This document shows positions 1 to 64,000 of a stretch of 64,000 nt of DNA, one piece after another. Location of the stretch: assembly GCF_040183065.1 (NCBI RefSeq), contig NW_027185502.1, positions 3,709,501-3,773,500 on the forward strand. Reading direction: 5' to 3'. The notes beneath the pieces are model-generated. The model saw only the letters and a program-made list of their open reading frames with translations, had not been told where the DNA came from and did no database searches. The stretch's first letter is position 1. Every line of letters starts with the position of its first letter. A program made the translations under genes and the position numbers. Source of the stretch: Periplaneta americana (taxonomy: Eukaryota; Arthropoda; Insecta; Blattodea; Blattidae).

Positions 1-630
1 AACAGCAGCTCCTACGAAGCCCTGAAATCAGCCGGTGAAGAAGCAGACAGTTGCCAATGTCTCCCGGTCCCAGAGCATGAAACGTGTATAGCCTATACAA
101 TAGGTCTACTTAGCCTATTTCTTCCCAAATACGTTGTTTTTTGCAATGTTGTAAATAAAAATAGACATAGGTGTGCCTATAACACATTTTTTAAATAACA
201 ATAAATATGCATAAGCTTAATACACAGAAAGCTTCAGCTTGCAGCTTGAACGTACAGTATGTATTACAATGACTATTACACTCTTACTACGTCATACAAC
301 TTTTGACCAATAAAACGGTACGAAAGGACGTATTTCAACCAATCATGGCTGCTTATCGCACAATTTTATCGCGTCCCTAGCATTTGTTTAATTTTATCGC
401 GTCCCTAGCATTTGTTTCTTTGTTTGCCAACATTTGAAACTGCGCTGGTCTGGACGTCAAAAAAATAAATAAATAAGTAAATAAAAAATAGAAAATTACA
501 AACCACTCCAGTCGATGCACAGCAGTTTCAAATATGACTCGCATTGGCATTCAAGAACAAGAATTAATAAAAATCACTGATCATACCTATGCATCTTCTG
601 AAATCCGATTTACAAATAAATGAAGAGCAC
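1..630. other. Non-coding lead-in with a short duplication
   Basis: No gene is visible. A 28-bp unit is directly duplicated at 362-389 and 390-417 without change. The 157-bp tandem array begins at the right edge. The short minus-strand frame here lies within repeat sequence and has no recognisable domain. Confidence 0.6.
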
Positions 631-1101
631 CATTCGGAAATCCTGAATAAGTAGAATACACCATGTAGGCCTAAATCAATGAGTTCCACTTCTATTACGC
701 ACACGTAAAATATAACATCAATTGAACCACCAACCACATTCAAATTTGAAAATTGTACACTCAATAATTATTCCTTTTAAAATTATTCATTCGGAAATTC
801 TGAATAAGTTGAATACACCATGTAGGCCTAAATCAACGAGTTCCACTTCTATTACGCACACGTAAAATATAACATCAATTGAACCACCAACCACATTCAA
901 ATTTGAAAATTGTACACTCAATAATTATTCCTTTTAAAATTATTCATTCGGAAATTCTGAATAAGTTGAATACACCATGTAGGCCTAAATCAACGAGTTC
1001 CACTTCTATTACGCACACGTCCAATATAACATCAATTGAACCACCAACCACATTCAAATTTGAAAATTGTACATTCATTAATTATTCCTTTTAAAATTAT
1101 T
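631..1101. repeat. Tandem array, three copies of a 157-bp unit
   Basis: Three head-to-tail copies run 631-787, 788-944 and 945-1101, found by the recurring start CATTCGGAAA. They are near identical, with a few substitutions. Each holds one TAGGCCTA palindrome. The small open frame in copies 2-3 is simply the repeat read through. Confidence 0.9.
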
Positions 1102-2265
1102 CATGTTTATTTTTTATGTCATCGTCGTTAATTAAAACTTTTCTAACACTTGTGTATATTAGTTAGGTTATATTATAGCTTATGCTATATGATATTATGG
1201 ATAGTTACGTATCAGAGATTGTTTAATATTAAGATTTATTGAAAATCATCTGTCAAGTGAGGTTGATTACTGGGATTCGGATAATTGAAGTGGAATGTTG
1301 CATTTTAATAAAAATGAAACTGAATCCACAAAGTCTTCCTGACTAGTAACATTGCCATCGTGTATAATAGATCAAGAACTTCTCGACGAGAAGGCATTGC
1401 TCACTACTGCCATCTAGCATGCATCTAGCGTAATATTTGTAATGTTGAGATGGTACAATAATACATTTGAAGACAGTTGTATTTTCGTAAGTCAATTAAT
1501 ATTTTATTGTATTGGAGTACTTCGTTACTTCTAATCTTTATATACTTTCTTCTAATCGTGTAATAGTCAATTAAATCCCACTCGAGTTTTGATTTTCTCT
1601 AGATAAATCAAAACGTCTAGTGAGATTACTGTTGATAAACGTACAATAAAAAGGTTATTTTTTAATTTTGAGGTTAAACGTGACAAAATACAAAACTTCT
1701 TTATATACATAACTATTTTAAGTATCTAAACTGCCTCTGCTGTAAATCATCAGTATGTAACTTACCGTTATGTTCCACCGTTCCCTTCGCAATCTGTTCC
1801 TAATCTTCAGGTTTACACTGAACTTAAACTCAGTCCACAGAAACTAGTTACGTGCACACAAAACAGATTCCAACGAAGGAATACTGTGAAGGAAAATTAT
1901 GCACTACACAATAATACTGGTGAACTCAATCTTGAAAATAGATGGTCTTGATTTTAGCGCATCAGTAACTACTTAAATAAATTTACAACTCTTCCTAGTC
2001 TTGGAAATATAAATTCAGTACCATAATATGCGGTAATAATAACTACATTACGCCAGATTCTTCAATCGAATGCAAAGAAACCACTCACGAGTTGTGCGAC
2101 AGGCGAAATACTGTAAGCTAGGAAGTCGCTCTGTAGAGATGGCGTTGACATCAGTTAACCAATATACATTCGAATTCACAGGCTGTTTCAAAAGTCGTTA
2201 AACTCGAAAAAAGTCATTAAACTCTAAATATTAACTACTGAAACTTATATTATATCAACTGCATA
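1102..2265. other. No gene; one dispersed repeat
   Basis: AT-rich and without coding signal. About 1916-2050 matches 35759-35893 in the same orientation with scattered differences, so it is a dispersed repeat. Nothing else in this stretch is recognised. Confidence 0.6.
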
Positions 2266-2485
2266 GGCACCCTGGGTGGCAAAGTTGGTATAGCGTTGAC
2301 CTTCTGTGCCCGAGGTTGCGGGTTCGATCCCAGCCCACATCGATGGCATTTAAGTGTGTTTAAATGCGCCGCTTATGTGGCTAGATTTTTGACATGCAAA
2401 AAAACTCCTGAGGAACAAAAATTCCGGCACACCGGCGACCCTGATATAATCTCTGCATTTGCGAGTGTCGTTAAATAAACCATAA
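2266..2485 (+). mobile_element. tRNA-derived SINE (family E)
   Basis: An RNA polymerase III type head is visible: an A-box-like TGGCAAAGTTGG and a B box GGTTCGATCCC about 45 bp later. A tRNA-unrelated body and an AT-rich tail follow. A partial minus-strand relative lies at 24430-24507. The 60-residue frame over it is incidental. Confidence 0.75.
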
Positions 2486-3200
2486 TTTAAAATTTTCAAT
2501 TGCCTGTCATTTGATCGCCACTGATCACAATAACGTCAATATTGTTTTACTATCTGTACTGATATCAGAGTAAATAGAGAAGTAGGGAAGTACTAGCGGC
2601 TACCTACTTTGTATATGTTCCACACAATTAACAACCCAATTTCTGACTCACTGGCAGAATTATCTTAGCGGCAATTTAAAATTTATCATGAGTTGTCTAG
2701 CCCAATCACTTGTACCTGCTTATCACGGAATTCTGTTGCGTCACAGAAGTAATTCGCCTATTTGCCTCTGACACCCATGTAAATGTTGACTTAAGCGGCT
2801 TACTGCGCACAATAGAAATCAAATAATGAAGTTATAATTAACTTAACATCGTTAACAACATTTGACGTTAATACGTCTGTAATTTCGGTCAGTACTAGGA
2901 TGTCATCTGTGAAAGTCGACCAACACATTTTCAGGTCAGCTTTGTCGCGCATATAATTCCTAGACTACACGACATATTCCAATGAGGTAAACGGCGATCG
3001 ATAGCCGAAGAATCAATGTATCCAACGTGACCTTGAGTTAAGGTGACGTCATCTAGCAATGCGCGGAAGGAACGAAATTCAGGCAAGAATTGGCGGAACG
3101 CACGGCTACCGAGGCAGTGTAACTCCAGAATGCGATGTAGTAGGACGTTCGCAGTGATGTCAAACGAATAGTAACGAAGAAGGTTAGAATAACAATTCAT

Positions 3201-3447
3201 CCACCGATGTAGCTCAGTCGGCTAAGGCGCTTGCTTGCCGATCGGAAATTGCTCTCGGGCATGGGTTCGATTCCCGCTTGGGCTGATTATCTGATTGGGT
3301 CTTTTCCGATTGTTTCACCAACCGCAAAGTAAATGTCAGGTAATATATGATTAATCCTAGGCATCATCTCGCCATCACCAATTCCATCGATGCTAAATTT
3401 AATAATCTCGTAGTTGATACAGCGCCGTTAAACAACAAAGTAAAAAA
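3201..3447 (+). mobile_element. tRNA-derived SINE (family C) with probable TSD
   Basis: Head with A box TAGCTCAGTCGG and B box GGTTCGATTCCC, then a body containing a 'CCAACCGCAAAG..AAATG' segment shared with 12655-12800, and an A-rich tail. Flanks AATAACAATTCAT (3188-3200) and AATAATAATTCCT (3448-3460) match at 11 of 13 positions and read as a target-site duplication. Confidence 0.8.
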
Positions 3448-3719
3448 AATAATAATTCCTGAACAATCAACAGTCCCCACATTAAATTGGAAAAATTAGC
3501 AAGTGAAGTGGAGACAAGAGAGAAAACTCACAATTTGGAGGCATATGCATCGAAAATGGCTGCATGTAGTAGAAGATAGAGCACGATGGTTACTATAGCA
3601 ACCGAAGACATTTAGTCTACCCTCAATCCATACCAGATGGCTACTCACAGGACCCTCAGCACACCGAAGATGTATCGAGTTTTAGGGTTAAATGTCACTG
3701 CTGGCATTTACCTTAATAG

Positions 3720-4430
3720 CACGTGTTTCCCTCCTGTGAGGTCTGGCTATGGACAGACGTCTTTCAAAAACATCTGAAGATCTTGTTTGGACATCTTTGC
3801 TAACTTCACGGGATAGGCTTTGATGTTCGGCAGATTAGGAGTCACGTACCTATGCAAGAGATGTCCTCGTTGTTTCAGACACTAAACTATACATATGTGA
3901 TAAAAGAGTTCCAGCCATTGTGATCACTGGCATTATCGTGTAGAAATGTGTTGTTGCAGAAATAACACCTGGTGGCCCAAAGATGCGTTTCATCCCTTTC
4001 ACAGCACGGGAGTTCCTCTCGAAGATCGACTGGTCAGCGTTAAGCACATCCTAATCCCATATCAGGTGCGATGCTATAAACGTTCCCACGTTACCGACAA
4101 AATCATTCCTCTTCGCTTCCAACGTCGTGGATTTCTAGCATTGCCAACTTTTTGACTTAATTTCCGCAAAACAATCTTGTTATGCTTGTTGAATTTTATG
4201 ATCGAGGAATCAGACTTCTTAAACTACAATCGCTTATTGTTATCAACGTGCTTCTTTATTTGGATTAGCCGGTCTTGGATAATAGCATGTTGTCCACACA
4301 CGTGGATAAAATATCCAGACACTTCGCTGTTTAACTGATACATCAGATATGTTTTAGTACAGCGGCAGGCGTCTTCAAACTTTCGGAGGAATGCTTTGTT
4401 CTTTAGTCTTCCCTTTAGGGTCATAACCAG
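3720..4430 (-). pseudogene. DDE-superfamily transposase relic (pogo/jerky-like)
   Basis: Read on the minus strand, a block at 3850-4047 contains NADQS, which matches the first catalytic Asp region of DDE_1-type transposases, followed by a conserved 'SATTHFYTIMPVIT' segment. After one frame change the reading continues with 'NIKAYPVKLAKMSKQDLQ', typical of the same domain. A further 66-residue frame upstream (4224-4424) may be the N-terminal part. The second and third acidic residues are absent, so it is a 5' fragment with at least one frameshift. Family assignment is from recalled patterns. Confidence 0.55.
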
Positions 4431-4955
4431 ACATCGAGATTTTGGACCCGATAGAATAAGTTTACTAAGTCCATACTATAGGCAGCTTTTTCACTGTGTT
4501 AGAGGGGGATGGGAGTCGGCAGAAGAAGAGGCATGTGTACATGAAACCCAGTTCAGTCCAGTCTGCTGGTGCTGTACAGTGACGTTCCAAAAAACAGCAA
4601 CTAATTTATCAAACATTAAAGTAAAACGATTGTTAGAGGAAAAAATTTTATTGGACCAAAAAATTAATGTTTACATATATTAAAATAAACAAACCTATAA
4701 TGCGAAATTTTCAAAATAAATTAATAAGCATTTCCTTTCGGCTTCTGTCATAAGCACAAGTGCAATACTTACTCAACACACATAATAATCCTACACAATA
4801 TACACAACTTATGATGTACAATACATGGTACTGTTACAATGTAGCCTAGTACAACACACATTCTGAAGGTCTCAAAACTAAATTTTCTTCGGTAGTCGGC
4901 AAGACAAAGCTTATATTGGGAGACGCTCCGCTCTACATCACATGATGTAACGGAT

Positions 4956-5214
4956 TTATTTTATTTTAGTAGGTTATTTTACGACGCTTTATCAACATCT
5001 TAGGTTATTTAGCGTCTGAATGAGATGAAGATGATAATGCCAGTGAAATGAGTCTGCGGTCCAGCACCGAAAGTAACCCAGGATTTGTTCACATTGGGTT
5101 GAGGGGAAAATCCAGGAAAAAACCTCAACCAGGTAACTTGCCCCGACCGGCAATCGAACTCGGGCCACCTGATTTCGCGGCCAGACGCGCTAACCGTTAC
5201 TCCACAGGTGTGGA
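4956..5214 (-). mobile_element. tRNA-derived SINE (family A), with TSD
   Basis: On the minus strand the head reads TCCACACCTGTGGAGTAACGG, then a B-box region and the family body ending in TAAAATAACC. TSDs TGATGTAACGGAT (4943-4955) and TGATGTAATGGAT (5215-5227) differ at one base and fix the limits. Related copies are at 16347, 28298 and 58912. Confidence 0.9.
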
Positions 5215-5227
5215 TGATGTAATGGAT

Positions 5228-6550
5228 GCAAAACGAAAAAACACTAGCCTAAGTCATTGAAATCTATTTTCGCTAACCCAGCAGTGTCCGTAGACTTCTT
5301 CCCTGCTAGCATGTCTGTTATGTCACAGAATATCGCATATATTCTTAGACTAATCGCATAGATGCACAGATAAAAACTAGACTACTAGCTATCTCCTGTC
5401 CTCTCTTCTGATAAAGTGAACTAGGTGTACGGGACTGTTTTTATTATCAGAACAGTACCTCCTCTCCCTGCCTTAAGAGTATGACTGAGTAAATAAAGCA
5501 CGTGGGACGACAGGTAGGTCGCTACCCTCACTGCCCCCACCCACTACCGTCCTGCTTTCCAACTTGAAATCGCACTGTTTTCATCTATCGGGTCTAAAGT
5601 CTCTAAGCCTGGTCATAACTCATAACCAAACTGCGGCCTAGCGTTACCAAATCACGAGACTGAAGTTCGAAACTCTCAGTATACATGACGTCATGACTCA
5701 AGGGTTGGGATTGTACTGTGAGAGTACAGTTAGTTTCGTAAAAAATTACATTAGCGCCTTTCTAATTCTGCTAGGGGTGTATCTTGCAATCACTACACCT
5801 ACTTGAGATCCTACGAGTAAACAAGTTATTATTGTCAATACAGCACTACCATTTGATTAAACAAAAACCTAATGACAATTATCGAACTCAAAATCGCGAT
5901 ATTTCCAACTTTACGTAAATGGATGAATTATTTTTCTTCACTCCTATACCGAGTAATGTGATTTGTTTGTATTTTACGTCAATACGATCGAACTTCAGTC
6001 GTAGAAAGGTGTAGCAAACGGTTTCCTCTCCTCAACCGTTAATCCAAAGGTATAGCCAGGTTAATATTAGAAATGGTAGTAAAAATACAATGATGTCCCT
6101 GCATAACTATACTTAGAATAACAAGCAGAACACAATATTGAAGATTTAATGAATTTCAAGGCATATAATTTTTTTTCAATATTTTTATAAATTTTCATTG
6201 TATCTATGTGATGAAACCTGATTTGGAATGTACAACGAATACCTTGTGCAAATTTTCAAATGAAAATGATTTCCTACTGTCCGCTAACAAACCTTCACTG
6301 ATGTCAAACGAATGAATAATAGCTATTTTTACAACCTCGAAATTGTCGCAATAATAAAAGCAACCATCGATCCTGGTCCCCCATTTTGTCAGAGAAATAG
6401 ACGGTTGCATTCAATAAGATTCAATTACACAAAGAGAATCGAAGTCTGAAGCTGCTGGTCAGTTACAATATTTCATTGTTATAGCTACGGTAACAAAAGA
6501 AAATCACTCCAGGCCCTTCAGTCGCCGTGTGTCGCACACACCTCCTCTTT
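5228..6550. other. No gene recognised
   Basis: Only short frames are present, none with a recognisable motif. No clear terminal repeats or tandem arrays were seen. Confidence 0.5.
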
Positions 6551-7122
6551 AAAATGTTTGACAACAAATTGGTTTTTCCTAATTTGACATCAAGTTGTTT
6601 CAAGTGAGACGCCTAGCCACCCCCATTTGTATCTGTGTGAAAACAATAGACAAATATTTGTCGTAACTCGTGACAGTTTAGTGTTGGTTCCATTTTGCAC
6701 ATCCCACAGAATAAGATGGGAAGAAAATATTAAAATTTTACCAGAGGCAAATGAAAGAACATACAGTAGTTCTAGGGAATTCAAAGAACACAGGACACCA
6801 ACTTTTGATATACAGTGAAACCACGATGACACATGCCCGTTTGTTAAGTTATCTCGCATTATACACTCTTTTCGTGCGGTCCGTTCACATCCCTATATAA
6901 AACCACGTAAAATCCATCGCTTAACATGTTCATCATCCATTTAATACACTCTTTCATCTGCTGAAAATTCTAAAATATTGTACTTTGAAGGATACTGAGA
7001 AAATTTTCTTGAACTTCGACATTACCGCTAGCGCCCTCATATTCAAGAATTTGTAGGAGTCTTTGTGTAGTGAATACAATAGGATGGAATGCGACTCTTG
7101 AGTACCTGCAATACTACTGCAT

Positions 7123-7380
7123 TCAGAGCCTGTCCTTCTCGCTGGCAGTTTTGGATCGCATTGTCAGTGAGGACTTGACGAAGAGGATGTGGAAGCGGTA
7201 GACATTCCAAATCCTTCTCGCAATGAAGCCCCAAATGACTGTCGCAGCTAGTTTTGACAATGCCCGAATTCTCAGGTCCTTATTCTTGTAATAATTACTG
7301 TCAAACATATTCCACAACCAACTTTCCAATTCATAAGCTTCAATAAATCTTTTCATCTCTTCCCACTCCTTTGTTTCCAT
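7123..7380 (-). pseudogene. MADF-domain protein relic
   Basis: The minus-strand frame opens with a segment matching the MADF fold: 'RFIEAYELESWLWNMF', then 'NYYKNKDLR' and 'ALSKLAATV'. MADF/Myb-like proteins are the accessory DNA-binding partner of PIF/Harbinger transposases and are also found in Adf-1-type factors. A second, shorter relic of the same kind lies at 30447-30590 inside Harbinger ends, which makes a Harbinger origin likely here too, although no terminal repeats were found nearby. The frame degenerates after about 50 residues. Confidence 0.6.
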
Positions 7381-7633
7381 AAATTGTAATTATAATTGCA
7401 ATTGTATTCATCCCTCAAACGGAGTTGTGGGGTCTCTTTCGATACCAGGCAAATTGTATACCCCTGACATTCTTTAACCATTGCTTTCTTTCTCTAAATC
7501 TTTTGTGTACCTTTTTCTTTTGTCAAGCTTAATCCATTAGCTGTGTCACTGACCAGCAAGTACCGTTATTTTTTCCAGTAATAGAGAGCCCAGTGGGTTG
7601 TTACGACGCCTGTGTGTAGTTTAACGGTACGCC

Positions 7634-7739
7634 ATGGATTCTCAACAAGTGCAAGACAAGTTAAAATGCGGAGACTATGTTTTGGTTAATGAAAATAGGA
7701 ATGGATCTGAAACCTGGAAAAAATTCTCTTGTGTAAATG

Positions 7740-7772
<33 letters not shown>

Positions 7773-8050
7773 ACTAAAACCAGAGGGGTCTGCGAAACGC
7801 AATACGTATGGAAAGATTTTAAAAGTGAAAACAGGTACCTCAGGCATGTTGCGTCATATATTACGTAAAGTGGAAAGAAATGTTCAAGATGGATAAAAAA
7901 ATTTTGAAAACTGGTAACGATTTTTTAGTGGAAAGGTGTGTGGAAATGTGCGTGAAAGACTTGAGATCATTTTCTACTGTGGAAGGGGAAGGATTCTTAA
8001 CGTTAGGACAGGCCCCATTGGATATATTTTTTTCTCCTTGAAAACAGCAT
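7634..8050 (+). pseudogene. hAT transposase N-terminal relic with BED finger
   Basis: The frame starts at ATG 7634 and reads 'ETWKKFSCVNE', the first half of a BED zinc finger, up to a run of about 31 A at 7740-7771. Beyond it, in shifted frames, 'KTGTSGMLRHI' resembles the second half of the finger, and 'CVEMCVKDLRSFSTVEGEGF' matches the start of the hobo/Hermes/Tam3-like core. Everything downstream of that block is missing. The poly(A) run sits where the second metal-binding Cys pair should be, so the finger is broken. Confidence 0.65.
7740..7771. repeat. Poly(A) run inside hAT relic
   Basis: About 31 consecutive A, interrupting the BED-finger reading frame. Confidence 0.9.
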
Positions 8051-8163
8051 TTATTTAGACCTATTTCAATAATTGAAGTTTTAAGAGAAATAAACTTTGC
8101 AATTAACAATAAAATAAGTTTAACTTTTATATTTATTGAATCCAATACTGACTGTAAGGTTGA

Positions 8164-8262
8164 ATGATCGTCCACCTCTGCTTCGGCATGCGGACGTGAG
8201 GCCAGCAGCCGGCTGGTCCGTCTTGGCCCTTCATGGGCTGTAGCACCATGAATTTAATTTGA
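8164..8262 (+). mobile_element. SINE family B, 3' fragment
   Basis: The stretch with CGTGAGGCCAGCAGC and CCCTTCATGGGCTGT matches the 3' end of the longer copy at 18225-18300. No head is present. Confidence 0.65.
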
Positions 8263-8535
8263 CTTTACTTTTACTAGTACTAACTATGAAAGCTAACTAC
8301 ACGTGAACCAAAACAGAAGAGGCATGATAAGAGCCTGCCATCCTAGGAGCAAGCTCACGTTGAGCCCGACTTACAGTACATACAACGCAACACACAAACT
8401 TGCTTCTACTGTTGGGTTAAGGGGAGAGCATGGTATTTTTAAAACGTTTTTCCTATTTGGTGTAAAATATTAATTTTTTCATGTAGAGAGCTCATAGCTG
8501 TTGCAACTCAACCAAATATAAATATTTTGAAGAAA

Positions 8536-8545
<10 letters not shown>

Positions 8546-8571
<26 letters not shown>
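8546..8571. repeat. (TA)n microsatellite
   Basis: About 13 TA units following an A-rich stretch. Confidence 0.9.
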
Positions 8572-8574
<3 letters not shown>

Positions 8575-8980
8575 GTGGCTCAATTTGAAAAAAATATACC
8601 CAATGCAGAATTGCACTAAAACCGATATATCTAAACCGTCTTTAAAGGTATATTCAAACAGTTTTTTGCAATGTATTTGGCAAAAGCATGTTCTACAATC
8701 TGTCTGTAACAGAATTTTAATATTAGTCCCTGCGTTTGTAAAATAAACAATTAAAATTTAATAACACTTTTCTGATTTCCTTTCTTGCAAAGAAACGGGC
8801 GTATTTTTTAAATGAAATCAATTAACAAAATTCTGTTACAGAGAAAAGTTTCCTAATAGTCTAAAGAATGTGTGTTCTAAATTTCATGCATGTATCTTTA
8901 ATAGTTCAGAAATTATATCCATTTTTGTCTGGCAACGTAGCAAAAAAATGAAGTTCCTGGTAACCGATAAAAGGAGGCGT

Positions 8981-9300
8981 GTGATTTAAAAATCCTTAGC
9001 GCAGGAAGTTTAAAAATGACTTCTCAACATCCGATATGGGCAAAAATACCCACGAAATGTTATGCAATGCATTTCACACACATCAAAGAGTATTTTAAAG
9101 AAACATTTTTTTTTATTTAATTTACCAGAAACAACAATAAAAGTGGGCAAGTAATTTAAAAATCCATAACGCAGGAAGTTTAAAAATGGCGACTCAACAT
9201 CCGATAAGGGCACAAATACCCACAAAATATTATCCTATGCATTCCACACATATCACAGAGTAATTTAAAGAAATTGTTTTTGAAAATTTACTCATTTTTC
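8981..9300 (+). repeat. Two copies of a ~170-bp unit
   Basis: GTGATTTAAAAATCC at 8981 and GTAATTTAAAAATCC at 9151 start two direct copies. Both hold GCAGGAAGTTTAAAAATG and CTCAACATCCGATA. The second ends near 9300. No protein is encoded. Confidence 0.8.
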
Positions 9301-9504
9301 ACCACAAAATACCATCCTGTCCCCTTTGAACGCTCTTGCCTGTTCACCAGTCCCAGCAGGTCAGGCAGGCTGAATGTTGCTGCATGCACAGCTCTAGTGG
9401 GCTTACGCATTTCGCAACGGGAGAGAAGATGTTCATCACAAACCTGGAGCTGGAAGACCGCAATCGGCAAATGATGATGTGCATGTGAGCACTGCTGGAG
9501 CACC

Positions 9505-9875
9505 TATGAAATGTCAGAAGGAAGTGAAATTGGGAGAGGAGTACAACGAAGATGCACTTTATCAACTACTCTGTTCAACATCTATTTGAATGATTTAGTG
9601 AAGAACGGTTTTCAAAACATGGGAGGAGTGATAGTAAGAGGCAGAAGAATAAAGTGTATAAGACTTGCTGCTGATTTGGCGTTGTTAGCTGAAAAGGAGA
9701 TGATACAAAGGGATATGCGACTGGAGCTAAGTGACAGCTGTGAGCAATATGGGATGAAGATAAATGCAAATAAGACGAAGATCATGGTCATAGGAAGAAA
9801 AATAAAGAAGATAAACTTGTGAATTCTAGATGAGACAGCACTGCAAGTGGACAGCATCAAATATATCCCTTGTTT
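9505..9875 (+). pseudogene. LINE reverse transcriptase relic
   Basis: The frame 9511-9822 reads through reverse transcriptase blocks of a non-LTR retrotransposon: 'LSTTLFNIYLNDLV', then the catalytic block, then 'CEQYGMKINANKTKIMVIG', and an in-frame stop. Related elements normally have FADD at the catalytic block. Here it reads LAADLAL, so one of the paired Asp residues is lost. Both the endonuclease and the 3' part are missing. A second relic overlapping its last blocks lies at 11725-12180, so these are two insertions. Confidence 0.75.
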
Positions 9876-10169
9876 GATGTTGAAAATAACACGTCATAAT
9901 AAAAATGAGTTTGTTTTCTGGGAAGCAATGTTTTCTTCTTTTCATAATGAGTTTTCTGATTCTCATCACATAAAACAAAGAAAAAAAATTGAGAAACTTT
10001 CGGTGGCCCGTTCCTCCCCCCCCCCCCCCCCCGGAGAGTGTTGTTGTTCATTATTGCAGGAAAATGACTTTCAGATTTCACTTGTTTGTGTTTTTTATGC
10101 AGTGTGTACTAATAAAAAGAATCCATGTAGTCTTCTTTTCATTAAATTTTTAATATTTCTGTGCTAGAT

Positions 10170-10612
10170 TATGTTTCTACCCTCAAATTAGAAACTCAAT
10201 GTATGCTATTGATTAACGAATAATTACACCTCTAGCTATAGTCCATTCGTGCTTTCAATCATGACTATATGATTGGACCATAATTGGGCAACTCAGAATA
10301 CAACTATATACCAATGCTTATTATTTCTTTAACACTTGTAATTAAATAATTTGAAACACGTGTATCAGTAGTCTACTTATTTAATACACACTTACAAGAG
10401 TCCGAAGCCAAAATTTCACTTAATCCTGAACAATAGTAATGAATATACAAAGAAAAATGTGGACTATAGTTAGAGGATACTACGGTACTTGTAAAATGTA
10501 GAACACTATTCGTAACTTTAATTTCACTGTGTTTACGATGATTAAATTGCTTAATTTTACCGCCCTTAACACTTCAGAGCGTATCAAACATTGAATGTGG
10601 TCCTCCTGTCCA

Positions 10613-10645
<33 letters not shown>

Positions 10646-11720
10646 CTCCTTAGAAAGAGACATATTTGTTGCGTTAAAGGATACCTATCCTCGTACGAAA
10701 CGATACTGAGAATACGATCAATACAGCATGTCAGTCATCCCGTAGGGAGGGGATAGTTTTCAAGATTCGAACCGAGTGCGACGTCTGGCCATACCTGTGT
10801 AGTCTCAAGTTTCGTTCGCGGAGAATACGATTGGACATATTCTCATTCTGCGCATGCGTGAACTCTGCCGTCTGCTAACTCACTGATTTGCTGTACGTCC
10901 TGTGTGGGTTGTATTCAATGGTAGTATAATATTCTTAAATTGTATTTCCGTGTATTTTGTAAGTGCTTGCCGTGAGCTCTATACCGAACTGGGAACACCA
11001 CTGCAATGCTCGTTCTGTCTGAAAGCGTGATAATTTGTTTAAGTAATTCTGACCAGGTAATATATTCATTTTCCGAGGTGTAATTAAGTAAAGTTTGTCC
11101 TGTGAAACTGCCGTTAACTGAGGGAGTAAGAACTTGCAGTCTTGCGACATTTTATAAATGCACGAACACTAAATCGCGTTAGAAATACTCACACAGCTAC
11201 ATTAAATTTAAAACTAAACCCAAAATAACGCTACCTCCATCAAAACAAAATAACTACGAAAAGAATAGCCATGACAGAACACCAATAATTGGTGTACCAC
11301 AGTAACGATGATTCCGAACAAAACAGCCGCCTACCACATAACGTGCAAAAGTCGCGACTTGTCAGGATGGACTCTGGGTGGCTGTTTCAGCGGTTGCCAT
11401 GGTGACGACTTGAAGCTGTTGCAGTAGTCCTATACTGTATGTACAAAAACCTGGTTTCTATTCACAAAAACTTGAGGTTTAAAATGGGGTTCGAAACACT
11501 TCTCTGTACCAACGAAAGTTTTTATGAACACTGTCCTACTTTCCTACGGATCGCATGAAGTTTTATTAAGGGTAACTATCTCGTAACAAACACTGGAGCA
11601 TGGAATCTAAATATTTATACTTCATAATTTGTATAAAATACTAACCAAAAGATAAAATTTAAATATTTAAATAGGCCATCCCCTTTTGTAAATAAATAAT
11701 GAATAAACAGTTCAATAGCT
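10170..11720. other. No recognised gene; poly(A) run and one orphan frame
   Basis: A run of about 30 A sits at 10614-10643. A 71-residue minus-strand frame at 10935-11150 starts with ATG and has a plausible composition, but I recognise no domain, and it could be a 5' fragment of an unplaced transposon protein. The rest shows nothing. Confidence 0.5.
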
Positions 11721-11724
11721 AATA

Positions 11725-12180
11725 GATAGCTGTGAGCAGTACGAGATGCATACAAATGCAAATAAGACAAAGACCATGGTCGTAGGAATAAAAATAAAGA
11801 AGGTAAACCTGCGAATTCTAAATGAGGCAGTAGAGCAAATGGATAACTTCAAATAATTGGGGTGTACTACGAGAGAGAAGCTGTGTTGGAAAGAGTGGGT
11901 GAAGAAAGAATGTGCTGAAACTGATCAGGAAGAGGAAAAGGAATTGGATGTGTCATTGGCTGAGAAGAAACTGCCTACTAAATGATTCACTGAAAGGAAT
12001 GGTGAAGAGGAAAAGAGTTCGGAGCAGAAGAAGATATCAGATGATAGACGATGTTAAGATATAGATCATATTATGAGGAGATAAAGAGGAAGGCAGAAAA
12101 CAGGAAGGATTGGAGATAGCTGGGTTTTCAGTGAAAGACCTGCCCTTGAGCAGAACACTGAATGAATGAAAGAGTTCAAT
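11725..12180 (+). pseudogene. LINE 3' coding relic
   Basis: Multiple frames together give the C-terminal part of the same LINE type as at 9505: 'NANKTKTMVVG', 'NLRILNEAVEQMDNFK', then 'EEIKRKAENRKDW' near the end. Several stops and frame changes are present. It ends in a family-like 'KTCP-AEH' remnant, so the 3' end of the coding region is retained while the 5' portion is lost. Confidence 0.65.
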
Positions 12181-12654
12181 TTGAAATAGATCTTGCATTG
12201 CGAGGAATGACGCTTAGTACGGTTAAACGAAGTACTTCACTAACATATCGTTAAACTTGGAGGTACCCTGGGATGTCGAATAACTATTGTATATTTTACA
12301 ACTGGAATGTTAACTTCATACACGAGTAGTAGGCCAATACCACAAAAATTGTAATAAACTCGTTTGAATTAATGGTATCTTTTAAAAATAGAACAAGATG
12401 AAAACGAGTACAAAATACAGGCCTAATGTTATTATGGCTCCTCTATTTTCGTGATCCAAAAAGATTCCATCACAATCTATCTGAGGAAGCCAAACTGGAA
12501 CAAACAGACCAATTAACTAGTATTTCATAATATATTATCTCTCTTACACAAACGCAGAACGGGTTAACGAAAATTCTTAAACGTTTGGTCTGACTGGTTT
12601 CTTCCGAAGATATCCTCAGACGTGGGGAGGATGCCGAGTGATCTATAGCCTCAC

Positions 12655-12800
12655 CTCACTTCATCAGCGTTTGGTCTGATTACGTGGTTGGTTTTTTCCG
12701 AGGTTTTCCCCAACCATAAGGCAAATGCCAGGTAACCTGTTTGCGAATCCTCGGCCTCATCTCACATCTCGCCAAAAATAATTGTAATCTTGTAAAATTT
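12655..12800 (+). mobile_element. SINE family C, tail fragment
   Basis: Contains TTTTTTCCGAGGTTTTCCCC and CCAACCATAAGGCAAATGCC, the body of the family C SINE at 3201, but no tRNA-like head. Confidence 0.65.
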
Positions 12801-12854
12801 TGACTTGTTCCACATCTTATAGGTTCATTTCTAATGTAAGATCTATGAAATATT

Positions 12855-12903
12855 ATATATATACATACATACATACTTACATACATACATACATACATAT
12901 ATG
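12855..12903. repeat. (CATA)n microsatellite
   Basis: About 11 imperfect CATA/TACA units. Confidence 0.85.
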
Positions 12904-12909
12904 AATGCA

Positions 12910-14459
12910 TGAATGAATGCCACATTTGTATCAGTAACTTAAGCGGTGTGAAAGCTACACTATGAAAACATGGACTGCTATGATCTTATAACCCAACTTT
13001 ATGCTTTGCAGAATATAGTTTCCAGGCAACTGTACGCACTCAATGTAGTCCTACTTATCTTTGGTTTTGGAAATAACCCAGTCATACCACGTTGCATTTT
13101 ACCATACACACCCATACATACGCACGCACACGCAGACACGTATCCATGCATAAAATCTGAAACTAGTAAAAATTCGAAGATAAATAAATTTAAAAAATTT
13201 ACTGTATTATACCTCTTTATTTAACTTCAAAGAGCTCTATTTTTAAACGGTTGTGTTACATGCAAAGAAATGCATACATGATACTGAACTAACATTCTTG
13301 TTCTATCATTTATCATAGTTTTAAATAGCTAAACTAGCACTGAAGTAGTTCTCTTCGTACTCTCGATTAGGCCTATACACTTTGCATATATCAATCTGTG
13401 ACAAGTTACGTTTGGTTAGTTTATGCTTTTGTTATGTAGTATATACCATCAACCAAATATCCACAAAAATCCCTTCTAAATTCAACGATTTTCACTTCCG
13501 AAATCACGGGATCAACCTCAACCCTAGTTTCACCTTTAAAATTACCAACGCAAGATTTTGATAAATAATCATCTATAGAAAATGTCAAATATAGTCTAGG
13601 CTATAATAAAAGTGTGTCACTAACCTTTCAACTCGTGAAGATATTATCAGGCTGTACATTTATCCGTATTCCCAATATCCAACACAAAAATTAATCCACG
13701 CACTCAACAGTTCACCGGTTAAAAACAACGATGAACTGCACATCTGCGATCCCCACTCGAAATTAAAATAAGGAGCGTTCGGTATATCATCATTCAGCAG
13801 TACCAATAGTGTCATGCTTCTAATAAAACAATAAAATTGCACTGCGATGCGCTTAGTACGTCCATGTGAAGCAAATTGGTATATTTAGAGCAGTTAATTC
13901 CATTTATGTCTGTTCCTATTCCTTTACTTATTAAATATTCAAGAAAACGTGAAAATTTACTAAGTGCCTGAATTGTTTTCAAATACATTAAGTTGGGCAT
14001 ATCTTTCCACTCCCTCTACTCCATTCCATCAACCAATGAGGAGCAACTTTATACTCATTCTGTGTTCTTTTTCTTGCAAGTAAAAACCGTCGCGTTGCTT
14101 ACGAATAATCAGTAAAAACATACACAATGCAATATTAGAAGTGAAGCTTTAGCAAATAATTAACAGATTAACCCTATAGATACACAACTTTTAAATGAAA
14201 ATGTATTTGCTGGGCATTTATTCATTACATTTAGAAGTTTAAAAATAAAATTGTTTCGTAGATACAGCGAATAACAGAATTATTCTGACACTTAATATTC
14301 CAAATTTGTATGTGTATGTTACTAAACATATTTGCAAAAACGCAGAAATTACGCTTGCGGTTACGTCAAATAAACCAATTTGCATAACATGGACATAAAA
14401 AGAGCCTCCTAGTGAAATGGTATGTTGATATATTTATATAAAAATAAAAAAATATACAA
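12910..14459. other. No gene recognised
   Basis: AT-rich sequence with only short, motif-free frames. It holds one TAGGCCTA at about 13368. Confidence 0.5.
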
Positions 14460-15887
14460 TTTACTGAGTAACAAATATATTCGGACATTCCTGTTGGTCC
14501 TATTCTGTACACCCCTGTTGATCACTTACATTACACAGTAGGTGGAGTACCGAGTTTCAATAATAAGCGAGAGTACTTAGTCTTACTTGTGCTGTCGTTT
14601 CAGCAAGACGGAACACAAAATGGGGCGTAAAGGTAAGTAAACAACATTTAATCAGAGGCAGTTAGTGATATTCCATCACGAAAAAGGAAAAACCATTCGA
14701 AACATTGCAGATTTACTTCAGATGAATGAGAAGTACAGTGTCTGACATAATTCTCAGATATAAAAACGAGAACAGAATAGAGTTGAGAAAGCAAACAGGT
14801 GGCCGAAAAGTCCTCACAGACAGAGAAGAATCTCTTATTATCAGATTAAAAAGAACCCTCGTATAAGTGCCCCGAAGTTAGCTTCTGAAATTGAATCGGC
14901 TACGGGTAAAAAAGTGCATGACCAAACAATTAGAAGGGTAATACATAAACGGGGCTACAACGGAAGAATAGCACGAAGAAAGCCTTATGTTTGTGAAAGG
15001 AACAGACGTGAACGACTTCAGTTTGCTAAGGAATATGAAAATAAAGGCGAAGATTGGTGGGAAAAGGCTCTTTTTCCTGATGAGAGCAAATTCAATGTTT
15101 TTGGCAGCGATGGTAGACAAATGGTGTGAAGAAAGCCTAAGGAGAAAATGAAAACCAAGAATTTGCGAGCTACTGTTAAACACGGTGGAGGAAATGTGAT
15201 GATATGGGGGTGCATGTCAGCGTCTGGGGTTGGTGAATTGGTGTTCATCGAGGATATCATGAAGAAGGAAGACTATCTACACCTCCTGCAACATAATTTA
15301 GTGAAAAGTGCAGAAAAGCTTGAAATTGAAAAGGAATTTATATTTTACCAGAACAACGATCCCAAGCATGACTCCTATATCGTACAAGAATTTCTGCTCT
15401 ACATATGCCCTAAAGTGCTTCATCCTCCTCCACAATCGCCGGATTTGAACTCTATTGAACATTTATGGGAAGAACTTGACAGGAGGGTTGGATCAAGGCC
15501 TATTTCTTCTAAAGAAGAATGGGTGAAAATTCCTATAGACATAACAAAAAAATTAGTAGACTACATAGCATGCCATGCCGAGTGAAAGAGGTTATTAAAC
15601 AGAAGGGTGGTCCTACAATGTACTAATAATAACGAGCTGGAATAATATTATTTGTTTTCAAAAAGTGTCCGAATATTTTTGTTAGTATTAAAAATCAAAT
15701 GTTTTCCTTTATGTTTTAATAATTAGAAGAAAATTTAGTTAATTGGAATTGTGTTGAAAATGTTTATATGAAATGCGATGCTTTTAGGAAAAAAATAAGA
15801 AAAGCTTATTTTTATATATTTATATGTAAATATATGTCATTGAATTGTTAGTTGACGGATGTCCGAATATTTTTGTTACTCACTGTA
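14460..15887 (+). mobile_element. Tc1-like element with both ends
   Basis: The left end (from 14460) and the reverse complement of the right end (to 15887) share GAGTAACAAA.ATATTCGGACAT, a normal Tc1-type inverted repeat. A TA sits at the right border, as expected for TA targets; the left TA has decayed. A further copy of the terminal sequence, reversed, lies at about 15664-15688 just after the gene, so the right arm carries two copies of the motif. Confidence 0.85.
14622..15624 (+). pseudogene. Tc1 transposase, inactivated
   Basis: Starts at ATG 14622 (MGRKGK), then a stop after six codons. Downstream, 'LVIFHHEKGKTIRNIADLL' is the N-terminal helix-turn-helix; frame shifts follow near 14728 and 14850. 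The frame 14914-15129 holds the first Asp (FPDESKFN), ends at an in-frame TGA, and continues at 15148-15585 to 'QSPDLNSIEHLWEE' with the Glu. In DD34E relatives the second block is QDNDPKH; here it is QNNDPKH, so the catalytic Asp is Asn (codon 15352-15354). The true C-terminus, in another frame, ends near 15624. It is clearly non-functional. Confidence 0.9.
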
Positions 15888-16189
15888 CCAAAACAAACAA
15901 AATAATAAGATTAGTTCAATTCAGAGATTATCGAATACTTAACATATGAAGACCAATTCTCTAGACTACAAAAAATTCCATGAGATTAGTCTACGTGTGT
16001 GTCTGTGCTATGGGACACGAAGTAACTGGACATGCAGACTTACAAAATAAAGAATAAAAATAGCAGGCACGTAAACAATGGCAGCACGACAAGATTACAG
16101 TACGCCGGCATCTCCAAGGCTAACATCAGTCGTCTGACTTGCTGAACATTATTAACATTGCAACTATTAATAACGAAATAATATCAGTA

Positions 16190-16243
16190 TTATTGTTGTT
16201 ATTATTATTATTACTCATATTATTAAAATTATTATTAAAATTA

Positions 16244-16292
<49 letters not shown>
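16190..16292. repeat. (ATT)n microsatellite
   Basis: Interrupted then pure ATT units. The leucine-rich frame over it is an artefact of the repeat. Confidence 0.9.
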
Positions 16293-16346
16293 TCAGAATT
16301 AAACTTTCCTCGTTTAAGGAGGCTGTCCCAAGATCTTCAAGCCCAC

Positions 16347-16595
16347 TGCTGTGGAGTAACTGTTAGCATGTCTGACCGCGAAACGAGCGAACCCGAGTTC
16401 AAATTCTGGTTGAGAAAAGTATCTGGATGAGATTTTTTCCAGAGTTTTCTCTCAACCCATTAAGAACGAATGCTGGGTAACTTTGGGCGCTGAACCCTGG
16501 TCTCCTTTCGCTGGTATTATCATCTTCATCTCACTCAGACCCTATATAATCAAAGCAGTGATAAAGCCTTGTAAAATAAACCAATTAAATAAACA
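16347..16595 (+). mobile_element. SINE family A, diverged copy
   Basis: Begins with CTGTGGAGTAACTGTTAGC, has the body blocks TCTCAACCCATTAAG and GCTGGGTAACTTT, and ends in TTGTAAAATAAACC. Its B box is mutated (GAGTTCAAATTC). Confidence 0.8.
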
Positions 16596-17110
16596 GATCC
16601 TGAGTCATTTTATACCACCCTCTTCTACTACCAAATCGTACATATTAGCATGTTTATTTTTATAGTGGCGCTCCACATTATATTGGCCATGAAGTACCGC
16701 ATATCAGGCATCTCGATCGTTCATCTATTTTAAGAAAGGATTTTTTTTTCCAATCTATATCCTGGTTAAAGGAACTTGCGCGTCTCCTCTCCAATCTGGA
16801 TTGTTCGAATCCATATTATTAGAGCGATCGGTGTTTAGAAAACACCATTAGGTAATTATATACTCTAGGCGTTTTCTTAGCCAACATCCGCCTTTTTCTA
16901 TATTTCTATAAATTAAATAAGTTATTTGCGTACTTTCTAACGTTATAAAATATCATAAGTAAATCTGTTTCATTCATTCGGTTATCGGAAGTACAAATAT
17001 AGTAACATATAGGCCCACGTATATTTATGAACATTATAAAGCGTTTATATTTGAAGCAATGCTCAGAATGTATTAGGTTTACTTCTGTTGTTTTATATAA
17101 CTTAAGTTAG
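16596..17110. other. No gene recognised
   Basis: AT-rich spacer between a SINE and a LINE relic, with no frame or repeat of note. Confidence 0.5.
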
Positions 17111-17113
17111 AAA

Positions 17114-17617
17114 TCTCTCAATTAACATCAATCAATAAAAGAATTGTATTCCAATGGATACCATCCCATTGTGGAATCCTGGGAAACGAGAATGCAGATG
17201 CATTACCAAAGAAGGGCAGCACTGCTACTTACAGACCTGTTACTAAATCTACGTATTACTCTGTGAAAAGATTTATTAAATCTACATACTTAAGACTTCA
17301 ACAAACAAAATTTGACAACACAATGTCAAGGGAAAAAATGGAACTCTCTGCATCATAATCCACAGTTAATTCCCGATTTACCACGAAAATCGTCCGTAGC
17401 TGCATTTAGATTGGCAACAGGCCAAGATTGTTTGGCCAAACACCTGCATAGAATTGGAATATATCAGTCCCCTAACTGCCCATTGTGCAACTCAAACCAA
17501 GAAATGGATTCGGAGCACCTCAAAATCTGTGCTTCAGTGGCTGACCATGATAATATCTTTGAAAAATATTGGAGTGCAAGAGGTCAAATGACTTTATTGT
17601 CAAATGGCTGGCATTAG
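17114..17617 (+). pseudogene. I/R1-type LINE 3' end: RNase H and zinc motif
   Basis: The first frame carries the end of a retrotransposon RNase H domain: 'VFQWIPSHCGILGNENADAL'. One frameshift near 17320 switches to the frame 17312-17617. This carries 'AAFRLATGQDCLAKHLHRIG' and a C-x2-C...H...C motif (CPLC...EHLKIC), the usual C-terminal end of I- and R1-group elements, and then stops at 17617. The reverse transcriptase and endonuclease are missing. Apart from the frameshift the sequence is well preserved, suggesting a fairly recent 5'-truncated insertion. Confidence 0.85.
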
Positions 17618-17754
17618 AAAACAACAGTAACATACACGTTGGAAAATACTTAATCAACTTTTTTAGTTATATATTACAAAAAGAGGGAAAGTCCGTAATG
17701 TACTACGTCCGCCACATCACGAATCTCTCTATATTCCCTGGGAGCTGAATGCCC

Positions 17755-18315
17755 CCAGTAAGCAAGCTTGTTCTAAGGCAGTAGTGTCAGAGTTGTAAGC
17801 TCCGAAACCGGTAGTGGAGCTAGAGACGTCCAGTCGGAGCGTGAACTTGCTTATGTCTGTGGAAGCACCGGAGCACGCAACGAGTTATAGTGGAGCGCTC
17901 CGCTCCGTTTAGGCTGTGTCAGACAACGCTGTTCTAAGGCATCATGCCTGAACTCGCGTTACGGAATGAGCGCTGCGTAGAGTCATGAAATTTCGGCCAG
18001 TGTATGGGACCGGTGCTACCCAGCAACGTGATGTGTTTTGGGAGCTACGATAAGTAGCGAAATCCAACTGATTACGGAAATCAACTATAACAGCTGAGGG
18101 AATCTGTGAATTTGGGGACCTATGATAGGTAGCGAAATCCGGTTGCGGAAACTAGCTATAACGGCTGGAGAGATCATTAAGGTAACCACACGACACCTCC
18201 GTACTGGTTGCATGATCATTCATCAAGCTGAAATATGTGTACGTGAGGTCAGCAATCTGCTGATCAGCCTTGGTCCTTTATGGGCTGTCGCGCGCAGGAT
18301 CAATTTTTTTAATTT
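17755..18315 (+). mobile_element. SINE family B, long copy split by a MITE
   Basis: Shares TCTAAGGCATC, ACTCGCG.TACGGAATG and GGGAGCTACGATA with the copy at 43808, and its 3' part matches 8164-8262. It is interrupted at 17779-17931. A portion near 18010-18060 is partly repeated at 18118-18160 (GAAATCC...TATAAC.GCTG). Confidence 0.7.
17779..17931. mobile_element. 153-bp hAT-type MITE
   Basis: Starts CAGTAGTGTC and ends GACAACGCTG, giving short hAT-like inverted ends (CAG...CTG). It is flanked by a perfect 8-bp duplication TTCTAAGG (17771-17778 and 17932-17939). The SINE sequence resumes directly after, so the insertion is later than the SINE. Confidence 0.9.
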
Positions 18316-18635
18316 TAATACAGATATAGGCTAAGTATATAATAAGTAGACTTCCAAATTGAGACACATTATCTCTTAAGTTATAGGCCTATGCACACAG
18401 GATACAACAGTGTTTGCAAAGCAACTGGCAAGGCAGTCATCTGCTCTCATAATAGCTATACATACCATGTCAGCTGGAGTTGGTGCAATACGTAATACAG
18501 GACACCAAGAGGAAAAAATAAACTTTCGCATAAATATTATGTTGGAGAGAATACGATGCATTATCATTCTGCTTAGGTCTATAAACAGTTCTCTAGAACA
18601 ATACTATTTAAAATAAATGGTACTTCGTAATAATA

Positions 18636-18638
<3 letters not shown>

Positions 18639-18692
<54 letters not shown>

Positions 18693-18779
18693 CATTATCT
18701 AACAAAATATCAGAACATGCATTTATAATGCATATGAAATGTTAAAAGATTGTACTATTAAAAACCATGTAATGTTTAA

Positions 18780-18841
<62 letters not shown>

Positions 18842-18856
18842 TAATAATAATAATAT
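18639..18856. repeat. Two (TAA)n microsatellites
   Basis: Tracts at 18639-18688 and 18780-18856, about 90 bp apart, same orientation. Confidence 0.9.
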
Positions 18857-18859
18857 CAC

Positions 18860-19380
18860 GAGAAAATCTTCAAGCAAAAATAAAAAAATGAAATAGTGTA
18901 AGTTCTTACAGTCAATTACTTAAGAATATTACATGCATTGAACCTTTATGTTATTACATGAAGTAGTATTTACAAATTATGACAAACGTTTTCACCAATA
19001 AATTTGGCATCTTCAGGTCACATTAAAAACATATTAACATAAAATGGACACTTAAGATAATCCAGTTAAACACAATCGTTAAACATTAAAAAATAGTATA
19101 ATAGGCAGTCTGAGCAATATGCCATTAAAATACGTGTAGCAGGATGATGTAACCTAGATATAGTGGGATATGCTGATGACACTGTATTAACATAGAAGTG
19201 TACATATCGAAGAAAGAAGGTATGACAATCTTCAAGTTTATGCAGGTGCAGTTCCCAAAGTGATGTAAATAATGTTACAATATATAGGACGATCGTGTTG
19301 CTGTTTATGGACGTATGGAATTAAAGCCCTGTAAAGTATAAAAGGGTATTGTGAAAGAATTTTTTAATAGAAAATTTAGA
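18860..19380. other. No gene recognised
   Basis: No coding motif or terminal repeat is visible. Confidence 0.5.
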
Positions 19381-19384
19381 AAGG

Positions 19385-19498
19385 AAATCTGTAATCGTCG
19401 CGCAAATGTTGCTAGGAATACAATGTAGCCAACATACCTTGCAAATTTGTAATCGCCGCACATCTGTTGCTGGGAATACAATGTAGCCAACATATCTT
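19385..19498. repeat. 57-bp tandem duplication
   Basis: Two adjacent copies share GGAATACAATGTAGCCAACAT with a few changes in the flanking bases. Confidence 0.8.
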
Positions 19499-19652
19499 CC
19501 ACCAATCAAATTTTTAACACAGACTTAGTAAATAACCCCTAGCCCGCTCACTGGCGCTAGTGTTATGCTCCCAAATTGAACAGCCGACGAGTGGCCATTT
19601 GTTTGGTAGAGCTGAATAAGTATGGTTCTTTCGTGTGCTGACTTTAATTACA

Positions 19653-19924
19653 GCAATGCACACGGATGTAAAGATAAAGAAGGAAGGAATGTTATATTTT
19701 ACTGGTTAGTTAATCCATAATTTCTGCGACGAATTTTTCTCCATATTATATCCATATATTTTTCTGTCAGAGGAAACTTGAAGCATGAAGAGTCGCATGG
19801 AAAGTACAATAGTTTGTCTTCTGTAACATAATATGGAGAAAAATTCGTCGTAGAAATTATGGATTAACTAACCAGTTAAATATAACAGTCCTTCCTTCTT
19901 TATCTTTACATCCGTGTGCATTGC
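19653..19924. repeat. Long hairpin: 96-bp inverted arms, 80-bp loop
   Basis: Arms 19653-19748 and 19829-19924 are reverse complements with 3 mismatches in 96. The arms start GCAATGCACACGG and the complement ends CCGTGTGCATTGC. No clear TSD is seen outside. The loop encodes nothing. It could be a fold-back MITE or an inverted duplication. Confidence 0.95.
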
Positions 19925-20251
19925 TTCTGAGTAAAGATTAACCGAAAGTGGATAGGTGCAAACCGCAGATAGAACTTCTACTCTACAATGAATCATTCAA
20001 AATAGTTGTTACCTTTCAAACTACGTTATTACACACTGTTATTATCCTTCATTCACTCCATATCATTCATTTTCTTCAAACAGCTGTTGTTTCAGTGCAT
20101 ACGTGAACAATTATTCACCGAATTTAAAGATACCGAAACTGCATGAATTATAAAATGGTATTTTTTTAATATAATGGTTGAAAGTAATTCTTGTTAGTAA
20201 TGGATTAATGAAGCATTTCTTCTACTGCTGCTGCTGCTGCTGTTCCTACTG

Positions 20252-20352
<101 letters not shown>

Positions 20353-20821
20353 TGTGGTGTAGTGGATATTCTTTTACTATCTTCGGGATTGTGGTTGGGT
20401 CCTTGGACCCAAGGAGACGAAATAACGTAGAGTAGAATTTCTAAGTTGAGTAAATAAATGTAAGATGGTTTATTCTGGTATATAATCCTGGTACGTCTGT
20501 CACAGGATCACAGTTGTACCTCACACAAGCAATGATACAGAAAGACATTATTTTCCCCTTTACACGGATATTTATAGACTAACTCTCAAAGTCACCCAAG
20601 GATTAGATCAAAGTACAATTCTGATGAAATGATCTCAAAAGTTTCGTGGAGATCTTTCGAGAGTGTTCTATCAATAGCTGATGCAACATACCGACTCAGT
20701 ATCATCATTGTCTGTGATTCAGGGTTCGATATTACGCTGGAAGAATGATTGAATTTCGTAAGAATATATACTAAGTTGAATCTGGTTCTCTTTTTTTGGT
20801 ACCTCATTCACAGTAGATTTT

Positions 20822-21156
20822 ATGAATTTTCAGGACGCAACATTGCAAATGGAAATAACCGACCTGAGATACGACTGTAGGCTTCCTGAAAAGTTCATCA
20901 ATGCATCAAGTACTGATCTAATAGAAAGTTACAGAGCACTTCCGGACTCACAATTCGCAAAGCTGAAGAAAATTGCTGCAAGAATAATAGCCATGTTTGG
21001 AAGTACATACTATAAGCCTGTGAGCAGGCATTTTCTGTTACGAAACTTCTAAAAATTCAACAAGATGGAGAATGAGTGACAATAATCTGAGAAATAGTTT
21101 GTGTATATCTGTTGCTAATAATATTCATCCCGACTTCAAGAGCATAGTAAAATAAA
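20822..21156 (+). pseudogene. hAT transposase C-terminus (GTF2IRD2-like), relic 1
   Basis: Reads 'LQMEITDLRYDCRLPEKF' and 'AKLKKIAARIIAMFGSTY', the start of the hAT C-terminal dimerisation region in GTF2IRD2/ZBED-like transposases. Just after this the expected Cys-Glu block appears in a second frame (CEQAFSVTKLL), and the last block in a third (MSDNNLRNSL...HPDFKS). At least two frameshifts are therefore present. The N-terminal BED finger and the catalytic core are not found upstream. Confidence 0.75.
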
Positions 21157-21479
21157 AACGAATCAAAAAAAAAGTGTAAGAACAGAAAGGATCAGTCAAA
21201 ACACGGCTCTCGCCTACAGTGACAACAGTACCCCTGTTGGATAGATAACCGCGCACATCATATAAGTTTACCGACATGCCTTCTGCGCCACACAGTCGTG
21301 CGGGTGGCAGGAACGTTGGCATCACTGCTGTATTTGAATTGGAGAGCTGCAGAACAGCGCTTATATCGGTTTGTATTCGAACAACCGGCGAGGGTGAGCA
21401 TCCGACCGAATATCCGGATTTCAAGCGCTTGTGTCTGATGTCTTGCTGGCTAGACAGAACCACAGATATATAGGACAGA

Positions 21480-22260
21480 ACACCAAGTGCACTTCATCAT
21501 ACAGGAACTCTGATGATATTTTGTAACTACGAGAATGGAGTAACAATTGAAGGAAATTTACTTTTAAATGTGTTAGCTTCAAATAGGATTATATTTGATT
21601 GGACACTTTGGTACATTTATCTTCAACTAATGGATACCGGTAACAACAAAGGAAATAAGCGTAATGCATAGGGGAAGTCTGACATGTAAACAAATACAAG
21701 AAGAAAATAAATTATAATTACTTACGAAATAGAAGAGCAAATAAGTAGGCCTACTATTGTAACTTTTGTAACGTTCATACTTCAAACTCAAAATGCTTTG
21801 GCTGCCTCTGAAAAAGTAGTTGTTAATATAGTCTGTCTTTTAATTAATCCAAGTGGATGAATTATTATTTCACTAATAAATCAATTTTAAGGACATAAAA
21901 AGTTATTAGCGAAAAATAAAAGCACCCTCAAGCTCTAACGATTGCAGCTTCATGATGCGTGCTGTTCAATACCTGGACTGCTGAATAAATGAATGAATGA
22001 TGAATAAATGAATGAATTAATTAATTAATCCAATCAATCAATCAAACCGACAGGGAGAGAGGAGGATATATCAATCGAAAGGTACACGATGATAATCACG
22101 TCCTTCCAACGATTCTTGGAACTCAATATTATCTGTCTTTCATGTTCCAGAGCCGGCCACCCGAGAAGCATTTGGACATTCGTTAAACCGAACACTGGAC
22201 TACTCCGCGAGACGGAAGAGCTTCGCATACTGTCTACAGCGCCGGGCGTTCAGTAGCAAT
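21480..22260. other. No gene; short tetranucleotide repeats
   Basis: Short (AATG)n and (AATC)n runs lie around 21984-22046. Nothing else is recognised. Confidence 0.5.
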
Positions 22261-22269
22261 ATATAAATT

Positions 22270-22610
22270 ATATTTTCCCTCGAAATTATTCAAATCAACT
22301 GAAAGCTTGATTTGCATAAAACACGTTACTGTTCGTTAACAGAAAACCACAATTTAAGTCACACAGAGTTTGTGTGCACTCAATGTTGGTTGCTTGACGG
22401 TTGTCTGCCCACTTTGAGGTCTGTTGATATAGAGGGAAAAACTGGATCGGTGTCTGGTAGAGTTCCCGGGTAGCTCAGTTGGTAGAGCGTTGGTACGTTT
22501 AACCAAAGGTCCCGGGTTCGATACCCGGCCCCGGAACAATTTTTTCCCTCGAAATTATTCAAATCAACTTTACAGGGAGTTATACCTGAAAGCTTGATTT
22601 GCATAATACT
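22270..22610 (+). mobile_element. tRNA-like SINE (family D) with duplicated tail
   Basis: 22468-22540 can fold as a tRNA: an acceptor with one mismatch, D arm TAGCTCAGTTGG, a 5-bp anticodon stem (TTGGT/ACCAA) and a perfect T arm (CCGGG/CCCGG). The anticodon loop has C instead of T33, and a SINE body follows, so I do not call a functional tRNA. The tail block CCCTCGAAATTATTCAAATC occurs both upstream (from about 22275) and downstream (from about 22547), suggesting two tandem copies, the first truncated. Confidence 0.65.
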
Positions 22611-23177
22611 GAGTTTGTTTTGAGAACAAACTATAAAATTCGCAAAAATCTAAACAGATTTTTAATATTTTCCGGAAGACACTAAAAAATACAACAGTCA
22701 CAGATGGATAGTAAATCCATTTTTAGACAATTGCGTTCAATTGGCTAAAATATTATATATATTTATAACTTTTTATTTACGCAAAATAAAATTCTCGTCT
22801 GCGATTGATATCAAAACAAAAACGAGAACTCGCACTGAACTTGGAAGCGATATCACTTTATGTGTATCGAGTGCAGAGTCCAGATTGAGAGCCACTTTCT
22901 GATAAGAGGCATATTTGTACAATAGTATTACTTTTACTTTAGTGTATAACTAGGTGTCCTCCCATAAAAAAGTGACAACCTTAAAAAAATATATACTATT
23001 ATATCATTTCTACTAATTCATTCTGTAATAAAATATATTAGGATATTGTAAGAATTGAAAACAAAATTATGGTTTACTTCTATTTTCATTGACTTTATCC
23101 ATAGGTATTTGAAGTTGATGGTCGGTGTATGACGGCTTTAGGAAAAGTCAAATTGGCATACCTATCCAACTTCCCAT

Positions 23178-24140
23178 AACTTACTTACTTACATATGGCT
23201 TTTAAGGAACCCGAAGGTTCATTGCCGCCCTCACATAAGCCCGCCATCGGTCCCTATCCTGTGCAAGATTAATCCAGTCTCTATCATCATATCCCACCTC
23301 CCTCAAATCCATTTTAATATTATCCTCCCATCTACGTCTCGGCCTCCCTAAAGGTCTTTTTCCCTCCGGTCTCCCAACTAACACTCTATCTGCATTTCTG
23401 GATTCGCCCATACGTGCTACATGCCCTGCCCATCTCAAACGTCTGGATTTAATGTTCCTAATTATGTCAGGTGAAGAATACAATGCGTGCAGTTCTGTGT
23501 TGTGTAACTTTCTCCATTCTCCTGTAACTTCATCCCGCTTAGCCCCAAATATTTTCCTAAGCACCTTATTCTCAAACACCCTTAACCTATGTTCCTCTCT
23601 CAGAGTGAGAGTCCAAGTTTCACAACCATACAGAAGAACCGGTAATATAACTGTTACATAAATTCTAACTTTCAGATTTTTTGACAGCAGACTAGAAGAT
23701 AAAAGCTTCTCAACCGAATAATAACACGCATTTCCCATATTTATTCTGCGTTTAATTTCCTCCCGAGTGTCATTTATATTTGTTACTGTAGCTCCTAGAT
23801 ATTTGAATTTTTCCACCCCTTCGAAGGATAAATCTCCAATTTTTATATTTCCATTTCGTACAATATTCTGGTCACGAGACATAATCATATACTTTGTCTT
23901 TTCGGGATTTACTTCCAAACCGATCGCTTTACTTGCTTCAAGTAAAATTTCCGTGTTTTCCCTAATCGTTTGTGGATTTTCTCCTAACATATTCACGTCA
24001 TCCGCATAGACAAGAAGCTGATGTAACCCGTTCGATTCCAAACCCTGCCTGTTATCCTGAACTTTCCTAATGGCATATTCTAGAGCGAAGTTAAAAAGTA
24101 AAGGTGATAGTGCATCTCTCTGCTTTAGCCCGCAGTGACT
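23178..24140 (-). mobile_element. RTE-like LINE, 5'-truncated copy 1
   Basis: The minus-strand coding part runs without stops from about 24140 to the TGA at 23202. Beyond the stop a very short 3' region ends in a (TAAG)n-type tail, typical of RTE-like LINEs. The 5' end stops abruptly near 24140-24150. A longer, older copy is at 46392-48025. Confidence 0.85.
23202..24140 (-). CDS. LINE reverse transcriptase C-terminal fragment
   Basis: Starts inside the reverse transcriptase ([20 protein letters not shown]), continues through the catalytic YADD block and the '[17 protein letters not shown]' block, then a thumb-like region with '[10 protein letters not shown]', '[10 protein letters not shown]' and '[12 protein letters not shown]', and ends with '[11 protein letters not shown]'. 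There are about 310 residues with no internal stop, so the truncation is recent. There is no start of its own: the first in-frame initiator would be an internal TTG. The endonuclease domain is absent. Confidence 0.85.
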
Positions 24141-24429
24141 GTATATTCTAGACTGATTATACTGCTATGTTCACCCATTTTAATTTGGTGATTTTGTGTG
24201 CCATACTTTTGTTTTGTGTTTTAGTCTAAGCGTGCATTTTTACTCTGTCAAATCTGTTTGTGTTGTGTTTTCCACAAATAACAACATATAAAGTCAATAT
24301 CAAGAGGACATAATAACATACGTGTGCAGTAAAATTCCTATTTTGAAGATTTTTAAGCAAAAAAATTTCAGGTTATGACATGCTTATGTTTGCTTCGTCA
24401 TGTCTGATGCCTGTCAGATTTGTTACTCC

Positions 24430-24507
24430 ATCTCACGTCCGTTACATTATTCAACCCGGAAACTCGGGCACAAGAGAACAGCAATATACCGACTGCGCCA
24501 CCCAAAA
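24430..24507 (-). mobile_element. SINE family E, partial copy
   Basis: On the minus strand: GGTGGCGCAGTCGGTATAT, then GTGCCCGAG, then CCGGGTTGAAT, equivalent to the head of the copy at 2266. The rest is not alignable by eye. Confidence 0.6.
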
Positions 24508-24509
24508 TG

Positions 24510-25079
24510 ACTTTTTTTTTTACTATTAGTCTCTTAAAGATGATAGAAGAAATGATAGGAAGTGGAAAGTGTTGGTGGAATGAAAGAGGTAAATGGGAGT
24601 ACTCCGAGAAATACTGTGGAATGTGTATTTTTTTCCACCACAAATTCCATCCAGACCGGAACAGGATAGAAGGCCAGCACGGTAGTACTGTAGCCATACA
24701 CGCGGCATTGCAGTTCTAAACAGTGGAATGCAGCCATGTGAACTCTGTGGGTGGAGATCATATAAATTAATATGCAGTGACAAATGAAAGCAATTTCTTT
24801 CAATAATATTCATGTTAAAAAAATTGAAGATGAAATCTGACTTTACACTAAAGCTCCTAATCTCGTAGTTCGCCTGCAGCATCTAGCATTATTCTGCAAC
24901 AGGGAAATAATAATAATAATACGAGGATAAAATACAATCTGTGTGACAACAGTAACAACATAGTTAATCACTTTCAATACATTTTTCAACTTTCTGTCAT
25001 CCATCAGATTTTAGATCATCCTGCTCTTATGTGTTCTTTAATACACTGTGCTAATATTCTGGGCATCAAACACAATCGG
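24510..25079. other. No gene recognised
   Basis: Overlapping frames of about 90-118 residues occur on both strands, but none has a recognisable motif and they shadow each other. Confidence 0.5.
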
Positions 25080-25080
25080 A

Positions 25081-25154
<74 letters not shown>
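25081..25154. repeat. (ATT)n microsatellite
   Basis: About 24 ATT units. Confidence 0.95.
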
Positions 25155-25155
<1 letters not shown>

Positions 25156-25805
25156 CAGTATTATTACTAACAAGATTGCATTAAATTTTGGCATTTCCAT
25201 GTTTTTGGCCTTCAGAATTCACATAAATGTTTTAACACCGCCTTGTACTTTCCCATACCATACAGCCGTTCTCGAGTTACGAAGCACAGGTCACTTCAAC
25301 CAATCAGACAGCCTTGTCGTCTACGAGCGGCTTGAAAACATAGGCTTTCTGCTACTCAGCCTGTGAAAAACGACAGTGCAAGTGGCACGGCCTATAATAA
25401 CAATGAAAACCAAGCCACGATTTTTTCTTCGATTTTGCATTATCTTACTTCGAGTTCAATAGACCTCCTCGAACATCAATATGCAAAGACAATTTTCAAA
25501 ACCTTATGGCATTCTCAACCGTAGCCCTCAGCAGATTTTCTCAACTCTATGGTGCAAGGATAACCCATGGGTCACATGCGACGAGCGTCAACACTACGTT
25601 TTTCCTTCATCTAAGACAGCCGTGGCTAGAACGTGATTCGCGAGACATTGTGGCTCGCAGTGATAGCTTGTGCATTTCGCTTTCTTCTAACCTCCACCAA
25701 CCCCCACCCTCAAACTCACTGGAGTCAAACTCCTTTCCATTTGTATTTGTCTCTGACCTGCGAGTGACATATGTCTCTCTCGAAACCATGTACGAAAGTT
25801 CCAGG

Positions 25806-25966
25806 TAGGATGGGAGGACGCATTTTTTTGTTGTCAATATGATGAGAATATTAAATGTATGATTTGTTCACAAGTATTACGAGGAAAACGGTTGTATAAC
25901 ATAAAACGGCATTATAACTACATGTTACTGATGAAACATTAAAAGGTTGTCTTATTATTGTTGTTG

Positions 25967-26012
<46 letters not shown>

Positions 26013-26394
26013 CATCATCATCATCATCATCTCTGTACGTCGACCCTTTTTCAGCAGATGTACGAATAATGCGGTTAGCTCTTCAATTTTAACTCACAGA
26101 TTTACAATGTGATGTCAAATGAAAGCTAGATGTAAGGACTTAACAAATGTTGACCTTTCAAATCTTTGCCAAAAAATAAATATCCGAAGCTTCGTTCTTT
26201 CGCTTGCTCTGTTGAAGCCATGTTCGCTACAACTTACGTTTGTGAAAAATTATTTTCAACAATGAAAATAGTAAAAACCAAATTTAGATTACGAGTGACA
26301 GACAAATACCTTCTTGATCAACTACGACTGGCAGTAAGTGACATAATTCCTGATTTTGAAACTTTGTCGCAGAGACATTCTAAAGACAGTTAAT
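25806..26394 (+). pseudogene. hAT transposase, internally deleted (GTF2IRD2-like), relic 2
   Basis: The first block (25815-25945) reads 'WEDAFFCCQYDENIKCMIC' with a following His pair region (YNIKRHY), an N-terminal BED-like finger. A (TAA)n/(ATC)n microsatellite at 25971-26030 follows, then the C-terminal part: 'LQCDVK', a frame change, and the frame 26166-26393 with 'YPKLRSFACSVEAMFATTYV', 'CEKLFSTMKIVKTKF' and a natural stop. The whole catalytic middle is gone. The microsatellite marks the deletion junction. Confidence 0.8.
25971..26030. repeat. (TAA)n/(ATC)n microsatellite
   Basis: About 14 TAA units then about 6 ATC units, at the deletion point of the hAT relic. Confidence 0.9.
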
Positions 26395-26769
26395 TTTAGT
26401 TGTGATATTGTTCATTTATTGTTCATTTCTTTCTTCGTTACACGTACTAAACATTAGTTTGTAGCCTTGTACTGTATAAAATTATATTTAAGTGGTTGAC
26501 GTAAGGAAAATGAAAATCCGTTAATAAGTCAAACAGTTACTTCACTTCCCCTTCGGGTGTCCGCCTAGGTCAGCGGAAGACAGTTTCAGACTGTGTGACG
26601 TTTGTGGAGGAAGAGCACTTCCCTCATTTCGTGTGACGTCAGGCGAGAGCACGTAATGCAAAGTTGCCTACATAAACGGCGTTTCTTTGAGTTAAGAAAA
26701 GAAATAGCATTATTCATGACTAGTCTAAATCAGCCTGTCCCCGAGTTTTAAGAAAAAACCTGAATTTGT

Positions 26770-27420
26770 GACTTGGCTTTCCATGCGGATTTAACAGATC
26801 ACTTAAACGATTTAAATACCTCACTTCAGGGCAAGGGTCTCATCGTAACTGATATATACTATAAAGTTGAAGCGTTAAAATTGTCTTAGGCTCTATGGAT
26901 AAATCAACTGCTGGCTGGAAACTGTGCATTTTTCAAAGTTATCGCAAGTGCGTGGTCCGGACATGTCTCTCATAAGAATATGTGCAAATTATACAAGATC
27001 TTCGCCAGTTGAGTCGAAGTTTCAAGATGTAGAACAGTTTCTACTATATTTCAGCTCTTTGCAACCCCTTCCTAGCAGGTACCAATTGGACTGTTAAATT
27101 TACAAAGTGACGATTTGTTCAAGGACAAATATAAACACAACAAGGACTTGGTTGACTTTAACAGGAATTTCTACCAAGCCAGATTCCCGAGATTGTATGC
27201 ATTTGCTGCACAGGTATTATGTATGTTTGGTTCGTATGGTTGTATGCGAACAATTTTTTCTGTTATGAAACTTGCTAAACCTAAATCAAGAAGTACCTTG
27301 TCAGATCACACCCTAACATGCAGTCTTAATTACATATTGCCCAGTCATTATGTCCCAATATTGATAAATTAGTTAAAGAAAAAAGAAACAAGAAATGCAG
27401 AAAAATGTCAACATAATTAA
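26770..27420 (+). pseudogene. hAT transposase C-terminal half (GTF2IRD2-like), relic 3
   Basis: Reads 'DLTDHLNDLNTSLQGKGLIV' and 'GNCAFFKVIASA' with one stop and frame changes, then 'ESKFQDVEQFLLYFSS', and the frame 27115-27372 with 'FPRLYAFAAQVLCMFGS' and 'FSVMKLAKPKSRSTLSDHTL'. This is the hAT core end and dimerisation region. The nearby ends CAGCGG at 26571 and CCGCTG at about 28048 could be its inverted repeats, but the flanking 8-bp match is poor. It is a different lineage copy from relic 2: the two C-termini differ clearly. Confidence 0.75.
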
Positions 27421-27989
27421 TCGTTCTGTGCCTTTTTCCAAATTACAGAGAAAAGGAAATGTAGTTTGTATGTATTTTTTCATAAAATACAGCAAAGGTT
27501 CATTTATTTCTAATTATTTTTAAACGCGTTGTGTGATTGCAGTCATTGTAAATAAAGGCTAGCTTGACGTACAAAATGAACGTGCATAATAAAAACCTGT
27601 ATTATTTTACTATATATTTGTTTCGCCAAATTAACTGAAATGAAATACTACGTGACTATTAGATACAGGAAAGTGTCCATCGTATGAGACTGTCTTTGCT
27701 ATAGATTGATTTTCGCATAATATAGCAGAAAATGAATTATTTATAATCGGTACACAAGATGTTCAATTGAGTTAACATTACAATTGGGATATCCAGGCAT
27801 TTAACTGTGATATTAACGCAGATCACTTTTATTTATCGCCTAAATCACTGCTACCTGCACGCCAAATACCCTCTCCACCCCCCTGCAAACTGCTGTCCAC
27901 ATTTCACAGACCCTGCACAGACGTCGAATGCGAGACGGCAGAGCGGAGAGAGGTGACGTCACAGTGCTGTATCCTGTCCTGGTGTGGCT

Positions 27990-28048
27990 ATGCACGTTGC
28001 AGGTTACGCAGTGGCTCGGCGCACGATTGCGTTTTCGCCACCGCTGAT
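27990..28048 (-). mobile_element. Probable hAT right end
   Basis: Reading inward on the minus strand: CAGCGGTGGCGAAAACGC, then GCGCCGAGCCACTGC, a GC-rich hAT-style terminal sequence downstream of the relic at 26770. The matching left end is uncertain. Confidence 0.45.
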
Positions 28049-28297
28049 CTAAGACAACGCGTGACATTAGGACGGGATAAACAGCCTTGCCTAGGCGGGA
28101 TCTGAAAGTCAGCGAATTCTATTCCATGCTTGAAGTACCGAGCATTAGCTGCTGCGTGCACCACGGCTAGCCCGGAGAATAAAATAACTTAATCAAAACC
28201 AATATTTTGTACATTCTTACTGCAGATTTGACCCTTAAGACGCATGTAGCATTCGTCATTCATAGTCGTCTCAATACACCTTTCTTAAAAAAACTAG

Positions 28298-28543
28298 TCC
28301 ACACCTGTGGAGTAACGGTTAGCGCGTCTGGCCGCGAAACCAGGTGGGCCGGGTTCGATTCTCGGTCGAGGCAAGTTACCTAGTTGAGGTTTTTTCCGGA
28401 GTTTTCCCTCAACCCAATGTTAGCAAATGCTGGGTAACTTTCGCTGCTGGACCCCGGACTCATTTCACCAGCATTATCACCTTCATTTCATTCAGACGCT
28501 AAATAACCTAAGATGTCGATAAAGCGTTGTAAAATAACATAAA
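28298..28543 (+). mobile_element. SINE family A
   Basis: TCCACACCTGTGGAGTAACGG head, B box GGTTCGATTCTC, body with TTGAGG and CTCAACCCAATG blocks, tail TAAAATAACATAAAAA. No clear TSD. Confidence 0.85.
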
Positions 28544-28948
28544 AAGAAGCTATTCAATGAATAGCACATAAAATATTATTGCATGACTGTTATTCCGTCG
28601 CATGGGAAAACGCAATTACTAGATAATGCTAGGTTTACAAGGCGACAGTTCAGAGCGAGAGAAGATGTAAAGTATCAGGAGAGCTCTCTAAAGGAGTGTT
28701 TACACGGTGACAGAATATAGCTTCTCTAAACCCATTAGCGAGCTCTCATGAGATTTATATAACTCTAAACTCTAATGTTACTCTCCGGACCGTTTACATG
28801 GTGCAGACAGTTTAGAGTGTGAGAAAGTGTTACGAGCATATAGAAAAGAACAGGCTGGTCAGTGCGTTTAAAACTATGGCAGAAACACAGCATTTTTCTG
28901 CCGCTGTAGTGTGCAGTTCTTCTGAATTGAAAGGAGAAATAGATCTAC

Positions 28949-29134
28949 GTGGGAAAAACCCTGGATATCTCGTCGGAACACGCATGGAACTTACACATCG
29001 GACCTGTAATTGGCGAAAAAGATACAACTATGAGGATGGTCATTAGTATAAAGGAAAGGCTGTTGGTCACATTACGCTTCCTAGCAACAGGTTTATACCC
29101 TAAACACATTATTTTGTTGTTCTTAACAGAATAA
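28949..29134 (+). pseudogene. HARBI1-like transposase fragment
   Basis: The frame reads 'NLHIGPVIGEKDTTMR' then 'ISIKERLLVTLRFLATG', a signature stretch just before the catalytic domain of PIF/Harbinger (DDE_Tnp_4) nucleases. It stops soon after, with no DDE residues. The upstream frame from 28819 may hold earlier coding sequence but is not recognisable. It sits about 320 bp inside the left end of the outer element, as expected for this superfamily's nuclease gene. Confidence 0.8.
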
Positions 29135-29138
29135 ATTA

Positions 29139-29181
29139 TGAATAATAATAATAATAATAATAATAACAATAATAATAATAA
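29139..29181. repeat. (TAA)n microsatellite
   Basis: About 14 units with one change. Confidence 0.9.
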
Positions 29182-29387
29182 ATAAACATATGAAAATGGT
29201 AGATTACATAGCTCATGTAAAATGTATTAAGTTTCTTTCATTATGTTCGAAAAGGTATGTTACTTGTATGTATGTATGTATTTATTCACACTGCAATGGG
29301 TATATACCCGGTGGCAGTGGTAACTAATTACACTCAATAATGACAATAATAAACTTATTAATTACAAATACAATTAATGATAATACT

Positions 29388-29393
<6 letters not shown>

Positions 29394-29429
<36 letters not shown>

Positions 29430-29431
29430 CA
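29394..29431. repeat. (TAA)n microsatellite
   Basis: About 12 units. The 300 bp following it hold a loosely repeated ATTTCACTG-type motif and no recognised protein. Confidence 0.85.
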
Positions 29432-30446
29432 ACAGGGAATATACTAAATTAAATGAAACGATCACTTAAAATAACATTTGAAATATCCTAATTTGTATCT
29501 TAAAACTAAGATCGAACTAAAACCCACGAGTATATGTTCATATCTGCACAAGTACCTTTCAACATTACACTCATTTCGCTGTCAACTCACTCACTGCACT
29601 GGAACTACGACACATTTCACTGATTCTATCCTGATTTCACTAACACTTCAAAAACATTTCACTGTTCAAATACTTTGCACTGCCACTATAACCTATAAAG
29701 CTTCACTGACAGGAACACGTTTCACTTACACAGCACATGGTGTATGAATTGAACAACGGGAAGGCAGTGTCTGAGTTTATAATATGTAATATCTTTTCGT
29801 ATAAAAAATGACAACCATTTATTTTAATACAATTGATACGTGGAAGTTTTGAACTTACGTCTATTGACCATAAAATATTGTACGAAGCATTTAATACGCA
29901 ACGATGAGTCCTTTAAATGCCCCAAATGTCAATGTCAATAAGTGTTCTGCTACAAATATCTAGAACCGAACGGCGCTCTGAGCGGCGGAATTGCGTCTCT
30001 GCATTTACACGGCGAGAGTTTAGAGAAGAGAGGGCTAGAGATTATACTGAGTATAGCTCGTGCGGAACCTGGTGAAACTTGGAGGGAGAGAACAGTATTG
30101 TGGTGTGGGCTCGACTACCGACCGATGTTATGTGACGAGATGCAAGCGAGACTGAACAAGCGTTACCCCCTCCACTCTTAACCGCCCGTAGAACTGGTTT
30201 CTCCATCAAGGTTCACCAGGTTCCTTTCGAGATATATCACCGTGTAAACGGTTTTGAGAGTAGGTATCTCGTTGACTCTAATTAGATATTAGAGAGAATA
30301 AATAGAGCGGCCTTGAAAACTGCTCTCGCCGTGTAAATACCCTGGACAAAGAACTCGCATATGCTCTCAACTCTCATTATAGTTATTCTAAATTATTCAA
30401 CTCAGTTGAACTTTTTCATATACTCTAGCGACAGAAGCAGTATAAA

Positions 30447-30590
30447 TGAAGGCCAAAAACATAGGAGTGTCGAAGACAAGAAGATTGATTGAAGCATATG
30501 AATGGGAAAGTTGTTTGTGCAATGTGTTTAACAAGAATTACAAGAATAAGGACCTTGAGAAATCAGGCATTGTCATAATTAGCTGAGACC
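30447..30590 (+). pseudogene. MADF-domain relic of Harbinger
   Basis: Starts with ATG and reads 'TRRLIEAYEWESCLCNVFNK' followed by 'NYKNKDL', an MADF start similar to 7123-7380. It then decays. MADF/Myb-like proteins are the second gene of PIF/Harbinger elements, and this one lies just inside a Harbinger end. The conventional Trp in 'LWN' is Cys here (LCN). Confidence 0.65.
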
Positions 30591-30757
30591 GTTGAGGCGT
30601 CTGAATTTGGCTTTTAGTTTTAATTCATTGTAATTTGGCGTAATTTTTGCAAGGTCCATTGTTTTAGTTGTTAATTATTTTGTGGGTTTTATTCTCGCTT
30701 ATTTATTTGCTGGAGGAGGTACAGCGAAAGGTCCATAACCTCCAGTATGTGCGAACT

Positions 30758-30758
<1 letters not shown>

Positions 30759-30844
<86 letters not shown>

Positions 30845-30927
30845 TAGTGATAATAATAATATTATATTATTATTATCATCATCACTATTATGTTATTATC
30901 ACTATTGTTTTATTATTATTATTATTA

Positions 30928-30991
<64 letters not shown>

Positions 30992-30992
30992 G
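30759..30992. repeat. Facing (TAA)n and (ATT)n tracts
   Basis: 30759-30843 is about 28 TAA units. 30910-30990 is about 27 ATT/TTA units. They are mutually complementary with a spacer of about 65 bp, so this forms a long AT hairpin. Confidence 0.95.
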
Positions 30993-31526
30993 CTGCTGTG
31001 CCATTATCACCATTCACTTGATGTGGAATATTTTCTATATTCCTTTAATATTGTTGATAATGCATCATATTAATAATAATAACGCTCACCTAGTGCATTA
31101 TAAACAAATCACATAACTGGTACAGTGGGGTCTGTACCGGTATCTGTTAACAAGAATATAGTTATAGTTTAACAAAACGAAATAGCCACAACTATTACAC
31201 TGTATTAGTAGAGCCATTATAAACACAATATTATAATGAAAGAAGATGAACAATGTTATGTGAAAAACAGTTTTTTTTTTCTTTGAACACTCGGTCTCTT
31301 TTAAGGAACTTAAACGCAATCAATCATTTTCATCGCAAATTCTGCACACTTTTGTTTAACATTGGAGGTAAATTGAACTTCGGCCCTTGTAGCAAGAATA
31401 TTTTTTTCCTCCTTAATTTTGGGGTGCACAAAGCATATCTTCTTCTTCTTCTTTTTCTTCTTCTCAAGAACCACTTCTTCAGCTGCATCCGTTGCCTTTC
31501 TTTCATCAGGAAGCCTGAAAATTGTC

Positions 31527-32270
31527 TTTATACAGGGTTCCTACAAAAGACCTTTCCGGTTTCGAACACATGTAGGCCTAATTTACGTGCTATGAATCTG
31601 AGGTGGATGAAAATAGTACCAATGGAAAGAGAAACTCCAAACGTTTAGTTTCTTGACTTAAAGATGTTCAATGTGTCCCCCCCCCCTTAGTAACACGGCA
31701 CACATCAAGCCTATAGTCAAGTTCCACGTAGGTACGCGGATTTTCCGATCTTCGGATTCTGAGATTATGTCTGTTCACCTTACCAGTAAGTTGAAAAGTG
31801 ACGTCGTCAGAAAACACTACGGAACGAATAAATTCATCGTCGTTTTCAATTAAAGTCTACATACTTGTGCAGAAATTTCTTCGTAGCACTTTGTCCTCTG
31901 GTATTAGGGCTTGCAGCAACTGTAGTAGATATGGATGGAGTCGCAACCGCTTGCGAAGAATCGTGCCTTTAAATCTGTGTACCATTAACGGATTTTAGGC
32001 CCACTGGGTGGATCTGCACCAAACTTTGTTCAGTAATGCTTTTGCACATTATTAACCGACTGGTTCACATGAAAATTAAGCTGTTCTGTCGTCTATAGCA
32101 GCCATTTCGCCTCAACAATGAATAAATTTGTTTATATGCACTATTATGAGGCGTGTTATCAAGTAGGGAACCAATGTTAACACAACTAAACTTTTTGAGT
32201 TTCTCTTACCATTGGTACTATTTTCATGCATCTCTGATTCATAGAATGTAAATCACATGTGTGCCGACTT
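31527..32270 (-). mobile_element. Mariner-like deletion derivative
   Basis: Inverted arms at about 31565-31650 and 32185-32265 share CTATGAATC, GATGAAAATAGTACCAATGG and AGAGAAACTC. A broken transposase reading lies between them on the minus strand. The outer limits are uncertain. Confidence 0.7.
31668..31990 (-). pseudogene. Mariner-type transposase, middle deleted
   Basis: Reads 'ILRKRLRLHPYLLQLLQAL', then 'FIRSVVFSDDVTF' (first catalytic Asp block) and 'GKVNRHNLRI', then jumps to 'LDYRLDVCRVTKGG', which in relatives is close to the C-terminus. The second and third catalytic blocks are therefore deleted. There is one in-frame stop. A run of 12-13 C (31676-31688 on the plus strand) lies in the tail. 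Confidence 0.75.
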
Positions 32271-33008
32271 GAGCTATAATTTGCACATTTTTCATCAAGA
32301 CTATCAACTCCGTCCTTCATGCAATTATAGTATTCTATATAAATAATGACTCACCCAACAATATTGGTAACGCAAGTGCTATGCGCGGTCAGGTCACACA
32401 ACAGCTGACACACTGCTCAGAAGTTAGGTGGGTGATGATGTCATAAAAACGCACTGTCCAGCCTATTCTTCTCTAAATGCTCTCTCGCAACACTTTCTCT
32501 CACTCTAAACTGTCTGCACCATGTAAACGGTCCGGAGAGTAACTTAGAGTTTAGAATTATATAATCTCATGAGAGCTCGCTAATGGGTTTAGAGAAACTA
32601 TATTCTGTCACCGTGTAAACACTCCGTTAGATATCTCTCCTGATTCTTCAGAACTTCGCTCTGAACTGTCCCCGTGCACACGTAGCCTGATTGTTACTTC
32701 AGACTGTATTTCAAGAGTTATGCGCAAGCTTGTATAATCTCGTACGCAACAGTCGCGAGAGTTAATGAAAAAGTTCAACTTAGCTGACTAATTTAGAGTA
32801 GCTATAATGAGAGCTGACAGTATATGTGAGTTCTCTGTTCAGGGTGTTTACACGGCGAGAGCAGTTTTCAAGGCCGCTCAAGACTCTCTATTTAGCTATT
32901 AGAGTCAACGAGATACCTGCTCTCACAACCGTTTACACGGTGATACTCAGCTATAATATCTAGCTCTCTTCTCTAAACTGTCGCAGTGTAAATGTAGCAT
33001 TAGATGTT

Positions 33009-33390
33009 GTGCTTGCGGTTGCAAACGTTGTCAAAGAACTTAGAGCTCTGGAGGAGAGAACACATAGAAAAAAGAAAGAAGTGTGGGTGAGAAAGTGAAA
33101 TCCACGTAGAAAAATACAAAAGTGCATCAGAAACAAGATGTTAAAGATATCTGAAAACATAAATTACCTATGAAACCAAAATTCAGAGAATCCCTGATAA
33201 AATGAATTACCATCCCTGCACATATAAATAATTGAAAATAGTGAAATGAAATGAAAGATCCTTTATTGGTAATATATTTTTAATCCTACTCAGAGAGATG
33301 ACATTGGAAGATTCTCGGTCATTTAGCAATTTTCTAGGAATTGATGAGAGTACGTTCAACAAACTTCTAACACGATATAAATCATTTTAG
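33009..33390 (+). pseudogene. Second HARBI1-like transposase, N-terminal fragment
   Basis: Directly right of the outer Harbinger end the frame reads 'VVLAVANVVKELRALEERTH', 'EVWVRKW', then after a gap 'EDSRSFSNFLGIDESTFNKL'. These are the first two conserved blocks of HARBI1-type nucleases. Joined across the outer element, the left flank (before 28624) also stays open in this frame. This suggests the outer element landed in an older Harbinger gene. The catalytic part is missing. Confidence 0.6.
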
Positions 33391-33394
33391 TGCC

Positions 33395-34880
33395 GTGAAA
33401 TCAATACGTTCACATTTGGAAACAATTATTATACTTTAATTGTCCGCGTTTCTGTTATAATATAATATAATACGTCTAAACCCCCTCAATAACATATTTT
33501 TCATGTTTTTTTTTCATCATTAGATGCAAAGAGAAAACCATACTGACTTTCATTAAACTTTTTAGCAAACTAATACTCTCTTGAATGTATAATGGCTACA
33601 TTCACTAAAATGCGCTCTCAACGTAGAAAGTATCATAAAATTCATACAGTATTTGCAGTTCTAAATATATGATCGTGCAAAAATAGTTTACAATACACGT
33701 GTGTTAAGTGCGTAACACACTCTACTTCGTCTCGTCTTTCTAACTTTTCTTTGATTCTGTTATAATGCGTCCTTCAAGAGAAGGAAGACAAGAGATGATG
33801 CGAAGTCTAAAATCTGGCGATATTTGTCCCGCAAGTAGTGATACTCGCGTATAATTAATAGAATTGTCCTGTTTATGTGTAAGTGTGAGTGTGAAGCAGT
33901 ATGTGCTAGGTATAGATTTTTGCTCATTTTTTCGGCGATGTATGTAATGGAGGGGGAAAGGAACTAGCCACCCTACTTCATTATCTCCTGGCCTAGTTGC
34001 CTCATAAATGGTGTCTTCTTGGTTTAATTTGTGAGGTTCAGACTTTTCTTCGGAAAATTGACTAAACAACAATCCTATAATATTGTATTTAATATTTAAA
34101 AATGAATTGCAAGTCGGTTATTTTAACATTATGTAGACAAATATTGCATAATAAAATAAAAATATTAGCTTAAGTCCAAAACATTACCAAACGCGAGTAC
34201 TAATGTTAGGAGATACAGCGCGAATCCGTAAGGTTTAATGAAAACAGTTATAATAGGCCTATTTATGTTTATTGAAACAACTCTTCTGTACTAGCTAATA
34301 CAAAAGTTCCTAGAGTATTTCATAGGAATAAAATATGAATGAGATTAGCTTTGTCACACAATTGCTATTAAATATAGGCTTATATGTTTGCTTTCAAGAA
34401 TGAAACCTTCCCTAAACTAAGAAAATAATTAACTTTGAACTATTAAACCTTAGTAAGATGTCAAATGACGCAAAGTTCATATCGGCAGGTTCTCTAGAAA
34501 TATATTTCTGTACGAAGCATGCCATGACATTCTGAGGGACTGATTAAAGTCAACAAAGATGCGAATATGAAATCATTCCTTATAGACAGGCCGTATGTAG
34601 GGTAGAATTTTTCTCTTAAGATATTGTGAATTTTTTTCAACTCAACAGTAGGATTTTATTCTTCCAACAATAATTCCTTTTTACAATTCACCTTAAACGC
34701 TCTCGTCAACAATAGGATTTTCACTCAACACAGTATTCGTTATAGCACTCAACTGACGGCAATGACAATTTACTTGGACTATTACGAACAACAATGAACT
34801 GTTAATCTTAACTAATATTTACAAAGCACTATTTACAAATCAGAACTGTCAGTTCTCAGTTCACAGTTCTTCTAGCTCAG
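33395..34880. other. No recognised gene
   Basis: A 110-residue minus-strand frame (33740-34072) has no motif I know. The remainder is AT-rich without structure that I can identify. Confidence 0.5.
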
Positions 34881-34936
34881 TCACTAGAGTTCACAGTATC
34901 TCGAACCACAGACCTTCACAGACAGTTCACTGTATT

Positions 34937-35030
34937 CGAACTCAGGTCCCTCCAACTGCGGTCCACTGCACTCGAACTCAGGTCCCTCCAACTGCGGTAC
35001 ACTGCACTCGAACTCAGGCCTTTGGATGCT
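34937..35030. repeat. 36-bp tandem repeat, about 2.6 copies
   Basis: CGAACTCAGG recurs at 34937, 34973 and 35009. Because 36 is a multiple of three, both strands stay open, giving repetitive peptide frames that I do not treat as genes. Confidence 0.85.
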
Positions 35031-35539
35031 GACACAGTCGCGGACGCACACTCGAGTCGACCTCCGGTACACAAGACTGGCTTGCTTGCTTGCTCTGTCT
35101 TACTCACTGAATGGCTGAATAAACTGAAAAACTCCTCGCGTTCACTTGCGCGCGTAATTTATAACCACAGCAACGTAACCGAGAAACTTCGAATTCGCGA
35201 TTTTTCCACTTCGACGGGCTTCTGGAAGAGTCGGGAAGGTCCCTTCCCCATTCACTGCGTAAGTAGTAGCTGCGCGCGCAGCCTCCCCTCGCGTGTAGGC
35301 CCTTTCCCCACTTCTCTCCGCCGCGCGCCGTCCCTCCGTGCTCCGCGCGATCTGCTCTCTTGCGGAACGCTGGTCGTGAGTTCGAATCTCACGTCGCTGT
35401 CACAATATATTAAAGATGTGAACAACTTACCACTTTCATTAAATTCTAATTCAATTGCATCTCATATTGCCCTTTTTCCTTACTTACTTGTAATCCTCTA
35501 GAATAAATCGTATAAAACTGGATGTTTCCTTACAATTTC

Positions 35540-35757
35540 TCACAGAACACTATCAAAAATTCGCGGCGCCAGCGAAAAAAACCGCGCAGGCGGCGAATCT
35601 AAATTTCAACGCTGCAGATTCGCAGACGTGCGGCGATACTTTCGCGTCGGTGTGGGCACACTCGTATACCGCAATGTACACTGAGGCAGTGGCAAATTTG
35701 CGAAGTGAAAAATTCGCCACCGGTGCGAATATTTCGCTTCGGTGTGGGGAGGCCTTA
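35540..35757. mobile_element. Unpaired Harbinger-like terminal region
   Basis: A GC-rich stretch with GCGAAT/ATTCGC palindromes ends in TTCGGTGTGGGGAGGCC followed by TTA. The sequence beyond (from 35759) matches 1916-2050, where no such element is present. The left end of the element was not found. Confidence 0.5.
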
Positions 35758-35758
35758 A

Positions 35759-35893
35759 TACTGGTAAACGAAATCTTGAAAAGAGATGGTCTTGATTCTA
35801 GAGCATCAACGTAACTACTTCAAGAAATTTAAAACTCTTCCTAGTCTTGAAACAAATTCAGCACCATAATATACGGTGATAATTAGACCGCGG
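35759..35893 (+). repeat. Dispersed repeat, second copy
   Basis: Similar to 1916-2050 over about 130 bp, sharing GATGGTCTTGATT and AACTCTTCCTAGTCTTG. Confidence 0.75.
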
Positions 35894-36051
35894 GATTGGG
35901 GGCGATTGCAGTTGACTATGCAGACGGGTATTGAGTATGACGTAAGTCTCTATCGCCTTTCGCCGTACTGTTCCGTACATCGAACTCGAAACATTCAGAG
36001 TTTGTTTAGCTGTCATACTGAAGAGTTGCGTGTATGAAATGCCATATTACA

Positions 36052-37440
36052 ATGCCTAAAACAACTCGTTCACGAAGTGCAATACTAAATAATTTAGCCG
36101 AACAATTCGGACGCGATATATTTAAGCTATTATAGAAGGAGAAAGTGTTGTATGTGTCGTGTGTACTTTCAGATTATTGCGAACTAAGAAGTACTGTTTT
36201 GAAAGGCACTGTAATAGTAAAGCACACAAGGAAAATATTGAACGCAATTCAAACAAGACCAATCGAGTCCAAATAATCGGTCACAATTCAATATGGGTTT
36301 ATTTGACATGTTGATACACACAAACATTCCATTCAGAACTTTGGACAATCCCACTTTAGATCATTTCTGGAAAAATACACAAATCAACATATTCCAGGAG
36401 AAGCAAAAATACGTAAAGAATATTTACCAATTACCGACACGTACCAGAATACGATTGGCAAAATTCGAGAAAGAATGAACGATTAGAAAATATATGGGAT
36501 TCAGCTGACAGACGTAAGTGTCAGATATGTGGCAATTGTGATGGTCGGAAAACTTTCCGAGAACTCTGCAGGGAAAAAATTTGTGCTAACTTCAGAGAAA
36601 TTGGAAAAGGTAAACCATGCAACTATTGTCCAATTTTTTATAAGACTATGCGCCTTTTATAGACGGAAAGGATTAAATATGATAATGTACTTCTTTTCGT
36701 CATTGATGCAGCTTCATACATTATTAAGGCAGAAAGCAACTTAAAGAGCGGCATTCCAACACGGGGCATTCAACTTGTCTGGCGCACAAACTGCACAGAG
36801 TTGCTGGAGCTATTCCTGCTTTATATAGCGATGTGGACTGTTTTATAGCGCATGTGAAAAAAAATTCTCAAAGCCCCTTCAAGAATATTAAAATTTCAAG
36901 AAATTACACCAGATCTCTCCCTTCCACCTTAATCCGTAGTTACAGGATGGGGCACCTCGCTTGAAGCTGCCTTATGTTTCGCAGAACATTACAATAGTTA
37001 TTCATGCTTTAGATGGCAAAGATTCAGCTGCCATCACAACAGCAAAATCCCTGATTTCAGAAAATATGCACCAAAATCTACAATTCATAAAGACCAATTA
37101 CGGAAACTTGCCACAAGTTATAACTCAACTGGAAACGTCTGGTCTACAAATGTATTAAATTAACTGAGAAAGTATCGGAAATAATTAACAAGGTACACCA
37201 AGAACTGCATCCTGATAAGGTAAATGACAAATTAGGTAGTGAAATAAAAAAATAACGGCTGTGCAGTGCTGAATAGTTTGGTGAAAAATCAGGACAAAAA
37301 CTTAAATGAAAATGTAAACCTTTTCACGTACGCTTCATTAATCTCATGCGATGTCGAAAGAAGCTTTTCGCAGTACAAACATATTCTAACTGATAAACTC
37401 TGAAGTTTCTCCTTTGACAATCTACGTTGTACATTGTAAT
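36052..37440 (+). pseudogene. CGBP1-like hAT transposase, full-length relic
   Basis: Nearly the whole protein can be followed in pieces: an N-terminus with 'LNNLAEQFGRDIFK', a BED-like end 'NSKAHKENIERN', 'FDMLIHTNIPFRTLDNPTL', 'LLFVIDAASYIIKAESNLK' with the second acidic block, 'KAPSRILKFQEITPDLSLPP', and the C-terminal 'SCDVERSFSQYKHILTD'. These match CGBP1-like hAT transposases. At least eight stops or frame changes interrupt it. It ends about 100 bp before the Penelope-like frame. Confidence 0.8.
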
Positions 37441-37545
37441 TCCTTATTGTAAAGAAAACGATTCCGTCAATATCGCATCAATTAGGTAAGTACGACATGT
37501 TCATTAAATCTTAACCACAGTACGGCCGAAATCATTAACAAGCAT

Positions 37546-39378
37546 ATGAACGACCCCAAAACCGCAATAGAATTTAAAAAAGCCAAACAGAATATGAAAA
37601 ACATGTCTGATATACGTAAAAAACTGCAACAAGAAGGGATAGTCCATACAAAAGCCGATAAGAATGATGCTGTAGTCCTCATGTCTAAAGATCAATACAT
37701 TGAGAAAACAAAAGAATTCTTTGCCAATAATCACATATCTGAGATCAATACTGATCCTACTGATGTTTATCAGAAACAGTTAAAAACAGCTCTAAAGAAT
37801 TCTCCAAACCTCATTTCAAAGGACTCTATCAATAAATTAATTCAAATTAATCCCCAGGCCCCCTTCTTGAAAGCATTACCTAAAACGCATAAAGCAGAGC
37901 TATCTATCAGACCAATTGTAAACAGTCAAAATGCACCCAATAGAAAAATCAACAAATTCTTACATAGCTTTTTGAAACGTAATCTGATTTTAGATAATAA
38001 ATATAACATTACAAACACAAAACACCTCATCAAAAAACTTGTTAAATTGAAACCAACAAATAAAACTAAATTACTTTCTTTAGACGTTTCTAACCTGTAT
38101 ACAAACATCCCCATTGACGAGACCCTAGATATCATTAAATCCAAACTTGCCGAAGTTCAATTGGAATCAGTTATAATAGACCAAGTAATACATCTTCTCA
38201 AGACTTCTTTGAAACAAAATTATTTTAAGTTTAACAATGCCATATATACACAGAACAAAGGCCTAGCGATGGGCGACCCACTTTCTGGCTTATTAGCTGA
38301 AATTTTTTTGCAAAATTTGGAGAACAACAATGTCCCTGCTCTTTCAAGTAAGTTTAATATTATAGCTTATGTTAGATATGTAGACGACACGTTACTCATA
38401 TACGAGAACGATACAAATATTAGCGACAGCATTACCAACGCTTTCAATCACCTACACTCAAACATAAACTTCACTTCCGAACAAGCCATAAATCGATCTA
38501 TAAACTTTTTACATTTGCACATATTTGTAATGAATTCCAAGATAAGTTTTGATATTTTTAGAAAGCCTACCTCCACAAATCATACCATAAATAAAGAATC
38601 TAATCACCCCGAGACACACAAACTCAGCAAATTCAGATACCTCATTGATAGACTATTAATGGTGCCTTTAAGTAAAAGACGATTCAACAAAGAGCTCACT
38701 TATATCACAGAATTAGCAAGATCTAATGGCTTTAATAAACAAGAAATAAATAAGCTGTTTCAAAAACGGAAAAATAAGTTGCTACACAACCAACACACCA
38801 CACTTTCAGCCATTGAACCCCCTACACCTAAAAAACGAGTCCCTATGACATACTTTGGTAAAGTTTCCAACCAACTTAATAACCTTTTCAAAAAACATGG
38901 CATTGAACTAGCGTTCCGAACAAGTAATAAACTCAATAATATTTTACCCAATAAAATTAACGTAATCGACAAGCATCAGAACAGGGGGATATATATGTTA
39001 CAGTGCAAAAATTGCCCTCACAAATACATAGGACAAACTCGTAGGAATTTTAAAACCAGATTTAATGAACATGTCGCAGATTTCAAATACAACAGGAGGA
39101 AATCAAAATTCGCGACCCACCTTATTGAGAATGGCCACGAATTAACCAATATCAATGAAACATTACGTGTAATTCTCCCTTTAAATAATTGCGCGCATAT
39201 CACTGCAGCAGAAGATTTTCATATAGCCCGGGCATTAAAATTAGGTATTCCTCTCTTAAATGAGCACATTCCAAATTTATATAATCCGTTATTCAATCTG
39301 AACGCACACAGTACACGTGATGGGCTATCAACCTACCACTATACCCCCCCCCCCCTTCCACCATCAGCTGTGACATAG
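37546..39378 (+). CDS. Penelope-like reverse transcriptase with GIY-YIG endonuclease
   Basis: 610 codons with no stop. Motifs in order: RPIVN at 122-126; motif A LLSLDVSNLYTN around Asp180; motif B GLAMGDPLS at 239-247; catalytic YVDD at 278-281; FLHLHI at 321-326. The C-terminal endonuclease has GIY at 481-483, a C-x2-C (487-490), YIG at 494-496, an Arg-rich TRRNFKTRFNEH segment and a Glu at 556. The order RT then GIY-YIG is diagnostic of Penelope-like elements, which reverse-transcribe at a nicked chromosomal site. Known members are often 700-800 residues, so the N-terminus may be short; no better start is open upstream. A run of 13 C at about 39343 lies in frame near the end (Pro-rich tail). 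Confidence 0.9.
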   Translation: MNDPKTAIEFKKAKQNMKNMSDIRKKLQQEGIVHTKADKNDAVVLMSKDQYIEKTKEFFANNHISEINTDPTDVYQKQLKTALKNSPNLISKDSINKLIQINPQAPFLKALPKTHKAELSIRPIVNSQNAPNRKINKFLHSFLKRNLILDNKYNITNTKHLIKKLVKLKPTNKTKLLSLDVSNLYTNIPIDETLDIIKSKLAEVQLESVIIDQVIHLLKTSLKQNYFKFNNAIYTQNKGLAMGDPLSGLLAEIFLQNLENNNVPALSSKFNIIAYVRYVDDTLLIYENDTNISDSITNAFNHLHSNINFTSEQAINRSINFLHLHIFVMNSKISFDIFRKPTSTNHTINKESNHPETHKLSKFRYLIDRLLMVPLSKRRFNKELTYITELARSNGFNKQEINKLFQKRKNKLLHNQHTTLSAIEPPTPKKRVPMTYFGKVSNQLNNLFKKHGIELAFRTSNKLNNILPNKINVIDKHQNRGIYMLQCKNCPHKYIGQTRRNFKTRFNEHVADFKYNRRKSKFATHLIENGHELTNINETLRVILPLNNCAHITAAEDFHIARALKLGIPLLNEHIPNLYNPLFNLNAHSTRDGLSTYHYTPPPLPPSAVT

Positions 39379-40044
39379 TTTACGTAATTTTTGTACACGG
39401 AGCGCATCGACCAGTTGCTTTCCGTCTTCAGTGAACTCAAGAACACATCCTCACTCATCATAGTAAGTTACAGTTCATACAGTTCTCAATCTAAGACACA
39501 GTCATTTACGTTTCTCTTATTAATTTTGTAAAAATTTGCCCTTTTAACAATCAATAGTTCAAACTTTTAACTAATAAACAACTGTTCCGTGCGCTTACGT
39601 ACATATAATCTCTACACGAGATGTTCTGTAATAGATTCATGTGAATTATTAAGATCTTGGCATTAATAGCATTGAGATATGTATATACTTTGTTCTGGAA
39701 ACGAGCATCATTGAATAATTTTTGAGTATAGATATTACATTTGATACTTTCTTCCCCACAGCTGTCGCCCCAGCTCCCACCAAATATGGAAAGCTACATA
39801 ACCATCAAACTGGACGACTATTAATTCTGATCTTAACAATTTTAAAGCATTTTAGTTAATTTTATCATCAGCAATTGTAACATTTTATCACGGCCCATAG
39901 AGCCGCCTTGTATTTATATTGTAATTTCTGCCTTACAATTATTGATTTTAAATAGAAACATGCCTTTTAATTTTAACATTAATTGAGTTTACTTGTACGG
40001 CTACATATAGTGTACTCACACCATACATATGGGCTTACTTGTTT

Positions 40045-40070
40045 CTGATGATGGCTCCATAGAGCCGAAA
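40045..40070 (+). ncRNA. Hammerhead-ribozyme-like core
   Basis: CTGATGA (40045-40051), one extra T, a hairpin GGCTC-CATA-GAGCC (40053-40066), and GAAA (40067-40070). Hammerhead motifs are known in Penelope-like elements. I could not pair stems I and III by eye, and the extra T before stem II is unusual, so the call is tentative. Confidence 0.45.
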
Positions 40071-40234
40071 ACGTTCAAATAAATATATATTATGTAACAA
40101 AATATTGTATAACCAATATATTTGTTAAATAAGGATAAGCATAGACGGCACATGTAATAAATTGTCATTTATAGTAATTAGCTTATCGGCCCCATCATGC
40201 CTCTTAAATTTGTTAAACTTAGACAAAATCCTAA

Positions 40235-40423
40235 GGGCCGTATTCATAGACATTCTTAGAGCAGGCTTCCGGTGGATGATCAGCGAACTAACGTTTTTCG
40301 TATTCATAAACCAGTGTTAGCGATATGATATGATATGAATCCTGTACAAGTAACCAGTCGATAGCCAGGGATAGTTTAGCACGCTCGTAGCGCGGGCTAG
40401 CGAAATGTCTATGAATAGCACCC
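40235..40423. mobile_element. 189-bp PIF/Harbinger MITE
   Basis: Ends GGGCCGTATTCATAGACATT and, reversed, GGGTGCTATTCATAGACATT, a 20-bp inverted repeat with few differences. TAA duplications lie at 40232-40234 and 40424-40426. It encodes nothing. Confidence 0.9.
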
Positions 40424-40481
40424 TAAAAGTCTTTGTAGGGTAAAAATCAAGAAAGATAATTTTTCCACGTTAAAACCCTAA

Positions 40482-40850
40482 TTACACACACACACACACA
40501 TGGGCGCATGCACGCACGCACACACACACAAAGACCGAAGTGCTGAAGACACTACGAGAAGAGAGCATGAGGAGTTGGGAACGAGCTGCAAGCAACGGAG
40601 CCGAAACAAAGAAGTACTTTCCAAGCATCGCAGAGGGACTACTTACGAAAATCCAATTACATCGGGACTCACAACCATGGTCACAGGACACGGAAAAATA
40701 AGGGCCTACTTCTATAGATTCCAGATAACACCAGATGCAACTTGCCCCTGCAAAGGTGGAGATCAAACCGTCGACCATCTTCTGCTCGAATACTCCAAAT
40801 ACAACATGGAAAGGCAAACACTGCGGAGAAACATAATGACCACCAGATAG
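40482..40850 (+). pseudogene. LINE C-terminal fragment
   Basis: The frame contains 'MVTGHGKIRAYFYRF' and a 'CPCKGGDQTVDHLLLEYSKY' zinc-like block, the end of an I/R1/Jockey-group ORF2. The last Cys of the usual C-C-H-C set is Tyr here. A (CA)n tract at 40485-40530 abuts its 5' side and supplies the artificial start of the frame. A further non-coding part may extend to about 41220. The overlapping 208-residue minus-strand frame is a shadow. Confidence 0.7.
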
Positions 40851-41224
40851 AAGAGACCTAACAAAAAGATTCTTAAAAGACTTTTGCAAATTTGTGAATT
40901 CAATTGACTTTACAAGTAGAATAGAACACAGAGTAGTAATAAGCATATATCTGTACATAGTGTAAATACATAAACGTAGATTTAGGTAAGACAGAATAGG
41001 ATTTATTAAGAAGTAAAAGCCAAATTGTACAAAAAACAACATTACTAAACTCAGGCATTCCATACAAATAGCGCCATAATACAAGCTTATATTGGAATTA
41101 GTCAACAATCAGGTATAGGCCTATGGTAGCTTATCAATCATCAACTTAACACAACTGGAATTCAACTTAATATGCATCCCAGACAATATAGATGTAGTAC
41201 TATTAAAAAAACTGTAATGGAACA

Positions 41225-42235
41225 TGTTTTTTAATTACGTTTCTAAAAAAAACACACACACACGTTTGTGATCGGAGATTAAAGGCTCTAATACTAATAG
41301 GCTATGTATTTCCAGGCTTGATCGTCGAGTAATTGAGGACTGAATATGGTAAACGATGAAAGTGTCACAATGTCAATTTCTGTTTCTTTGCATCAAACGA
41401 TAGTAGGCCTACCTGTGTGCCGTGCTTTGTAGCCTGATAAACGTGGAATGTGCCAGATGCATCCGGTTTAGTCATAATTTTTGTCGTAAGATTTCCCTGA
41501 TGATGAATAGGCCTATCTCAGTCGAGTGACACCGGGGAACGCTGGAAGTGCCTCTGCTGGGCGTGATGCCGTCTGTAGTTGAAAGGGGCGGCCGGCTTGT
41601 TCTTATTGTATTGTGTGATTGATTTTAAAAAATCCAGCTTTTCTTACATTCTTTATCCAAATTTTGTCGTGTTTGGTTTTAAGGGGTTTCTGCTATTTTT
41701 TTAAAGTAGCCTAATATAGAATTTTTATGTCTAACTTAATACAAAATACAAAATTGTAGACCTAATAAGGTAAAATAAAGATTTCGAAAAGTAAAATAAC
41801 AATATTTTGTAGAATAGATCTGAGTATGTAGGCCCTAATTCATTGATTCCTAATGCTAATTATTTTTTTCATAACAATCAGCCTATTCATTAGCCTAATC
41901 CTACCAATATAGTTACAGTGGGCCTATAAGTTATAGGCTATTAGTTCAGTGCAATAAAATATGTGTTTCTTAATAAAATATGTGGAAATAGTGAACGATG
42001 AAAGTACCAGAATACTGGAAAAATACTGTTTGACAAGATTCCCACACTTTTTGTTTGAGACATTATTGTATACAGCCTATATAATTAGATCTAATAGCCT
42101 ATCAAGCATAAATGATTGTGATTTGAACTTACACTTCTTCCTGCTAGGAGAGACACGAAATTTTCTATTCCGCCGAATGTGCCGACGTCAGTATTATGTA
42201 CGGACATGACTTTCTCAGTAGGCCTAGCGTTTGAG
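41225..42235. other. No gene recognised
   Basis: AT-rich, with repeated TAGGCCTA and TAGCCTA words but no frame with a motif. Confidence 0.5.
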
Positions 42236-42427
<192 letters not shown>

Positions 42428-42474
42428 GTGGTCCTTATCTTGGTCGTCCTCGTCTTTCACATAGGCTAGGCCTA

Positions 42475-42870
42475 TCCCTTATCCCGATCGTGGCTCTTCT
42501 AGTGGTCCTTATCTTGGGCATGTCGTGATCCGTATCTCGTGGTCCATGTCGTGTAAGTAATTATCGTGGTTGTGATCCTTATCGGGGTAGGCCGATAAGT
42601 TGTGTTATGTATCTTATCGTGATAGCCTCTCTATGATTATCTCGATGCTTGTCATGGACCACGTCATAGGGCTAATCCATATAGTTGTCCTTGTTTTCTT
42701 TGTGGTGGTCCTTATCTTGATTTTTTTTTGACGTGTTCCTTATCATGAGCCTTATATTTGTCATGGTCCTTACCGTGGTCTTGGTAGCTACTTTTCGTAA
42801 TTTTTAACGTGGTCCATATCGCGATCCTTATTATGGTAGCTACTTATCGTGGTCCATATCTTATGCCTGC
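42475..42870. repeat. Degenerate minisatellite of GTGGTCCTTATC-like words
   Basis: Variants such as GTGGTCCTTATC, GTGATCCGTATC, GTGGTCCATATC and GTGATCCTTAT recur many times with irregular spacing over about 400 bp. Confidence 0.75.
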
Positions 42871-42894
42871 GTGAATGAATGACATGTTTATGGT

Positions 42895-43234
42895 AGAATA
42901 TTTTTCTTGCGGATATGCTTCCGGAGCTACTTGAAGATGTCCCGATTAATAATCGAAAAAACATGATCTTTCAACACGACGGTTTAAATTGTCGAAATTA
43001 TTTAAATGTACATTTTTCGAATCGTTGGACAGGGAGAGCAAGTTCGTATCTTGGCCGGCACGTTCCCCAGATATAGCTCCAATTGATTTTCGTGTTTGGG
43101 GCCATATTAAATTAATTGTTCATGAAACAGCCATCGACACAGCAGAAGAATTAGTTGATAGAAATATTCATACTTTTGACGATCTTCGTAACCGACCACA
43201 GTTATTTCGAAGAATTCGTCGTTTAATCACATAG
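42895..43234 (+). pseudogene. Mariner-family transposase, 3' half
   Basis: The first frame reads 'NMIFQHDGLNCRNYLNVHF', containing the second catalytic Asp. After one frameshift near 43030 it continues as 'KFVSWPARSPDIAPIDF', where the third acidic residue is Asp, as in DD34D mariner relatives, and 'VWGHIKLIVHE', ending at 43234. The N-terminal half and the first Asp are missing. Confidence 0.75.
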
Positions 43235-43239
43235 CGTTG

Positions 43240-43805
43240 TACGTACTTTGTGTGTCAACAATGGCGGTCGCAATTTTGAACAGTTCATCAGTTTGTCAAT
43301 ACCATTTTCTTAATATCTTGTAACTTATTAGATAAAAATGTTCCTATGTAACCACAGAAAGTAAATAAAATAACTTTTCAATTTGAGATTCTTTCATTCT
43401 TTCCTTCATATCACTATCACTTGAAAACGAAGCATTTCCGGACATTAGGCCTACTTTATTAAGAAAAAACTGTTTAATTTCATGCCCCCTATAACACAAT
43501 AAATCTAGGAATAGTTATTCTGTTACACTCTGTGTAATATGTATAAATCTTTAAGGTGATCAAATGGTATGAGTGAGTTTTTAATAACGCTCTTCAATTA
43601 TATTATATTAAATTAATTTTCCATTTATATTTATATGAAGAAGGTAAGTCTACTTTGATGGAAATTTAGCTTGTATACGTCCACGTATGAACGATTGAAG
43701 GAAGGAAAGGAGGAGTTAATAGTGTCATACGAATCTTCGGATGAAATGGATGGATTCTTCATTCATCATAAAGCAGAAATTATATTATGCCAATAACTGA
43801 ATTTG
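43240..43805. other. No gene recognised
   Basis: Possibly the 3' non-coding region of the mariner relic at its start. Nothing else is identifiable. Confidence 0.45.
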
Positions 43806-43807
43806 TC

Positions 43808-44015
43808 CCGCGCCGTAGCGTCGTGGTCTAAGGCATCCTGCCTAGGACTCGCGATACGGAATGCGCGCTGGTTCGAGTCCTCATGGGGGAAGAAATTCTC
43901 ATAAAATTTCGGTCAGTATATGGGACCGGTACACACCCAGCATCGTGATGTACTTGGGAAGCTACGATAGGCCTACGTAGCGAAACTCGGTTACGAAAGC
44001 CAGCTATAGCTAACA
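43808..44015 (+). mobile_element. tRNA-derived SINE (family B)
   Basis: The head GTAGCGTCGTGGTCTAAGGC (A box) and GGTTCGAGTCC (B box) resemble a tRNA, followed by the family body with TATGGGACCGGT and GGGAAGCTACGATA. Confidence 0.8.
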
Positions 44016-44117
44016 TTTTAATTATAGGCTAATGTAGCCTAGATATCAGGCAACATGGTCCAACATGTAACATCGCCTGTCTCCGAATTGTAACGGAGAT
44101 ACCCGAAGGGTCCTTAA

Positions 44118-44969
44118 GGTACGGTCACACGTCGCTACTTTTGCGGCGCAACTTTTATACTGCAGCTGCAAAAGTTGCGTGTCGTGTTCACACGTAAGCC
44201 AAAAGTAGCGCGCTGCACACTACTTTTCGTGCTGCGCAACCCGAGTGCTGCAAAAGTTGCAACTGGAGGTTACGAGTCTGTTCACACACAAGGCGCTACT
44301 TTTGCAGCCGCAGTCATGCTGCAGGTTTCCATCTCCGTGTTGACTTCTCAATATACATTTTGTGGTTATGTTAGCATTATTAGGAAACTCATGCGAAAGC
44401 TTCCTTATCTATTATTTGCTTTTCTATATTAACTAGTATTCAGAAATTGGCATTATTTTTACTATAGACCTAAAGCTTTTAAAAACGCCTATAGGCTATA
44501 CTTAAATGATAATCAACAGCATATTCACGTAATCAATGTTGGCAACCCTCCTGTTTGAAACCACGATACGGAAAATTAAAAAAAAAAATAATTGTATCGT
44601 CAGCAAATATGCTTAGACTGTGTTGTGTATTTAATAACTGTTACAAATAATTTATTTTCATCACATCTAACATTAAAATAGGCCTATATCCAAACAATTA
44701 AAGTATGATTGGCACATTTGGGTGGCAACACTGGTTACTACCGCAGCAAAAGTTTCAACAAAACCGATATCAAAAATGCTGCGGCTGCAACCCTGAGAAC
44801 CCTGTTCACACGTCGCTACTTCTAAGCTGCGCGCAGCATGGAAAAGTAGCGGGCAGCAGGTTCGGCAGCCGCTACTTTTCGAGATGCACTGTTGTTCACA
44901 CGTCGCAGTACGAGAGTTGCGCAGTTTTTGTACTGCAGCGCTGCAAATGTAGCGACGTGTGACCGTACT
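44118..44969. mobile_element. 852-bp Harbinger-like MITE with palindromic arms
   Basis: The ends GGTACGGTCACACGTCGCTAC and, reversed, AGTACGGTCACACGTCGCTAC match at 20 of 21 positions. TAA precedes the left end and TTA follows the right end. Both arms are packed with CGCTACTTTTGC, GCAAAAGTTGC and GTTCACAC words in both orientations. The centre is AT-rich and non-coding. Confidence 0.8.
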
Positions 44970-45229
44970 TTAGTTTCTAGAGAGCGGCCACTTTTTCTTT
45001 TGCAGCTGTAGACCTACATCCCGCTTGTGTTTGTTTACTTCGTAACCAGAACACCGAGAGCTATATAGCCTGCAGTAGATGCATTCCGACACGTTGTGCA
45101 ACATTGTGTTTTCAGAGGTTTAATCCTGCTGCCAGAGCGAATGTTTGTAGATTCTGAAACAGTCATACGCCTACATTCTGTGGCCCAAATAATTTCGCAG
45201 TCAATTAACGTAAGAAGTTTTGTTTCCAT

Positions 45230-45752
45230 CTCGGACAAAATTTGTGGCAGAAAATGCAGTCTTTAGGATTGTCAAACACTGATAAATTTAATTCATAGAG
45301 TTTCAAGTAACTAAAAATATTTTTTGTACTACAGTTTTTACCTCCTGATGTCGAAAACTGTTTCGTCGACGACTTCATGTCGATCCTATCAGCTGGTAAT
45401 GAAAAAATTGAAGAGTTCACAGATTATGAGTTCGAAACATAGGCTACATTGCTCCCTGATCCTATGTGGTGTGAATTTTCTGCCTCATCAAACAGAACTA
45501 CCAATGCACGTGAATTCTTTCATTCTCGCCTCAATTCCTATTTTATAACGCTCATCCATCAATTTTTAACTTCATTGACGTAGTCTATTGAATAATTTTA
45601 AACCCGAAGTTTGCATTTTATGTAGAAGTTCAAGAAAGCAGGCTAAAAATAGAAAGAAAAAGGAACAGTTTATTGCAGAACAAATGACAATGTTGACAAC
45701 GGGACAAATGAGTACATTTGAATTTGTGAAGTCAGTGTATTTAAATTTATAA
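45230..45752 (+). pseudogene. MULE transposase, C-terminal relic
   Basis: Frame one reads 'LGQNLWQKMQSLGLS', the end of the MULE catalytic domain, then two stops, 'FLPPDVENCFVDDFMSILS', another stop, and 'CEFSASSNRTTNAREFFHSR', a conserved block after the catalytic Glu region. A frameshift near 45550 leads to 'HPSIFNFIDVV' and 'FVKSVYLNL', with a final stop at 45752. The N-terminal zinc finger (FLYWCH type in insects) was not found. Confidence 0.75.
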
Positions 45753-45759
45753 CATCAAA

Positions 45760-46385
45760 AATTTTGGGGGGACGATCCAGCCAAACCCCCCGCGGTGTTC
45801 CCTGGGTAATGCTAATAGGCTGGGACCCAATTAACCTACTAGGCTTTTTTTTTTCGACCCGGCACCAATTTACCGTATTTTCTATGATCGGGACCCAGTT
45901 TACATATCCCGGTGCATCAGTGGTGGATTTTAGGCGAGGAAAGCTACGATGCACGCCTTATATATAATACGTCACTTAGCACTGATTAACTTCAGGTCTA
46001 CTCGTATCGGTTCGATATATAACTGTCTCTACCGGGGACAGTTAAGGGGCAGTCTTCAGTATCCGAGTTGAGCTACCTAAGCCCAGGCCTGTCCTAATCT
46101 ATCTTGTGATGAAATATTTGTTACTTTGGACTACGACTGATTTTTTCACGTTTTATGTCAGATCGAATATAACGAAATGTAGGGCCTACGAGTGGTGATA
46201 AAACCATAATACTTTCTCTTCCAATTTTAGCGATAGAAAATTAATTTTCCTGCAATATTCCAATGACATCGCATGTAGCATGCAATGATCACCTCATCTT
46301 ATAATTTAGCCACCTTGATTTCTTAAAAATAGAACTCCTTAGTTTAATATTACCTACGTCTAATCAGAGCATAACAATATCACTT
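45760..46385. other. No recognised gene
   Basis: A 94-residue minus-strand frame (45670-45954) overlaps the MULE end and has no motif. A tRNA-like A-box fragment on the minus strand near 46060 may be a SINE remnant. Confidence 0.45.
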
Positions 46386-46391
46386 ATTTAT

Positions 46392-48025
46392 CTACTTACT
46401 TACGGCTTTTAAGGAACCCGGAGGTTCATTGTCGCTCTCGCATAAGCCCGTCATCGGTACCTATCCTAAGCAACATTAATCCAGTCTCTACAATAATATC
46501 CCGCCTCCCTCAAATCCATTTTAATATTATCCTCCCATCCATGTCTCGGCCTCCTCAAAGCTCTTTTTCCCTCCGGTCTCCCAACTAACACTCTATATGC
46601 ATTTCTAGATTCGCCCATACGTGCTACTGGCCTGCCCTTCTCAAACGTCTAGATTTAATGTTCCTAATTGTGTTGGGTGAAGAATGCAATACGTAAACCT
46701 AGTCTAGTTCTGCGTTGTGTAACTTTCGCCATCCTCCTGTAACTTCGTCCCTCTTAGCCCCAAATATTTTCCTAAGCACCTTATTCTCAAACACCATTAA
46801 CCTCTGTTCCTCTCTCAAAGTGAGAGTCCAAGTTTCACAACCATGCAGAACAACCGGTAATATAGGCTAACTGTTTTATAAATTGTAACTTTCAGCTTGT
46901 TTGAGAGCAGACTGGATGACAACAGCTTCTCAGCCGAATAATAACGCGTATTTTCTCATAATTATTCTGCGTTTAATTTCCTCCCGAGTGTTATTAATAA
47001 TTTTACTCTTGCTCCAAGATATTTGAATTTTTCCACTTCTTCAAAGGATAAATTTCCAATTGTTATATTTCCATTTCGTACAATTTTCTGGTCACGAGAC
47101 ATAATCATATACTTTGTCTTTTCGGGATTTATTTCCAAACCTACCTCTTTACTTGTTTCAAGTAAAATTCCGTGTTTTCCCTAATCATTTGTGGTTTTTC
47201 TCCTAACATAGTCACGTTATCCGCATGGACAAGCAACTGATGTCACCCGTTCAATTCCAAACCCTCTCTGTTATCCTGGACTTTCCTAATGGCATGCTCT
47301 ACAGCAGTGGTCGCCAGCACTCGCTGAAATGGGTAATGGGTAAGCGGAGCCGTCCCGTGTGACCCGTCGTGCAGCAAGAAGAGGTAGAGAGCATACCCGC
47401 TAGCAGCTACGAACGCACCATAGTGCAATGTGTTCTCCGCGGGTAAGAGACGCTAGCCCCAGGGTGCTCTGTGCTGATGACCGCTGTTCTAGAGCAAAGT
47501 TGAAAAGTAAAGGTGATAGTGCATCTCCTTGCTTTAGCCCACAATGAATTGGAAACGCATCTGACCTATGAGGAGTCTGTTGTAGTTTCACTAAGACACA
47601 TTTTACTTAATCGAACTAGTTTCTTGGTAATACCAAATTCAATAAGAATATCATATAAAACTTCTGTCTTAACCGAGTCATATGCCTTTTTGAAATTATG
47701 AATAACTGATGTACCGGTACTGTAGACTACTCTTATAGGCTACTTCCATTTTTTCTACAATATCTGTCGAATACAAATATCTGATCAATAGTTGATCTAT
47801 TATTCCTAAAACCACACCGATGATCCCCAGTAAATTTCATCTACACATGGAATTAATCACCACAAAAGAATATTGGACAAAATTGTGTACGACGACAACA
47901 AAATTGAAATTCCTCGAAAGTTACTGCAGTTAGTCTTATCCCCTTCTTAAAGATAGGTACAATTATGGACTCTTTCCATTGTTCTGGTACAATTTCCTTT
48001 TCCCAAATAGCAAGTACAATATCAC
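46392..48025 (-). mobile_element. RTE-like LINE, longer and older copy 2
   Basis: The minus strand matches copy 1 (23178-24140) from the 3' tail through '[18 protein letters not shown]', and extends further into the reverse transcriptase: 'VPEQWKESIIVPIFKKG', 'TIDQIF' and 'KLQQTPHRSDAFP'. Many stops and frameshifts are present. It is interrupted by a 182-bp MITE (47305-47486) and, at its 5' side, by the THAP element (48026-49187). The LINE appears to resume at about 49196-49270 ('FPSKFIKIHSDI'). Confidence 0.85.
47305..47486. mobile_element. 182-bp hAT MITE in LINE
   Basis: Starts CAGTGGTCGCC and ends GATGACCGCTG. It is flanked by 8-bp copies CTCTACAG (47297-47304) and TTCTAGAG (47487-47494), which agree at 6 of 8. 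The LINE copy at 24070 shows the uninterrupted site. The same MITE, also 182 bp, occurs at 51528 in reverse. Confidence 0.9.
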
Positions 48026-49187
48026 CACAGTCTGCTATATACCTACAGTCGCGAAGCTTGAGGTGATTTTTTGCAAATCTTGCGATAAAGCGCTCCAAGC
48101 GGTTAGCAACTAGAAACAACAGACTGTCCATGGTCGACTTTGGATTTAGAGTGGACTGAGTCGTATTTCCATCGAGTGCTAGGTCGTTGCGTATTTCGCA
48201 TTGATGCTCCTGAAAAAAAAATCCTAACATCTATTTCTTATTTTACTTCTAGATGCAAAAAGTGGTTAATAAACAGCAGGAGGGAAGATCTAATGACAAA
48301 GAACGAAGCATATCTATATAATAATATAAAGTTTTGCTCTCTTCATTTCGAAAACACACAATTTATGAATGAAAACAAAAATAAATTAATCTGGAATGTT
48401 GTTCCAACTTTATTTGATGTTTCAAATAAACCTGTTCTGTTATTACCTGCAGCTGAGAAACAAAAGCTTTGCACTAATTCTACGTCTATATCAGCTGATT
48501 CCTTGAATAATTGTACATTTTCAGACAACTTAGGCCTACTTTTTTTTTCAAAGGATATGTTTTTAATTATAGCTGTTAATTTTGTTGTTATTTTTATTTG
48601 TTACTTTACTAGAGACGTAGAAATAGTAAGTCTGTTACAATAAAATTTATTGATCACGTTTTATTTCCAATTCTGGTGTGATTATTATTGCTTAACCTCA
48701 TCCCACTTCGTTAACTACGTAAGCCTACACTACAAGTACCGGTACACGTAAGTTACTCCCATTAATTCATATTTCCATTATTGTTATTATATTACTGTTG
48801 TAAAGGGAAATGCAAATTAATATTTATTGGTTTCATAGTTCATTATCGCTATAATCTCGAATGAGTGAAGCGATTATAGTAAATTTCAGTTCGTTTTGCA
48901 CAAACAAAAATAATATTAACCTATTTCTTGCAGGTATCGAGTTTATGGTGGAATTTAATATACTTCATTAAAATAATAAATTAACTTTATGCATTTAATA
49001 TTTCAATAATGGAAGGAAGGTGTTAATTTTTACAAAAGAACACGGCAACGAAAGTGTAACATATTTTGTCATCTGCTAGGAGAGATCTGTGATGATGAGG
49101 CGATAATAGCGATCCTAGTGGTGCGCAACTACCCATGTTTGCATTTTTACTACATATTGAGCTTCGCGACTGTATATAGTAGACTGT
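48026..49187 (+). mobile_element. THAP-encoding P-like DNA element with TSD
   Basis: The left end CACAGTCTGCTATATA and the reversed right end CACAGTCTACTATATA continue with ACAGTCGCGAAGCT on both sides (3 extra bases on the left). The flanks AATATCAC (48018-48025) and GATATCAC (49188-49195) form an 8-bp duplication with one mismatch. The interior encodes a THAP domain. The 8-bp TSD plus THAP points to the P superfamily, but the terminal sequence is not that of the Drosophila P element. Confidence 0.85.
48140..48643 (+). CDS. THAP-domain protein, partial
   Basis: 167 codons. Residues about 38-95 contain the second half of a THAP zinc finger: 'RCKKWLINSRREDL' with the conserved Trp, the C-x2-H pair (FCSLHF), and 'NVVPTLF' in place of AVPTLF. 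The first C-x2-4-C pair is not in this frame. A pyrimidine-rich stretch ends in TTCTAG at 48252, exactly before the codons for 'CKKW', and looks like a 3' splice site, so the true upstream exon may be missing and the frame's 5' part non-coding. AATAAA (48639-48644) overlaps the stop. No catalytic domain follows; a hydrophobic segment (LIIAVNFVVIFICYF) is odd for a DNA-binding protein. Confidence 0.7.
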   Translation: MDLEWTESYFHRVLGRCVFRIDAPEKKILTSISYFTSRCKKWLINSRREDLMTKNEAYLYNNIKFCSLHFENTQFMNENKNKLIWNVVPTLFDVSNKPVLLLPAAEKQKLCTNSTSISADSLNNCTFSDNLGLLFFSKDMFLIIAVNFVVIFICYFTRDVEIVSLLQ

Positions 49188-49279
49188 GATATCACTATGG
49201 ATTTTAATAAATTTTGAAGGAAACCGAAGTAAAATCACAGTAAGTAGCAGGGATGAATCAGCTGATATTCGTCTTTTAC

Positions 49280-50035
49280 TTCAATAAAATTTCCGTAACC
49301 TATTCATTTAAATACATTGCATTATTGTGATATACTTCTTTATAATTATATTTGTTGATTGGACTAAATTAACATTAACGAACAAATTGCTTTTGTGTAC
49401 AATGATGGTGAGAACTTTATTTATGAAAGTAGAAATATAATGCAACTTGATCAAGTTATCGTCTTACGATGAAGACTAAATGCCTGGCAGTTATCGCTAT
49501 CCCAGTAGTTAGAAGTTGCACCACAGAGAGCGAAATAAGACGAATCCAAGTTGTGACGCTGCAAGGTCAACTTTTCCCATAAAAACTAAAAGGCAGGCAG
49601 GGAGTTTCGTATGTCAGGAATTATATCGGCATTCTCCTCACATCTGTAGCGTGTTCGATGTGGTGCGCGGAGTGTTTCATTATTCTTGGAATAAATGTGT
49701 TTGTAAACATTTAAATTCTGTTAATTATTATCCAGTAGGAATCTGTGATGCGGGTGTCGCCATAAGAGATATTGATTTGTTATGTGCTAGATAACACAGA
49801 CTGTTCTATGTGTATTAATATTTGAAAATGGAAGGAACGAAGATTCCGGATCTTAAAAGGTATAATGCAATGTCTTGATCATTATGCTTGAAGATAAAAA
49901 CTATATTGAGGATGTGAAGTGTTAAAATACAGTGTAAAAATGTTAAGTGTCGTTAGGAAATAGCGATGTGGAGTATTGTTCATGAATATCGTAAATAACA
50001 GGCACGTTGCAATTTTAGTACAGCGTTATAGATAG
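49280..50035. other. No recognised gene
   Basis: A 92-residue plus-strand frame (49516-49794) has no known motif. The rest is AT-rich. Confidence 0.45.
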
Positions 50036-50046
50036 GTACTGCGTCC

Positions 50047-50440
50047 GAATTTTAGAACCAAGCATTCTAATTCTTTCACATGTAATACATAGCTAGTGGT
50101 TTCAGAAAAGCGACGAGTATTTTTTTAATAATATAATTTTTTGTATCATTTATTAACTTTTGTTTAAATTTTTATCTCTGTATTTATACGAAAATAAGAT
50201 GAGTATTCCAATGTATTGCAATGTTCCAATATTAACGATAGATGTGTACAAGTTTAATGTGTCTTATTATGTGATATATTCTACAAATGTTTTCATAGTT
50301 TGTTAGCAATTCGTAACAGTCTTACGTTGTAGGTTGCACTATTCTCTTCACTGTTTACTTGGAAATATGAGATAATATTGGGTAGCGCGGTGTGATGAAA
50401 TCCAACCGTAATAATGTTCGCGTTCATGCGGTAAACACAG
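50047..50440 (+). repeat. Repeat also present at 53765-53880
   Basis: Blocks at 50050-50075 (TTTTAGAACCAAGCATTCTAA) and 50340-50440 (TCTTCACTGTTTA, GAGATAATATTGGGTAGCGCG) occur contiguously at 53765-53880. The second copy lacks the 260 bp between them, so one is an insertion or the other a deletion. Confidence 0.75.
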
Positions 50441-50578
50441 AGTGTGTCATTATTTTAACTGATGATTATTCATGTTATAAGGAAGAAAAGATGTCCTTAC
50501 AATTTTTTTCTAATTTCAATATTTAACTAATTATTAAAGTTTACAGTAACTTAATAGAAGTTTTACAACGTTGCTGGA

Positions 50579-50662
50579 TGGGAAGGAGGGAGCTTAGAAG
50601 CACATAGTACAGTTCTAGCCGATGGAAGGTGGTTTAGAAGTACACAGTACAGCTCAAGCGGG
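50579..50662. repeat. Imperfect 42-bp tandem duplication
   Basis: Two copies share TTTAGAAG/CTTAGAAG and CACAGTACAG-type words. Confidence 0.6.
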
Positions 50663-50759
50663 GTGGAGGGGTCCAACAGATGCTCTGTTCTAATGCAGGA
50701 GCGACCGTGACAATACTGTTGTTTACATAAAACGAGCAGCAAATACAAACTTTCAATGT

Positions 50760-51515
50760 CGTTAATAGAACATTGTGGTAAATTTACATTTTATGTAACA
50801 ATATTGCTCCTTTTTTTATTGTACGTCTAAAAAATAAACAATAATAATTTTCTGGACAAAATCACACAAACATTTTTTCCAATGCAACATTTTAATCTCT
50901 CCCGCTTCCGTAAATCAGTATCATTTTTAAACAAATTCCTGGTTGTGTGACTTTGGAAATGGGGTAAGCAACTCCTAGTTTCGGAAAATCGTTGAGAAAC
51001 TGCTACAACGTTCGCCGATTAGGTAACCTTCTTTGAGGAAAACGTTGACGGTATATCTTATTGCCTTACTTGAATTACGACGACTTTCTCCATAAATTAA
51101 TAACATATGATATTCCTAAACTTTGAATGTAATGGTAAGTTGTTTATCGAATACCTGGTACCAAACTGTCATCCGCTCGGCAGTAGACCTATGCACAGGG
51201 AGCTTGAACTCAGCTGACTCGTACGTACGTCTGTGCAGAGTACTGCCTGCTGAACACGTTGCCACGTCCCTCACGCCAGAATAGTAACAAATTTAAGCAT
51301 GAAATTTTATTTAATTTCACGAAAACATAATAGAACACACAAATATCTATTTAAACTAATATTAACTCTTTGCTAGATATACCTACTGATGTAGCCTATT
51401 TATCTTCGTAATTTTACTAAAGATATGCACAGTATAACGCAAATAAAATAAAACAGAAATATTTTTTTCTGGGAAAAATATAAAGTTTTGACCCTATGTT
51501 GTATGGACATTTTTT
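50760..51515. other. No recognised gene
   Basis: Only a short imperfect inverted repeat around 51178-51252 (GGCAGTA...TGCACAG and CTGTGCA...TACTGCC). Confidence 0.45.
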
Positions 51516-51704
51516 GATCCTGTAAACCAGCGGTCCACAGCGTAGAGCACCCTGGGGCTAGCGTCTCTTACCCGCGGAAAACACAGTGCACCATGGTGCA
51601 CTCGTAGCTGCTAGCGGGTATGCTCTCTACCGCTTCCTGCTGCATGACGGTGCACACGGGACGGCACCGCTTACCCTTTGCACATTTCAGCGAGTGCTGA
51701 CGGC

Positions 51705-53070
51705 TAGTGATGGGTAGTTCGCGAACGATTAGTTCGAATTGAACTAATCGTTCAAGTGAACTAGATGAACTAGTTCGAAATTGAACTAGATGAACTAGTT
51801 CGAAATTTTTATGAAAGTCGTTCACTAACTAGATGAGTCGTATCTGTGGAAGTCGTTCGCGAACTAGATAGAGAAGAAGCAATGCATTGTGGGAAGCCGT
51901 TCCCATAACGAGAGGAGTGTTGGGCCGTGTTTCACAACACGCTAATAATATTACTTCTTTAGACCCATAAAGATACTAAATTCGGTGTTTCATGAACATT
52001 ATGCACAACTTATAAAATGCGGACACTAATACTGTATTATAGTTCATTACCCAGCGGATTCTGTTTGAGGTTAAGAGCACATGAACATGAGTGGTTCAGT
52101 CTGGTTACGTTGTGTTTGTATCCTTCGTAGCCAATATTAAGAAATGGTTTGAGGTTAAGTCTGACAAGCATTAAGCGATATGCCCCTTTATAAAATTGTA
52201 TTACAATATCGAATCTGTTATCTGTTTCACTATTTCACGTTCACTATAATGCTCTCCACATTAGGCTACATCCGCAAATACATTATTTACTTGTATTTAA
52301 TTTATTGAAGTAAATAGTACGATTCAGGATTTAAGCATTGCAACACACATTCTTAATTTCTGCACTCAGCATCGCTACCAGTTACGTACATTTTCCTTTA
52401 AATGTTAAATGAAATTCTCTTTAAAAGTAAAGTAACTGTAATAGTTTAGATCGATACTGTGTACGAATAATTAGCATGTTCGAACTCTACCACTGCACTA
52501 GAGTCCCGAATTCGCAACTCGAAACTTCATGTTGAACACAAGCCAATGAATGGATTTTCATGTCCTAAATTTCATTCGATCTATTTTTCGAATGTAATAT
52601 CTGTCATATAGAGTATCCTCGCTTCATCGGCGCCGTTAGCTAGTCTATATTATTTTGGGAGGGAGGCGGATATTAGAAACTAAAGTATAATTGAAATCTT
52701 TAAGACTACATACAGTTTAAGTGCGTTATTTATTTAAATCAGTACTGTTGATTGCGTAATACAATATATGTTATTAAACACATGTAAACAGATTAATAAT
52801 AAAAATTAATATTAATAGTAATAATTATAATAATGAACAATTAGACCAAATATGGGGGGACACGCTCTCTTTGTGCCCCTATTGATAACGGCGCATGATA
52901 GATGTGATGAAGGAGCATATTTTTAAGATGCTTTTAATGAGACACTCCATCTGTTCCTCTGCTGACAATAACATTTTGTTCAATTGTATGTTATTTTTTG
53001 TGCGGTCTCCCAAATGTGTATGTCTGAAGAGAGATTTTTATTTTATTTTCTGCTTTTATTATTATTATTA

Positions 53071-53143
<73 letters not shown>

Positions 53144-53690
53144 GGAATTTGAGAGTTGGGTTTAGATTATACAGTTTACAGTTCTATAATATTTCTTTTC
53201 TTTCAAGCTTTCATTTTACCGTAGTTTTAATCATACAATCAACGTTTGCAACGTTGATACTGCATTGCTGTTACTTTCTCTCAAAAAAGAAATGTTGTAA
53301 TAAATAAACACTGACCTACAGTAAGTAATGTAACATCGTATTTCCCTAAAATCAGTTATTCTTTAAGAGCAAACAGTTACAGCATGAGTATATATATTTC
53401 TCAAAGTTAAAATAATACTGATTTTCTGATTGCATCTTTGCATCAGCTTTCCTCTCCATCTTACGCGAACTAAATGAACTAATCGTACTAAATGTTTAAC
53501 TGCATCAGCTTTTCTCAAGCGAACTAAGCGAACTAAATGATTATATACGTCAGTTTTTCTCAGACGAACTAAATGAACTAAACGAACTAGGCCTAGATGA
53601 ACTAAGCGAACTAGATTATTGAACTAATCTCACTATCGAACTAGTTCGCCGCGAACGAATTTGTAAATTGAACTGAATTTCCCATCACTA
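51705..53690. mobile_element. 1986-bp non-autonomous hAT element
   Basis: Starts TAGTGATGGG and ends CCCATCACTA, perfect 10-bp inverted ends, followed by subterminal arrays of GAACTA/TAGTTC words. TSD CTGACGGC (51697-51704) and CTGACGAC (53691-53698), one mismatch. The interior holds no transposase frame, only AT-rich sequence and a (TTA)n tract. Confidence 0.95.
53057..53142. repeat. (TTA)n microsatellite
   Basis: About 28 units inside the hAT element. Confidence 0.95.
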
Positions 53691-54462
53691 CTGACGACCA
53701 CTGCTGTAAACTATCCACAACGACTGTGAAAAGGACAGGACTTATACCCCTTACACTCTGTATTGATATTTTAGAACCAAGCATTCTAATTCTTCTCTTC
53801 ACTGTTTAAGTGGAAATAGCCTATGAGATAATATTGGGTAGCGCGATATTATGAAACAACCATATTAATGTTCGCGTGCAGTGTATATATACATGACACA
53901 TTACACACAGGCTCGATTGACATAGACTAACAAAATCGCAAAGCAAGGAGTAGAACTCTTCTAAAAAAAACCGACTAAACGTGAAGACTTCATATGACGA
54001 ATGTAATGCAGATATGCGGAAAGTTTTAAAATCATAATTGTTGTTTTTGTATAACATTGCTCGACGTAGCCTACATTTTGACAGCGAAAGGTTAATATCG
54101 AACAGCAGCAAAACTTGCTTTCATGATTATCTTTTTAAAATACTTCCTCATAATATTGTCGTGAGATTTCTTATGATTAGGAGTTTATATCCCGTAGTGC
54201 TCATCTGCCCTGAACCTTGGGGAAGTTAGAGGTGGTGTTTAGAGGGGTGTGAGGCTAACTTCGGAGCAAGCGGCTAGCTAACGGTACTTTTGGTGTGAAT
54301 GCACTCTGCTTAATCCCCTTTCTACTTTCTTCAAAAAAATATTTCTCTCTTTCCAGTTGTACTTGGAAGACGGAAGTGAACGTTTGCTTAATAGAATTGC
54401 TGCTGTAAATATATATTCAAAGTTAAGACGTAGCAATATAACTTTCGTGTATAGTGTTTGCG

Positions 54463-54465
54463 TAG

Positions 54466-54536
<71 letters not shown>
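54463..54536. repeat. (TA)n microsatellite
   Basis: About 37 TA units, giving isoleucine/tyrosine artefact frames on both strands. Confidence 0.95.
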
Positions 54537-54540
<4 letters not shown>

Positions 54541-54791
54541 CTAAGTGTATATAGTACAATAAGTGTATATAGTAGAATGATTTCGTGCGTTTGTGTGTAT
54601 ATATAGAGACTAAATATATATAACAACTCTTATAGAATAATTCCCTGCGATAGACAAAGTGTAGCTATACAGTAATTCTTACAGAATAATTTCGTACGTA
54701 TGTTCGTGTGTATATAGAGACTGAGTGCATTTCTAAGCTGACCTGTACATAGCAACTACATTTATTAACTTAAACTTGAGTGTGCCTCATC

Positions 54792-55871
54792 ATGCCGCCT
54801 CCTAAGAAAAAGAAAGTAATTCATTCCCAAGCACGTGAAATAATAGAGAAAGTGATAGCAACGTGTGATAACGAAGCCAAGAACAAGAGTCTGACGCATT
54901 TGGTTACTCAGGCACTAAACACGCGGCATATTGCACTGGTGTGTCTGAATTTGCGGCAAAACACATTAGAAAAGAAAATTTGGAAAGAAACCGAGATCGC
55001 CCCAATGAAGTTCTCTCGACTCCTGGAAAAAAACGACCAACTCGGCCACAGCATACGCGTGTTGATGTGTGTTATTAAAAATACTATCCACGACTTTTAT
55101 ATTCAAGAAAAGAAAGTGCCAACTGTGAGCAAGCTCTTGCCTGCAATTAGAAATAAAATTAATTTTCCATGGAGTAGGGTCACTAAACAGACTGTTGAAC
55201 ATGGTGAACTACAAATGGAAAAAATTCTAGTTGAAAGGGCTTATATTGTTGCTTGGCGACATAATTATTTGAGGAAAATGGAAGAATTCCGTAATCAAGG
55301 GAGAGAAATTGTATATCTCGACGAGACTAGGATGGACAGCAACCTAACTTTTGAGAAATGTTGGCAACATTCTGATGAGTTCGGCCTACAGGCAAACCAT
55401 AGTGCAGGAAACAGACTGATCGTCCTACATGCGGGTAGCAAAAATGGTTCCTTGAGAAACGCAGAACTCGTTTATAAAGCTGGTTCTGCGAGCGGGGATT
55501 ACCACGGGCAGATGAACCAGGTAAATTTCGAGAAATGGGTTGATGAGAAATTAATTCCCAATCTTCCGCCAAGGTCAGTCGTGGTCATGGACAATGCCCC
55601 CTATCACTCCGTTCAGGTTGGTAAGGCTCCAAATAAGTACGCGCCAAACAGAGACATGATAGAGTGGCTGAGAAGAAAAGGAATTGAAGTCAGTGAAAAA
55701 ATTCACAAAGTCGACCTTTTCTCCTTAATCGAGAAACACAGGTCTCAAGAAAAGACTTTTAGGGTTGACCGAAGGCTGGTGGAGTTCGGACACAACGTAC
55801 TGAGACTTCCTCCTTATATGTGTGACTTATCCCCGATCGAATTAGCATGGAAAAAGATGAAAATAACGTGA
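54792..55871 (+). CDS. Sailor transposase (DD82E), C-terminally truncated
   Basis: The start is taken at the ATG of MPPPKKKK (54792), which opens with a basic nuclear-localisation-like run; an upstream ATG at 54780 adds four residues. 359 codons. Catalytic residues: Asp177 in YLDETRMD, Asp267 in VVMDNAPYH, Glu350 in SPIELAWK. Exactly 82 residues separate Asp267 and Glu350, the spacing that defines the Sailor group of IS630/Tc1/mariner elements. A single-base frameshift at about 55860 ends the frame nine residues after the Glu. Coding continues in another frame ('LSLQRLKELTEMALSSI') to a premature TAA at 55958. In a third frame comes an acidic Ser/Asp tail ending at 56142. Confidence 0.9.
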   Translation: MPPPKKKKVIHSQAREIIEKVIATCDNEAKNKSLTHLVTQALNTRHIALVCLNLRQNTLEKKIWKETEIAPMKFSRLLEKNDQLGHSIRVLMCVIKNTIHDFYIQEKKVPTVSKLLPAIRNKINFPWSRVTKQTVEHGELQMEKILVERAYIVAWRHNYLRKMEEFRNQGREIVYLDETRMDSNLTFEKCWQHSDEFGLQANHSAGNRLIVLHAGSKNGSLRNAELVYKAGSASGDYHGQMNQVNFEKWVDEKLIPNLPPRSVVVMDNAPYHSVQVGKAPNKYAPNRDMIEWLRRKGIEVSEKIHKVDLFSLIEKHRSQEKTFRVDRRLVEFGHNVLRLPPYMCDLSPIELAWKKMKIT

Positions 55872-56142
55872 CAGGAGATTTATCTTTGCAAAGATTAAAG
55901 GAACTTACAGAAATGGCTTTATCGTCAATAACTAAAGAGGACTGGGAGGGTTATTGTTAACATACGTTAAAAGTGGAGAGCCAATACAGATTTCGACATA
56001 ATACATTGCCTGCAATCTAATTATTTCTTTGGATAGTGACAGTGATAGTGATAGCGATAGTGATGATAGCAGCAGTAGGAGCAGCAGTAATGATGATGAT
56101 GATGATGATGAAAGTGATTCAGAATTGGCTACTCCATTGTAA
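55862..56142 (+). pseudogene. Sailor transposase C-terminal tail, out of frame
   Basis: The remaining C-terminus lies in two shifted frames. The last piece encodes a run of alternating Ser and Asp followed by a poly-Asp stretch (56032-56120), then ESDSELATPL and a stop at 56140-56142. Acidic serine-rich tails occur in related transposases. The microsatellite-like (GATAGT)n and (GAT)n make it unstable. Confidence 0.75.
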
Positions 56143-57171
56143 CGCGGAGCAGAATTGGTAAGTCATTGTTTTTATAACGCATGCTACATTGTATTTCTAA
56201 CTTTCTCTCCATCCACTACTAGTGCGAAACTGCTACCCCAACTCCGCATTCCTGCCAGGGCAGATGAGCTGAGTCATCGACTTCTTAAGTGCACAATACC
56301 GGAGCAGGCGTGTGGTAATTGCGTAGAAGACGCCACACAGTGGTCCGAATCGCTTAAAACCCGGACAAAAGTAATAACTTCTTTTCTAGTGCCCAAATTA
56401 ACTTGAAATTTGGTACACTTATTACTAATAACATGTATCTAACATGTGCAAATTTTAATGTAATTTGGAAATGAATAACTATCCCTCTTGAGGGGTGAGA
56501 TAATTAGGCGTTCATTAATAAGGGCCAAATTAGATATTTTTATCACAAAACTCGATAAATGCAATAATTATAGTCATGTTATGTACACGATTTCATCAGC
56601 AACCCCTAATATAAGGGTTGAAAAGTTACATAAGTTATGTAATCCACAAGTTCAAAATTATATATAACCTGTATAAGTTATAATCGAAATTCAATTAAGG
56701 ATTGTATTTTTGTGAGTGAGTACATTCTTACATTTAGTAACATAAATAATCCATTAATATTTTCGTAGTTTTGTAGGGGTATCCAAAATGTTACGTACCA
56801 TTTAATACTACTGGTAATATAACTTGTATGAACTTGCACTCTTGTAAATTTCATTATATTATTGTGCTAAATTATACTAGAATATCTACATTTTTATACA
56901 TTTTGTTATTAAGTTTATGGCTAAGCAGAAATAAAGTATGCATTTTGATACTTACAAAGGTGTTGAGCATTTGCATCTGAGAAGTGTGCCTTGGATGCAC
57001 TGAGTAGTTTCATTGTTGTAAATGCAGACAAGTTGAAATACAGAACTGTTTGAAGGTCGCAATTCAAACACCAATCAATCAATAAATCAATCTTCTTAAT
57101 GTATCCAGCTGTTTGCTGACAACAAAGTCCACTATAGTCCACTGTAGTATATTCAGTTGTTGTTTTCATGA

Positions 57172-57370
57172 GAAATGAGGGGTATTTGATCTTTGTTCAT
57201 TGTGGATTCCTGTTCCTAGTAGCCAGAGGTGGGGTGTAGTCAATATAGACTGCAGGACTGTGTCTTCTGCAACTGGTACTGATGATTTTAATTTACTTCT
57301 TTTGTGGTTTATGGATGGACAGTCTAGAAGAATGTGTTCCAGATCTTCATCATGATTATTACACCAAGAG
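57172..57370 (-). pseudogene. LINE C-terminal fragment inside the Transib-like element
   Basis: The minus strand reads 'SWCNNHDEDLEHILLDCPSI', a C...H...C zinc-like block of I/R1/Jockey-group ORF2, then 'LTTPHLWLLGTGI' and a stop. It is a short 3' coding piece carried within the element. A 100-residue plus-strand frame at 57282 partly overlaps and is unrecognised. Confidence 0.55.
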
Positions 57371-57379
57371 TGAATCGAA

Positions 57380-58800
57380 TTTGAAAAAGGAAGACAAAAT
57401 ATTCTTACATGATAAAGTAAAGAATTTCAAGAGGAACTTAGATCTCCAGCCTGTCACTCGTCCCCGCAAGCTGACGTTTCAAATTCGTCGTCTTCTTCCC
57501 CCTTCTCTTCTTCGGATATTGCCAAAAGACCAAGCACTTCCGAAGATACATTTAATTTTTATTTTCTTTTGGTGGTTTATTTAAACTGGAAATTAATGGG
57601 TCAGAAGTCAACATTAATCTGCTAAAGAGGTCTAAATTGTCGTCTCGTTTTGAAATTCTTCGAATAAAACTTTCTCGAAATGTTGTCACATCTTAGTTTC
57701 TAGACTCAGCGGCATCTTCTAATAATTCTGCAACCGATAAAGTAACTGAGCTGCCGGCACAATTACAGACCCGTGCAGGGCTGCTTGGGTGGCCTATTGA
57801 CATTTTGAAGAATGCCTGTACTTGCTATCATTGATAACACTTTTCAGAAGAATAAGAAGAAGTAGAAGAAATGTCTGTAAATGGCAACTAAATTTCTTGT
57901 TATAATCAGTCTGAATTTTTTACGAAGATACGTGGTTTCGTTACGGTGACTAATTTTGTTCTAACGCTGATAATATTGAAGAAAAAACCACATTCTTATT
58001 ACACTTTCTAGTGACTTTGTGCTATGGCTGTCCAAATTTAATTCAAATTTATTCTCATATTCTTTATGTTGCACAAGAATCTTATTACCCTTTCCTTTAA
58101 TTTTCTCCTAAATTTCTTCGCAACTGACACGTAAATTCATTTTTACACATTACATTATGCACACATTATACAATGACCTGATATCAACAAAAGTCCTCTG
58201 AATATGGAAAAAATTAAGGGCCTTTGTTGTTTACTTCCAACAAATCACTCCTCAGTCTTTAAGTAATCAAACATAACTCTCGGTAAGTGCGTGTGGCTCG
58301 ACACGTGTAGACGGATCAGGCGCACAGGTATGATTCAGAGGTCATAATTCGCAGAGTTGCAGGGTTTTGCAGATGAAACCTTCAGTGACAAACTTATAAA
58401 TGTCTACCAAGATATATTACGTAAGTTTCACAGTGTACACTGGTGAACATTTTTTTAAAACACTAAAACAATTTTGTCTTTTGCCCAAAACAAGAACAAT
58501 AGAAACTTGATTTATTATCAGTACTTAGAAACAAAAAATACTGAAAACTGTAATTGTTCCTAATACATAAGACCGTAACACATTTACAAAAAATATACTT
58601 AGCATTTTACTTTTCATAATTAAGGCAGACACAATGTTCAGAAATCACTTATAAAAATGCAGAATTAATCAGGAAAGATTTGTGTCACTTTTGCCCGTAA
58701 GTATTGACCAGAACCTTTGAAGTATTCTTCGAAAAACACTTGGTCTTATTAGAATGACTATTGAGGATTATTACTGAGGTAATTTTGTCTTTTTAATATG
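57380..58800. other. Interior of Transib-like element, unrecognised
   Basis: A serine-rich stretch can be read at about 57420-57560 (plus) but it breaks up quickly. I see no RAG1-like or Transib block. Confidence 0.45.
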
Positions 58801-58911
58801 AAGTTCGAAAAATGACTTTTGTCCGGCTTTTTAGCGATCCGGACCACTGTGCGCCAGCTGTTCACATGTGCCACTTTTGGACTACTCTCAAATATCGTAG
58901 GCATTATTGTT

Positions 58912-59166
58912 TTTTTTATTACTGGGTTATTTTACGACGCTGTATCAACATCTCAGTTTATTTAGCATCTGAATGAAATGAAGGTGATAATGCCGGTGAA
59001 ATGAGTCCGGGTTCCAGCACCGAAAGTTACCCAGCATTTGCTCGTATTGGGTTGAGGGAAAACCTCGGAAAAATCTCAACTAGGTAACTTGCCCCGACCG
59101 GGATTCGAACCCGGGCCACCTGGTTTCGCGACCAGAAGCGCTGACCGTTAGTCCACAGGTGTGGAC
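58912..59166 (-). mobile_element. SINE family A with perfect TSD
   Basis: On the minus strand the complete head (TCCACACCTGTGGACTAACGG), B box GGTTCGAATCCC and full body. A 12-bp perfect TSD GGCATTATTGTT at 58900-58911 and 59167-59178. Confidence 0.95.
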
Positions 59167-59184
59167 GGCATTATTGTTAACTCT

Positions 59185-59745
59185 GACAATTTTATCTATG
59201 TCTGTTATGCATTATGTTGGTTTTTGACGGTTCAGGAATAATACTGTATAGAAGGGTTATGGCGAAGGTATCTTGGGGGCAGCGGAGGCTTGCCCCAGCT
59301 ACAAGCCCCCGGCTATATCCTAAATGCAATGAATATCGTCTTTGCAGGTAGAGGAAGCATATATAGGCCTATAGATAATATGTGTTTTAGTGCTAGATAA
59401 TGTCATTTTAGTGCTCACCTTGTATCTAATTCACGTCTTCATTCGTACTTTTGAATTGTTGATGTGATGTCTTGTAGTAATAAACACTATTAACATTAAC
59501 CTATACGGATATCGTTCGTAAAATTGAAGTGGGTACACTGCACTGACGGTTCACTGCTCTCTGTTTACTGTTGATTTCACTCAAAGCTGGTTAACTGCGT
59601 CGTGTTGAGGGAACGTCTGCTTAAACCCTGTTTCAATGCTCGGAATTAACATCGCTGTTGATGCCATCTAGTGTGGGGTTTCTATTACTGAAGGTGTATT
59701 TATGTAGGAGATTTAGAGCAGGGTTGGGCAGAATTATGCACTCTG
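59185..59745. other. No gene; possible hAT ends
   Basis: CAGCGGAGGCTTGCCCC near 59280 and CAGGGTTGGGCAGAATTATG near 59718 resemble hAT termini, but partners were not found. Confidence 0.4.
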
Positions 59746-59754
59746 TGCTTGCAC

Positions 59755-59935
59755 CACAGTCTACTATATACAGTCAAGAAGCTTGAGTTTTGAGGTGCTA
59801 GAAACAATAGACTGTGACGGTACTATTTTGCATTGCCTGTAATGAGGCGATATTAGCGATCCTAGTGGTGAGCAACTATTTAATGTTTGCATATTTACTA
59901 CGTATTGAGCTTCGCGACTGTATATACTAGACTGT
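59755..59935. mobile_element. 181-bp MITE sharing ends with the THAP element
   Basis: The ends CACAGTCTACTATATACAGTC and, reversed, CACAGTCTAGTATATACAGTC match those of 48026-49187. A perfect 8-bp TSD GCTTGCAC (59747-59754 and 59936-59943) flanks it. Internal blocks (AGGCGAT.TTAGCGATCCTAG) match the right arm of the larger element at 49095. Confidence 0.95.
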
Positions 59936-59944
59936 GCTTGCACG

Positions 59945-61380
59945 GTGAAGGCCCTACTACGAGAGGAGTGTGCTTATATAGTGCACGAAAACCGGTTTAT
60001 TCAAGTTGCGTACGTACTGCATGTTTCAAAAGAAAATGTTATTCTACCAAACTGAATAAGAACACAAAGTAATGAAACACTTCCCTAAACACAAAACAAA
60101 ACATGTCTGTTGCACATTAATTCATATTACTCAATTTCTCAAGATTTGGAGAAACTGTATTAGCACAAGCTATGCGGAGAACTGCCGTTAAAGCCGTCAT
60201 TTCTTGTTTGAGATTTGTTTAGTTTCGTAATAGAAAATCACTGTTCACATCTGTAAGTGGAACCAAATAAACACAAAGCATTCTCACACAGCTTATGCAG
60301 TCCGCAAGCAATGATACGCATTTATTTATTTAAAATAACAACACAGTATGTAAAGAAATCAACTCATAAAAAGTATGTTTTTTTTATTTTGCATTATGTG
60401 ATTATGTTTAGTTTTTAGGGCTTCATGTTACCTATTATTTGCAATGTATTAGGTACTGGTAGACTACTTTTTATAATTGATAGCATTCCCTTTATTAATT
60501 GAAGAATGACTTATAAATGCAATGTAATTTGGCTACCTTTGCGCATTATATTTTGCGTGGTTACTTATGTCTTGTGGTCTAAAAGTACCGGTAAAATAAT
60601 TTTCGATTCTCTAAAACTTAACAACAGGTCTATACTGATTATCACATATTTATTTCACTTAAGAATTTGATTATAATAAGAACTTGTGTAATCAAGGTGC
60701 ATGTATTTACGTCTTGTGATCTAAGAGTAATGTATGTTAATATAATTTTTGATTCTCTGAAACCTAACAATATGCTGATTAATGTAAAATTATGCATTCT
60801 GTAATGTGTATTGTGTAGGCCTATTTATGGACGTATGAGCATGTTTTCTATCAATCGCTGCCTACGTATTTTCTTTCCTCTAATGCTCTGACCCACATCA
60901 ATGAAACTTTGAATATATTTGTTTTGTCCTAATTTTACATTAAACGTCGAAAATGGCCATAATCTATCAATTTTAGATCATCACGGCGTTAAATTGTGTG
61001 ATTTACGTACTGCTATTATGCGTCTGCTCTTCATCATCATGGCGGCAAGCGCAGCGTTCAATTTGTCCCGGTTTCCTTGTTCCGCGCACCCGAGACTGTA
61101 GGGACTTGACTTAAACTAATCTGTTGTCAAGCATTTCATATTACTTCCGTTGTGTGAAGTGAAGCCTTCAGTGGAATGAGGGATGGACTTCAGAATCTAT
61201 TCCAAACTACAAAACTCAAACTTCACTGTCATTCACTTATTCAGTAGGTAATTACTACTGACCCATTTGCTTAGAAAATGAATTAACAGACCTATCGGCA
61301 AAGAAGAAATTAAAATGCATTCCAAACAGTGGCGTGTGGTGATAAATAATCCTGGTGGTGCACAAATATTTATTGTGATT
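59945..61380. other. No gene recognised
   Basis: Only frames of about 60 residues without motifs. AT-rich with a slightly GC-richer patch at 61020-61100. Confidence 0.45.
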
Positions 61381-61384
61381 ATGA

Positions 61385-61389
61385 TGATG

Positions 61390-61455
<66 letters not shown>
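61385..61455. repeat. (ATT)n microsatellite
   Basis: About 23 units, preceded by (GAT)n. Confidence 0.95.
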
Positions 61456-61459
61456 GGTA

Positions 61460-62660
61460 CTAACTATTACATAACTATTAACATACGCTACGAGTCAAGA
61501 AATTGCAGTTAATCAGTTTCCTATGTAGGTCCAGTAATAGCAAAGTAAAGTGTTCAATTTCTATGCAGCACACCGTAAATAATATTGTTTTCTCTATATT
61601 GCGTTTTATAACACAGTTCACACGTTCACAAGCATTCGATACGTGTGTCGTCTCATCAGCCTTAACTGCTAAAAAGTCAGCAGCTTTCTTTATTTCTTTG
61701 AAATCTCATCATGGCATACATCAAAATTGCTTGAAGGATTTCGTTCTGTATAAGTTAGTGTTTGATGTGCTCTTAAACACTGTTCCTCTTTCCAAATGTT
61801 CCTTAAGAGTGCGTCTAATTCAGAACTGAAATTGATGAGGCCAAGAAAAATACTAGCGTTTAAAGAGAGTTTCCGTCTTCGTGACCTCTTAAAGCCAACT
61901 CAAAGCTCCACAAAACCGCACGCACATATCTGTGCTTGGTAGCTTTATCATTGTGAAGTTCAACAATCCAATTGAATCTAATTGCGTCTATATGTTTGTC
62001 TGACCCAACACTGCTAATTTAACATTATTGTTGATGTGTGCAGCTGAAGAATCGTGTTTTTTTAATTCCTTCATTCATGCGCTTCAAATCAATCATATCT
62101 GCAGAACGATAATCAAAATTATGTAGTTACTACGCAAAGTCCTAAATTCAAACAGAAAAATAAATAAAATTCATAAAACGTACTTATTTTTGTCATTAAA
62201 TGTTCGCCGTCGAACAACAGACAAGGAAAACAAAATACAGCGTCTTTTATATTGCAGCCGCATATTGCATTTTTCGTAAGTCCGAATGTTGAATTTTCTT
62301 GTCACTTCTCTATTACTGTTCTTCGTCACTTATAATTTGAATTCATGTGTAGGTCTACCCATCTTCTTTATTTTGATCTTTTCGTGTAAAAGTCTTATAG
62401 AAAATTACACATTTAAAAGATTTTGCTCACTATTCATAGTAACATTTATGATGGAACGAGCTTGAGAACACATCTGAAAGTGCTCCTAACCCCCCCCCCC
62501 CCCTACGCACACTGTACTGCCTCCCTACCATGCTCCAAAGCCTGCCAGTGAAACAGTACTACTGCGCATGCTCGAATGGAGCAGTGTGCCGCAAGTGTCG
62601 AGCGGTAAACATAAGTCCCAGGCGTCAACAAGAACAGTACACGTGCAGTGTTATTTTTAC
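61460..62660. other. No gene recognised
   Basis: A 108-residue plus-strand frame (61503-61829) has no recognisable domain. A run of about 14 C lies at 62490-62503. Confidence 0.45.
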
Positions 62661-62666
62661 TTAGTA

Positions 62667-63817
62667 CAGTGAAACCTGTTCAAATCGGAACCTGAATAAT
62701 CCGGAATCCTGTCTATTTCGGAACAATTTTTTGGTCCCGGCGAAATTTGTATGTATTATGTGTAATTTTTCCTGAATAAAACGGAAACTGTCCAACGCGG
62801 AAACGGAAACTGTCTGCTACTGTTCAAAACGGAAACAATATTTTGGACACACTATATTTTGTAGCTATATTTTGAAACAGCGTGTAATTTCAAGGAATAT
62901 ACGAAATATGTAGGTCACTAAGATAAAAACAAGTTTTTTTTGCAACGAGGGTACGAGGGTGTGTTGGTCCGTCGGTCATAAATTTTATTACCCTGTTGAC
63001 TAGGCACACGAGTCCCTTCAAAGATTTTCAATGATTCATACCCGTATACTGTCGTAGCTAAACAGAACGCAAGTATAGTAATTTCCAGGTAAAAAAAAAA
63101 AAGTTGCATAAAATCTGGCATTAACATTAAGTGATGAAGTAAAAGTTATCGAGATAAAGGAAAATTAGAAACAAAGTCTATATGAAATAATATAGAAGTA
63201 GAGTTGTGGAAAACTCAGGTGTGACACTTTAAAAAATAAAGATCATAATGAGTGAGTGGTGTGCGGCCAATATTGGTGACACAAAAGGAACCAGAAGGCA
63301 ACTGTTTATGTGGAAATAAATGAACTGTTGTGAGAGTGGGTTCTTCATGACCTTTCAAAGAACAAGCCAATTTCTGGATCTATTCTGCAAAGCAAGCTAT
63401 TGAACTGGGAAAGAAATTAAATAAACCAGAATTCAAGGCTTCTAATAGATGGCTCCTAGAACAATTAATTAATAATGTGCAGTGATATGCAGTACAGTAT
63501 TAGAGTATAGTGTTAGATATTAAATAGAATGAGATTAGTAAACTTTAGTAATGTTTAATGACTAATGAGTGAGTCACGATAATATTTATACAGAATATGA
63601 GATTTTAATCAAGATGATTCACAAACGTAATGAGCGACAGAAAGCGTTAAATGGAATATTTTGTACTTCTTGCAGTTTGCGGCATGCCATTTTGTTTTTC
63701 ATGTATATGAATGACAAAATATTCCATTTTAATGTCACACCTGAATAATACGGAAACCTGTCCACAACGGAAAAAAAATTAGGACCGTGTCACTTCCGTC
63801 TTGAACAGGTTTCACTG
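62667..63817 (+). mobile_element. Tigger/pogo deletion derivative
   Basis: The ends CAGTGAAACCTGTTCAA and their reverse complement agree at 22 of 24 positions. TA lies on both sides (62665-62666, 63818-63819). Inside is a broken Tigger transposase N-terminus. At 1151 bp the DDE domain is missing. Confidence 0.9.
63127..63480 (+). pseudogene. Tigger transposase DNA-binding region, broken
   Basis: Pieces read 'LSDEVKVIEIKEN' and 'SCGKTQV' (psq-type helix-turn-helix), then 'ISGSILQSKAIELGKKLNKP' and 'EFKASNRWLLEQ', the CENP-B-type DNA-binding domain of Tigger elements. Several stops and frame changes occur, and the catalytic part is absent. Confidence 0.75.
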
Positions 63818-63819
63818 TA

Positions 63820-64000
63820 TTATAATAAAGAATTATGTCGCTCACACAGTCTACTGCAGCTCATTGATATGACTTATAAAACACGAAGAGGCGGTGCACT
63901 GCTCCTGTGCTCCTTAAGAGAAATCGCCACTGATTCCAAATGATCTAAAAGTTCTTCAAAGTATTAAAAATGACCAATAAATGCCGAGAAAAATATAAAA
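63820..64000. other. Window edge, nothing recognised
   Basis: Short non-coding sequence to the end of the window. Confidence 0.5.

Follow-up and report, generated by a model that had tools for sequence, protein, structure and literature searches.

A decayed, non-autonomous Transib transposon with RSS-like ends and CGNCG-targeting relatives in Periplaneta americana

Introduction

The enzyme responsible for shuffling the antibody genes of vertebrates has a known relative in insects, Transib. A DNA transposon whose ends open with the heptamer of the RSS on which that enzyme acts therefore raises two questions, i.e., to which superfamily it belongs and what has become of the transposase that moved it. 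Such an element occurs in a stretch of 64,000 nucleotides of the genome of the cockroach Periplaneta americana (contig NW_027185502.1, positions 3,709,501 to 3,773,500), which is referred to here as the window. An initial annotation, made from the letters of the window only, had assigned the element to Transib on the basis of its ends and the short duplication flanking it. Here we examine this assignment using the relatives of the element in the genome, the sites in which they are inserted and the transposase encoded by one of them.

The element in the window

Direct reading of the letters places the element at 56336–58851, flanked on both sides by a perfect target site duplication (TSD), CGCCA, at 56331–56335 on the left and 58852–58856 on the right. 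The terminal inverted repeats (TIRs) are 40 bp long and identical at 36 of the 40 positions; the left one (56336–56375, plus strand) reads CACAGTGG from 56336 onwards and the right end at 58851 is its mirror image (58812–58851, minus strand). Both open with the heptamer-like CACAGTG (56336–56342 and, reverse-complemented, 58845–58851), which is followed, after a spacer of 22 bases at each end, by ACAAAAGT (56365–56372 and, reverse-complemented, 58815–58822). The initial annotation had described CACAGTG at both ends, the second motif 22 bases further on and a perfect CGCCA duplication, and all of these read as it stated. An 86-codon open frame within the element (57169–57426, minus strand) resembles the zinc-knuckle tail of a non-LTR reverse transcriptase, with a weak match that falls short of the cut-off (zf-RVT, E 0.046).

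The window holds several other features of interest. A short element-like stretch at 59755–59936 has inverted arms of 29 bp that are 90% complementary and enclose 124 nt. A 630-aa open frame (37486–39375, plus strand) combines a reverse transcriptase with a GIY-YIG domain, which is the layout of Penelope-like elements. Further frames encode a reverse transcriptase of 320 aa (23205–24164, minus strand; RVT_1, E 3e-14), a DDE_3 transposase fragment of 151 aa (15130–15582, plus strand) and a THAP domain (48107–48640, plus strand; 178 aa, E 3e-8).

The family in the genome and its target sites

The genome searched comprised 3.23 Gb in 91 contigs, the window being part of contig C21. A DNA search in which 40 of 2,203 candidates were scored listed at least 102 matches to the window element. 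The pattern of the end, defined over 35 places and allowing at most 3 mismatches, was found 141 times in forward and 136 times in reverse orientation (277 genome matches), against none in either orientation (0 + 0) for the control, the same pattern read backwards. The 277 matches would correspond to a number of elements of approximately half that figure.

We examined 62 loci, i.e., 8 obtained by DNA search, 32 further ones, 20 obtained through a search with the 254-aa frame discussed below, and loci L061 and L062. With a limit of 12 mismatches for calling an end, 51 of the 62 possess one end on each side; the other 11 lack one or both under this limit and yielded no TSD. Eight of the 51 two-ended loci were duplicates of the same places, leaving 43 places, and these were reduced to 30 independent insertions by treating places as one when their flanks aligned on one side or on both. 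A perfect 5-bp TSD is present in 27 of these 30 insertions and in 25 of the 27 it is CGNCG, a motif that occurs at 80 of the 63,996 positions of the window. The two perfect exceptions are AGCCG and the CGCCA of the window copy, the latter differing from CGNCG at one base. The three imperfect duplications are CGTCG/CGTTG, CGGCG/CGGAG and TAACA/CGATG; two of them deviate by one base and one (L023) is unlike on its two sides. Perfect duplications of 3, 4, 6, 7, or 8 bp were encountered in none of the 30 insertions. Looser merging, for which flanks had to align on both sides, gave a perfect 5-bp TSD in 30 of 33 insertions, 28 of them CGNCG. The tabulation of TSD lengths recommended in the initial annotation thus yields 5 bp in every perfect case.

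Truncated relatives

Many shorter relatives (2.8 kb; e.g., L036) bear a frame of 254 aa, the end of which matches the transposase of HzTransib (E 2.6e-8). Compared with L036, the window copy is 93% identical over its left 1,000 bp but only 80% over its right 1,000 bp; the right part of L036 is 91% identical to L062. Judged from these identities, the 2.8-kb type (L036, 1045–3852, and others) appears to have arisen by recombination, its left part being of the window type and its right part of the L061/L062 type.

KP of the P element is a shortened transposase that acts as a transposition repressor. The 2.8-kb elements might similarly make a shortened, N-terminal transposase of ~254 aa that represses transposition, in which case the window copy would belong to a regulated set. 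In favor of this, 17 of the best 25 matches are free of stops, all 25 being 92–100% identical over the 254 residues. However, one frame that is open in many copies also fits recent spread, and the changes that the copies have accumulated do not deviate from neutral expectation. In 17 of the 20 copies fetched (three with indels were left out), the changes confined to one copy number 91, of which 24 are synonymous vs. 21.7 expected (p 0.62), and 8 stops were counted vs. 5.2 expected (p 0.25). A count over 13 copies, one with an indel included, agrees with this (23 of 93 synonymous, 19.9 expected, mean dN/dS 0.74). The N-terminal frame decays neutrally and a role as repressor is, therefore, without support; we consider it very unlikely.

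A related transposase and its remnants in the window

The genome search with the 254-aa frame of the 2.8-kb relatives led to L061, where an element of 2,888 bp (98–2985) is flanked by the TSD CGACG and its ends differ from the family end at 2 and 8 of 37 positions. It contains two frames, of 171 and 524 aa, which overlap in different registers, so that its coding sequence is frame-broken. The transposase frames matched no Pfam family above the cut-off and the link with Transib was, therefore, drawn from solved structures; the Pfam RAG1 profile (PF12940) had no match in the genome, in a search in which no positive control matched either. The 524-aa frame is homologous to the transposase of HzTransib from Helicoverpa zea (PDB 6PQN and five further entries) over most of the solved chain, with E 5.2e-133 over residues 25–480 of the 524. 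In the alignment, its residues D127, D229, and E439 stand opposite positions 109, 208, and 419 of the 6pqn chain, which at a constant offset of 17 are D126, D225, and E436 of HzTransib, the catalytic acidic residues of that enzyme (PMC6941560); all three acidic residues are thus present in L061. A second copy of the L061 lineage, L062, is 93% identical to L061 over 2,265 aligned bases; one end was seen, with 3 mismatches, and its frames are broken in several places. None of the 62 loci examined combines these ends with an intact transposase frame.

The two longest among the copies examined, L021 (4,219 bp) and L037 (4,369 bp), were considered as candidate autonomous elements. Neither holds a full transposase frame, and L037 contains a reverse transcriptase frame.

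An alternative classification is that of a RAG-like (RAGL or ProtoRAG) transposon with RAG1L and RAG2L genes, since RAGL elements also have ends starting with CAC and 5-bp TSDs (PMC7204232). However, the L061 transposase is not closer to RAG1: HzTransib was the only distinct PDB sequence retrieved at E ≤ 1 with the 524-aa frame, and no RAG1 chain was among the matches. In addition, the transposase frames span ~2.0 of the 2.9 kb of L061 and, in a survey of its open frames from 60 aa upwards, no other frame exceeded 115 aa, so that, with RAG2 judged by frame length, no linked RAG2-like gene was seen within L061. The end consensus reported for protostome RAGL is also unlike the ends found here (PMC7204232). 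A RAGL origin is, consequently, very improbable. The superfamily that the initial annotation had inferred is borne out by L061, since this relative, which combines matching ends and a CGACG TSD with a HzTransib-like transposase, encodes a Transib enzyme, albeit frame-broken, and not that of another superfamily.

The frames of L061, used in a tblastn search against the window element, revealed two decayed remnants of this Transib transposase, both on the minus strand and both with stops. The N-terminal remnant (57919–58143) corresponds to residues 1–79 of the N-terminal frame of L061 (53% identity, E 6e-17). The C-terminal remnant (57451–57752; residues 424–523 of the L061 frame, E 4e-18) consists of two linked pieces, 57564–57752 (60%) and 57451–57552 (62%), and retains an E at the place of the third catalytic residue. 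This search recovered no match in the window element to the middle of the transposase, which bears the first two catalytic residues. The earlier statement that no transposase lies inside the element, therefore, holds for an intact gene but has to be abandoned for remnants. The window copy is a decayed, shortened, and non-autonomous Transib copy.

A separate group of 19 loci (G000; e.g., C6:41664606, C10:47987032, and C1:167167639) carries frames of 512–519 aa that are 44–46% identical to the L061 transposase. Internal stops are absent in 17 of the 19 loci and the scores are nearly equal. On the evidence of these sequences, the group is probably a young, perhaps still active, Transib family of its own.

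The larger repeat and the empty sites

Eight places, the window included, have common flanks (L001–L004, L006, L007, L015, and L016), and L005, in which one end was not found, has the flanks of the window copy too. The flanks shared by L001–L007, L015, and L016, therefore, indicate one insertion that was copied together with its surroundings. The stretch 53000–61000 of the window belongs to a larger genomic repeat in which the element sits, all 8 kb being common to six loci besides the window at 96–97% identity (35 of 10,476 candidates scored). With the same scoring (35 of 10,476), 15 other loci were found in which the element is absent and the right flank adjoins sequence that matches the final 52 bases of the left one. 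According to the coordinates, the two flank alignments overlap at these loci by exactly 5 bases in 7 of the 15 and by 4 bases in the other 8. Such an arrangement fits what would be expected of a pre-insertion site with a single copy of the 5-bp target, here CGCCA. The left 2.1 kb adjoining the 52 bases is unaligned in all 15 empty-site paralogues, which indicates another insertion or a replacement at that position. A 362-aa frame with a DDE_3 endonuclease domain (54783–55871, plus strand; E 8e-11) is located within this unaligned part.

That the structure is composite or accidental, its ends belonging to another superfamily and its 5-bp TSD being a coincidence, could be argued for a single copy, where short TSDs may match by chance, but is so improbable that it can be set aside in view of the TSD length and motif that are fixed family-wide, the 15 empty-site alignments, and the Transib remnants inside the element.

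Comparison with known systems

The consensus RSS of vertebrates is CACAGTG-N12/23-ACAAAAACC (PMC9723617). The heptamer of the cockroach element is identical to it; ACAAAAGT has the first six bases of ACAAAAACC and departs from it after ACAAAA, and the spacer has one base fewer than the longer RSS spacer of 23. In contrast to the 12/23 RSS of vertebrate RAG1/2, both spacers are 22 bp, there is no 12/23 asymmetry, and no RAG2 gene was seen. Equal spacers had already been described in the initial annotation and are confirmed here at 22 bp; they are quite ordinary, since symmetric spacers of 20–22 bp have been documented for Transib ends (PMC8355894). For some Transibs, heptamers and nonamers identical to those of the RSS have been reported (PMC8355894; PMC6941560). 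A reading of the present ends as a bridge to the RSS is improbable. Over 31 aligned ends, the spacer is conserved in its first half as strongly as the heptamer, which is not predicted by an RSS reading. CACAGTG with GG after it made a poor signal in a RAG assay (PMC9723617); in the present ends, GT follows. RAG1/2 in vitro uses a 5-bp GC-rich target (PMC11844651, a preprint).

HzTransib has been described as a 3.5-kb element with TIRs, one deduced protein, and a 5-bp TSD, GCTCG (PMC1852546). It is a lepidopteran element; the cockroach transposase is diverged, and the window copy has decayed and derives by deletion. The hopper and transib2 elements of Drosophila melanogaster, also of the Transib superfamily, share the modal 5-bp TSD and have palindromic targets, GC-rich for hopper, although their target motif is CCANTGG rather than CGNCG (PMC3276498). 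The CGNCG target itself has been reported for a Transib of Trichoplusia ni in baculovirus genomes, i.e., for another host (PMC4735498; PMC5704228). With the homologous DDE transposase of its relative L061, the 5-bp TSD, CGNCG preference, and RSS-like TIRs that start with CAC and have a symmetric spacer, the element is an ordinary member of Transib and was correctly classified in the initial annotation. In a limited search of the literature on Transib in Periplaneta and on cockroach transposable elements, no description of this family was found, PMC12230796 offering a mention in its reference list only.

Conclusions

The window element is almost certainly an internally deleted and non-autonomous representative of the Transib superfamily of cut-and-paste DNA transposons. 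The ends, the 5-bp duplications, the CGNCG preference, the alignments consistent with empty sites, the transposase of L061 with its three acidic residues, and the remnants in the window are all shown by the sequences. By analogy with the published work on HzTransib, the transposase, a relative of the RAG1 core that survives here in remnants, would recognize and bind the two ends of 37–40 bp and may cut at CAC through nick-hairpin chemistry. The excised DNA would then be inserted into a CGNCG-like site with a stagger of 5 bp, giving rise to the duplication. The window copy was presumably moved by a transposase made elsewhere, and it would have been inserted once into the larger repeat and subsequently multiplied passively with it.

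The picture of the origin of RAG is unchanged by these results, because Transib, its RSS-like ends, the spacers of 20–22 bp, the 5-bp TSDs, and the CGNCG target have all been published before (PMC8355894; PMC1852546; PMC3276498; PMC4735498; PMC5704228). Our results do illustrate that a guess made from the ends and the TSD in a single window can prove right, and they add to the Transib set a new family with a heptamer identical to that of the RSS and a strict CGNCG target.
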